Source of the DNA: Clostridia bacterium
GTDB lineage: Bacteria; Bacillota; Clostridia; Oscillospirales; QAMX01
NCBI GenBank assembly: GCA_017533425.1
Contig: JAFXIE010000082.1
Location: 1 to 35,019 of the forward strand
Length of the DNA stretch: 35,019 bases
Reading direction: 5' to 3'
Shown: positions 1 through 35,019 of the stretch, one piece after another
Layout: each line of letters opens with the position of its first letter
Numbering within the stretch: position 1 is the stretch's first letter
Notes under the pieces: generated by a model
The model's input: only the letters and a program-made list of their open reading frames with translations
What the model was told of the DNA's origin: nothing
Database searches by the model: none
Position numbers and translations under genes: made by a program

Positions 1-2
1 AT

Positions 3-141
3 TGTCCTGCGGACAGTTTATGGGCGAATAGAATATCACTGAAGCCGCAAGGCTTTAATATCACTTTCTTTTGGAAATATCTCGCCACAGGCGAGGTATT
101 TCCAAAAGAAAATATCACGCTGACGATAGTCAGCATATCAC
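3..141. repeat. Modular hairpin array with AATATCAC linkers
   Basis: Four palindromes of different sequence are separated by a near-constant linker. Stems: 3-7/11-15 (TGTCC/GGACA), 42-46/51-55 (AAGCC/GGCTT, loop GCAA), 65-86/90-111 (22 bp with one G-T pair, loop ACA) and 119-124/129-134 (GCTGAC/GTCAGC, loop GATA). The linker is AATATCACT at 32-40 and 57-65, AATATCAC at 111-118 and ATATCAC at 135-141. The stems are unrelated in sequence and only the linker is repeated, so this is neither a CRISPR nor a simple tandem repeat. The array runs off, or starts close to, the left edge of the window. Function is unknown; an intergenic mosaic element or the remnant of a hairpin-rich mobile unit are both possible. 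Confidence 0.75.
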
Positions 142-154
142 TTAACAAACAAAA

Positions 155-192
155 AGAAAGAGAAGACTCGTTAAAATATACGAATCTTCTCT
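155..192 (-). terminator. Terminator-like hairpin downstream of ybaK
   Basis: An 8-bp stem AGAGAAGA/TCTTCTCT (159-166/185-192) is extended inwards by TCGT/ACGA (168-171/180-183). On the minus strand it is followed by a T-rich run opposite 151-155. It is the first plausible stop for transcription leaving ybaK, although it lies about 140 bases past the stop codon. The stem is also T-flanked on the plus strand, so it could act in both directions. Confidence 0.5.
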
Positions 193-211
193 TTTCTGTT
201 GCTCTGTGGGT

Positions 212-249
212 TTGGGCTACCGCCCAAGTGCATTTGTGCATACAAATGC
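212..249. repeat. Two adjacent short palindromes
   Basis: TTGGGC-TACC-GCCCAA at 212-227 and GCATTTGT-GCAT-ACAAATGC at 230-249 are perfect hairpins with four-base loops, lying almost head to tail. They resemble the stems of the array further left but lack the AATATCAC linker. No gene was seen in 1-330; the stretch 250-330 shows nothing recognisable. Confidence 0.6.
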
Positions 250-330
250 GATGCCGGTTCTTAACAGAAACGGGTGTGTTTACAAATTTTCCGATAAGAA
301 CAACACTGTTTTCGCTTCGTCTCTTTATCT

Positions 331-807
331 TTAAGATACCGTCAGGGCGGCGTAGCTTCCGCCGGTGATGCGCAGCAGATCCTCCGGTGCGCATACAAGC
401 TGCAGCCCCCGCTTTCCGCCGGAAAAGGTGATGGTATCAAAGAGCTGCGCCGTCTCCTCCACAAAGGTGGGGAAGGCTTTCTTCATTCCCACAGGGGAGC
501 ATGCGCCGCGGATATAGCCCGTTACCTCCGTCAGGCGAGCCAGGGGCAGCATCTGCACCGATTTCTCCCCGGCTGCCCGGGCGGCAGCCTTGAGATCCAG
601 CTCCTCCGCCACGGGAATGACAAAAACCAGGGGGCTTCCGGAGGCGCCCAGGGCAACCAGGGTCTTGAAAACCTGTTCCACCGGCCAGCCGATCATGCCG
701 GCAATATGTACGCCGTCCATAAACTCGGTGCATTCATATCGCAGCGCATCAAAGGCTATGCCCTCGCGCTCCAGAATGCGCATGGCATTGGTTTTTTCTT
801 CCTTCAT
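331..807 (-). CDS. ybaK: YbaK/EbsC-family Cys-tRNA(Pro) deacylase
   Basis: This 158-residue protein has the length and motif order of the YbaK family, which hydrolyses misacylated Cys-tRNA(Pro) in trans to prolyl-tRNA synthetase. Visible landmarks are the N-terminal KTNAMRILEREGI stretch, VFKTLVA near residues 46-52 containing the conserved lysine, and the GYIRGACSPVGMKKAFPTF block near residues 97-115, the family's substrate-pocket signature. The start overlaps the stop of the upstream small membrane protein (ATGA at 804-807), so the two are probably translationally coupled. The stop is TAA. There is no sign of damage. The family assignment is firm; the exact substrate (Cys-tRNA-Pro or a related mischarged tRNA) is known from homologues, not from this sequence. 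Confidence 0.93.
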   Translation of the reverse strand: MKEEKTNAMRILEREGIAFDALRYECTEFMDGVHIAGMIGWPVEQVFKTLVALGASGSPLVFVIPVAEELDLKAAARAAGEKSVQMLPLARLTEVTGYIRGACSPVGMKKAFPTFVEETAQLFDTITFSGGKRGLQLVCAPEDLLRITGGSYAALTVS

Positions 808-1055
808 TTTTCCATACGCTTTCTTCTGCGGCGCTCAAAGGCGCGAAGGATGGCGCAGGCCAGCGAAAGCGCCGCCGAGGCAAAGAAAAAGAAGACCACC
901 GGCGGCCAAAGCACAGGATAGAGCACCTGCGTCAGGCAGACCAGCTCACTTGCGTAAATATAGGCGCTCTCATACAGCCGGATGCCGAGAAGCAGCAGCC
1001 CGGACAGCAGAAATCCCGCCACAGAAATATCCCGAAGGGGTTTTAGAACAAGCAT
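804..1055 (-). CDS. Small two-helix membrane protein, function unknown
   Basis: A protein of 83 residues with two hydrophobic segments, roughly residues 10-30 and 45-65, ending in a very basic tail (RAFERRRRKRMEK), which suggests a cytoplasmic C terminus. I do not recognise a family. The ATG at 1055 is chosen over a TTG two codons earlier because GAGG lies 7 bases before the ATG but only about one base before the TTG. A consensus promoter sits upstream, and the stop overlaps the ybaK start by ATGA, so this is the first gene of a two-gene unit. The reading frame is clean, and coupling to a conserved gene supports it as real. Confidence 0.7.
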   Translation of the reverse strand: MLVLKPLRDISVAGFLLSGLLLLGIRLYESAYIYASELVCLTQVLYPVLWPPVVFFFFASAALSLACAILRAFERRRRKRMEK

Positions 1056-1087
1056 ACTCAAACCTCGCAGAGAGAATCTTTGCCCAT

Positions 1088-1116
1088 ATTATACATTTTT
1101 CTTCCGCCCGTGTCAA
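1088..1116 (-). promoter_or_regulatory. Sigma-A promoter for the small membrane gene and ybaK
   Basis: Minus strand: TTGACA (1111-1116), 17-base spacer, TATAAT (1088-1093), both hexamers perfect consensus. It is back to back with the plus-strand promoter at 1134-1162. Confidence 0.88.
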
Positions 1117-1133
1117 TTTATCCCCATTCGGAT

Positions 1134-1162
1134 TTGAAATATCCGCCGCAGAATGCTATAAT
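1134..1162 (+). promoter_or_regulatory. Sigma-A promoter for the metallo-hydrolase/acyl-CoA synthetase operon
   Basis: TTGAAA (1134-1139), 17-base spacer, TATAAT (1157-1162), placed 37 bases before the ATG at 1200. A GGAGG Shine-Dalgarno follows at about 1187-1191. Confidence 0.88.
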
Positions 1163-1199
1163 ACCGATAAGAAAGACACAAATTCCGGAGGTCACCGCT

Positions 1200-2051
1200 A
1201 TGCGCTTCTATCAGCATATGCCCCACCCCGAAACCCTTGGCATGGGTTATATCTTCCGCACCGACAGCGGAAAGCTGCTGGTCATCGACGGTGGGCTGGA
1301 TGCCTACAGCCACGACACCGAGGGAAGCCTCTTTGATGCCCTCTGCCGGCTCTCCGGCTCCCCGCGTCCCCACATCGACGAATGGATCTTCACCCACATT
1401 CATTCCGACCACGTGGGCGAATTCTGCCGCATGGCAGAGGATCACAACGGCGAGTTCACCGTCGGCCGGTTCCACTTCAACTTCCCCTCGGAGGCCTTTC
1501 TTGCCCGCCATGCCGTGGCAAAGGATCTCAGCTGGTTCCGCCGCTTCCGCAAGGCCTACTGCCTTTACCACCAGGACCCCACCGCCTATGACCGCTACCG
1601 CCGGGTGCTGCGGGGCGATCGCTTTACGCTGGATGGCATTGAGGTGGAATTCCTGCGGGTTCCCAACGAAAACATTCTTCCAAACCCCGTCAACAATACC
1701 TCCATCGTCTTCCGCCTGAAGGCCGCCGGCCAGCGCTGGCTCTTCCTCGGCGATCTCGGCGTTGAGGGCGGAAACGAGCTCGCCGCCATCTGCGGTGAGG
1801 GGCTTTCCTGCGACATCTGCCAGATGGCTCACCACGGGCAAAAGGGCGTCGGCGACAATGTCTATGCCCTGGCTGCCCCCAAAATCTGCATCTTTTCCTC
1901 CGCCACCTGGTGCTGGAACAATACTGAGCCTGCGCGCATTCTGCATACGCGCAGCCTGCCCGAGATCCGGGCGGCAAAGCACATCGTTGCCTGCCTCACC
2001 GGCAATGCCGAGTGGGAGCTTCCTCTGAACTGCGCAGAAGAAAGGCGGTAA
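1200..2051 (+). CDS. Metallo-beta-lactamase-fold hydrolase, copy 1
   Basis: This 283-residue protein carries the metal-binding motif THIHSDHVGEF (HxHxDH) near residues 65-75, a later LGDLG aspartate near 180 and AHHGQKG near 205-211, the usual ligand set of MBL-fold hydrolases. No signal peptide is visible, so it is probably cytoplasmic. Substrate is unknown. ATG 1200 is preferred to upstream in-frame starts because it has GGAGG at the right distance and lies just after a consensus promoter. It is followed after 6 bases by a paralogue with which it shares a 72-base identical tract (1662-1733 and 2529-2600). The C-terminal third differs most between the copies, a natural place for specificity differences. 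The two copies and an acyl-CoA synthetase form one plus-strand operon. Confidence 0.85.
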   Translation: MRFYQHMPHPETLGMGYIFRTDSGKLLVIDGGLDAYSHDTEGSLFDALCRLSGSPRPHIDEWIFTHIHSDHVGEFCRMAEDHNGEFTVGRFHFNFPSEAFLARHAVAKDLSWFRRFRKAYCLYHQDPTAYDRYRRVLRGDRFTLDGIEVEFLRVPNENILPNPVNNTSIVFRLKAAGQRWLFLGDLGVEGGNELAAICGEGLSCDICQMAHHGQKGVGDNVYALAAPKICIFSSATWCWNNTEPARILHTRSLPEIRAAKHIVACLTGNAEWELPLNCAEERR

Positions 2052-2057
2052 ATCATC

Positions 2058-2924
2058 ATGAAGGTGCATCTTCTCTCTCCCCATCCCGGAGTTTTGACCA
2101 TGGGCTTTGTCTTTGTCACCGACAGCGGCAAGACCCTTGTGATCGACGGCGGCATGGATGATCCCCCCGGCGCCGAAAAAAAATACGCCGGCTACCTCTT
2201 CTCCGAGCTGCAGCGCATCACCGGAAAGGGGCGTCCCTATATCGATGCCTGGATCTTCACCCACATTCATTCCGACCATGTGGGAGAATTCTGCCGCATG
2301 ACAGAGACCCTCAACAGCGAGTTTGGCGTGCGCAATTTCTATTTCCATTTCCCCTCCGAGGAGTTTGCCGAGAAGTATTTCTCCGGCGAGGATCTCTTCT
2401 GGTTCCGCCGCTTCCGCAAGGCCTACAACGCCTTTTTCTATGACGATATGGCCTTTGCGCGCCATACCCCCGTGTGCGTCGGTCAACGCATCGAGCTGGA
2501 CGGCCTTGAGGTAGAATTCCTGCGGGTGCCCAACGAAAACATTCTTCCAAACCCCGTCAACAATACCTCCATCGTCTTCCGCCTGAAGGCCGCCGGCCAG
2601 AGCTGGCTTTTCCTCGGTGATCTCGGCATCGAGGGCGGAAATGAGCTTGCCTCCATGTACGGCAAGGGGCTTGCCTGCGATATCTGCCAGCTTTCTCACC
2701 ACGGCCAGAAGGGGGTTGGCGAGAATGTGTACGACCTTGCCGCGCCTACCCTCTGCATCAACAATGCCCCCCAGTGGAGCTGGGAGAATCTTGGCCGCGG
2801 AGGGCCGGGAACCGGTCCCTTCCGCTGCGCGGAAACCGCGGCCATGCCCGCCGTTGCCCGCGCAAAGCAAATGCTGGTCTTCCAAGACGGCACCCGCGAG
2901 CTTACCCTCCCGCTTGAGATCTGA
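2058..2924 (+). CDS. Metallo-beta-lactamase-fold hydrolase, copy 2
   Basis: This 288-residue tandem paralogue of the preceding gene has the same THIHSDHVGEF motif, the LGDLG aspartate and SHHGQKG. The shared WFRRFRKAY and NPVNNTSIVFRLKAAG segments are nearly identical in DNA as well as protein. It lacks the first copy's long C-terminal tail and instead has a WSWENLGRGGPGTG loop. The stop overlaps the next start (TGATG at 2922-2926), so expression of the acyl-CoA synthetase is probably coupled to it. Duplication is certain from sequence; the reaction is not known. A cytoplasmic hydrolase acting on thioesters or phosphoesters is possible given the neighbour, but this is only context. Confidence 0.84.
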   Translation: MKVHLLSPHPGVLTMGFVFVTDSGKTLVIDGGMDDPPGAEKKYAGYLFSELQRITGKGRPYIDAWIFTHIHSDHVGEFCRMTETLNSEFGVRNFYFHFPSEEFAEKYFSGEDLFWFRRFRKAYNAFFYDDMAFARHTPVCVGQRIELDGLEVEFLRVPNENILPNPVNNTSIVFRLKAAGQSWLFLGDLGIEGGNELASMYGKGLACDICQLSHHGQKGVGENVYDLAAPTLCINNAPQWSWENLGRGGPGTGPFRCAETAAMPAVARAKQMLVFQDGTRELTLPLEI

Positions 2925-4600
2925 TGGAGAAGATGAGCAACCGCCCGTGGCTTGCAAGCTACGGAGATATACCGAAAAATCTCTCCTATCCCGGCTGCTC
3001 CATGTATGCGCTGGTGCGCCGGGCAGCCGAGAAATACCCCGACACGCATGCCTGGGAATTTGAGGGTAACTACGCAAGCTATCCTTCCTTTCTTGCCGCC
3101 ATCGACCGGGCGGCACGGGCGCTGTATGCCCTGGGGCTGCGCGCCGGGGAGAGCATCATGCTGGCGCTGCCCAACTGCCCCCAGGCCGCCGAGCTCTTCT
3201 ATGCCGCCGACCGCATCGGCGCCGTGGCAAATATGGTGCATCCCCTCTCCTCCCCGGGAGAATTCCGCCGCTACGGCGAGCTCTCCGGCAGCCGCTTTGC
3301 CGTGACGCTGGAAAGCTTTGCGCCAAAGCTCTGCGCCGCCTGCCCGGAAATCCGCGTCATCACCACCCGCATCAGCGACGCCCTCTCCCCCGCTCTGCGT
3401 CCCGCCTACCGGCTGATTTCCGAGGCAAAATACCGCCGCAGAGCAAAGCATCTTCCGGTTATGCGGTGGAAGGAATTCCTTTCCGCCGGAAAAGGCGCCA
3501 CACTTCCGTCCCTGCGGGACACGGGATGTGCTCCCGCCGTCATTCTCTACAGCGGCGGCACCACCGGCATCACCAAGGCCATCCTGCACTCCGCCGACGC
3601 CTTCAATGCCGCCGGCCTGCAAACCATGGCGGCAAATCATTTCTGCCATCCGGACGGGCACCGTATGCTGGCCGTTCTGCCCAATTTTCACGGCTTCGGC
3701 CTGGGCATCGGCTTCCACGCCGCCTTCATTCACGGCTGCACCGTCATGCTCCTTCCCCGCTTTTCTGCGAAGGGCGTTCTGCGCCTTTTGAAAAAGCGCC
3801 CCAGCTATATGACCGGTGTGCCCACCATGTTTGAGGCGCTGCTGCGAACCCCGCCGCCCCGGCGGCTGAATCTTTCCTCTCTGCGGGGCGTTTATTCCGG
3901 AGGCGACAGCCTTCCGTCCGATCTAAAGGCCCGATTTGACGCATTTTTGGCCGCCCACGGGGCAAAGACCGTCCTGCGCGAGGGCTACGGCGCCACGGAA
4001 TGCGTCGCCGCCTGCTGTCTGTCCCCGGAGGGCGGTGTCCGCGCCGGCTCCATCGGCATTCCCTTTCCCGATATGTGCCTGCGCGTATGCACCCCTGGCA
4101 CGGAGGATCCCCTTCCCCCGGGGAGCGACGGCGAGCTGTGCGTTTCCGGCCCCACGGTCATGCTTGGCTATCTCAACGATCCCGAGGAAACCGCCCTCAC
4201 CCTCCGCCGGGATGCCGACGGCATGCTCTGGCTTCACACCGGCGACATCGGCCGCATGGATGCCGACGGCTATTTTTACTTCCGCGGTCGGCTGAAGCGC
4301 ATGATCGTCACCTCCGGCTACAATGTCTATCCAAAGGAGCTTGAGCACATCCTTGCAGGCCATCCAAAAATCGCCGCCGTATGCACTGTGGGCGTTCCCG
4401 ATGCCTACCGCATCCAGCGCATCCGCGCCTGCATTGTCCCCGCCGCAGGCATTTCCCCCGGTCCGGAGCTGCAGGCGGAGATCGCCGCCTTTGCCGCGGA
4501 AAATATTGCCCGCTATGCCCTGCCCAGGGAGTATATCTTCCTGGAGGAGCTTCCGCGAACGCCCCTCGGCAAGATCGACTACCGGCAGCTGGAAAAATGA
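2924..4600 (+). CDS. AMP-forming acyl-CoA synthetase (class I adenylate-forming enzyme)
   Basis: This 558-residue protein has all the core motifs: a phosphate-binding loop SGGTTGITK near residues 208-216, EGYGATE near 352, HTGDIGRMDADG near 437-448, and a C-terminal PLGKIDYRQ whose lysine is the adenylation lysine. Members activate a carboxylate to acyl-AMP and then to acyl-CoA. Acyl chain length cannot be told from sequence. The start overlaps the upstream hydrolase stop; an in-frame ATG at 2936 is an alternative start. The gene ends at a perfect palindromic terminator shared with the converging acyl-CoA synthetase on the other strand. Three acyl-CoA synthetases lie within 14 kb here, on both sides of a branched-chain 2-oxoacid oxidoreductase operon. 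Confidence 0.9.
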   Translation: MEKMSNRPWLASYGDIPKNLSYPGCSMYALVRRAAEKYPDTHAWEFEGNYASYPSFLAAIDRAARALYALGLRAGESIMLALPNCPQAAELFYAADRIGAVANMVHPLSSPGEFRRYGELSGSRFAVTLESFAPKLCAACPEIRVITTRISDALSPALRPAYRLISEAKYRRRAKHLPVMRWKEFLSAGKGATLPSLRDTGCAPAVILYSGGTTGITKAILHSADAFNAAGLQTMAANHFCHPDGHRMLAVLPNFHGFGLGIGFHAAFIHGCTVMLLPRFSAKGVLRLLKKRPSYMTGVPTMFEALLRTPPPRRLNLSSLRGVYSGGDSLPSDLKARFDAFLAAHGAKTVLREGYGATECVAACCLSPEGGVRAGSIGIPFPDMCLRVCTPGTEDPLPPGSDGELCVSGPTVMLGYLNDPEETALTLRRDADGMLWLHTGDIGRMDADGYFYFRGRLKRMIVTSGYNVYPKELEHILAGHPKIAAVCTVGVPDAYRIQRIRACIVPAAGISPGPELQAEIAAFAAENIARYALPREYIFLEELPRTPLGKIDYRQLEK

Positions 4601-4604
4601 ATAT

Positions 4605-4640
4605 AAAAAATGAGACATTCAGCTGAATGTCTCATTTTTT
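4605..4640. terminator. Bidirectional terminator between converging acyl-CoA synthetase genes
   Basis: A perfect 36-base palindrome: six A, a 12-base arm TGAGACATTCAG, its complement, then six T. It reads as a strong intrinsic terminator on both strands and lies exactly between the stops at 4600 (+) and 4642 (-). Confidence 0.95.
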
Positions 4641-4641
4641 C

Positions 4642-6339
4642 TTATTTTCCGTACTTTTTCATATCCATCTGGCGGATCTCCGTCCGGCGGATCTTGCCCG
4701 AGAAGGTCTTGGGAAGCTCGTCCCAGAACTCCACCACACGGGGATATTTATAGGGTGCGGTATTCTTCTTGACGTAGTTCTGCAGCTCCTTGACCAGCTC
4801 TTCGGAGGGGGTGTAGCCCTTCTGCAGGACGATGGTTGCCTTGACGCAGAAGCCGCGCACAGCATCGGGAATGCCGGTAACGGCAACCTCCAGCACCGCC
4901 GGGTGCTCCAGCAGAACGCTCTCCACCTCGAAGGGGCCGATGCGGTAGCCGGAGGACTTGATGACATCGTCATTGCGGCCGACGTAGTGATAGAGCCCGC
5001 GCTCATCGCGGAAGGCAGTGTCGCCGGTGTGATAGAAGCCATCGTGCCAGGACTCCGCCGTCTCCTCTTCGTTGAGGTAGTAGCAGGTCAGCAGACCGCG
5101 GGGACGCTCCTCCCTGGAGGGGGCACGCACGCAGATCTCTCCCGTCACGCCGGGGGCGCATTCGTTGCCGTCCTCATCGAGAATGCGGACATCCCAACCG
5201 GGCGCCGGCAGTCCCATGGAGCCGGGACAGGGCTTCATCCAGGGGGAAATGGTGCAAAGCATGACCGCCGTCTCGCTCTGGCCAAAGCCTTCATGGATCT
5301 CCAGGCCGGTGGCCCGTTTCCATTCATTGAAGATCTCCGGATTGAGAGCCTCACCCGCCGTGCAGCAGTGGGTGATGGAGGAAAGATCATACTTTGAAAC
5401 GTCATTCTGCAGAATCAGCCGGTACATGGTCGGCGGAACACAGAAGGTGGTGATCCGGTACTTTTCCAGCAGGTGCAGGATGTTTTTTCCGTCAAACTTA
5501 TCATAATCGTAGACAAAAATGGCGCTTTCACCAAACCACTGGCCGTAGAGCTTGCCCCAGAAGGCCTTCTGCCAGCCGGTGTCGGAGATGGTGAAGTGCA
5601 GACCGCCATCCACAACTCTGTGCCAGAAAACGCCGGTCATAATGTGACCCAGCGGATAGGTAAAATCGTGGGCGATCATCTTCGGATAACCAGTGGTTCC
5701 CGAGGAGAAGCACATCATCATGATATCATCGGCGCGGGTGGCAGCCTCGCCGGTGGGGCGGGTCCAGGCAGCGCTTGCGCCGGCGATACCGGCCTCGATA
5801 TCCAGCCAGCCGCCGCCAACGGGCTCTTTTCCGCCGGTGACAAACTTGTAGCGGATGGTCTCGTAGGCATCCATGCCGGCATCGAACTGCTCGGTGCAGT
5901 CACCGTCGCCGGTGATGATGGCCGCCGCGAGACGGCCGGCATTGGCGCGGTAAACATAGTCCTTGCGGGTCAGCATCTTGGATGCCGGCACCGCCACGGC
6001 GCCGATTTTGTGCAGACCCATCAGCACCGGCCAGAAAAGCCAGGTGCATTTCATGACGAGCAGCACAAAATCGCCCTTGCGCAGGCCGACCTCGGTGAAA
6101 TAATTGGCCGCCTTATTGGAGAGATCGGAAATATCCTTAAAGGTAAAACGCTTCTCTTCAAAATCCCTCGAAACCCAGACAAGGGCTTCCTTATCAGGTT
6201 TTTCTGCCGCGAGGACATCGATGACATCGTAGGCAAAGTTGAAATTTTCCGGCCACGTCAGCTTAAAATTCTTCTGCGCATCCGCAAGGGAGGTAAATGA
6301 ATCGCGATGGCAGCCGGTATAGGTCTCATAAATGGGCAT
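4642..6339 (-). CDS. AMP-forming acyl-CoA synthetase, medium- or branched-chain type
   Basis: This 565-residue protein resembles the acetyl-CoA/medium-chain acyl-CoA synthetase branch. Landmarks are CFSSGTTGYPK near residues 210-220, GFGQSET near 350, YHTGDTAFRDERG near 432-444, and a C-terminal FSGKIRRTEIR carrying the catalytic lysine near 548. It is the last gene of the ilvE-vor operon, 18 bases after the XRE-cupin regulator, and ends at a strong terminator. In this context the likely substrates are branched-chain or aryl acids corresponding to the acyl-CoAs handled by the Vor complex (isobutyrate, isovalerate, 2-methylbutyrate, phenylacetate). That is inference from position. The enzyme could work in either direction physiologically. 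Confidence 0.92.
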   Translation of the reverse strand: MPIYETYTGCHRDSFTSLADAQKNFKLTWPENFNFAYDVIDVLAAEKPDKEALVWVSRDFEEKRFTFKDISDLSNKAANYFTEVGLRKGDFVLLVMKCTWLFWPVLMGLHKIGAVAVPASKMLTRKDYVYRANAGRLAAAIITGDGDCTEQFDAGMDAYETIRYKFVTGGKEPVGGGWLDIEAGIAGASAAWTRPTGEAATRADDIMMMCFSSGTTGYPKMIAHDFTYPLGHIMTGVFWHRVVDGGLHFTISDTGWQKAFWGKLYGQWFGESAIFVYDYDKFDGKNILHLLEKYRITTFCVPPTMYRLILQNDVSKYDLSSITHCCTAGEALNPEIFNEWKRATGLEIHEGFGQSETAVMLCTISPWMKPCPGSMGLPAPGWDVRILDEDGNECAPGVTGEICVRAPSREERPRGLLTCYYLNEEETAESWHDGFYHTGDTAFRDERGLYHYVGRNDDVIKSSGYRIGPFEVESVLLEHPAVLEVAVTGIPDAVRGFCVKATIVLQKGYTPSEELVKELQNYVKKNTAPYKYPRVVEFWDELPKTFSGKIRRTEIRQMDMKKYGK

Positions 6340-6357
6340 GTCGAAATTCCACCTGTG

Positions 6358-6924
6358 TTATTTCAGCACAACGGCAATGAACTGTGCCGGTTCGTCCTGA
6401 TTGATTTCTTCCTCGGCGCGAAGCTGCATGCAGTGCGGAATGGAGGAATCAAAATACACGCTGTCGCCGGGATCGAGCTCGTAGGATACCGAGCCGATGT
6501 AAAATACCATCTTTCCTGAGAGAACGTAATTGAACTCCTGCCCTTCATGGGCGTGCAGGGTGGGCACTCCCCCGTTGACAACGGTGGTAAGGAAGGGCTC
6601 CGCCTTCTTATTTCGGAAGGTGAAGGCCAGGTGACGGTAGTCATAGTCGTGATTGCGGCGCACCATAAAGCCGTGGCCGGATTTTACGACGGCGCAGGTG
6701 GAAAGCTTGGGAGAATCGCCGCCCATCAGGTCAAAAACATCCACGCCGAGAATGGCCGCGGCGTTGCAGAGAAAGCTGATGGAAAAATCGGTGTTTCCCG
6801 CTTCGTAATCGCGGTATTCCTCCGGGGTGACGCCCAGCTGTGCCGCCATCTTCTCCACGCTGATCTCATTGATCTCGCGCAGATCGGTCAGGCGATCGCC
6901 AATTTCCTTAAATTGTGCATTCAC
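6358..6924 (-). CDS. XRE-family regulator with C-terminal cupin sensor domain
   Basis: This 188-residue protein has an N-terminal helix-turn-helix (about residues 8-65, including VEKMAAQLGVTPEEYRDYEAG) and a C-terminal cupin barrel (about 105-188, with HAHEGQEFNYVLSG and DPGDSVYFDSSIPH supplying the metal-ligand histidines and glutamate). Such proteins are one-component regulators that sense small molecules. The start is GTG at 6924, with AAAGGAG 9 bases upstream; an ATG four bases further on is in another frame. It sits between vorC and an acyl-CoA synthetase in the same operon, so it probably controls this operon, or only the synthetase, in response to an acid or acyl-CoA (inference). Confidence 0.9.
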   Translation of the reverse strand: MNAQFKEIGDRLTDLREINEISVEKMAAQLGVTPEEYRDYEAGNTDFSISFLCNAAAILGVDVFDLMGGDSPKLSTCAVVKSGHGFMVRRNHDYDYRHLAFTFRNKKAEPFLTTVVNGGVPTLHAHEGQEFNYVLSGKMVFYIGSVSYELDPGDSVYFDSSIPHCMQLRAEEEINQDEPAQFIAVVLK

Positions 6925-6941
6925 GGCGGAGTTCTCCTTTG

Positions 6942-7484
6942 CTAATTTTCGTAATTGTAGCCGAGATCCAGCGCCTTGAGGTTCTTCTCAAGAAGACCCG
7001 GCTTCTTTCCGGCCACCATCTTCTCCACCGTGCGAAGCACCTCGTCATAGGCGACGACCTCGCTCTTGCGGACAAGATAACCCAGCATGATCATGTTGGC
7101 AAAGCCGGTCAGGCCGTTGTCAGAGGCCATCTGGGTGGCGGGCAGATAGAAATTCTCGGTGTCTCCGCGCTCGACCTTGCGGTCGATGAGGGAGGAATCC
7201 ACAAAGATCATGGCGCCGGGGACGGCACGCATCTCAAACTTGTCCAGGGAGGGCAGGTTGAGCGCCACAAGGATCTCGGGATCGGTAACAATGGGGGAAC
7301 CGACAGCCTCATCGCTGATGATGACGCTGCAGTTGGAGGTGCCGCCGCGGACCTCGGGACCGTAGGAGGACAGATAGCTGACCTCGCGACCCTCATTGAG
7401 GCCGACCATGGCCAGGAATTTACCGCAGAACTGGACACCCTGACCGCCAAAGCCGGCGATCAGCAGCTGACTTGCCTTGCTCAT
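6942..7484 (-). CDS. vorC: 2-oxoacid:ferredoxin oxidoreductase, gamma subunit
   Basis: This 180-residue protein has the gamma-subunit fold signature (IAGFGGQGVQFCGK near residues 9-22, then SYGPEVRGGTSNCSVI). It forms a complex with the alpha (VorB) and beta (VorA) subunits and a separate ferredoxin-like subunit. Its start overlaps the vorA stop by ATGA. It is the only gene in the window ending in TAG (6942-6944). If that TAG were read as sense, the frame would continue six further codons to a TGA that overlaps the GTG start of the next gene as GTGA. The AAAGGAG of the next gene also lies in this stretch, so the ordinary reading, in which TAG is simply the stop, is still the default. Confidence 0.93.
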   Translation of the reverse strand: MSKASQLLIAGFGGQGVQFCGKFLAMVGLNEGREVSYLSSYGPEVRGGTSNCSVIISDEAVGSPIVTDPEILVALNLPSLDKFEMRAVPGAMIFVDSSLIDRKVERGDTENFYLPATQMASDNGLTGFANMIMLGYLVRKSEVVAYDEVLRTVEKMVAGKKPGLLEKNLKALDLGYNYEN

Positions 7485-8233
7485 TTCGTTCCCTCCTCGG
7501 CATATTTATCCTTGTAGACACCCAGCGGGTAGTAGGGGATCATCTCGCTTGCCACGCGCTCCAGCGCCTTCTCGGGAGTCATGCTCCAGTAGGTGGGGCA
7601 GGCGGAAAGCACCTCGACCAGGGAGAAGCCCTTGCCGTCGATCTGGTTCTGGAAGGCCTTCTTGATGGCCTTCTTCGCGGCCATGAGATTTTTGACGTTG
7701 TTGACAGCCACGCGCTCAAGATAGGCGGCGCCATCCACCTGGGAAAGCATCTCGCACACCTTGACGGGGTAGCCGACGGTCTGCACATCGCGGCCATAGG
7801 GAGAGGTCTGGGTGACCTGGCCGGGCAGGGTGGTGGGAGCCATCTGGCCGCCGGTCATGCCGTAGATGGCATTGTTGACGAAGATGACGGTGATATTCTC
7901 ACCGCGGGCAGCGGAATGCACCGTTTCGGCGGTGCCGATGGCGGCAAGGTCGCCGTCACCCTGGTAGGTGAAAACGATCTTGGAGGGATCGGCGCGCTTG
8001 ACGCCGGTGGCAACGGCGGGGGCGCGGCCATGGGCAGCCTGCACCATATCGCAGTTGAAGTAATTGTAGGAGAAAACCGAGCAGCCGACAGAGGCAATAC
8101 CGATGGTTTTGCTCTGAATGCCGAGCTCATCGATGCACTCAGCCACGAGACGGTGGATGATGCCGTGGTTGCAGCCGGGGCACTAGTGGAAAGGCGTATC
8201 GGTCAGCGCCTTGGGTTTTTCAAAAACGACCAT
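7481..8233 (-). CDS. vorA: 2-oxoacid:ferredoxin oxidoreductase, beta (TPP) subunit, with in-frame TAG
   Basis: Reading from ATG 8233, 16 codons ending in ...TDTPFH are followed by TAG (8183-8185) and then CPGCNHGIIHRL, the conserved iron-sulphur CPGC motif, with no frame change, giving a 250-position protein. The family's TPP-binding YQGDGDLAAIG (about residues 90-101) and NNAIYGMTGGQ are intact. In relatives the residue before CPGC is aromatic, usually tyrosine, so the TAG replaces a conserved codon by one base. Translation only from the GTG at 8146 would lose the CPGC ligands and probably kill the enzyme. Explanations are a fresh nonsense mutation, an assembly error, or suppression/reassignment of TAG. 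The gene lies 6 bases after vorB and overlaps vorC, in a normal operon position. Confidence 0.88.
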
Positions 8234-8239
8234 TGTGAA

Positions 8240-9301
8240 TTAACCTCCGATCTTTGCGGCCTCGTCGATCTTGGCGAGAACCTCGGCGGGTGTGGGGATC
8301 ATGCCGCCGGTGCGGTTGCAGAGCAGCACGGGACGGCGGCAGCGGATGGCAAGCTCAATGTCCTCGATCATCTGACCCATGGAAAGCTCCACGGAGATGA
8401 AGGCCTTGGCTTTTTCGGCGGCGGCGGACATGACCTTCTTGGGGAAGGGCCAAAGGGTGATGGGACGGATGAGACCGACCTTCAAGCCCTTCTCCCGGGC
8501 AGCCTTGATGGCATTGCGGCAAACGCGGGCGGCAACGCCGTAGGCCACGAGGATGATATCGGCATCCTCGGTCATATACTCCTCGGCCATCTGCTCCTCG
8601 GCTTCGATCTTGGCATAGCGCGCATAGCGCTCCATGACGAGATTTTCCAGATCCTCGGGCTGGATGAAGAGGGAGTTGACAACATTTCTCGGACGGCTTC
8701 CGTCATAACCGGTAACGGCCCAGGGCTTCTCGATGGGCGCGGAGGTGTTCTCGGTGAGGGTGACGGGCTCCATCATCTGACCGATGGTGCCATCGGCCAG
8801 CAGCATGGCGGGCATGCGGTACTTGTCCGCAAGATCAAAGCTCTTGCCAACGAGATCGATCATCTCCTGCACGGTGGCGGGGGCGGTGACGATCATGTGG
8901 AAGTCGCCGTGGCCGGCGCCGCGGGTGGCATGGAAATAGTCCGCCTGGCCGGGCTGAATGCCGCCAAGGCCGGGGCCGCCGCGCTGGACATTGACGATGA
9001 GGGCGGGCAGGTCACAGCCGGCGAGGTAGGACAGGCCTTCGCTCTTCAGGGCAACTCCGGGGCTGGAGCTGGAGGTCATCACGCGCTTGCCGGCAGCGGC
9101 GGCGCCGATGACCATATTGATGGCCGCGATCTCACTCTCGGCCTGCAGGAAGACGCCGCCGATCTTGGGCATCTTTTTCGCCATATATTCCGCGACCTCG
9201 GTCTGCGGAGTGATGGGGTAGCCGAAGTAATGCCGGCAGCCGGCGAGGATCGCCGCTTCCGCCAGGGCTTCGTTACCCTTCATAAGTACTTTATCAGCCA
9301 T
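8240..9301 (-). CDS. vorB: 2-oxoacid:ferredoxin oxidoreductase, alpha subunit (VorB type)
   Basis: This 353-residue protein has the alpha-subunit opening KGNEALAEAAILAGCRHYF followed by GYPITPQTE, and the SSSSPGVALKSEGLSYLAG segment typical of the pyrimidine-binding domain. It matches the size of the branched-chain-specific (3-methyl-2-oxobutanoate) type in Clostridia. The complex oxidatively decarboxylates 2-oxoacids to acyl-CoA, CO2 and reduced ferredoxin, or runs in reverse. It is preceded by its ferredoxin subunit (16-base gap) and followed by vorA (6-base gap). Branched-chain specificity is supported by ilvE at the head of the same operon, but 2-oxoglutarate or aryl-pyruvate specificity cannot be excluded. 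Confidence 0.93.
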   Translation of the reverse strand: MADKVLMKGNEALAEAAILAGCRHYFGYPITPQTEVAEYMAKKMPKIGGVFLQAESEIAAINMVIGAAAAGKRVMTSSSSPGVALKSEGLSYLAGCDLPALIVNVQRGGPGLGGIQPGQADYFHATRGAGHGDFHMIVTAPATVQEMIDLVGKSFDLADKYRMPAMLLADGTIGQMMEPVTLTENTSAPIEKPWAVTGYDGSRPRNVVNSLFIQPEDLENLVMERYARYAKIEAEEQMAEEYMTEDADIILVAYGVAARVCRNAIKAAREKGLKVGLIRPITLWPFPKKVMSAAAEKAKAFISVELSMGQMIEDIELAIRCRRPVLLCNRTGGMIPTPAEVLAKIDEAAKIGG

Positions 9302-9317
9302 GGGTGGTTCTCCTTTC

Positions 9318-9521
9318 TTACCGCTCCACGCGGATCACGCAGTCGGGGCACATGCGGGCGCAGGAGGCGCAGCCAATGCAGGCTTCCATATCCTGAACCT
9401 CTGCCGGATGGTAGCCCTTGGCGTTGATCTTATCCGCAAGCTTGACGATGCCCTTGGGGCAGGCGCCGACACAGAGGCCGCAGCCCTTGCAGGCATCCGA
9501 ATTGAATATTACCTTTGCCAT
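9318..9521 (-). CDS. 2[4Fe-4S] ferredoxin-type delta subunit of the Vor complex
   Basis: This 67-residue protein has two CxxCxxCxxxC(P) clusters: Cys 11, 14, 17, 21 and Cys 48, 51, 54, 58. The size and position directly before vorB match the separate ferredoxin-like subunit of four-subunit 2-oxoacid oxidoreductases, which carries electrons between the TPP subunit and free ferredoxin. All eight ligands are present. The stop is TAA. Confidence 0.94.
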   Translation of the reverse strand: MAKVIFNSDACKGCGLCVGACPKGIVKLADKINAKGYHPAEVQDMEACIGCASCARMCPDCVIRVER

Positions 9522-9549
9522 ATTTTTTCATCCTTTCGGAGTATTTCTC

Positions 9550-10215
9550 TTACCAGATCTGCAGATTAGATAGCTTCATGGAAAGCAGGTTCTGAACCTT
9601 TCCCGCAAGCTCGGGGGCGATGTCCTCCCAGACGGCGGTCATCTTCAGGGGAAGGCCGGTGCGCCGGGCGCATTCCTCCGCAAAGGGAAGGGAATCAAGC
9701 ACCGTCTCCGCCGTGGTGGCAACGCCGAGGTTTGAATTGTTTACGATGGCGGTGAAGGGGATTTTTGCCGCCGCCTCGATCTCCCGCTGCATCACGAGCA
9801 CATCCTCTGCCGTGCGGGTCATGGGACGGTAGCAATTGATCACGAGGAACATCTCATAATCTCCCTCGCTGACCACCTTGTCCGCAAAGCGACCCAGGGC
9901 GCGGGCGCCTTGATCGTCTCCCCCGACATCCGCAACGAAGCAGGCGGTGCGGTCATCGGTCATGGCGTAGGCCTCGGCGGGAATGACGGGAACATCCACA
10001 TTGGAATTGGCAAATTCCGAGGAAATGACCTCAACACCCCCGGCGCGCAGCTGCGCCTCGCTGTCCTTGGAGCGAAAATAGGGGTTGACGATGTCCAGAT
10101 CCGCCAGGCGGACGGGATACCCCTCCCCTGCGAGCTTCAGGGCATAATTGACGGCGATGTTGCTCTTTCCGCTGCCGTAGTGTCCCGCAAAAAGGGTGAC
10201 GCGTGCAGGCTTCAT
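9550..10215 (-). CDS. P-loop ATPase (CooC/MinD-like) of the 2-oxoacid oxidoreductase operon
   Basis: This 221-residue protein opens with a P-loop GHYGSGKSN (residues 11-19) and has DLDIVNPYFR (about 40-49) and FVADVGGDDQG (about 93-103) as further nucleotide-site elements, in the SIMIBI style of ParA/MinD/CooC ATPases. It lies 3 bases after ilvE and 28 before the ferredoxin subunit, so it belongs to the Vor operon. CooC-like ATPases help load metals or clusters into target enzymes; a maturation role for the Fe-S-containing Vor complex is a reasonable inference but not shown. It lacks any DNA-partitioning partner here, so chromosome partitioning is unlikely. Confidence 0.8.
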   Translation of the reverse strand: MKPARVTLFAGHYGSGKSNIAVNYALKLAGEGYPVRLADLDIVNPYFRSKDSEAQLRAGGVEVISSEFANSNVDVPVIPAEAYAMTDDRTACFVADVGGDDQGARALGRFADKVVSEGDYEMFLVINCYRPMTRTAEDVLVMQREIEAAAKIPFTAIVNNSNLGVATTAETVLDSLPFAEECARRTGLPLKMTAVWEDIAPELAGKVQNLLSMKLSNLQIW

Positions 10216-10218
10216 CGC

Positions 10219-11289
10219 TTAGTCAAGCACCAGCGCCCAGCCGAAGGGATCCTCGGCGGTGCCGTTCTGGATGCCGGTGACGGTATCATAGAGCTTCTGG
10301 CTGACAGGGCCGATGCCGCCGTCGCCGATGGTCATAACATCGTCCATATAGCGCAGCTTACCGACGGGAGAGATCACAGCCGCGGTGCCGGAGCCGAAGA
10401 CTTCCTCGAGCTTGCCGGTCTTCTGCGCCTCGATGAGCTCATCCACGGAGATCTTTCTCTCCTCCACCGTCATACCCCAGCTCTTGCAGAGGTGAATGAC
10501 GGAATCGCGGGTGATGCCGGGCAGGATGGAGCCGTTGAGCATGGGGGTGACAATTTTTCCATCGATCTTGAAGAAGATGTTCATGGCACCGACTTCTTCG
10601 ATGTACTTGCGATCGACGCCGTCCAGCCACAGAACCTGGGAATAGCCGCCATCGTGAGCCTTGACCTGCGCCGCAAGGGAAGCCGCGTAGTTGCCGCCGG
10701 TTTTGGCAAAGCCGATACCGCCGCGGACGGCGCGGACATACTCATCCTCAATCCAGATGCCCACAGGAGCGAGACCGCTGGCATAGTAGGCGCCGGAGGG
10801 AGAGAGAATGATGCAGAACAGGTAGGTCTTGGAGGGGGCAACACCGAGGAAATCATCGGTGGCGATGATGAAGGGACGGATGTAGAGGGAGGTGCCGGGG
10901 GCGGTGGGGATCCAGTCCTCATCCACCTTGACAACGGCGCTGACGGCCTGCACGAAATCCTCCTCGGGAAGCTCGGGAATGCAGAGGCGCTCGTTGGTGG
11001 CATTGGTGCGGCGGGCATTCATAATGGGACGGAAGAGACGGGTCTTGCCATCCTTGCCGCGGTAGGCCTTCAGACCCTCAAACATCTCCTGGCCGTAATG
11101 GAAAACCATGGAGGCGGGAGAAAGGGAGAAGTTCTCATAGGGTACGATGCGGGCATCGTGCCAGCCCTGACCCTCGGTGTAGTTCATGAGGAACATGTGG
11201 TCGGTAAATACCTTGCCGAAGCCGAGCTTGGACTCGTCCGCCGGACGGGCCTTGGGGGCAGTGGTTTTTGTGATCTTGATATCCAGCAT
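10219..11289 (-). CDS. ilvE: Branched-chain amino acid aminotransferase
   Basis: This 356-residue fold-type IV PLP enzyme interconverts Leu/Ile/Val and their 2-oxoacids with glutamate/2-oxoglutarate. Landmarks are ENFSLSPASMVFHYGQEMFEG, RPFIIATDDFLGV, and RGGIGFAKTGGNYAAS with the Schiff-base lysine near residue 195. The start is ATG 11289, with AAGGAG five bases upstream; a longer in-frame start further up has no such site. It heads the eight-gene operon from its own promoter, and the next gene begins 3 bases after its stop. Its product 2-oxoacids are the expected substrates of the Vor complex encoded downstream. Family and reaction are clear; the direction in the cell is not. Confidence 0.95.
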   Translation of the reverse strand: MLDIKITKTTAPKARPADESKLGFGKVFTDHMFLMNYTEGQGWHDARIVPYENFSLSPASMVFHYGQEMFEGLKAYRGKDGKTRLFRPIMNARRTNATNERLCIPELPEEDFVQAVSAVVKVDEDWIPTAPGTSLYIRPFIIATDDFLGVAPSKTYLFCIILSPSGAYYASGLAPVGIWIEDEYVRAVRGGIGFAKTGGNYAASLAAQVKAHDGGYSQVLWLDGVDRKYIEEVGAMNIFFKIDGKIVTPMLNGSILPGITRDSVIHLCKSWGMTVEERKISVDELIEAQKTGKLEEVFGSGTAAVISPVGKLRYMDDVMTIGDGGIGPVSQKLYDTVTGIQNGTAEDPFGWALVLD

Positions 11290-11301
11290 ATTGACTCCTT
11301 T

Positions 11302-11333
11302 TTGCGGTATTTTCCGCAAGCCGTCCCTTGCGG
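11302..11333 (-). promoter_or_regulatory. Alternative hairpins in the ilvE leader
   Basis: On the minus strand the order is CCGCAAG (11327-11333), CTTGCGG (11314-11320), CCGCAA (11302-11307), AAAGGAG. The central segment can pair with either flank; pairing with the second puts a stem directly against the ribosome-binding site. This could be a simple translational switch, or chance in a short GC-rich leader. Confidence 0.4.
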
Positions 11334-11370
11334 CGGGCGGCGACCGAAATTGCAATTTGCTAATCAGTTA

Positions 11371-11399
11371 ATTATATACCATTTTGCGTGAAATGTCCA
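11371..11399 (-). promoter_or_regulatory. Sigma-A promoter of the ilvE-vor operon
   Basis: TGGACA (11394-11399), 17-base spacer, TATAAT (11371-11376) on the minus strand, starting just after the stop of the upstream synthetase fusion at 11406. No terminator was seen between, so some read-through from the T-box unit is possible. Confidence 0.82.
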
Positions 11400-11405
11400 G
11401 CAAAA

Positions 11406-13937
11406 TCACGCAGTTTCGATGCTGGCAGCCTTATGCAGGCCAAGTTTTTCCACAGCCTGCTCACGCATCTTGTACTTAAGGATCTTTCCGGCACCGTTTT
11501 TGGGGAAATCGTCAACAAATTCCACATACTTCGGCACATTCAGTCTGGACATATGGTCGCGGACAAAATCCATCATCTCCTGCTCGGTCATGGTCTCGCC
11601 CTCCTTAAGGATGACGCAGGCCATGATGGCCTCGCCGTACTGCTCATCGGGCACGCCGATGACCTGCACGTCGCTGACCTTCGGGTGGGTGTAGATGAAT
11701 TCTTCAATTTCCTTGGGATAGATATTCTCACCGCCGCGGATGATCATATCCTTCAGGCGGCCGGTGATGCGGAAATTGCCGTCAGGGTTACGGCAGGCGA
11801 TATCGCCGGTGTGCAGCCAGCCGTCGGCATCGATGGCCTGGGCGGTTTCCACGGGCATCTTATAGTAGCCCTTCATCACGTTGTAGCCGCGGGCAACAAA
11901 CTCGCCGTTCATGCCGTCAGGCAATTCCTCTCCAGTGTTCGGATCGATGATCTTGCACTCAATTTCCGGCAGCGCACGGCCGACGGTGGCCACACGCACC
12001 TCCAGGGAATCGTCCGTGGAGGACATGGTACAGCCGGGAGATGCCTCCGTCAGTCCGTAGACGATGGTGATCTCCTTCATATTCATCTTGTTGACAACAT
12101 CCTGCATGACGGAGATGGGACAGGGGCTTCCCGCCATGATGCCGGTGCGCATATAGGAGAAATCGGTCTTTTCAAAGTCCTCATGCTCCAGCATGCCGAT
12201 AAAATGTGTAGGAACGCCGTGGAAGGCGGTGATGCGCTCCTGATTGATGCAGGCAAGGGAGGACTTGGGATTGAAATAGGGCAGCGGACACATGGTGACG
12301 CCATGGGTCATGGAGGCCGTCATGGCCAGCACCATGCCGAAGCAATGGAACATGGGCACATGGATCATCATTCGGTCGGCGGTGGAGAGATCCATGCGGT
12401 CACCGATGCACTTGCCGTCGTTGACGATATTATAGTGGGTGAGCATAACCCCCTTGGGGAATCCGGTGGTACCGGAGGTATACTGCATGTTGCAGACGTC
12501 GTGAATATCGACATTCGCGGCGAGGCGGCGGATCTCCTCCAGGGGAACGGAGGGCGCCTTGGCAACGGCCTCCTCCCAGGTGATGCAGCCGGGTGCGCGA
12601 TGGCCGATGGTGATGATATTGCGCAGGAAGGGCAGCCGGCGGGAATGCAGCGGCTCGCCGGGGGCATTGTCCTTGAGCTCCGGGCAGAGCTCCTGCATGA
12701 TGGCGGCATAGTTGGAATCCAGCGAGCGGTCGATCATAATGAGGGTATGGGTATCCGACTGACGCAGCAGATATTCCACCTCATGAATCTTATAATCGGT
12801 TTTGACCGTCACAAGCACGGCGCCGATCTTGGTGGTTGCCCAGAAGGCGATAAACCACTCCGGGATATTGGTGGCCCAAACGGAAACATGGGTGCCGGGG
12901 CCTACGCCCAAAGCCACCAGAGCCCGGGCAAAGGTATCCACATCGTCGCGGAATTCCGCATAGGTGCGGGTATAATCCAGGGTGGTGTATTTGAAGCAAT
13001 ACTGGTCAGGGAACTCCTCCACCATCTTATCCAGCACCTGGGAGAAGGTCTTTTCGATGAGGGTTTCCTTCTTCCAGACCATCTTTCCGGTGCCGGTGCG
13101 GTTGGAAAAGAGGGTGGACTGCATGCGGGAGGGATTCTCATACCGGCTCATGGCGGCGGCAAAATGGGGGAACACGATGTCCGCGTCGCCCAGCTCCTCC
13201 ACCCAGGCGGGGTCGAGCTCCAGGGAAATATATCCGTCGTAGTTGATGGAGCGCAGCGCCATCATAAACTCGCGGATGGGCAGATCACCCTCGCCGACGA
13301 GACGGTATTCAAAGCCGTCGCCCACGGGGGCGGAATCCTTGATGTGCACATGGCGCACATACGCGCCGAGGTTACAGATGGTGGTGGCAGGCTCCTCTCC
13401 GCCGGTGCGCACCGAGTGATGGATGTCCCAAAGAGCCGCCAGGGAATCGGAGGCATAGTCATTGAGCACCTCGCGCAGACGCGCCGTATCGGCAAAGACG
13501 CCGATGGTCTCGAGAAGCAGCGTCACGCCGGCCTTTTCGGCAATGGGAACAATGACATCCAGGCAGCGCTTTGCCTGGGCGACGATGGCATCGGGGTCGG
13601 CCTCCGCCGACTCGCTGCCTACGCGGACGCGAACATTGGCAACGCCGAGCGACGCCGCCGTATCGATGCAGTTGCGCACCTCTCTTGCCACCTCGCCGGG
13701 CTCGGCGGAGGTAATATCCTGCAGGGAGTCGATGCAGGGAATGCACAGCTCGCGGTCCGCCAGGCGGCGGGCGGTGTTGGCAATCTCCGCCGGGGCGAAA
13801 ACGCCGCCGTTCTCGGAGAACACCGCGCCGGAGAGGTTATGGATCTCAATGCCGGAGAAGCGCAGCTCCTCGGCGGTATTGAGGAAATCGGTAAAGGTAA
13901 AATCATGCCACCCTTTGGTGGAAAAAGCCAGTTTCAT
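11406..13937 (-). CDS. Fusion of a xylose-isomerase-like TIM barrel to an acyl-CoA synthetase
   Basis: This 843-residue protein joins two enzymes. Residues about 1-280 form a sugar-phosphate-isomerase/AP-endonuclease-2-like TIM barrel (LLLETIGVFADTARL, WDIHHSVRTGGEEP, HVHIKDSAPVGDG, SLELDPAWVEELGDAD supply the usual metal-binding E, D, H and E positions). Residues about 290-843 are a class I adenylate-forming acyl-CoA synthetase: QYTSGTTGFPKG near 485-497, WLHTGDIACRNPDG, GRLKDMIIRGGENIYPKE, and GAGKILK near 818. No stop or start site interrupts the junction (SRYENPSRMQSTLF). It follows the LeuA-like gene by 31 bases under the T-box. The barrel might isomerise or rearrange a hydroxy or oxo acid before activation (inference). 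Confidence 0.9.
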   Translation of the reverse strand: MKLAFSTKGWHDFTFTDFLNTAEELRFSGIEIHNLSGAVFSENGGVFAPAEIANTARRLADRELCIPCIDSLQDITSAEPGEVAREVRNCIDTAASLGVANVRVRVGSESAEADPDAIVAQAKRCLDVIVPIAEKAGVTLLLETIGVFADTARLREVLNDYASDSLAALWDIHHSVRTGGEEPATTICNLGAYVRHVHIKDSAPVGDGFEYRLVGEGDLPIREFMMALRSINYDGYISLELDPAWVEELGDADIVFPHFAAAMSRYENPSRMQSTLFSNRTGTGKMVWKKETLIEKTFSQVLDKMVEEFPDQYCFKYTTLDYTRTYAEFRDDVDTFARALVALGVGPGTHVSVWATNIPEWFIAFWATTKIGAVLVTVKTDYKIHEVEYLLRQSDTHTLIMIDRSLDSNYAAIMQELCPELKDNAPGEPLHSRRLPFLRNIITIGHRAPGCITWEEAVAKAPSVPLEEIRRLAANVDIHDVCNMQYTSGTTGFPKGVMLTHYNIVNDGKCIGDRMDLSTADRMMIHVPMFHCFGMVLAMTASMTHGVTMCPLPYFNPKSSLACINQERITAFHGVPTHFIGMLEHEDFEKTDFSYMRTGIMAGSPCPISVMQDVVNKMNMKEITIVYGLTEASPGCTMSSTDDSLEVRVATVGRALPEIECKIIDPNTGEELPDGMNGEFVARGYNVMKGYYKMPVETAQAIDADGWLHTGDIACRNPDGNFRITGRLKDMIIRGGENIYPKEIEEFIYTHPKVSDVQVIGVPDEQYGEAIMACVILKEGETMTEQEMMDFVRDHMSRLNVPKYVEFVDDFPKNGAGKILKYKMREQAVEKLGLHKAASIETA

Positions 13938-13968
13938 AGTCAGATACCGTCCTTTTTGCGGTCAAAGC

Positions 13969-15378
13969 TTATTTCTCTTCGAATACGATCTTGTTGAGCG
14001 CGGCGACATAGGCGCGGATACTTGCACCGATGATATCGGTGGAGACACCCTTGCCGGAATAGAGCTTGCCGTTGCTGCGCAGACGAACCAGCGCATTGCC
14101 CATGGCCTCACGGCCCTCGGTCACCGACTGGATCTGGAAATCATCCAGCTCGTAATGATGGCCGGTGATGCGCTCCACGGCGCGGAAGGCGGCATCCACG
14201 GGGCCGTCGCCGGAGGAAAGCCCCTGCAGCACCTCGCCCCGGCGCTCCAGGCGGATATTTGCCGTGGGGGTGATGATATTGCCGCTGTTGATGACGTAAT
14301 CCACCAGCTTATAGGTGGGCGGAACGGCCAGCGCCACGGTGGCGACGATGGCGTCCAGCTCGTTTTCATTGACGCCGCGCATCTTTGCCATGCGCTGCAC
14401 TTCCTCGTGCACCTTCGCGGCATCCTCCTCGGAGAGCTCATAGCCGATGGCCTTCACAGCCTCGACCACATCGGAAAGGGTGGACATGGCATTCAGCGCC
14501 ACCTCCGGCTTCTCCTCGCCGGCGGCGGGCTGTCTTGCCTCGGTGCTGCGGGCAGCCTGCGGATCGGCAAACCAGAGCTGCTTCATGGCGCGCTTGAACT
14601 CCGTCATGGAGAGGCGGCTGGTCATGCCCATGACTTCGCCCCGCAGACGCAGCACCTGTGCCACGGCATCCAGCCGGGGATAGACGGTGCCGCCCACAGA
14701 GGTCTTGATGCCCACGGCGCCGCAGGCAGCGGCGGCAAAGGAATTGGCAACGGCCATATTCATCTCATTTGCGCACTGCACAAAAACCTCAAGCTCTGCC
14801 AGGGCGGGTACGGCCGCGTAAAGCTCATTAATGAGGGCGGAGAACTCCGTCGGCAGCATGACGCCGGCGGAATCGCAGATATTCACCGAGGTTGCGCCCG
14901 CCTCCACCGCCGCACGGACGGCGGAAATGAGGAAGCTGCGCTCGGCACGGGTGGCATCCTCCGCGGAGAATTCCACATCCTTGCAGAGGGACTTCGCGCA
15001 GGCCACCAGCTCGGAAATGCGGCCGGCCATGGCGGCGGGCTTAACGTGGCTGACGTATTCCATCTGCGCCGCAGCGGTGGGAACCGCCACCACAAGGCGA
15101 GGATGCTGCGCGCCGGAGACGGCGGCATAGGCATCCTTAACGGATTCACAGGTCAGACCCACGGGAATGGAGAGCGCACTTTCCTTCAGAACGGAAGCCA
15201 GCGTCCGCACCAGCAGACCGTCGGTCTTAGCATCGGCAAGCTGGGGACACTCGATGCAGGCCACGCCCAGCCGATCGAGCTGACGGGCCACCGCAAGCTT
15301 CTCCTTGAAGCTCAGGGTATTGTCTGTCCGCGCTGCGGACTCCTTCAGCGTCATGTCAATAATCTGAATGTTTTTCAT
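13969..15378 (-). CDS. LeuA (2-isopropylmalate synthase)-like protein lacking catalytic motifs
   Basis: This 469-residue protein has the LeuA layout: HMGL-like barrel (about 1-270), linker, and a complete C-terminal allosteric dimer domain (about 365-469, with SSGDGPVDAAF, QSVTEGREAMGNALVRL and GVSTDIIGASIRAYVAALN). The catalytic barrel is degenerate: the family's DTTLRDG opening is DMTLKESA (residues 8-15), and the metal-binding HCHND is QCANE (near 202), so both histidines are lost; the VNGIGERAG loop is also absent. It therefore probably does not make isopropylmalate by the known mechanism, yet it is under an apparently leucine-specific T-box. ATG 15378 has AGGAG nine bases upstream. A regulatory pseudoenzyme or a changed reaction are both open. 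Confidence 0.85.
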   Translation of the reverse strand: MKNIQIIDMTLKESAARTDNTLSFKEKLAVARQLDRLGVACIECPQLADAKTDGLLVRTLASVLKESALSIPVGLTCESVKDAYAAVSGAQHPRLVVAVPTAAAQMEYVSHVKPAAMAGRISELVACAKSLCKDVEFSAEDATRAERSFLISAVRAAVEAGATSVNICDSAGVMLPTEFSALINELYAAVPALAELEVFVQCANEMNMAVANSFAAAACGAVGIKTSVGGTVYPRLDAVAQVLRLRGEVMGMTSRLSMTEFKRAMKQLWFADPQAARSTEARQPAAGEEKPEVALNAMSTLSDVVEAVKAIGYELSEEDAAKVHEEVQRMAKMRGVNENELDAIVATVALAVPPTYKLVDYVINSGNIITPTANIRLERRGEVLQGLSSGDGPVDAAFRAVERITGHHYELDDFQIQSVTEGREAMGNALVRLRSNGKLYSGKGVSTDIIGASIRAYVAALNKIVFEEK

Positions 15379-15404
15379 GCGTATATCTCTCCTAACTTGG
15401 AAAT

Positions 15405-15700
15405 AAAAAGGCCCCTGAAGCAGTATTCCTGCCTCAGGGACGAATTTAACAATAAAATCCGCGGTACCACCCCGGTTGCTGCCTGCCTTTCCGGCGAAAA
15501 CAGCCTCTTATTCGGGCTCGAGTGCAAGCCCATAGCCATGATAACGGGGCAATCCGTCGTTCCTTACGCGTGCCGCAGGCATTTAGGGAACGCAGCTCCG
15601 GAATGAGACCGCTCAAATCCTCCCCCATCGGCTCGCACCGGCCGCCGACTCTCTGAAGCAGATCGGAAAAGGCGTAATTCCTTCGACGCTTTTCAAATAT
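15405..15700 (-). promoter_or_regulatory. T-box leader, probably leucine-specific
   Basis: Minus strand: stem I shows AGAGAGTCGGCGG and GGTGCGAGCCGATG, the conserved AG-bulge and distal-loop elements (about 15626-15655). A candidate specifier CTC followed by A lies at 15605-15607. The T-box sequence GGGTGGTACCGCGG is at 15459-15472, and a terminator CCCTGAGGCAG/CTGCTTCAGGG followed by T5 at 15405-15439. Uncharged tRNA would stabilise the antiterminator and switch on the LeuA-like gene and the fusion behind it. CTC (Leu) is chosen over overlapping TCT or GTC because of the downstream gene and the following A; this should be treated as likely, not proven. Confidence 0.94.
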
Positions 15701-15708
15701 TGCAGTTA

Positions 15709-15737
15709 ATTATACACCGATATATTCGCCCTGTCAA
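15709..15737 (-). promoter_or_regulatory. Sigma-A promoter of the T-box operon
   Basis: Perfect consensus TTGACA (15732-15737), 17-base spacer, TATAAT (15709-15714) on the minus strand. Confidence 0.93.
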
Positions 15738-15762
15738 GAAGAAATTTTTGCAAATTGAAATT

Positions 15763-16317
15763 TTATTCCAGCGGCTTTGCAAAGCACTTTTTGCACCGGC
15801 GCGAAAGCCCAGCGCCTTCCGCCTCGCCCAACGTCATCTCGCGGTAATTTTTCATGCCGGAGCAGTTGGACTTCAGATGCAGAATGTCGGAGGCCGACAC
15901 ATAAACCACGGTATTGCGCACATCCTCCGGCGTCTCCGGTGTATCCGTTGTCTCCGGCATCGGTGTTGGAGAGGGTGAAGGTGTGGGCTTTGGCGTAGCC
16001 GTCGGCGCCTTTGTCGGGGTCGGCTTTGGCGTCACCGTTGGGGTGGGCAGAGGTGTCGCTGTCGGCAGAGGTGTTACCGTCGGGAGAGGTGTTGCCGTCG
16101 GTTCCGGATTCTCGGTCACGGTGCCGGGCGTCGGCTGCGGCGGATCCGGCTGCGGCGAATCATGCGCATACAGGGCAATGCCGCCCACCGCCATGCCCAC
16201 GGCGAGAATGACCACCGACAGGGCGATGCAGATGCGCTTGACGAGGGGTTTTGGCTCCCAAAGGAGGGAAGCAAAGAGCGCCACCGCGCCCAAAATGCAA
16301 ATCAGCGCCGCTGCCAT
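15763..16317 (-). CDS. Membrane protein with Thr-Pro stalk and C-terminal H/C-type metal-site domain
   Basis: This 184-residue protein has two hydrophobic helices (about 1-20 and 28-50), a Pro/Thr-rich low-complexity stalk (about 53-130), and a small C-terminal domain with His147, Cys152, Cys175 and Cys178 in the pattern HxxxxC...CxxC. That domain resembles a small module often appended to clostridial surface proteins, where H and C residues are spaced as in a zinc site; I cannot name its function. The stalk is similar in composition to the linker of the large lipoprotein encoded 1.5 kb away, suggesting both are displayed outside the membrane. GGAGG lies 9 bases before ATG 16317. It is divergent from the DUF975 gene. 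Confidence 0.75.
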   Translation of the reverse strand: MAAALICILGAVALFASLLWEPKPLVKRICIALSVVILAVGMAVGGIALYAHDSPQPDPPQPTPGTVTENPEPTATPLPTVTPLPTATPLPTPTVTPKPTPTKAPTATPKPTPSPSPTPMPETTDTPETPEDVRNTVVYVSASDILHLKSNCSGMKNYREMTLGEAEGAGLSRRCKKCFAKPLE

Positions 16318-16351
16318 GCCCGGTTTCCTCCCATTCCTCGTTTTTTCTCAT

Positions 16352-16380
16352 ATTTTAGCAAGAATCCTGTCCAATTGCAA
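16352..16380 (-). promoter_or_regulatory. Promoter for the stalked membrane protein
   Basis: TTGCAA (16375-16380), 17-base spacer, TAAAAT (16352-16357) on the minus strand. Confidence 0.7.
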
Positions 16381-16387
16381 TCCCGCC

Positions 16388-16416
16388 TTGCATTTTTCCG
16401 GCCGGCATACTATAAT
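16388..16416 (+). promoter_or_regulatory. Promoter for the DUF975 gene
   Basis: TTGCAT (16388-16393), 17-base spacer, TATAAT (16411-16416); AGGAGG (16439-16444) follows ahead of ATG 16453. Confidence 0.78.
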
Positions 16417-16452
16417 GAAGTGTGTAAGCTTTACAAACAGGAGGTTTTTTTC

Positions 16453-17262
16453 ATGCGTACTGCAAGTGAATACCGCGGTATTGCCCGCAGCCGGCTGAAG
16501 GGCAACTGGGGCTCTGCGATCCTCGCATCTCTGCTTGCGGGGCTTTTGGGCGCCGGCGGAAATGTCAGCTTCCCGTCCCTGAATATCTTCGAGGATTTTG
16601 ATATTTCCACCCTCTTCTCCGAAGGTAGGCCCGCCCTGCCGGAGATGCCCGAGCTTCCCTTTCTGCCGCAATCTGCCGGCATATTGCTCACCGCTCTGAT
16701 CCTTCTCGCTATCGCCGCCTTCAGCTCTGTGGTGCTGGCCATCATCGGCGGCGCGCTGGATCTCGGCCACCGCAAGTTCTACGTCCGCCTTATCCACGGC
16801 GAGCGCTGCGACATCGGCGTGCTTTTTGATTATTTCAAATATCTCGGAAAGGCCTTTGTCCTGCGGCTGCTGACCGGGCTCTTTGTTTTCCTCTGGACGC
16901 TGCTGTTCTTCTTCCCCGGCATCATCGCCGCCTACAGCTACGCCATGGCTCCCTACCTGATGGCAAAGGATCCCTCCCTCTCCCCCATGGCCGCTCTGCG
17001 GATGTCCAAGGAAATGATGCGCGGCAAGAAGCTGGAGCTTTTCGTCCTGCATCTCTCCTTCATCGGCCGGTCGCTGCTTTCCTCCCTGGTCTGCGGCCTC
17101 GGTTTTATCTTCCTCACCCCCTATATGCAGGCCGCAGAAGCCGCCTTCGCCCTGGATCTCATGGGCATCGGCGCCGACCTGCCGGGCGAAACGCCGGCCG
17201 CCTCTCAGCCCGAACCCCCGACCTCTCCCCCGCCGGGAATCGACAACGTATTTGATGCATAA
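16453..17262 (+). CDS. DUF975-family integral membrane protein
   Basis: This 269-residue polytopic membrane protein starts with the family-typical ASEYRGIARSRLKGNWGSA and later has PYLMAKDPSLSPMAALRMSKEMMRGKK and LHLSFIGRSLL, a pattern shared by DUF975 proteins of Firmicutes. Four to six hydrophobic segments are visible (for example around residues 17-35, 75-105, 130-160 and 200-225), with a proline-rich cytoplasmic-looking tail. The function of the family is not established. ATG 16453 is chosen because of the AGGAGG and the promoter; the frame is open further upstream but through non-coding DNA. It ends at a bidirectional terminator shared with the lipoprotein gene. Confidence 0.87.
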   Translation: MRTASEYRGIARSRLKGNWGSAILASLLAGLLGAGGNVSFPSLNIFEDFDISTLFSEGRPALPEMPELPFLPQSAGILLTALILLAIAAFSSVVLAIIGGALDLGHRKFYVRLIHGERCDIGVLFDYFKYLGKAFVLRLLTGLFVFLWTLLFFFPGIIAAYSYAMAPYLMAKDPSLSPMAALRMSKEMMRGKKLELFVLHLSFIGRSLLSSLVCGLGFIFLTPYMQAAEAAFALDLMGIGADLPGETPAASQPEPPTSPPPGIDNVFDA

Positions 17263-17267
17263 AAACA

Positions 17268-17300
17268 AAAGCAGAGGCGAAGAAATTTCGCCTCTGCTTT
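17268..17300. terminator. Bidirectional terminator between DUF975 and lipoprotein genes
   Basis: A 14-bp stem AAAGCAGAGGCGAA/TTCGCCTCTGCTTT (17268-17281/17287-17300) with loop GAAAT, followed by a T run on the plus strand and A/T-rich sequence on the other. It lies between the converging stops at 17262 and 17310. Confidence 0.93.
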
Positions 17301-17309
17301 TTTTGGGGT

Positions 17310-20198
17310 TCAGCTATTGTGAATATCGGCCAGGAATTGATCAATGGCTGTGCAGGCATTGCTCCACGCCTCGGCAGAGGACACGTCCCCGGCCAGGAAA
17401 TCAGTAAAGAGCACCATCTGCTCGTTGAGCTTGCTTGACTGAACAGAGCCTGTAAGCTCACGCTCGTCACAACCAAGAGAAGGAATGATATAATTTTTGA
17501 ACATGTCAACCTGGTCACTGTCATAAAGTTGGCCGGAGGCAATGTTATAATCCACATATGCTTCGTAGTCGTTGATCGCTTCGGCAATGGCTGCAAAGGC
17601 CGTTGCCGCCTTGGTCTTTTCCGTCTTGTCAAAGCCTATGGGCATTGCATACACTACAGTGTCCTGCATCGCGGCATAATAGCGCTTTTCCTTCAGGAGC
17701 GTTTCCGAAACCGGAGCCGGGACAATGCACACATTTTTCTCATACTGTGACATGTCCTCTGTAATATCGGATCTGTATAAATAATCATAACCAAAGGAAG
17801 AGAACACCGTTTTTCCTTCCAAAACAGCCCTTCTGACATTCCCCGATCCGGTCCGCCAAACAAGTCCGTCCTTCAGCAGCGTCTTCAGCCAATCCATAAC
17901 CGCCGTGATTCCGGTGTTTGTTTTCACCGCTTTATAGGTGTTTCCCACCTTTTCCACCATCTGCCCGCCGCCGAGATAGGAAACATGTGACAGGCAATTA
18001 TTGTAGAAGGTGAGTCCGTACACCTCGGGGCTTCCATCTTGATTCTGATCGGCAACATAACCGGCGTTCATAATCTTTGCAGCCTCTTCCAGAGACCATT
18101 TGTAATCGCGGACAAGCTTATAGATGGTCGCCGCGGAATAACCGGCTTTTTCCACTACATTCTTATTGAATGCCCAGATGTTACCGTGGTTCATCTCGGT
18201 AACCTCCATCGAGCCGGAGATAAGGCCGACGCCAACCTGCTTGCCGTCAATGACCGCCTGTGATGTAACGGCCTGCCAGAAGCGATCCGGGTCATCAATA
18301 TCAAAGCCCGTTTCGGCGGTGTCCAGCTCAGAGAGATCAACAAAGAAATCCTGCAGTCCGCCGGAAAATGCATAGGGCAGCTTCGTTGCATAGAAGTGCG
18401 CCCCGGCAACGCCACCAGCCAAATAGTCCTTTTTGATTTTACTGTAGGCACTGTAGGTCACTGCATCCAAGGTAGTTTCGACCTTAAAGTTATAGTTTTC
18501 CATAACCTTTTCAACCCGGCTGCGGAGATCTTCCGTATATTTATCCAATTCTCCATCGTACTTCAGCAGATATTCCATACCCAATCCGCCGATGCGCAGG
18601 GTAAATCCGCCGAGATCGGGAACGGGCGTGGGAATGCCGTTCTCATATCTCCACTCTCCGGCATAATATGCGCCCTTGACGAAGCAGGCCTCCGGATTAT
18701 CGGTCTCCTCGCCCGGCAGATAGAATGTTTTTTCGACATTCTCTTCCGCGTCCTCAAAGAAAAACACGGTATTCTCAGACGGATTATGGAAAACATCGTC
18801 ATAATAACCGGACAGCCGCATCTTCACGCCGGCAGGAACAACGATTCTCTCAACCACCGGTATTTCCATAAAGGAATCCTGAGCAGATCTGATCTCATAG
18901 ACCGGATTTCCCTCGATCTCTTTCAAGACGGTGTAGCTTTCCAGCGTTTTCCCGCTCCGATCCGGAGGCGAAATTCCGTCAAAGGAAAATCCTCCACCGC
19001 CATAGGAGTAAACCGCTCTAAAGCCATCCTGTAAAAAGACAAAACGGCACCAATTATACAAGAACGCATCTGTGTCTATGTCCGCCTTTGCAAAATCCGG
19101 CTTTTCGACCGTCACTGCATCAACCTGATCAATGACAAAATCGAAAGCAATTCTTTCTATTTTATCATCGTTTTTCTCTAAGCTGACATCGATGGTAAAT
19201 TTTGCAAGATTACCTTTTTGGTCAATTTCACCCTCTATATAGGTACCCTTACCTACCTGATACCAGTCGGGGTCAAGGGCTCCGCCGGAGAGGGCAACAA
19301 GTATCGCTTCTGTCTGCTTATCGGTAAGATCCTTCTTTGAAAATACAATACTTCCATTGAGTTTTCTCGAAACTGTAGGATTCATACCCGCAACCACAGC
19401 GACCACGGACGAACTGTCATAGCTAACGGATACATCCTGATTAACTTCTAAGATTTTTTCCATGGTAAACTCATAGTCCGCATACACCTTCTCGGAAAGA
19501 TACTCACCACGGTTATCAAGTTTCCAGGCTACCGATCCCTCATAATAGGAAGTTTCGATATCATAAACCGCCGTATTTCCATCTTCCGTCACAAAAGCCT
19601 CTTCGTTGTGTAATATTCGGTTAGTGCCATCCTTCTTATCTACGAGGTATTCAAACTCGCGAACATACGAAGACATTTCGTATACCGTTGTCTCGATCAT
19701 GTTCAGCCGATAGGACTTTGCGTTTTTCAGCTGCTTTACCGCATCGGCAAAGGTCGGCAGCGGCTCCGGGGTCGCTGTCGGCTTAGGGGTTGCCGTAGGC
19801 TGCGGGGTTGCTGTGGGCTGCGCTGTGGGTTCCGGGGTTGGCGTTGCCTCAGGTGCCGTGGTGGGGGTGGCCTCAGGTGCCGTGGTGGGCGTTGCCTCAG
19901 GCGTCGCAGTGGGTTTTCCCTCCGGTGCCTTGGTCGGGGTTGCCTCCGGCGCATCTGTGGGGGACGGCGTCGCCGGGCTTGTTGCCTGCGGGGCTTCCGT
20001 AGGCTCAACATCCGGCGTCGGCTCCGGCGATTCGGAAACGTCCGGCTCCGAGGATGAACCGGTCTCGGTTCCCGGCGTCGGATCCGGCTCGGTCACTGAG
20101 GATGCCGATCCGATATCATCCTCGCCGCATCCGGCAGCAAGGGATGCAATGGAGACCAGCATGACCAGCACCAGCAGCATTGATAGCAGTCTCTTCAT
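17310..20198 (-). CDS. Large surface lipoprotein with extracellular solute-binding-like C-terminal half
   Basis: This 962-residue protein has a lipoprotein signal peptide ending in LAAGC (Cys24) and a long Pro/Thr/Ala stalk (about 35-155). A middle region opening QLKNAKSYRLNMIETTVYE looks like an LppX/DUF6612-type lipoprotein domain. From about residue 540 the sequence resembles family 1 solute-binding proteins (GYVADQNQDGSPEVYGLTF, PAPVSETLLKEKRYYAAMQD, AMPIGFDKTEKTKAATAF). Such a domain normally feeds an ABC importer, but no permease or ATPase is adjacent. ATG 20198 has GGAGG seven bases upstream; extending the start upstream would run into the leader terminator. By eye 17310-19700 is more AT-rich than its neighbours, consistent with transfer or different constraint. 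It is controlled by the structured leader described separately. Confidence 0.85.
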   Translation of the reverse strand: MKRLLSMLLVLVMLVSIASLAAGCGEDDIGSASSVTEPDPTPGTETGSSSEPDVSESPEPTPDVEPTEAPQATSPATPSPTDAPEATPTKAPEGKPTATPEATPTTAPEATPTTAPEATPTPEPTAQPTATPQPTATPKPTATPEPLPTFADAVKQLKNAKSYRLNMIETTVYEMSSYVREFEYLVDKKDGTNRILHNEEAFVTEDGNTAVYDIETSYYEGSVAWKLDNRGEYLSEKVYADYEFTMEKILEVNQDVSVSYDSSSVVAVVAGMNPTVSRKLNGSIVFSKKDLTDKQTEAILVALSGGALDPDWYQVGKGTYIEGEIDQKGNLAKFTIDVSLEKNDDKIERIAFDFVIDQVDAVTVEKPDFAKADIDTDAFLYNWCRFVFLQDGFRAVYSYGGGGFSFDGISPPDRSGKTLESYTVLKEIEGNPVYEIRSAQDSFMEIPVVERIVVPAGVKMRLSGYYDDVFHNPSENTVFFFEDAEENVEKTFYLPGEETDNPEACFVKGAYYAGEWRYENGIPTPVPDLGGFTLRIGGLGMEYLLKYDGELDKYTEDLRSRVEKVMENYNFKVETTLDAVTYSAYSKIKKDYLAGGVAGAHFYATKLPYAFSGGLQDFFVDLSELDTAETGFDIDDPDRFWQAVTSQAVIDGKQVGVGLISGSMEVTEMNHGNIWAFNKNVVEKAGYSAATIYKLVRDYKWSLEEAAKIMNAGYVADQNQDGSPEVYGLTFYNNCLSHVSYLGGGQMVEKVGNTYKAVKTNTGITAVMDWLKTLLKDGLVWRTGSGNVRRAVLEGKTVFSSFGYDYLYRSDITEDMSQYEKNVCIVPAPVSETLLKEKRYYAAMQDTVVYAMPIGFDKTEKTKAATAFAAIAEAINDYEAYVDYNIASGQLYDSDQVDMFKNYIIPSLGCDERELTGSVQSSKLNEQMVLFTDFLAGDVSSAEAWSNACTAIDQFLADIHNS

Positions 20199-20217
20199 TT
20201 GGGTTCCTCCCTGAAAT

Positions 20218-20245
20218 AAAAAAGTGCGCAGCCGAAGCCACGCAC
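20218..20245 (-). terminator. Intrinsic terminator inside the lipoprotein leader
   Basis: GTGCGTGGC-TTCG-GCTGCGCAC (20224-20245 read on the minus strand) followed by six T (20218-20223). It lies after the promoter and before the Shine-Dalgarno, so it is an attenuator, not a gene-end terminator. Confidence 0.88.
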
Positions 20246-20385
20246 AAAAAATACATAGCTCCGTTTGCTGCGACACAAATTTCTACCTACTATCAAAAGC
20301 ATGCGGAAAAAGAGCCTGTATTTTTATCGGGAGATAAAAATACACACTTTTGACAATAGGCTCAAGATATGAATTTGTGTCGCAG
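20224..20385 (-). promoter_or_regulatory. Structured leader RNA with attenuator: candidate riboswitch, class not recognised
   Basis: The predicted transcript starts near 20384 and folds as follows. P1 is GCGACACAAATT with its complement (20372-20385 and 20268-20281, up to 14 bp). Inside are an 11-bp hairpin GTATTTTTATC/GATAAAAATAC (20318-20328/20333-20343), and two alternative pairings: GAGCCT/AGGCTC (20312-20317/20358-20363), and CTATTGTCAAAAG (20347-20359) with the CTTTTGATAGTAG segment (20287-20299). The 3' strand of P1 with the next bases (GTGTCGCAGC) can pair with the terminator's 3' arm (GCTGCGCAC) over 9 bp with one bulge. P1 and that antiterminator are mutually exclusive, the usual logic of a transcriptional riboswitch. 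I matched it to no class I know; a self-standing small RNA is the main alternative. Confidence 0.65.
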
Positions 20386-20389
20386 AGCC

Positions 20390-20418
20390 ATTATAGCATA
20401 TGCTCAATTTCATTTCAA
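20390..20418 (-). promoter_or_regulatory. Sigma-A promoter of the lipoprotein leader
   Basis: TTGAAA (20413-20418), 17-base spacer, TATAAT (20390-20395) on the minus strand. The predicted start falls at the 5' strand of the leader's closing stem. Confidence 0.88.
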
Positions 20419-20443
20419 GTCGTTTCTGCCTATTTTAGGCAAA

Positions 20444-20475
20444 AGAAGGACAGAGAAAGCCTTCTCTGTCCTTCT
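20444..20475. terminator. Terminator after the P-type ATPase gene
   Basis: A perfect 14-bp stem AGAAGGACAGAGAA/TTCTCTGTCCTTCT (20444-20457/20462-20475) with loop AGCC. The T run is short on the minus strand (four) and longer on the plus strand. Confidence 0.85.
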
Positions 20476-20502
20476 ATTTTTTGTGCGTATGGAGTTTTCG
20501 GC

Positions 20503-23280
20503 TTACTTCTCTCCGCGCAGGCGGTGGATGAGCACCGCTGCCTCATGGAATGCCAGGGGAACGAGGGAGAGCAGGGCGGTGATGAGCCACTCTGCGCCGC
20601 TGAGGTTATAGGTGGAGAAGACATCCTGCACCACGGGGGTTTCCACCACGAAGATCTGCAGGATCACACCGGCGGCAAAGGCCAGCGCCATCATCCAGTT
20701 GCGGTTTTTGAAAACGTGGAAGGCGGAGCGCTTGAGGTTGCTCATGCCCACCATGTGGAAGAGCTCGCAGAAGGCCAGCGCCGTGAAGGCCATGGTCTGG
20801 GCCTGATGGAGCACCGCCTCATTTTCCGCAAAGAGGGCGCGCATTTCGCCAAAGCTCACCGCGCCGTGCAGCCACGCGCAGGAGAAATAGGCCAGCAGCA
20901 CCGAAATGGTGATAACTGCGCCGTACATCACGGTGTTCCGCAGGCCGCCGCCGGCGAAAATGCCCTCCGCCGGGTCGCGGGGCTTTTCCCGCATGATGCC
21001 TTCGTCCTTCGGATCCATACCGAGGGCGATGGCGGGCAGGGAGTCGGTGATGAGATTGACCCACAGCAGGTGGATGGCAATGAGGGGTGCCGGGAAGCCG
21101 ATGCAGATGATAAAGAACATGGCCAGCACTTCCGCAATGTTGGAGGAAAGCAGGAAGATGACCGTCTTTTTGATATTTGCGTAGATGCTTCTACCCTCCT
21201 CCACCGCTTTTTCGATGGAGGCAAAGTTATCGTCTGTCAGCACCATATCCGCCGCGCTCTTGGCCACGTCGGTGCCAGTGATGCCCATGGCGATGCCGAT
21301 ATCCGCGCCCTTCAGGGAGGGGGCATCGTTGACGCCGTCGCCGGTCATGGCGCAGATGTGGCCGTTGGCCTTAAAGGCCTTGACGATCTGCACCTTATTT
21401 TCAGGGGATACGCGGGCAAAGACCCGCACGCGCTCGCAGAGCTTCTGCAGCTCCGGCAGGGAAAGCCCGTCGATCTCACCGCCCATGACGCACTGATCGG
21501 GGGTCTCGGCGATGCCCAGCTCCTTTGCGATGGCGAAGGCGGTTTCCTTATGGTCGCCGATGATCATGACGGTGGTGATGCCGGCGCCCTCGAAGCTGCG
21601 CACGGCGGCAGCCGCCTCCGGACGGGGCGGGTCGATCATGGCCACCAGGCCGACAAAGGTCAGCTCCTCCTCCGCAAGGGTCTCACCCCGCCGCATGGCC
21701 AGCGCCAGCACGCGCAGCGCCTTGGCGCTGTAGGCGGAATTTTCCGCGTAGATGCGCTCGATATCCGCCTCGGTGATGGCGCGCTCGGCGCCGCCCTCCA
21801 AAATCTTTGTGCTGTGCTTGAGGATGCTGTCCAGGGCACCCTTGGTGTAGCAGAGGCTTCCCTCGCCGTTCTGATGCTTGGTGGACATCATTTTGCGGAC
21901 GCTGTCAAAGGGAATTTCCTCCTGCCGGGGGAAGCGGGCCTCCAGCCCGGCCTTATGCAGATCCATTTCGTTTGCAAAGACCACCAGCGCGATCTCCGTG
22001 GGGTCGCCGTAGAGGCCTTCGTCCACCGTTGCGTTGGAGCAGAGTGACATGCCCATGCCCAGCAGCTTCAGCGCCGACGGAGCCTCCGCCGTAAAGTCAT
22101 CGCGGGTATAATTTTTGCCGTCCGTATAGGCCTCCAGCACCGTCATGCGGTTCTGGGTCAGGGTTCCCGTCTTATCCGAGCAGACCACGCTGACCGCGCC
22201 GAGGGTTTCCACGCTGGGAAGCTTGCGAACGACGGTGTTGACCTTGACCATGCGCTGCACGCCGATGGAAAGCACGATGGTGACCACCGCAGCAAGCCCC
22301 TCCGGGATGGCCGCCACGGCCAGAGCAATGGCAGAAAGGGCAGCCTCGATCCAGGCCTCCACCTCTCCGCCGTGGCCGTCAACAAAGAGCCACACAATAT
22401 CCACCAGCAGCACCAGCACCACGACGCCCAGCGTCAGGAGTCCAAGGAAGCCGGAGAGCTTTTCCAACACCTTCTGCAGCGGGGTGAGCTCCTCCTCTTC
22501 CTCCTCCAGCGCCGAGGCGATCTTACCGATTTCGGTGTTCATGCCGGTGCCAACAACAATGCCGGTTCCACGGCCATAGGCCACCGGGGTAGACATATAG
22601 GCCATATTGCACCGGTCGCCGATGCCGACACGCTCGGAGAAGGTGATGGCGGCGTCCTTCTCCACGGGAACCGACTCGCCCGTCAGGCTGGATTCGTTTG
22701 CCTTGAGATTGACCGCCTCACACAGGCGCAAATCGGCGCCGATGGTGTCGCCCTCCTCGAGAACGACGATATCTCCCGGCACCAGGTCGGTGGATTTAAC
22801 CTTCATGCGCTGTCCGTCACGAATGACGGTGGATTCCGGGCTGGAGAGGTTCTTCAGCGCCTCCAGGGAGGTCTGTGCCTTGACCTCCTGCACCGCGCCG
22901 ATGAGAGAATTGAGCAAAATAACCGCGAGAATGATCACAACATCCGGCCAGTCGCCCACATCCAGGAAGGGATTTGCGATGATCTCCCCCGCGGCGTTGA
23001 TCCAGCCGGCCTTGGCCGCAAGCACCGTTTCATACACCGAGATACCGATGGTAACGGCGATGGCGGCAAAGAGCACAAAGATCATGGGATTGTTCATCTG
23101 CTCAAAGAAAATGCGCAAAAATCCCTTCTTTTTCTTCTCTGCCAGCTTATTGGGTCCGAATTTTTCCAGCCGCAGCCGCGCCTCCTCCGCGGAGAGACCG
23201 CGGGAGGTATCCGTGCCCAGAAGCTCCGCGGTCTCCGCCGCGGAAAGGGTCTCGTAATTCCGTTTGATTTCGTTTGTCAT
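20503..23280 (-). CDS. P-type cation-transporting ATPase (P2A, calcium/manganese type)
   Basis: This 925-residue membrane pump has the phosphorylation motif DKTGTLT (Asp369), the TGES loop (SLTGESVPVEKD), MTGDGVNDAPSLKGADIGIAMG, and the membrane motif AIPEGLAAVVTI of Ca2+-type pumps (family: PEGLPAVVTI; here proline is replaced by alanine). About ten transmembrane segments are visible. Its leader is a yybP-ykoY-type manganese riboswitch, so export of excess Mn2+ is the most likely role, with Ca2+ possible. The gene has its own promoter, overlapping the end of the MATE gene, and its own terminator. The frame is complete. ATG 23280 begins MTNEIKRNYETLSAAETAELLG, a normal N terminus for the group. 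Confidence 0.95.
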   Translation of the reverse strand: MTNEIKRNYETLSAAETAELLGTDTSRGLSAEEARLRLEKFGPNKLAEKKKKGFLRIFFEQMNNPMIFVLFAAIAVTIGISVYETVLAAKAGWINAAGEIIANPFLDVGDWPDVVIILAVILLNSLIGAVQEVKAQTSLEALKNLSSPESTVIRDGQRMKVKSTDLVPGDIVVLEEGDTIGADLRLCEAVNLKANESSLTGESVPVEKDAAITFSERVGIGDRCNMAYMSTPVAYGRGTGIVVGTGMNTEIGKIASALEEEEEELTPLQKVLEKLSGFLGLLTLGVVVLVLLVDIVWLFVDGHGGEVEAWIEAALSAIALAVAAIPEGLAAVVTIVLSIGVQRMVKVNTVVRKLPSVETLGAVSVVCSDKTGTLTQNRMTVLEAYTDGKNYTRDDFTAEAPSALKLLGMGMSLCSNATVDEGLYGDPTEIALVVFANEMDLHKAGLEARFPRQEEIPFDSVRKMMSTKHQNGEGSLCYTKGALDSILKHSTKILEGGAERAITEADIERIYAENSAYSAKALRVLALAMRRGETLAEEELTFVGLVAMIDPPRPEAAAAVRSFEGAGITTVMIIGDHKETAFAIAKELGIAETPDQCVMGGEIDGLSLPELQKLCERVRVFARVSPENKVQIVKAFKANGHICAMTGDGVNDAPSLKGADIGIAMGITGTDVAKSAADMVLTDDNFASIEKAVEEGRSIYANIKKTVIFLLSSNIAEVLAMFFIICIGFPAPLIAIHLLWVNLITDSLPAIALGMDPKDEGIMREKPRDPAEGIFAGGGLRNTVMYGAVITISVLLAYFSCAWLHGAVSFGEMRALFAENEAVLHQAQTMAFTALAFCELFHMVGMSNLKRSAFHVFKNRNWMMALAFAAGVILQIFVVETPVVQDVFSTYNLSGAEWLITALLSLVPLAFHEAAVLIHRLRGEK

Positions 23281-23323
23281 GCAAAAGCTCCTATCTTACA
23301 TCCGCCTTTTTTGCACAGAAAAC

Positions 23324-23349
23324 AAAAAAGGTACAGCACCGGCCATACC
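23324..23349 (-). terminator. Terminator of the manganese riboswitch
   Basis: GGTATGGC-CGGT-GCTGTACC (23330-23349 on the minus strand) followed by six T (23324-23329), located before the ATPase start. It is the expression platform of the leader. Confidence 0.85.
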
Positions 23350-23381
23350 CTTTCAGCAATTGCATAGGTACAGCCCCAAAC

Positions 23382-23478
23382 CATACCTAAGTCTCGTTCC
23401 TTCTCGGCAATGGGCCAGGCACTTGCCAGGATGTTGACCCATCCAACCCGATTTTCGGGCGAACTACTCCCTTAAGTT
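23382..23478 (-). promoter_or_regulatory. yybP-ykoY-type manganese riboswitch aptamer
   Basis: The minus strand shows the conserved AAGGGAGTAG (23464-23473), then GGTCAACATCC, and GAGAC near the 3' end (23391-23395). A 7-bp P1 ACTTAAG/CTTAGGT closes the aptamer (3' strand 23385-23391). This matches the Mn2+-sensing yybP-ykoY family, which commonly precedes P-type ATPases and other Mn exporters in Firmicutes. An intrinsic terminator downstream completes the switch, with alternative pairing described under findings. Confidence 0.88.
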
Positions 23479-23484
23479 ATATTT

Positions 23485-23513
23485 ATTTTACCGCAAAGGA
23501 AATTATTTGTCAA
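23485..23513 (-). promoter_or_regulatory. Promoter of the manganese riboswitch and ATPase
   Basis: TTGACA (23508-23513), 17-base spacer, TAAAAT (23485-23490) on the minus strand. The -35 box overlaps the TGA stop of the MATE gene. Confidence 0.87.
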
Positions 23514-24856
23514 TCTTTCCCGGGAAGACTTTGGAAAAATCGCAGCGTCAGGGGAATTGCCAGCAAAAGCGTCAGCACATCGGCCACCGGCTGAGCCAGC
23601 TGCAGTCCCGGAATCCCAAAAAGGGAGGAAAGCACCACCAGCGGGAGCATCAGCATCAGTCCCTGGCGGGAAACGGCCAGCACCGAGGCGGACAGGGCAT
23701 GCCCCACCGACTGCAGCAGCATATTTGCCGGAATGATCCAGGCATTTCCGATGAAGGAAACACACTGGAAGCGCAAAGCGCCCCGGGCAATGGCTACCAC
23801 CTCCGGATCGCTCTGAAAGAGGCGGCAGAGGGGATCGGCCACGGCAAAGCCCACCGCGCCAATGCACACCAGCATCACCGCGGCATACCGCACGCAGAAG
23901 CGGAAGGCCTCGCGCACCCGCCCATAGAGCTTTGCACCGTAGGCAAAGCCGACCACCGGCTGCATACCCTGGCCAAAACCGATGAGGGCGGAGTTTGCCA
24001 CCAGCATCACGCGGCTGACAATGCCCATGGCGGCAATGGCCGCATCGCCGCCGAGACCGCCGGCCACAAAATTGAGAAAGATGCCGGATACGCTGGCAAG
24101 TCCCTGCCGGAGGAGGCTGGGGATACCGCCGCGGACGATCTCCCGCAGCATCCACCACCGGAAGCGCAGGGCAGAAAGAGCCTGCGGCAGGGCACCCGCC
24201 CTGCGGCGGGCAAGCAGCAGCACAAAAAAGCCCACCGCCTGGCCGACAGAGGTGGCGATGGCCGCCCCCTCCAGCCCGAGATCCAGCGCGAACATGCACA
24301 CGGGATCCAGCACGATGTTAACCACCGCGCCGCTGATGATGCCCACCATGGCATAGGCGGCATTGCCCTGAAAGCGCAGCTGGTTGTTGAGCACAAAGCT
24401 GCCGACGATGAAGGGAGTTCCGAGAAGAATCCACCGAAGATACTCCACCGTATAAGGTAGTATGGTCTCGGTGGAGCCAAGTATGCGCGCCAGCGGCTCC
24501 AGGAAAAGATAACCAAGAGCCATCATCACCGCAGAGACGGCCAGCGCATAGTAAAAGCCGCCGGAGGCCATGGCACGCGCCGATTTTTCATCCTTTGCCC
24601 CCAGGGCACGGGAGATATAGTTGCCCGAGCCGTGGCCGAACATGAAGGCCACCGCCTGGATGATCGCCATGTAATAAAAGACGATGCCCACCGCGCCGGT
24701 GGCCGCCGTCGAATCGAGCATACCCACAAAAAAAGTGTCCGCAAGGTTGTAGAGGCTGGTCACCAGCATGCTGATGACGGTGGGCACCGCAAGCCGCGGA
24801 ATGAGCCGCGCCACCGGGGTCTCCGTCATATATACAAGTTTTTCCTGCTGTGTCAT
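23510..24856 (-). CDS. MATE-family efflux transporter
   Basis: This 448-residue protein has twelve hydrophobic segments and the typical MATE opening RLIPRLAVPTVISMLVTSLYNLADTFFVG, plus FMFGHGSGNYISRALG and GFGQGMQPVVGFAYGAKLY in the two halves. The family exports cationic or metabolite substrates using Na+ or H+ gradients; the substrate here is unknown. AAAGGA precedes ATG 24856 by five bases. It follows the ABC exporter by 81 bases across a GC-rich hairpin without a T run, so it may be co-transcribed with it. Its stop codon lies within the promoter of the ATPase. Confidence 0.93.
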   Translation of the reverse strand: MTQQEKLVYMTETPVARLIPRLAVPTVISMLVTSLYNLADTFFVGMLDSTAATGAVGIVFYYMAIIQAVAFMFGHGSGNYISRALGAKDEKSARAMASGGFYYALAVSAVMMALGYLFLEPLARILGSTETILPYTVEYLRWILLGTPFIVGSFVLNNQLRFQGNAAYAMVGIISGAVVNIVLDPVCMFALDLGLEGAAIATSVGQAVGFFVLLLARRRAGALPQALSALRFRWWMLREIVRGGIPSLLRQGLASVSGIFLNFVAGGLGGDAAIAAMGIVSRVMLVANSALIGFGQGMQPVVGFAYGAKLYGRVREAFRFCVRYAAVMLVCIGAVGFAVADPLCRLFQSDPEVVAIARGALRFQCVSFIGNAWIIPANMLLQSVGHALSASVLAVSRQGLMLMLPLVVLSSLFGIPGLQLAQPVADVLTLLLAIPLTLRFFQSLPGKD

Positions 24857-24883
24857 AGTTTTCCTTTCGCGGCAAAGCCAGAA

Positions 24884-24915
24884 CCCCGAAGGGCGGTTTC
24901 AGCCGTTCTTCGGGG
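24884..24915 (-). other. GC-rich hairpin between the ABC exporter and MATE genes
   Basis: CCCCGAA/TTCGGGG (24909-24915 and 24884-24890 on the minus strand) with an inner GG/CC pairing. No T run follows, so it is more likely a weak pause, processing or mRNA-stability element than a terminator. Confidence 0.4.
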
Positions 24916-24937
24916 CGGGCAAAATCACTTTTTTTAC

Positions 24938-26728
24938 TTATTTCTGTGCGGTGGAGAGCTTGTAGTAGGCGCCCTGCTTTGCCATGAGCGCATCATGGGT
25001 GCCGGATTCAATAATGCCCTTGTTTCCGATGACCAGAATCTGATCGCAGTTCTTGATGGTCGAAAGCCGGTGGGCAATGATGAAGGAAGTGCGTCCCTCC
25101 AGAAGCTTTGCGATGCCCTGCTGCAGCAGGCGTTCGGTCTTGGTATCGATGGAGGAGGTCGCCTCGTCCAAAATGAGAATGGCCGGGTCGGACAGGAGGG
25201 TGCGGGCAAAGGAAATCATCTGCCGCTGCCCCTGGGAAAGGCTTCCGCCCCGCTCGCTGACCTCGGTGTAATAGCCGTTGGGCATCTTGGAGATAAAGTC
25301 GTGGGCGCAGACGGCCTTGGCCGCCGCCACGATCTCCTCCTCCGTCGCATCCAGCTTACCGTAGCGGATATTGTCCAGAATGGTGCCGGAGAAGATGAAG
25401 GAATCCTGCATCATGATACCGAGCTGCCGCCGTAGGCTGTTGAGGGTGACCTCCGAGACGCCGTAGGGGCGCACGCCGCTGCCATCCTCCGCATAGAGAT
25501 CAATGCGGCCGCTTTCGATATCGTAGAACCGGCTGATGAGATTGACCACCGTGGTCTTTCCTGCGCCGGTTTCGCCCACCAGGGCGATGCTCTCGCCGGG
25601 CTTGACGTGCAGATTGAAATTCTCCAGAATGTGAATGCCCGGCTCATAGCCGAAGGTCACATCGGTAAAGGCCAGCTCGCCGGTCAGCTTGGGAAGCTCC
25701 ACGGCGTCGGGCGCATCGTCAATATCCACCGGCTCATCCAGGGTCTCCATAATGCGCTCAAGATAGGCGAGGTTATTGACAAAATCGTTGTAGATGTTGG
25801 CAAGGTTGGTGATGGGGCCCCAGAAGCGGTTGACATAGTCGCCCATGGCCATGATGACGCCGAAGGAGACCATGGAGCCGGACAGCCAGTAAACGCCCGT
25901 CACATACAGGAAGCAGAAGACCGTCTGGGTGACAAACTGGGAGGTGAACCAAACGGAATGGGAGATGTAGAGGGCGCGCAGCCACTCACGCCGGCAGGCG
26001 TTGGAAAGGCGCTCCATGATGCTCTTGTTCTCCTCCTGACGGGAGAAGAGCTGGGAAACGCGCACGCCGTCGATGGACTCCGCAAGGAATGCATTGTAGT
26101 TGGCGCTCTTGTTGGATACGCGCTGCCAGGATTTGCGCTGAAGGGGCTTGATGAGGAAAATAAAGAAGAGGAAGAGGGGCAGGCCGGCAATAATGACCAG
26201 CGAGAGGCGGACATTGGTCATGAACATGAAGATGGCGATGAGCACAAGACCGGTCAGCTCGATGATGGTGTTGACGATGCCGTTTGTGAGGATGTTCGAG
26301 ACGGAGTTAACGTAGTTGATGACGCGCACGAGGATCTTTCCCGCCGGGCGGCTGTCATAATAGGCAAAGGGCAGCCGCTGCAGATGGGCAAAGAGATCCC
26401 GGCGGATGTCGCAGATGATGTAGTTGGACACATGGGCCATCAGGCGGCCGCGCACCACCACAAGCCCGAGGATGAGAGCCGTTGCGGCGATATTGAGCAG
26501 CGCCAGCAGCCCCACAAGCTTCAGATCCTTGTTCGGGATGGCGATGTCCAGCGTCCACTGGAGGATCTTGGTGCCGAGAAGGCTCAGGCACCAGGTCACT
26601 GCACTGATGAGAAGCGCAATGACCATCTTCCAGGCATAGGGCTTAACGTAAACAAGAACGCGCTTTAAGTGGGAAAGTTGAAATGGGGCTTCCAATTCTT
26701 CATCGACGTCAAACTTGTTGCGTGCCAT
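24938..26728 (-). CDS. ABC exporter half-transporter, canonical Walker B, degenerate signature
   Basis: This 596-residue fused permease-ATPase has six transmembrane helices in the first ~330 residues. The nucleotide-binding domain carries GETGAGKTT (about 383), signature LSQGQ (about 496, deviating from LSGGQ) and ILILDEATSS with the catalytic glutamate (about 517-526). Its start overlaps the stop of the partner gene (TAATG), as expected for an obligate heterodimer. In the dimer the intact site pairs this protein's Walker B with the partner's LSGGQ. Substrate is unknown; multidrug or peptide export is typical. The stop is TAA. Confidence 0.93.
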   Translation of the reverse strand: MARNKFDVDEELEAPFQLSHLKRVLVYVKPYAWKMVIALLISAVTWCLSLLGTKILQWTLDIAIPNKDLKLVGLLALLNIAATALILGLVVVRGRLMAHVSNYIICDIRRDLFAHLQRLPFAYYDSRPAGKILVRVINYVNSVSNILTNGIVNTIIELTGLVLIAIFMFMTNVRLSLVIIAGLPLFLFFIFLIKPLQRKSWQRVSNKSANYNAFLAESIDGVRVSQLFSRQEENKSIMERLSNACRREWLRALYISHSVWFTSQFVTQTVFCFLYVTGVYWLSGSMVSFGVIMAMGDYVNRFWGPITNLANIYNDFVNNLAYLERIMETLDEPVDIDDAPDAVELPKLTGELAFTDVTFGYEPGIHILENFNLHVKPGESIALVGETGAGKTTVVNLISRFYDIESGRIDLYAEDGSGVRPYGVSEVTLNSLRRQLGIMMQDSFIFSGTILDNIRYGKLDATEEEIVAAAKAVCAHDFISKMPNGYYTEVSERGGSLSQGQRQMISFARTLLSDPAILILDEATSSIDTKTERLLQQGIAKLLEGRTSFIIAHRLSTIKNCDQILVIGNKGIIESGTHDALMAKQGAYYKLSTAQK

Positions 26729-28473
26729 TACGCTTCACCTCCTTCCGTATCGGAGATGCCTTGCTGCAGGCAGTAGGTTTCGTAATAATAGCCACGGTTG
26801 CGGAGAAGCTCCTCATGGGTGCCGCGCTCCGTGATGCGTCCCTGCTCCAGGATGAGGATCTCGTCGGCATCCCGGACGGAGGAAATGCGCTGGCCGATGA
26901 TGATCTTTGCGCATGCAAAGGGAAGCTCCCGAAGCTGCTGCTGGATGTAGAACTCCGTTTCCATATCCAGGGCGGAGGTGGTATCATCCAGCACCAGGAC
27001 AGAGGGCTGCACCGCCAGGGCGCGAGCCAGGGCGATGCGCTGCTTCTGTCCGCCCGAAAGGCCGACGCCGCGCTCGCCGATGATGGTATCATATCCTTCC
27101 GGCAGCTTGCGGATAAAGTCATCCGCGCCGGCTCTGCGGGCAAAATCGTAGACCTCTTCCTCGCTCAGCGCGGTGTTGCCGAAGGCGATATTGCCCTCCA
27201 CCGTGTCAGAGAAGAGGAAAACATCCTGCGTCGCGCAGCCGATACCGCGGCGCAGCTGCGTAAGCTTCCATTTCCGCACATCGCAGCCGTCCACATATAC
27301 CGCGCCCTCCTTGGCATCGAGGAAGCGGCCCAGCAGGTTAATGACGGTGGTCTTGCCGCTGCCTGTGGGGCCCATGATGGCCAGGGTCTTACCCGGCTCG
27401 AGCTTAAAGCTCAGATCCTTGACGATCTCGTGGCCGTCATAGGAGAAGCCGACATTACGGAACTCGATGTTGCCGATCATTTTTTCGTGATCTTCCGCAT
27501 CCTCCGCATCCTTGATGTTGGAATTTGCGTAGTAGATCTCCATGATCTTGTTGGCCGAGGTGCCGAAGCGCTGGAGATCATTGATCATGGTTCCAAGGTT
27601 TCGCATGGGGTTTGCCAGCGCCCAGGACATTCCGGTAAAGATGGTCATCTCACCGGCAGAGATCTCGCCGAGGATGACAAAAACCGCACCGAGGGAGATG
27701 GTGGTGATGCCGAGGAAGCTGGCCACGCCCTCGATGATGGGATAAAAACGCAGCCAGGTGCGGTTGATATCGAGGTTAATATCACGGTATTCGATATTGC
27801 AGACCTCAAAGCGATCCTTTTCATATTCTTCCCGGGCAAAGGCCTTGACCACGCGGTTGCCGGAGATATTTTCCTGCGCCGCGGTGTTCATATAGGCCTG
27901 CTTGTCGCGAGCCTGGATAAATTTCGGACCAACACGCTTGGAATAGAAGCTGGTCACGAGAAGCAGCGCCGGAAGGAGCGCCAGAAGACAGAGGGTCAGC
28001 TTCCAGTTGGTGAAAAAGAACATGGTGAGCGTCGCCACAAAGAGGGTCACGCTGTCAATGGTCGTATAGGTCAGATAGGCAATAAAATGGCGGCACATAT
28101 CCAGGTCGGGGGACATGCGGGTCATAATGTCACCGGTTCTGTTATGGCGGAAGAAATCCGAATCGAGATACTGGATTTTGTCATAGAGATATGTACGCAG
28201 ATGGGACAGTGAGCTCTGGGAGGCATACTCCAGGGACATTGCCATAAAGTAGCGCAGGCTCTGGCGCAGCTGTTCCGCACAGAACATGACGGCAAGAATG
28301 CCCAGCAGCGGCTCCGGATTCTGTGCGACGATGACCTCATCCACAAGCCGCGCAGAGAATTTCGGATTGATGAGCATCATCATACTCGTCGCAAAGCTCA
28401 GGAACAGTCCAACATAAAGCCAGGGCTTATACTTTTTGTCCACAGTATCAAAAATCCATTTCAACTGGAACAT
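26728..28473 (-). CDS. ABC exporter half-transporter, canonical signature, degenerate Walker B
   Basis: This 581-residue fused permease-ATPase has Walker A GPTGSGKTT (about 366), signature LSGGQ (about 473) and VLVLDDTTSALD, where aspartate replaces the catalytic glutamate (about 494). This is the degenerate-site pattern of heterodimeric exporters and complements the downstream partner. ATG 28473 is selected because AAAGGATGG precedes it and the homologous region begins at MFQLKWIFD; the frame stays open for 27 more codons upstream through palindromic non-coding DNA. The two genes form one transcription unit and overlap by TAATG. Confidence 0.93.
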   Translation of the reverse strand: MFQLKWIFDTVDKKYKPWLYVGLFLSFATSMMMLINPKFSARLVDEVIVAQNPEPLLGILAVMFCAEQLRQSLRYFMAMSLEYASQSSLSHLRTYLYDKIQYLDSDFFRHNRTGDIMTRMSPDLDMCRHFIAYLTYTTIDSVTLFVATLTMFFFTNWKLTLCLLALLPALLLVTSFYSKRVGPKFIQARDKQAYMNTAAQENISGNRVVKAFAREEYEKDRFEVCNIEYRDINLDINRTWLRFYPIIEGVASFLGITTISLGAVFVILGEISAGEMTIFTGMSWALANPMRNLGTMINDLQRFGTSANKIMEIYYANSNIKDAEDAEDHEKMIGNIEFRNVGFSYDGHEIVKDLSFKLEPGKTLAIMGPTGSGKTTVINLLGRFLDAKEGAVYVDGCDVRKWKLTQLRRGIGCATQDVFLFSDTVEGNIAFGNTALSEEEVYDFARRAGADDFIRKLPEGYDTIIGERGVGLSGGQKQRIALARALAVQPSVLVLDDTTSALDMETEFYIQQQLRELPFACAKIIIGQRISSVRDADEILILEQGRITERGTHEELLRNRGYYYETYCLQQGISDTEGGEA

Positions 28474-28512
28474 AGGCGGCCCATCCTTTCTATTGCTTTC
28501 TTTTTGCGTATT

Positions 28513-28588
28513 ATGACGGATTTTTTCAAAAATAGATATGTGCATCCTGCACAAAGGCTTACGCCTTCATTCCACATATTTCCGTCAT
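28513..28588. repeat. Nested inverted repeats upstream of the ABC exporter operon
   Basis: Outer arms ATGACGGA/TCCGTCAT (28513-28520/28581-28588), inner arms ATATGTG/CACATAT (28536-28542/28573-28579), and two hairpins within: GTGCA-TCC-TGCAC (28540-28552) and AAGGC-TTAC-GCCTT (28554-28567). The element lies in the leader or promoter region of the exporter. I found no convincing -10/-35 pair here. Confidence 0.65.
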
Positions 28589-28600
28589 GTTGACGCATAT

Positions 28601-28633
28601 AAAAATCCCCGCCCGTATCGGGCAGGGATTTTT
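28601..28633 (-). terminator. Terminator after metK
   Basis: AAAAATCCCTGCCCG-ATA-CGGGCGGGGATTTTT on the minus strand: a GC-rich stem (one G-T pair) with flanking A and T runs, directly after the metK stop at 28642. Confidence 0.93.
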
Positions 28634-28641
28634 GGCATAAA

Positions 28642-29826
28642 TTACAGGCCGAGAGCCGCCTTCAGGGCGTCCACCTTGTCGGTGCGCTCCCAGGGGGCGT
28701 GCAGATCCTCGCGACCCATGTGGCCGTAGGCTGCGAGCTTGCGGTAAATGGGACGGCGGAGATCGAGGGTATCGATAATGCCTGCGGGGCGCAGCTCAAA
28801 GACCTTTTCGATGGCAGCCGAGAGGGCTTCATCCGAAACCTTGCCGGTACCGAAGGTATCCGCCATGACGGAAACGGGCTTTGCAACGCCGATGGCATAG
28901 GCAATCTGAATCTCACAGCGGGAGGCAAGCCCGGCGGCAACGACATTCTTTGCCACATAGCGGGCGGCATAGGAGGCGCTGCGATCCACCTTGGTGGGAT
29001 CCTTACCGGAGAAGGCACCGCCGCCGTGGCGGGCATAGCCGCCGTAGGTGTCAACGATGATCTTACGGCCGGTCAGACCGCTGTCACCCTGGGGACCGCC
29101 GATGACAAAGCGGCCGGTGGGATTGACATAGATTTTCATGCCCTCGCGGGAAAGCAGCGCGGGCAGGGTGGGAAGAATGACCTCGCGGATGATGTCCTCG
29201 CGGATGGTATCCAGGGAAACATCGGGGGCGTGCTGGCTGGAAACGACAACGGTATCCACCGCCACGGGAACGCCGTCCTCATAGGCAATGGTGACCTGGG
29301 TCTTTCCGTCGGGACGCAGATAGGGCAGCTTGCCGTTCTTGCGTACCTCGGTGAGCTTCATGGCCATCTTCTGCGCCAGCGCAATGGGCAGCGGCATGAG
29401 CTCGCGGGTCTCATCGCAGGCATAGCCAAACATCATGCCCTGATCGCCGGCGCCGATGGAATTGTAATAATCCTCATCCCCCGCCTTGTGCTCCAGGGCG
29501 CGGTTGACGCCCATGGCAATATCGCCGGACTGCTCGTCAATGGAGGTGACAACGGCGCAGGTGTTGCCGTCAAAGCCGTACTTTGCGCGGTCATAGCCGA
29601 TATCCAGCACGACAGAGCGGGCAATGCCGGAAATATCCACATAGCAGTCGGCGGTGATCTCGCCCATAATATTGATCAGCCCGGTGGTGCAGGTGGTTTC
29701 GCAGGCAACGCGGGCATAGGGATCCTTCTCTAAAATAGCATCCAGAACGGCATCCGAAATCTGGTCGCAGATCTTATCGGGATGTCCTTCCGTCACGGAT
29801 TCGGAGGTAAAAAGTTTTCTTGCCAT
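28642..29826 (-). CDS. metK: S-adenosylmethionine synthetase (internal start within the prmC-metK frame)
   Basis: From ATG 29826 the frame encodes a full 394-residue Met[25 protein letters not shown] at the N terminus, [29 protein letters not shown], and the usual C terminus. It makes SAM from methionine and ATP in the cytoplasm. A strong AAAGGAG (29834-29840) sits 7 bases before this ATG, so independent initiation is very likely even though no stop separates it from prmC. Whether the protein is made alone, fused, or both cannot be decided from sequence. Ends at a strong terminator. Confidence 0.92.
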
Positions 29827-30708
29827 GATTTTACTCCTTTGGTTCATCGTTTCTATTGCGCTTGCAGGCCTTCGGGCCGAGATCACCCGGTCGATGCCCG
29901 CAGTATCCTTAACTGTTCTGATATCCCGGTATCCGGCGGCATGGCAAAGCCGTGCCACCGCCTCCGCCTCGCCGAGGCCGCATTCCATCACCAGCAGACC
30001 GCCGGGCTTGAGCGCGGAGAACACCGCCGCCGGGATGCAGCGGTAGAATTCCAGTCCTTCCTCCTCCCCCACCAGAGCCAGCCGGGGCTCAAAAGCCCGG
30101 ACGGAAGGATCCAGCCGAAGGTATTCCGCCTCCGGGATGTAGGGCGGATTGGAAAGGACAAAATCAAATGCGCCGCACTCCTCCCGGGGGATGCGGGCAT
30201 CCCTGCACTCGCAGGAAAAGCAGCCGGACGGAAGATGCCGCCGGGCGTTTTGCTCCGCCACGCGCAGTGCCGCCGGGGAAATATCGGATAAAATCACCCG
30301 GGCATCCAGGCACTTTGCCGCCGCAATGCCGATACAGCCGCTGCCGCAGCAAAGATCCAGTATGTGCTGCCCGCGCATTTTGCCCGCGCTACGCAGCACC
30401 TCTTCCACCAGCACCTCGGTATCTGCCCGGGGGATGAGCACATCCTCCGTTACCGTAAGGCCGAGGCCGAAAAATTCCCATTCGCCGCAGATGTAGGCCG
30501 CCGGCTTTCCCGCAAGGCGCTCGAAGAACATGCGATCCAGTCTCTCACGCTCTACCGGGGAAAGCTCTCGCTCCCGCAGGGAATAAAATTCGTCATAATC
30601 CGCACCGAGGCCGGCACAGAGCATGGCCCGCGCCTCCACCGCGGCGCCGGAAATTCCGGCATCGCAGAGCCTTTTTTCCGCCGTGCGGAAATATTCACCC
30701 GCCGTCAA
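28642..30708 (-). CDS. prmC: Continuous prmC-metK reading frame (release factor methyltransferase fused to SAM synthetase)
   Basis: The frame from TTG 30708 (GGGGAGG eight bases upstream) encodes a complete PrmC in codons 1-294: an N-terminal helical domain, [12 protein letters not shown] (SAM-binding motif, about 118-129), and [12 protein letters not shown] with the catalytic NPPY near 184. PrmC methylates the glutamine of the GGQ motif in RF1 and RF2. Where a stop is expected (after [13 protein letters not shown]), the frame runs on through [12 protein letters not shown] into MetK with none, giving a possible 688-residue fusion. The +1 frame has both TAG and TGA in this joint, so one lost or gained base, real or from assembly, could explain it. 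The pairing is functionally apt, since MetK makes PrmC's cofactor. Confidence 0.75.
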
Positions 30709-30744
30709 GGCCTTCGCCTCCCCTCGGACGGTTTTCTTGCTTTA

Positions 30745-31668
30745 TTATACACCCAAAGCTTTGGCCTTGGCAACATCTTTTGAGATCTGTGCCGCAAGTT
30801 CGGAAAGATCGGCAAATTTCATCACCGGCCGAAGGTACTTTTTGAACCAGATGCGGATTTCCGCGCCGTAAAGCTCCGCCGCCGTATCGATAAGATGGGT
30901 TTCGATGGTGATATCCTCCCGGCTGTCCACCGTGGGACGGGTGCCGATATTGGTTACCGAGGGATACCGGCTTCCGTCCGCAAGCTCGGTCACCGTGGCA
31001 TAAACGCCCGCCAGCGGCAGGGCGATTTTATCATCCAGCTGCAGGTTTGCCGTGGGAAAATGCATACGGCGACCCACCCGCTGGCCGTGGCCGACAAGGC
31101 CGGTCATCATATGGGGGTGTCCGAGGAGGCGCTCCGCGCTCTCCATGTCGCCTATGGCAAGGCAGTTTCGCACCCGGGTGGAGCTTACCGGCGCATCCTC
31201 CTCCGTCACCGGGGCAACGAGGGAAAAAGCCAGGTTTCGCGCCCTGCAAAGGCGCTCCATCAGGGCGGCATCTCCCCGGCCGCCGGCACCGAAGGTATAA
31301 TTTGCGCCCACAGTGACGCCCACGGCCTTCAGCTCGCCGCAGATGACCCGATCGACAAAGTCCTCCGGGCTCATCGCAGCCACGGAATAATCAAAGGGCA
31401 GGCAAAGGGTTCGCGATATGCCGCACACCCGCTCCGCAAGGAAGGCTCTGTCCTGCGGCGCCGAAAGCAGAGGGGGCGGCACCTGGCCGCAGAAGGCGGC
31501 AGGATGGCGGTCAAAGGTGATGGCCGCCGGAGAGGCCTCCAGCTCGCGAGCCTGGGCCTGCACCCGGGAAAGCAGCGCCGCATGGCCGCGGTGTACGCCG
31601 TCAAAAAAGCCCAGCGCAACGCACAGCCGCGCCGGCATCTCCCGGCTGCCCCGTAAAATCGTATACAT
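30745..31668 (-). CDS. ribF: Bifunctional riboflavin kinase/FAD synthetase
   Basis: This 307-residue protein has an N-terminal nucleotidyltransferase domain (ALGFFDGVHRGHAAL with the HxGH-type motif, later VSSTRVRNCLAIGDM) and a C-terminal flavokinase domain (about 180-307: GLVGHGQRVGRRMHFPTANLQ, ETHLIDTAAELYGAEIRIWFKKYLRP). It converts riboflavin to FMN and then FAD. It follows truB by five bases, the conserved arrangement in Firmicutes. Stop TAA; prmC begins 36 bases later, so co-transcription is likely. Confidence 0.95.
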   Translation of the reverse strand: MYTILRGSREMPARLCVALGFFDGVHRGHAALLSRVQAQARELEASPAAITFDRHPAAFCGQVPPPLLSAPQDRAFLAERVCGISRTLCLPFDYSVAAMSPEDFVDRVICGELKAVGVTVGANYTFGAGGRGDAALMERLCRARNLAFSLVAPVTEEDAPVSSTRVRNCLAIGDMESAERLLGHPHMMTGLVGHGQRVGRRMHFPTANLQLDDKIALPLAGVYATVTELADGSRYPSVTNIGTRPTVDSREDITIETHLIDTAAELYGAEIRIWFKKYLRPVMKFADLSELAAQISKDVAKAKALGV

Positions 31669-31673
31669 GGCCT

Positions 31674-32576
31674 TTATGCCTCTTCCTCAATTTCGCAAAA
31701 GCTCTTCTCGCACCAAAGCTCGCTGCCCTTCAGGCAGCCCAGGCCGAGAAATTCACGCTCCCCGCGCACCCGCATGAGCACACCCTCGGAAAGACCCTCG
31801 GGCAGCTGCCGCTTCCAGACCGGGGCGCCATGGCGGAAGCGCCACTCCCCTTCCCCGGAAATTTCGCAGAGGGGCAGGTGGTAAAAGGCGCTCTCGGTGG
31901 GTCGCAGGATCTCCTCAAAGCGGCCGCTCTCGCAGATTTCGCGCAGCATATCCAGCGTATAGGCATCCTCCGCGCAGAATCCGCCGCATTTGGTGCGCCG
32001 CAGGGCGCTCATCACGCCGCCGCAGCCAAGCCGCTGTCCCACATCGTGGCACAGGGTGCGGATATAGGTTCCCTTGGAGCAATCCACCCGGATGTTCCAG
32101 CGGTTTTCGCCGGCCTCTCCGAGGATCTCCAGCCCGTGAATGGTCACGCGGCGGGGCTCGCGCTCCACAACGATGCCCTCGCGGGCGTAATCATAGAGCC
32201 GCCTTCCGTCCTTCTGGAGGGCGGAATACATGGGCGGGATCTGATCGATCTGTCCTGTGAAGGCCGCCAGGGCCTCCCGCAGCTCGTCCTCCCCGCATTG
32301 CACCGGGGCGGTGCGCAGAATATTCCCCGTGGTGTCCTGGGTATCGGTTTCCACCCCGAGGGTAAGCTCGGCAATATACTGCTTGGGGGAATCGGCCACA
32401 AAATCCGCCGCCCGGGTTGCCCGGCCGATGCAGATGGGCAGAACGCCGGTGGCCATGGGGTCAAGGGTTCCGGTATGGCCGATTTTTCGGATGCCCGAAA
32501 GACGCCGCAGCACCGAAATGACGGTGTGGGAGGTCATCCCCTCCGGCTTGTCCACGGGCAGAATACCCGAAATCAT
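31674..32576 (-). CDS. truB: tRNA pseudouridine-55 synthase
   Basis: This 300-residue protein has GILPVDKPEGMTSH at the N terminus and HTGTLDPMATGVLPI with catalytic Asp39, the TruB hallmark; YIRTLCHDVGQRLG follows near 170-183. It makes pseudouridine 55 in the T-loop of tRNAs. It sits 8 bases after nrnA in the conserved infB-rbfA-nrnA-truB-ribF cluster. Complete, TAA stop. Confidence 0.96.
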   Translation of the reverse strand: MISGILPVDKPEGMTSHTVISVLRRLSGIRKIGHTGTLDPMATGVLPICIGRATRAADFVADSPKQYIAELTLGVETDTQDTTGNILRTAPVQCGEDELREALAAFTGQIDQIPPMYSALQKDGRRLYDYAREGIVVEREPRRVTIHGLEILGEAGENRWNIRVDCSKGTYIRTLCHDVGQRLGCGGVMSALRRTKCGGFCAEDAYTLDMLREICESGRFEEILRPTESAFYHLPLCEISGEGEWRFRHGAPVWKRQLPEGLSEGVLMRVRGEREFLGLGCLKGSELWCEKSFCEIEEEA

Positions 32577-32584
32577 GGGTGTAT

Positions 32585-33529
32585 TTACCTCGCTTTAAGT
32601 GTTTTTTCGATGGCTGCCACAATCTGCTCCGTCACCTTCTCCGCCGTTCCCGACAGGGTGCAGCCGGCTGCGCGCGCATGGCCGCCGCCGCCGAAAAGGG
32701 CGCAGATCTCCGCGGCATTGACCGCGGTGGAGGTTCGCAGGCTGATCTTCCAGCCGCTTTCATCTTCAAGCTCCCGCAGGGTGACGCCCGCATCCACGCC
32801 GGCCACGCTGCGCGCCAGGGAGGAAACATCCTCCAGATCCTCCTCGGTGATGCCGAGATCCCGGCGCAGGGACATGGGCACATAGACGGCGGCAATGCGA
32901 TCCTCCGCAAAGAGGCGCATACCGCAAATGAGCTCCGCCTGCAGGCGCAGTGCGGCAAAGGTTTTCTCCTGAAAATAGGTTCTGTTGACCCCGCCGGCAT
33001 CAAAATCAAAGCGCAAAAGCTCCGATGCGATGCGGTGGGTCTCGGGGGTGGTGTTATCAAAGGCAAAGCAGCCGGTATCCGTGGATACGGCGATATAGAG
33101 GGCCTTTGCGATGTCCGCATCCAGGCTGACACCCCGGGCCGAAAGCAGGCGGAATATAATCTCTCCCGTGGCCGCAGCCTCCGGGACCACCAGCTTATCT
33201 TCACAGGGCACGCGGTTGTTCAGATGGTGGTCGATCACCACATCCGCCGGCAGATTTTTTGCCTCTGCCATCACCATATCCGGGGCGGCCACATCGGTGT
33301 AAACCACCGTGAAGCCCTAGCATTCCTCCGTCAGCAATCCTGCCAGCAGCTCGCGCTGCCGGGGCTGAAAGGAGGCGCCGGACAGCACAAAAGCCCGCTT
33401 TCCGAGCTTGCGCAGCCCCCGACAGAGAGCCGCTGCGCTGCCCACCGTATCCCCGTCGGGATTTCTGTGGGTGATGATGAGATAGTCATTGCCCTCGCGC
33501 AGTCTCTGCGCGCAAATCACCTCATTCAT
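32585..33529 (-). CDS. nrnA: DHH-family phosphoesterase (NrnA-type oligoribonuclease/pAp phosphatase) with in-frame TAG
   Basis: The frame from ATG 33529 encodes the DHH domain opening (ITHRNPDGDTVGSAAALC, residues 19-36), runs to ...LLTEEC, meets TAG at codon 71 (33317-33319), and continues without shift into GFTVVYTDVAAPDM, VIDHHLNN (the DHH motif, about 98-105) and C-terminal GGGGHARAAG of the DHHA1 domain. Total 313 amino acids plus the TAG. NrnA degrades nanoRNAs and 3'-phosphoadenosine 5'-phosphate. If TAG stopped translation, neither half would hold all metal ligands. The start overlaps rbfA (ATGA-type) and truB follows by 8 bases, so the gene is in its normal operon place. See findings on TAG; mutation or assembly error are the simpler explanations. 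Confidence 0.88.
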
Positions 33530-33878
33530 CTTCCTTCTCCGCCTCAGCCGAGCTAAGCTCGTTCATTACGGAAAGGATGCGGCTGCCCTCGTTTAAGGAA
33601 TCATCCTTAAAGAAGCGCAGCTCCGGCACGGCGCGGAGATCCACCGCCCGGGAAAGCTCCCGCCGCAGATAACCCGCGGCGGACTTCAGTCCCTTGATGG
33701 TCTCCCCTTCTTCGCCGTAGCAGCTGATATATACCTTCGCACAGCCGAGATCCCTCGCCGTGTCCACGCGGGTGATGCTCACCAGGCCGGAGATCCGGGG
33801 ATCCTTCAGGCCGCGGATGAGCTCGGCGAGGGCACGGGCGATTTCCTCATTGATGCGATCAATTCGATATCCGGCCAT
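33522..33878 (-). CDS. rbfA: Ribosome-binding factor A
   Basis: This 118-residue single KH-like domain protein begins RIDRINEEIARALAELIRGLKDPRIS, continues VSITRVDTARDLGCAKVYIS and SAAGYLRRELSRAVDLRAVPELRFFKDDS, all diagnostic of RbfA, which aids maturation of the 30S subunit's 16S rRNA 5' end. It lies 3 bases after infB and overlaps nrnA by eight bases. Confidence 0.96.
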   Translation of the reverse strand: MAGYRIDRINEEIARALAELIRGLKDPRISGLVSITRVDTARDLGCAKVYISCYGEEGETIKGLKSAAGYLRRELSRAVDLRAVPELRFFKDDSLNEGSRILSVMNELSSAEAEKEDE

Positions 33879-33881
33879 GGC

Positions 33882-35019
33882 TTAGTCCCTGATCTCTTCC
33901 ATCACGAAGGACTCGATGATATCGCCTTCCTTGATGTCGTTGAACTTTTCAACGCCGATACCGCACTCAAAGCCCTGGGCAACCTCGCGGGCATCGTCCT
34001 TGAAGCGCTTGAGGGAGGCGATCTCCGCCTCGTAGATGACCACGCCGTCGCGGACGACGCGAGCCTTGGAGGAACGGGTGATCTTGCCCTCGCGAACCAT
34101 GCAGCCGGCAATGGTGCCGACGCCGCTGACGTGGAAGGTCTGGCGAACCTCGGCATGGCCGAGGACATTTTCGCGGAATTTCGGGGCGAGCATGCCCTTG
34201 ATGGCCGCCTCCATCTCCTCCACGCACTCGTAGATGATGCGGTAGGTGCGGGTTTCAACGCCGCTCTGGGCAGCGGAATCCCGGGCACCGGAGTCGGGAC
34301 GGACATTGAAGCCGATGATGACGGCCTCACTGGCCTTGGCGAGCATAACGTCGCTCTCGGTGATGCCGCCGACGCCGCCGTGGATGACCTTGACCTTGAC
34401 CTCGTTGTTGGAGAGCTTTTCCAGAGAGGCGCGGACGGCCTCCAGGGAGCCCTGCACGTCGGCCTTGACGATGAGGTTGAGGTTCTTGACGGTGCCTTCC
34501 TGGATCTGGGAGAAAATATCGTCGAGGCTGGCGCCCTTGGTCACGGGAGCGTTGGCCGCCGCCTTTTCCTCTTCCTTGCGCTGCTCGGCCAGCTCACGGG
34601 CCATGCGCTCATCGGATACAACATTGAAGATATCGCCGGCGCCGGGAACCTCCGCCATGCCGATGATCTCCACAGGCACGGAGGGGCCGGCTTCCTTCTG
34701 AACCTTGCCCTTATCATCCTTCATGGCGCGAACACGGCCGACGCTCTTGCCGGCGATAACGATATCGCCCGCATGGAGGGTGCCGTTCTGCACAAGCAGG
34801 GTAGCGATGGGGCCGCGGCCCTTGTCCAGCCGCGCCTCGACAACGGTGCCGGAGGCTGCGCGGTTGGGATTTGCCTTCAGCTCCTGCATTTCGGCGGTGA
34901 GCAGCAGCATCTCCAGGAGGTTGGGCAGGCCCTCGCCGGTGTGGGCGGAAACCTTGCAGACGATGGTATCGCCGCCCCATTCCTCGGGCAGGATCTCATG
35001 CTCGGTCAGCTGCTGCATG
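33882..35019 (-). CDS. infB: Translation initiation factor IF-2, C-terminal part (cut by window edge)
   Basis: About 379 residues of IF-2 are present, from the end of the G domain ([21 protein letters not shown], including the G5 SAHTG element) through domain II ([29 protein letters not shown]), domain III ([15 protein letters not shown]...[14 protein letters not shown]) and the fMet-tRNA-binding C-terminal domain. The start and most of the G domain lie beyond the right edge; the ATG at 35018 is an internal methionine. Stop TAA, 3 bases before rbfA. Confidence 0.97.

Follow-up and report, generated by a model that had tools for sequence, protein, structure and literature searches.

What controls the gene for a predicted 962-aa lipoprotein, encoded on the minus strand (17310-20198) of Clostridia bacterium contig JAFXIE010000082.1, is the question raised by the sequence ahead of it, which had been proposed to hold a new riboswitch or attenuator. 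We address it here for the window, the whole 35,019-nt stretch of DNA that was analysed, and for homologous leaders in other genomes.

The lipoprotein gene is preceded by an attenuator-like leader

Promoter, leader and start codon span 20418-20198 of the minus strand, and all the parts described by the original prediction are in place. The consensus promoter (20418-20390) consists of a −35 box, TTGAAA (20413-20418), a 17-nt spacer and a −10 box, TATAAT (20390-20395), and we expect transcription to start near 20384. The closing stem anticipated at the 5′ end of the transcript, P1, is 14 bp long (CTGCGACACAAATT/AATTTGTGTCGCAG; strand P1a at 20385-20372 with P1b at 20281-20268) and begins 4 nt past the −10 box. 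Within it, the inner hairpin region does hold two rival long-range pairings, GAGCCT:AGGCTC and ATTGTCAAAAG:CTTTTGATAGT. Downstream lies a G+C-rich terminator (GTGCGTGGC-TTCG-GCTGCGCAC, 20245-20224) with its T6 tract (20218-20223), followed by a ribosome binding site, GGGAGG where GGAGG had been noted (20206-20211), and the ATG at 20198 that opens the reading frame. Promoter, leader and intrinsic terminator thus precede the ribosome binding site of a gene on the same strand, which is the layout of an attenuator.

The strands of the leader are supported by the swap tests and column counts described below. Besides P1a and P1b, they are P2a (20347-20360) and its partner P2b (20286-20299, overlapping c), strand a (20333-20351, overlapping the 3′ end of P2a), strand b (GAUAAAAAUACAGGCUC, 20312-20328), strand c (20295-20305), linker d (CGGAGCUAUGUAUUUUUU, 20246-20263), the terminator 5′ arm T5 plus loop (GUGCGUGGC UUCG, 20233-20245) and the 3′ arm T3 (20224-20232). 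Between P1a and P2a, the unpaired junction J1/2 (20367-20371) is of an AAUA type, CAUAU in this copy, and stands out by its conserved positions in 74 copies.

The leader folds at −76.3 kcal/mol against −42.9 kcal/mol for shuffled sequence (z = −8.0; 0/200 shuffles were as stable). Because of this folding score and the homologous leaders found in many genomes, its structure is far beyond chance. The original prediction had described a mutually exclusive switch, and that architecture was seen; it had missed two of the pairings involved, a pseudoknot between b and d and a 13-bp antiterminator between d and T5 (20263-20251 with 20245-20233, −17.0 kcal/mol) that is present in the minimum-free-energy fold. 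The 9-bp antiterminator proposed instead, P1b:T3, exists as CGCAGC:GCUGCG plus GUG:CAC with a bulged U (−13.2 kcal/mol). The rival helices are near each other in energy, as would be expected of a switch.

The leader recurs in Clostridia and matches no Rfam family

A DNA search recovered related leaders from the window's own genome and from the same order. These homologues share the promoter, the closing stem, a GGUAAAAAUGC-type inner arm, a UUUUU linker and a GUGCG...CGCAC-type terminator, and in most cases a start codon comes next. With a covariance model, R1, built from 11 leaders and calibrated briefly, so that its E-values are rough, we found the leader in 105/295 genomes belonging to the order and in 88/341 belonging to the class. 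In a phylum-wide draw of 249 genomes, the window's own genome was the single match. The named records with exact core matches are metagenome-assembled Clostridia, Oscillospiraceae, and Ruminococcus and its relatives, many of them from animal gut or rumen. In these large surveys of metagenome-assembled genomes the number of matches scored was capped for each genome; nine genomes searched more deeply, on which our copy numbers rest, carry 3, 4, 8, 10, 14, 15, 16, 28 and 30 copies. Tandem double and triple copies are common; one locus (L077:2251-2812) has a direct array of three leaders, spaced by about 43 nt and each equipped with a promoter, ahead of a single 92-aa gene whose product has no Pfam match.

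The original prediction had seen no likeness to common riboswitch classes, and the Rfam 15 scan bore this out. Among 4227 models, riboswitches included, no family reached its gathering score in the window and nothing below that score was convincing, while in 20 homologous loci no match covered the leader, and we rejected known Rfam classes as its identity. The above-gathering matches in those loci (tRNA, THF riboswitch and Gut-1) all lay outside the leader; the THF riboswitch and Gut-1 RNAs are near to but separate from leader copies, at L013:2470-2568 and L019:847-1028. We found no earlier description of the leader in the open-access literature, including two large riboswitch-discovery papers.

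Attenuators of Bacillota typically combine a terminator with an antiterminator, and on that ground the leader could be a ribosome-mediated, leader-peptide attenuator or a T-box. We regard this as a very remote prospect and the reading as largely refuted: no more than 11/175 copies contain a short open reading frame preceded by a ribosome binding site, with no common peptide, and neither a T-box nor a leader family was matched at Rfam thresholds.

Both sets of alternative pairings covary

In the swap test, the energy of each helix with its own partner was compared with its energy when partners were taken from other copies. Across 64 non-redundant copies, strong z values were obtained for P1 (−23.8), P2 (−24.5), a:c (−20.6) and T5:T3 (−17.5), followed by a:b (−12.9), b:d (−12.2), d:T5 plus loop (−8.5) and P1b:T3 (−4.7); the control pairs b:T5, a:d, c:d and c:T5 stayed at zero (z +0.3 to −0.7). 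We then applied a stricter version in which partners were exchanged between nearest relatives only, in 56 disjoint pairs. All supported pairings survived this exchange, with p values of 1e-11 for P2, 1e-14 for a:c, 1e-5 for a:b, 4e-6 for b:d and 4e-11 for T5:T3, and the control pairs were not significant. Support was lowest for P1b:T3 (p 0.014, uncorrected) and next lowest for d:T5 (p 0.002).

Column counts over 74 copies agreed with the swap tests. In the structure that we call OFF, 92.8% of cells were paired and 34/43 pairs had changed on both sides; for the ON structure these values were 85.0% and 20/30, compared with 21-58% paired in slid registers. The ON pair statistics are weaker than those of OFF, and the both-side-change count of the ON set was matched by 43/500 shuffles, the other four of its five measures by none. 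Among single helices, P1 was 96.3% paired with 11/12 pairs changed on both sides, T5:T3 was 99.4% paired with 7/9 so changed, b:d was 90.8% paired, and the two parts of d:T5 were paired in 92% and 81% of cells. P1b:T3, at 79%, is the weakest of the conserved pairings; in both tests it ranks last, and we rejected it as the main antiterminator while keeping it as a possible extra step.

The strands of these helices overlap column by column and the pairings are therefore mutually exclusive. Computational support thus covers the anatomy, its conservation, the covariation of each pairing and the strand overlap. In sequence comparison the exclusive terminator and antiterminator, T5:T3 and d:T5, are conserved through covariation, and the cis-acting attenuator with covarying homologues that had been foreseen is supported by swap tests and column counts alike. 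Conservation extends to unpaired positions, namely AAUA after P1a (in J1/2, A 95%, U 89% and A 93% over the 74 copies), a GG within the hairpin loop and a CA that follows P1b, which could be candidate sensor sites. The promoter is conserved with them: among 174 copies the TT of TTGACA is kept in 83-88%, the −10 box is a TG-extended TATAAT, and P1 begins 4 nt past it in 125/174.

A relay of exclusive pairings may couple the leader to termination

We consider it likely that the window leader belongs to a class of cis-acting transcription attenuators found across Clostridia, each a promoter-plus-leader cassette that would act through a relay of exclusive pairings. In this model the strands form a chain, c-a-b-d-T5-T3, less surely extended by T3-P1b-P1a, in which each strand could pair with either neighbour, and two full pairings of the chain would be possible. 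In OFF, P1 and P2 would form with a:c, which extends P2, leaving b free to take linker d as a pseudoknot across P1; the terminator T5:T3 would then form and transcription would end after about 165 nt. In ON, a local a:b hairpin would leave d free to pair with T5 as the antiterminator, possibly with P1b:T3 as an extra step, and RNA polymerase would continue into the gene. A signal, for which P1 and the conserved AAUA junction may be the site of action, would tip the balance between a:b and a:c. We infer the order of these events and the direction of the switch.

Such a leader would resemble the transcription-terminating riboswitches of Bacillota, such as S-box/SAM-I and purine riboswitches, in being a 5′ leader with an exclusive terminator and antiterminator and an upstream anti-antiterminator, followed by a ribosome binding site and ATG. 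It differs from them in its longer relay (a, b, d, T5), in the use of a pseudoknot as the anti-antiterminator, and in having neither an Rfam match nor a shared metabolic pathway downstream. In its mode of action it would match classical attenuators or the expression platforms of riboswitches, yet it stands outside the Rfam 15 families. We regard it as a new class of attenuator, for which 'riboswitch' would be a tentative label.

The promoter-leader appears to spread as a cassette

Near-identical leaders precede unrelated genes, and in 302/370 full-length pairs homology reaches at most 60 nt beyond the leader on its upstream side and stops within 15 nt of its end or earlier. In two sister genomes, the interval beside the P-type ATPase gene holds other sequence, with no leader and no such lipoprotein; in the window, the corresponding variable spot is 17265-20500, flanked by the P-type ATPase gene and by the next gene (16162-17262). 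The leader therefore behaves, as far as such comparisons can tell, as a cassette able to move or recombine, either by itself or together with a gene, and the promoter-leader appears to spread partly independently of genes. No match to it was found on plasmids, and viral contigs gave no exact match, the nearest being two unannotated phage-labelled records at about 75% identity; with almost nothing in phage collections, we set aside a plasmid or phage origin.

Spread of this kind invites a comparison with the pneumococcal BOX and RUP elements and with MITEs, which are multi-copy, intergenic, partly palindromic and placed before unrelated genes, as the leader is. (MITEs are the subject of a review, PMC10969869.) Could the leader be only a mobile palindrome, with an incidental promoter and terminator and no regulatory role? 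Its 1-30 copies per genome, the near-abrupt ends of homology before unrelated genes and the variable spot in sister genomes would fit, and it does combine multi-copy occurrence with movement that appears partly independent of its neighbours. But the inverted repeat, P1, is not at the ends of the unit: promoter and terminator lie outside P1 and belong to the conserved unit, and linker and terminator are conserved as well as the repeat itself. Unlike these elements, the leader carries a promoter, points to gene starts that follow after a short, fixed interval and maintains, by covariation, two alternative RNA folds with overlapping strands. We rejected the pure mobile palindrome, whose probability we judge to be low, since conservation exceeds the inverted repeat and copies are gene-linked; spread as a cassette and regulatory function are compatible.

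A 5′ leader with inverted repeats ahead of surface genes also recalls the cwpV-type invertible leader of Clostridioides difficile, where inverted repeats and a terminator in the 5′ leader decide surface-gene expression. The closing-stem repeats here could likewise be recombination sites for phase variation, inversion making or breaking the terminator. The copies listed, though, all have their inner region in one orientation by inspection, an exact forward GGYAAAA anchor is present in 131/175 copies with variants of it in the remaining copies inspected, and the repeats covary as an RNA stem, so that an invertible DNA element is highly improbable.

A separate observation concerns integration. 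In two genomes (L110 and L128) the leader terminator is broken at the same point, ...GTGCGTAGCTTC|TGTTAAATGAACATAAGGA, by DNA encoding a large serine recombinase with Resolvase/Recombinase Pfam matches (934-2565 minus in L110, with the insert from about 850; 501-2132 plus in L128). An integrative element may use the leader terminator as its attachment site.

Downstream genes are diverse and rich in surface proteins

The probable attenuator is linked to gene starts. A start codon with a ribosome binding site follows within 60 nt in 123/174 copies with enough sequence (median 19 nt), which argues against the gene-free scattered palindrome that would have undermined the original prediction; the ~29% of copies with no clear gene start within 60 nt include some that are the first of a tandem pair. 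BspA-type leucine-rich repeat proteins made up 13/100 scanned downstream products, alongside lipoproteins, secreted and membrane proteins, zinc-ribbon proteins, AMP-binding enzymes, small accessory proteins, and AbrB-like and HTH regulators. By a crude N-terminal test, 53% of downstream products were signal-peptide- or lipoprotein-like, against 34% of other genes at the same loci. No common pathway emerged among the products examined. Four leaders (L011, L046, L065 and L134) stand before homologous AMP-binding enzymes that start near (M)TGYPSIDKPWLKYY, which may hint at the nature of the signal.

A solute-binding-like domain in the window lipoprotein had suggested a small-molecule ligand. The 962-aa protein has a lipobox-like LAAGC at the N terminus of its translation and no Pfam family. 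Its relatives in the window's own and a sister genome (G000 and G002) are 41-43% identical over the C-terminal half and have no leader in the flanks examined. Because the leader precedes many unrelated genes, the domain is no clue to a ligand, and we abandoned the attempt to read one from the downstream gene.

As to the signal, we find an RNA-binding protein about as plausible as a diffusible metabolite or second messenger. It is quite possible, if short of an even chance, that the leader is a small-molecule riboswitch that binds a metabolite or second messenger, probably at P1 and the AAUA junction, and that the many surface and accessory genes make up a single regulon controlled by that signal. 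The closing stem is conserved, as are unpaired positions next to it; these, an expression-platform logic like that of riboswitches and targets rich in surface proteins are consistent with this. So are the tandem copies: tandem arrays of c-di-GMP riboswitches are described in PMC4759541. The leader is like these riboswitches in its many copies per genome, its tandem copies and its diverse, partly surface-related targets, but its sequence and architecture differ and it does not match the Rfam c-di-GMP models. More generally, the riboswitch reading has neither a ligand nor a shared-pathway gene downstream to point to, nor similarity to any Rfam riboswitch, and the alternative helices fill nearly the whole RNA, leaving little space for a large separate aptamer. 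Tentatively, an RNA-binding protein might instead read the conserved P1, AAUA and loop sequences and select one fold. P1 keeps the sequence ACACA/UGUGU beyond the needs of pairing, and a single trans factor would account for many unrelated targets.

Whichever the signal, a single RNA switch class could subject dozens of genes in gut Clostridia, unrelated to one another and encoding surface, secreted and accessory products, to one global signal, through an exclusive-pairing relay with a pseudoknot anti-antiterminator. Such an orphan regulator on the scale of a regulon is a prospect that we rate at close to even. The relay model singles out strands for mutation and predicts the compensatory changes that should rescue them. 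If it is right, gut Clostridia, most of them uncultured, would have a notable share of their surface and accessory genes under an RNA switch absent from Rfam 15, of which a single genome can hold up to about 30 copies, and the leader would give entry to the signal by which these bacteria choose their surface proteins.
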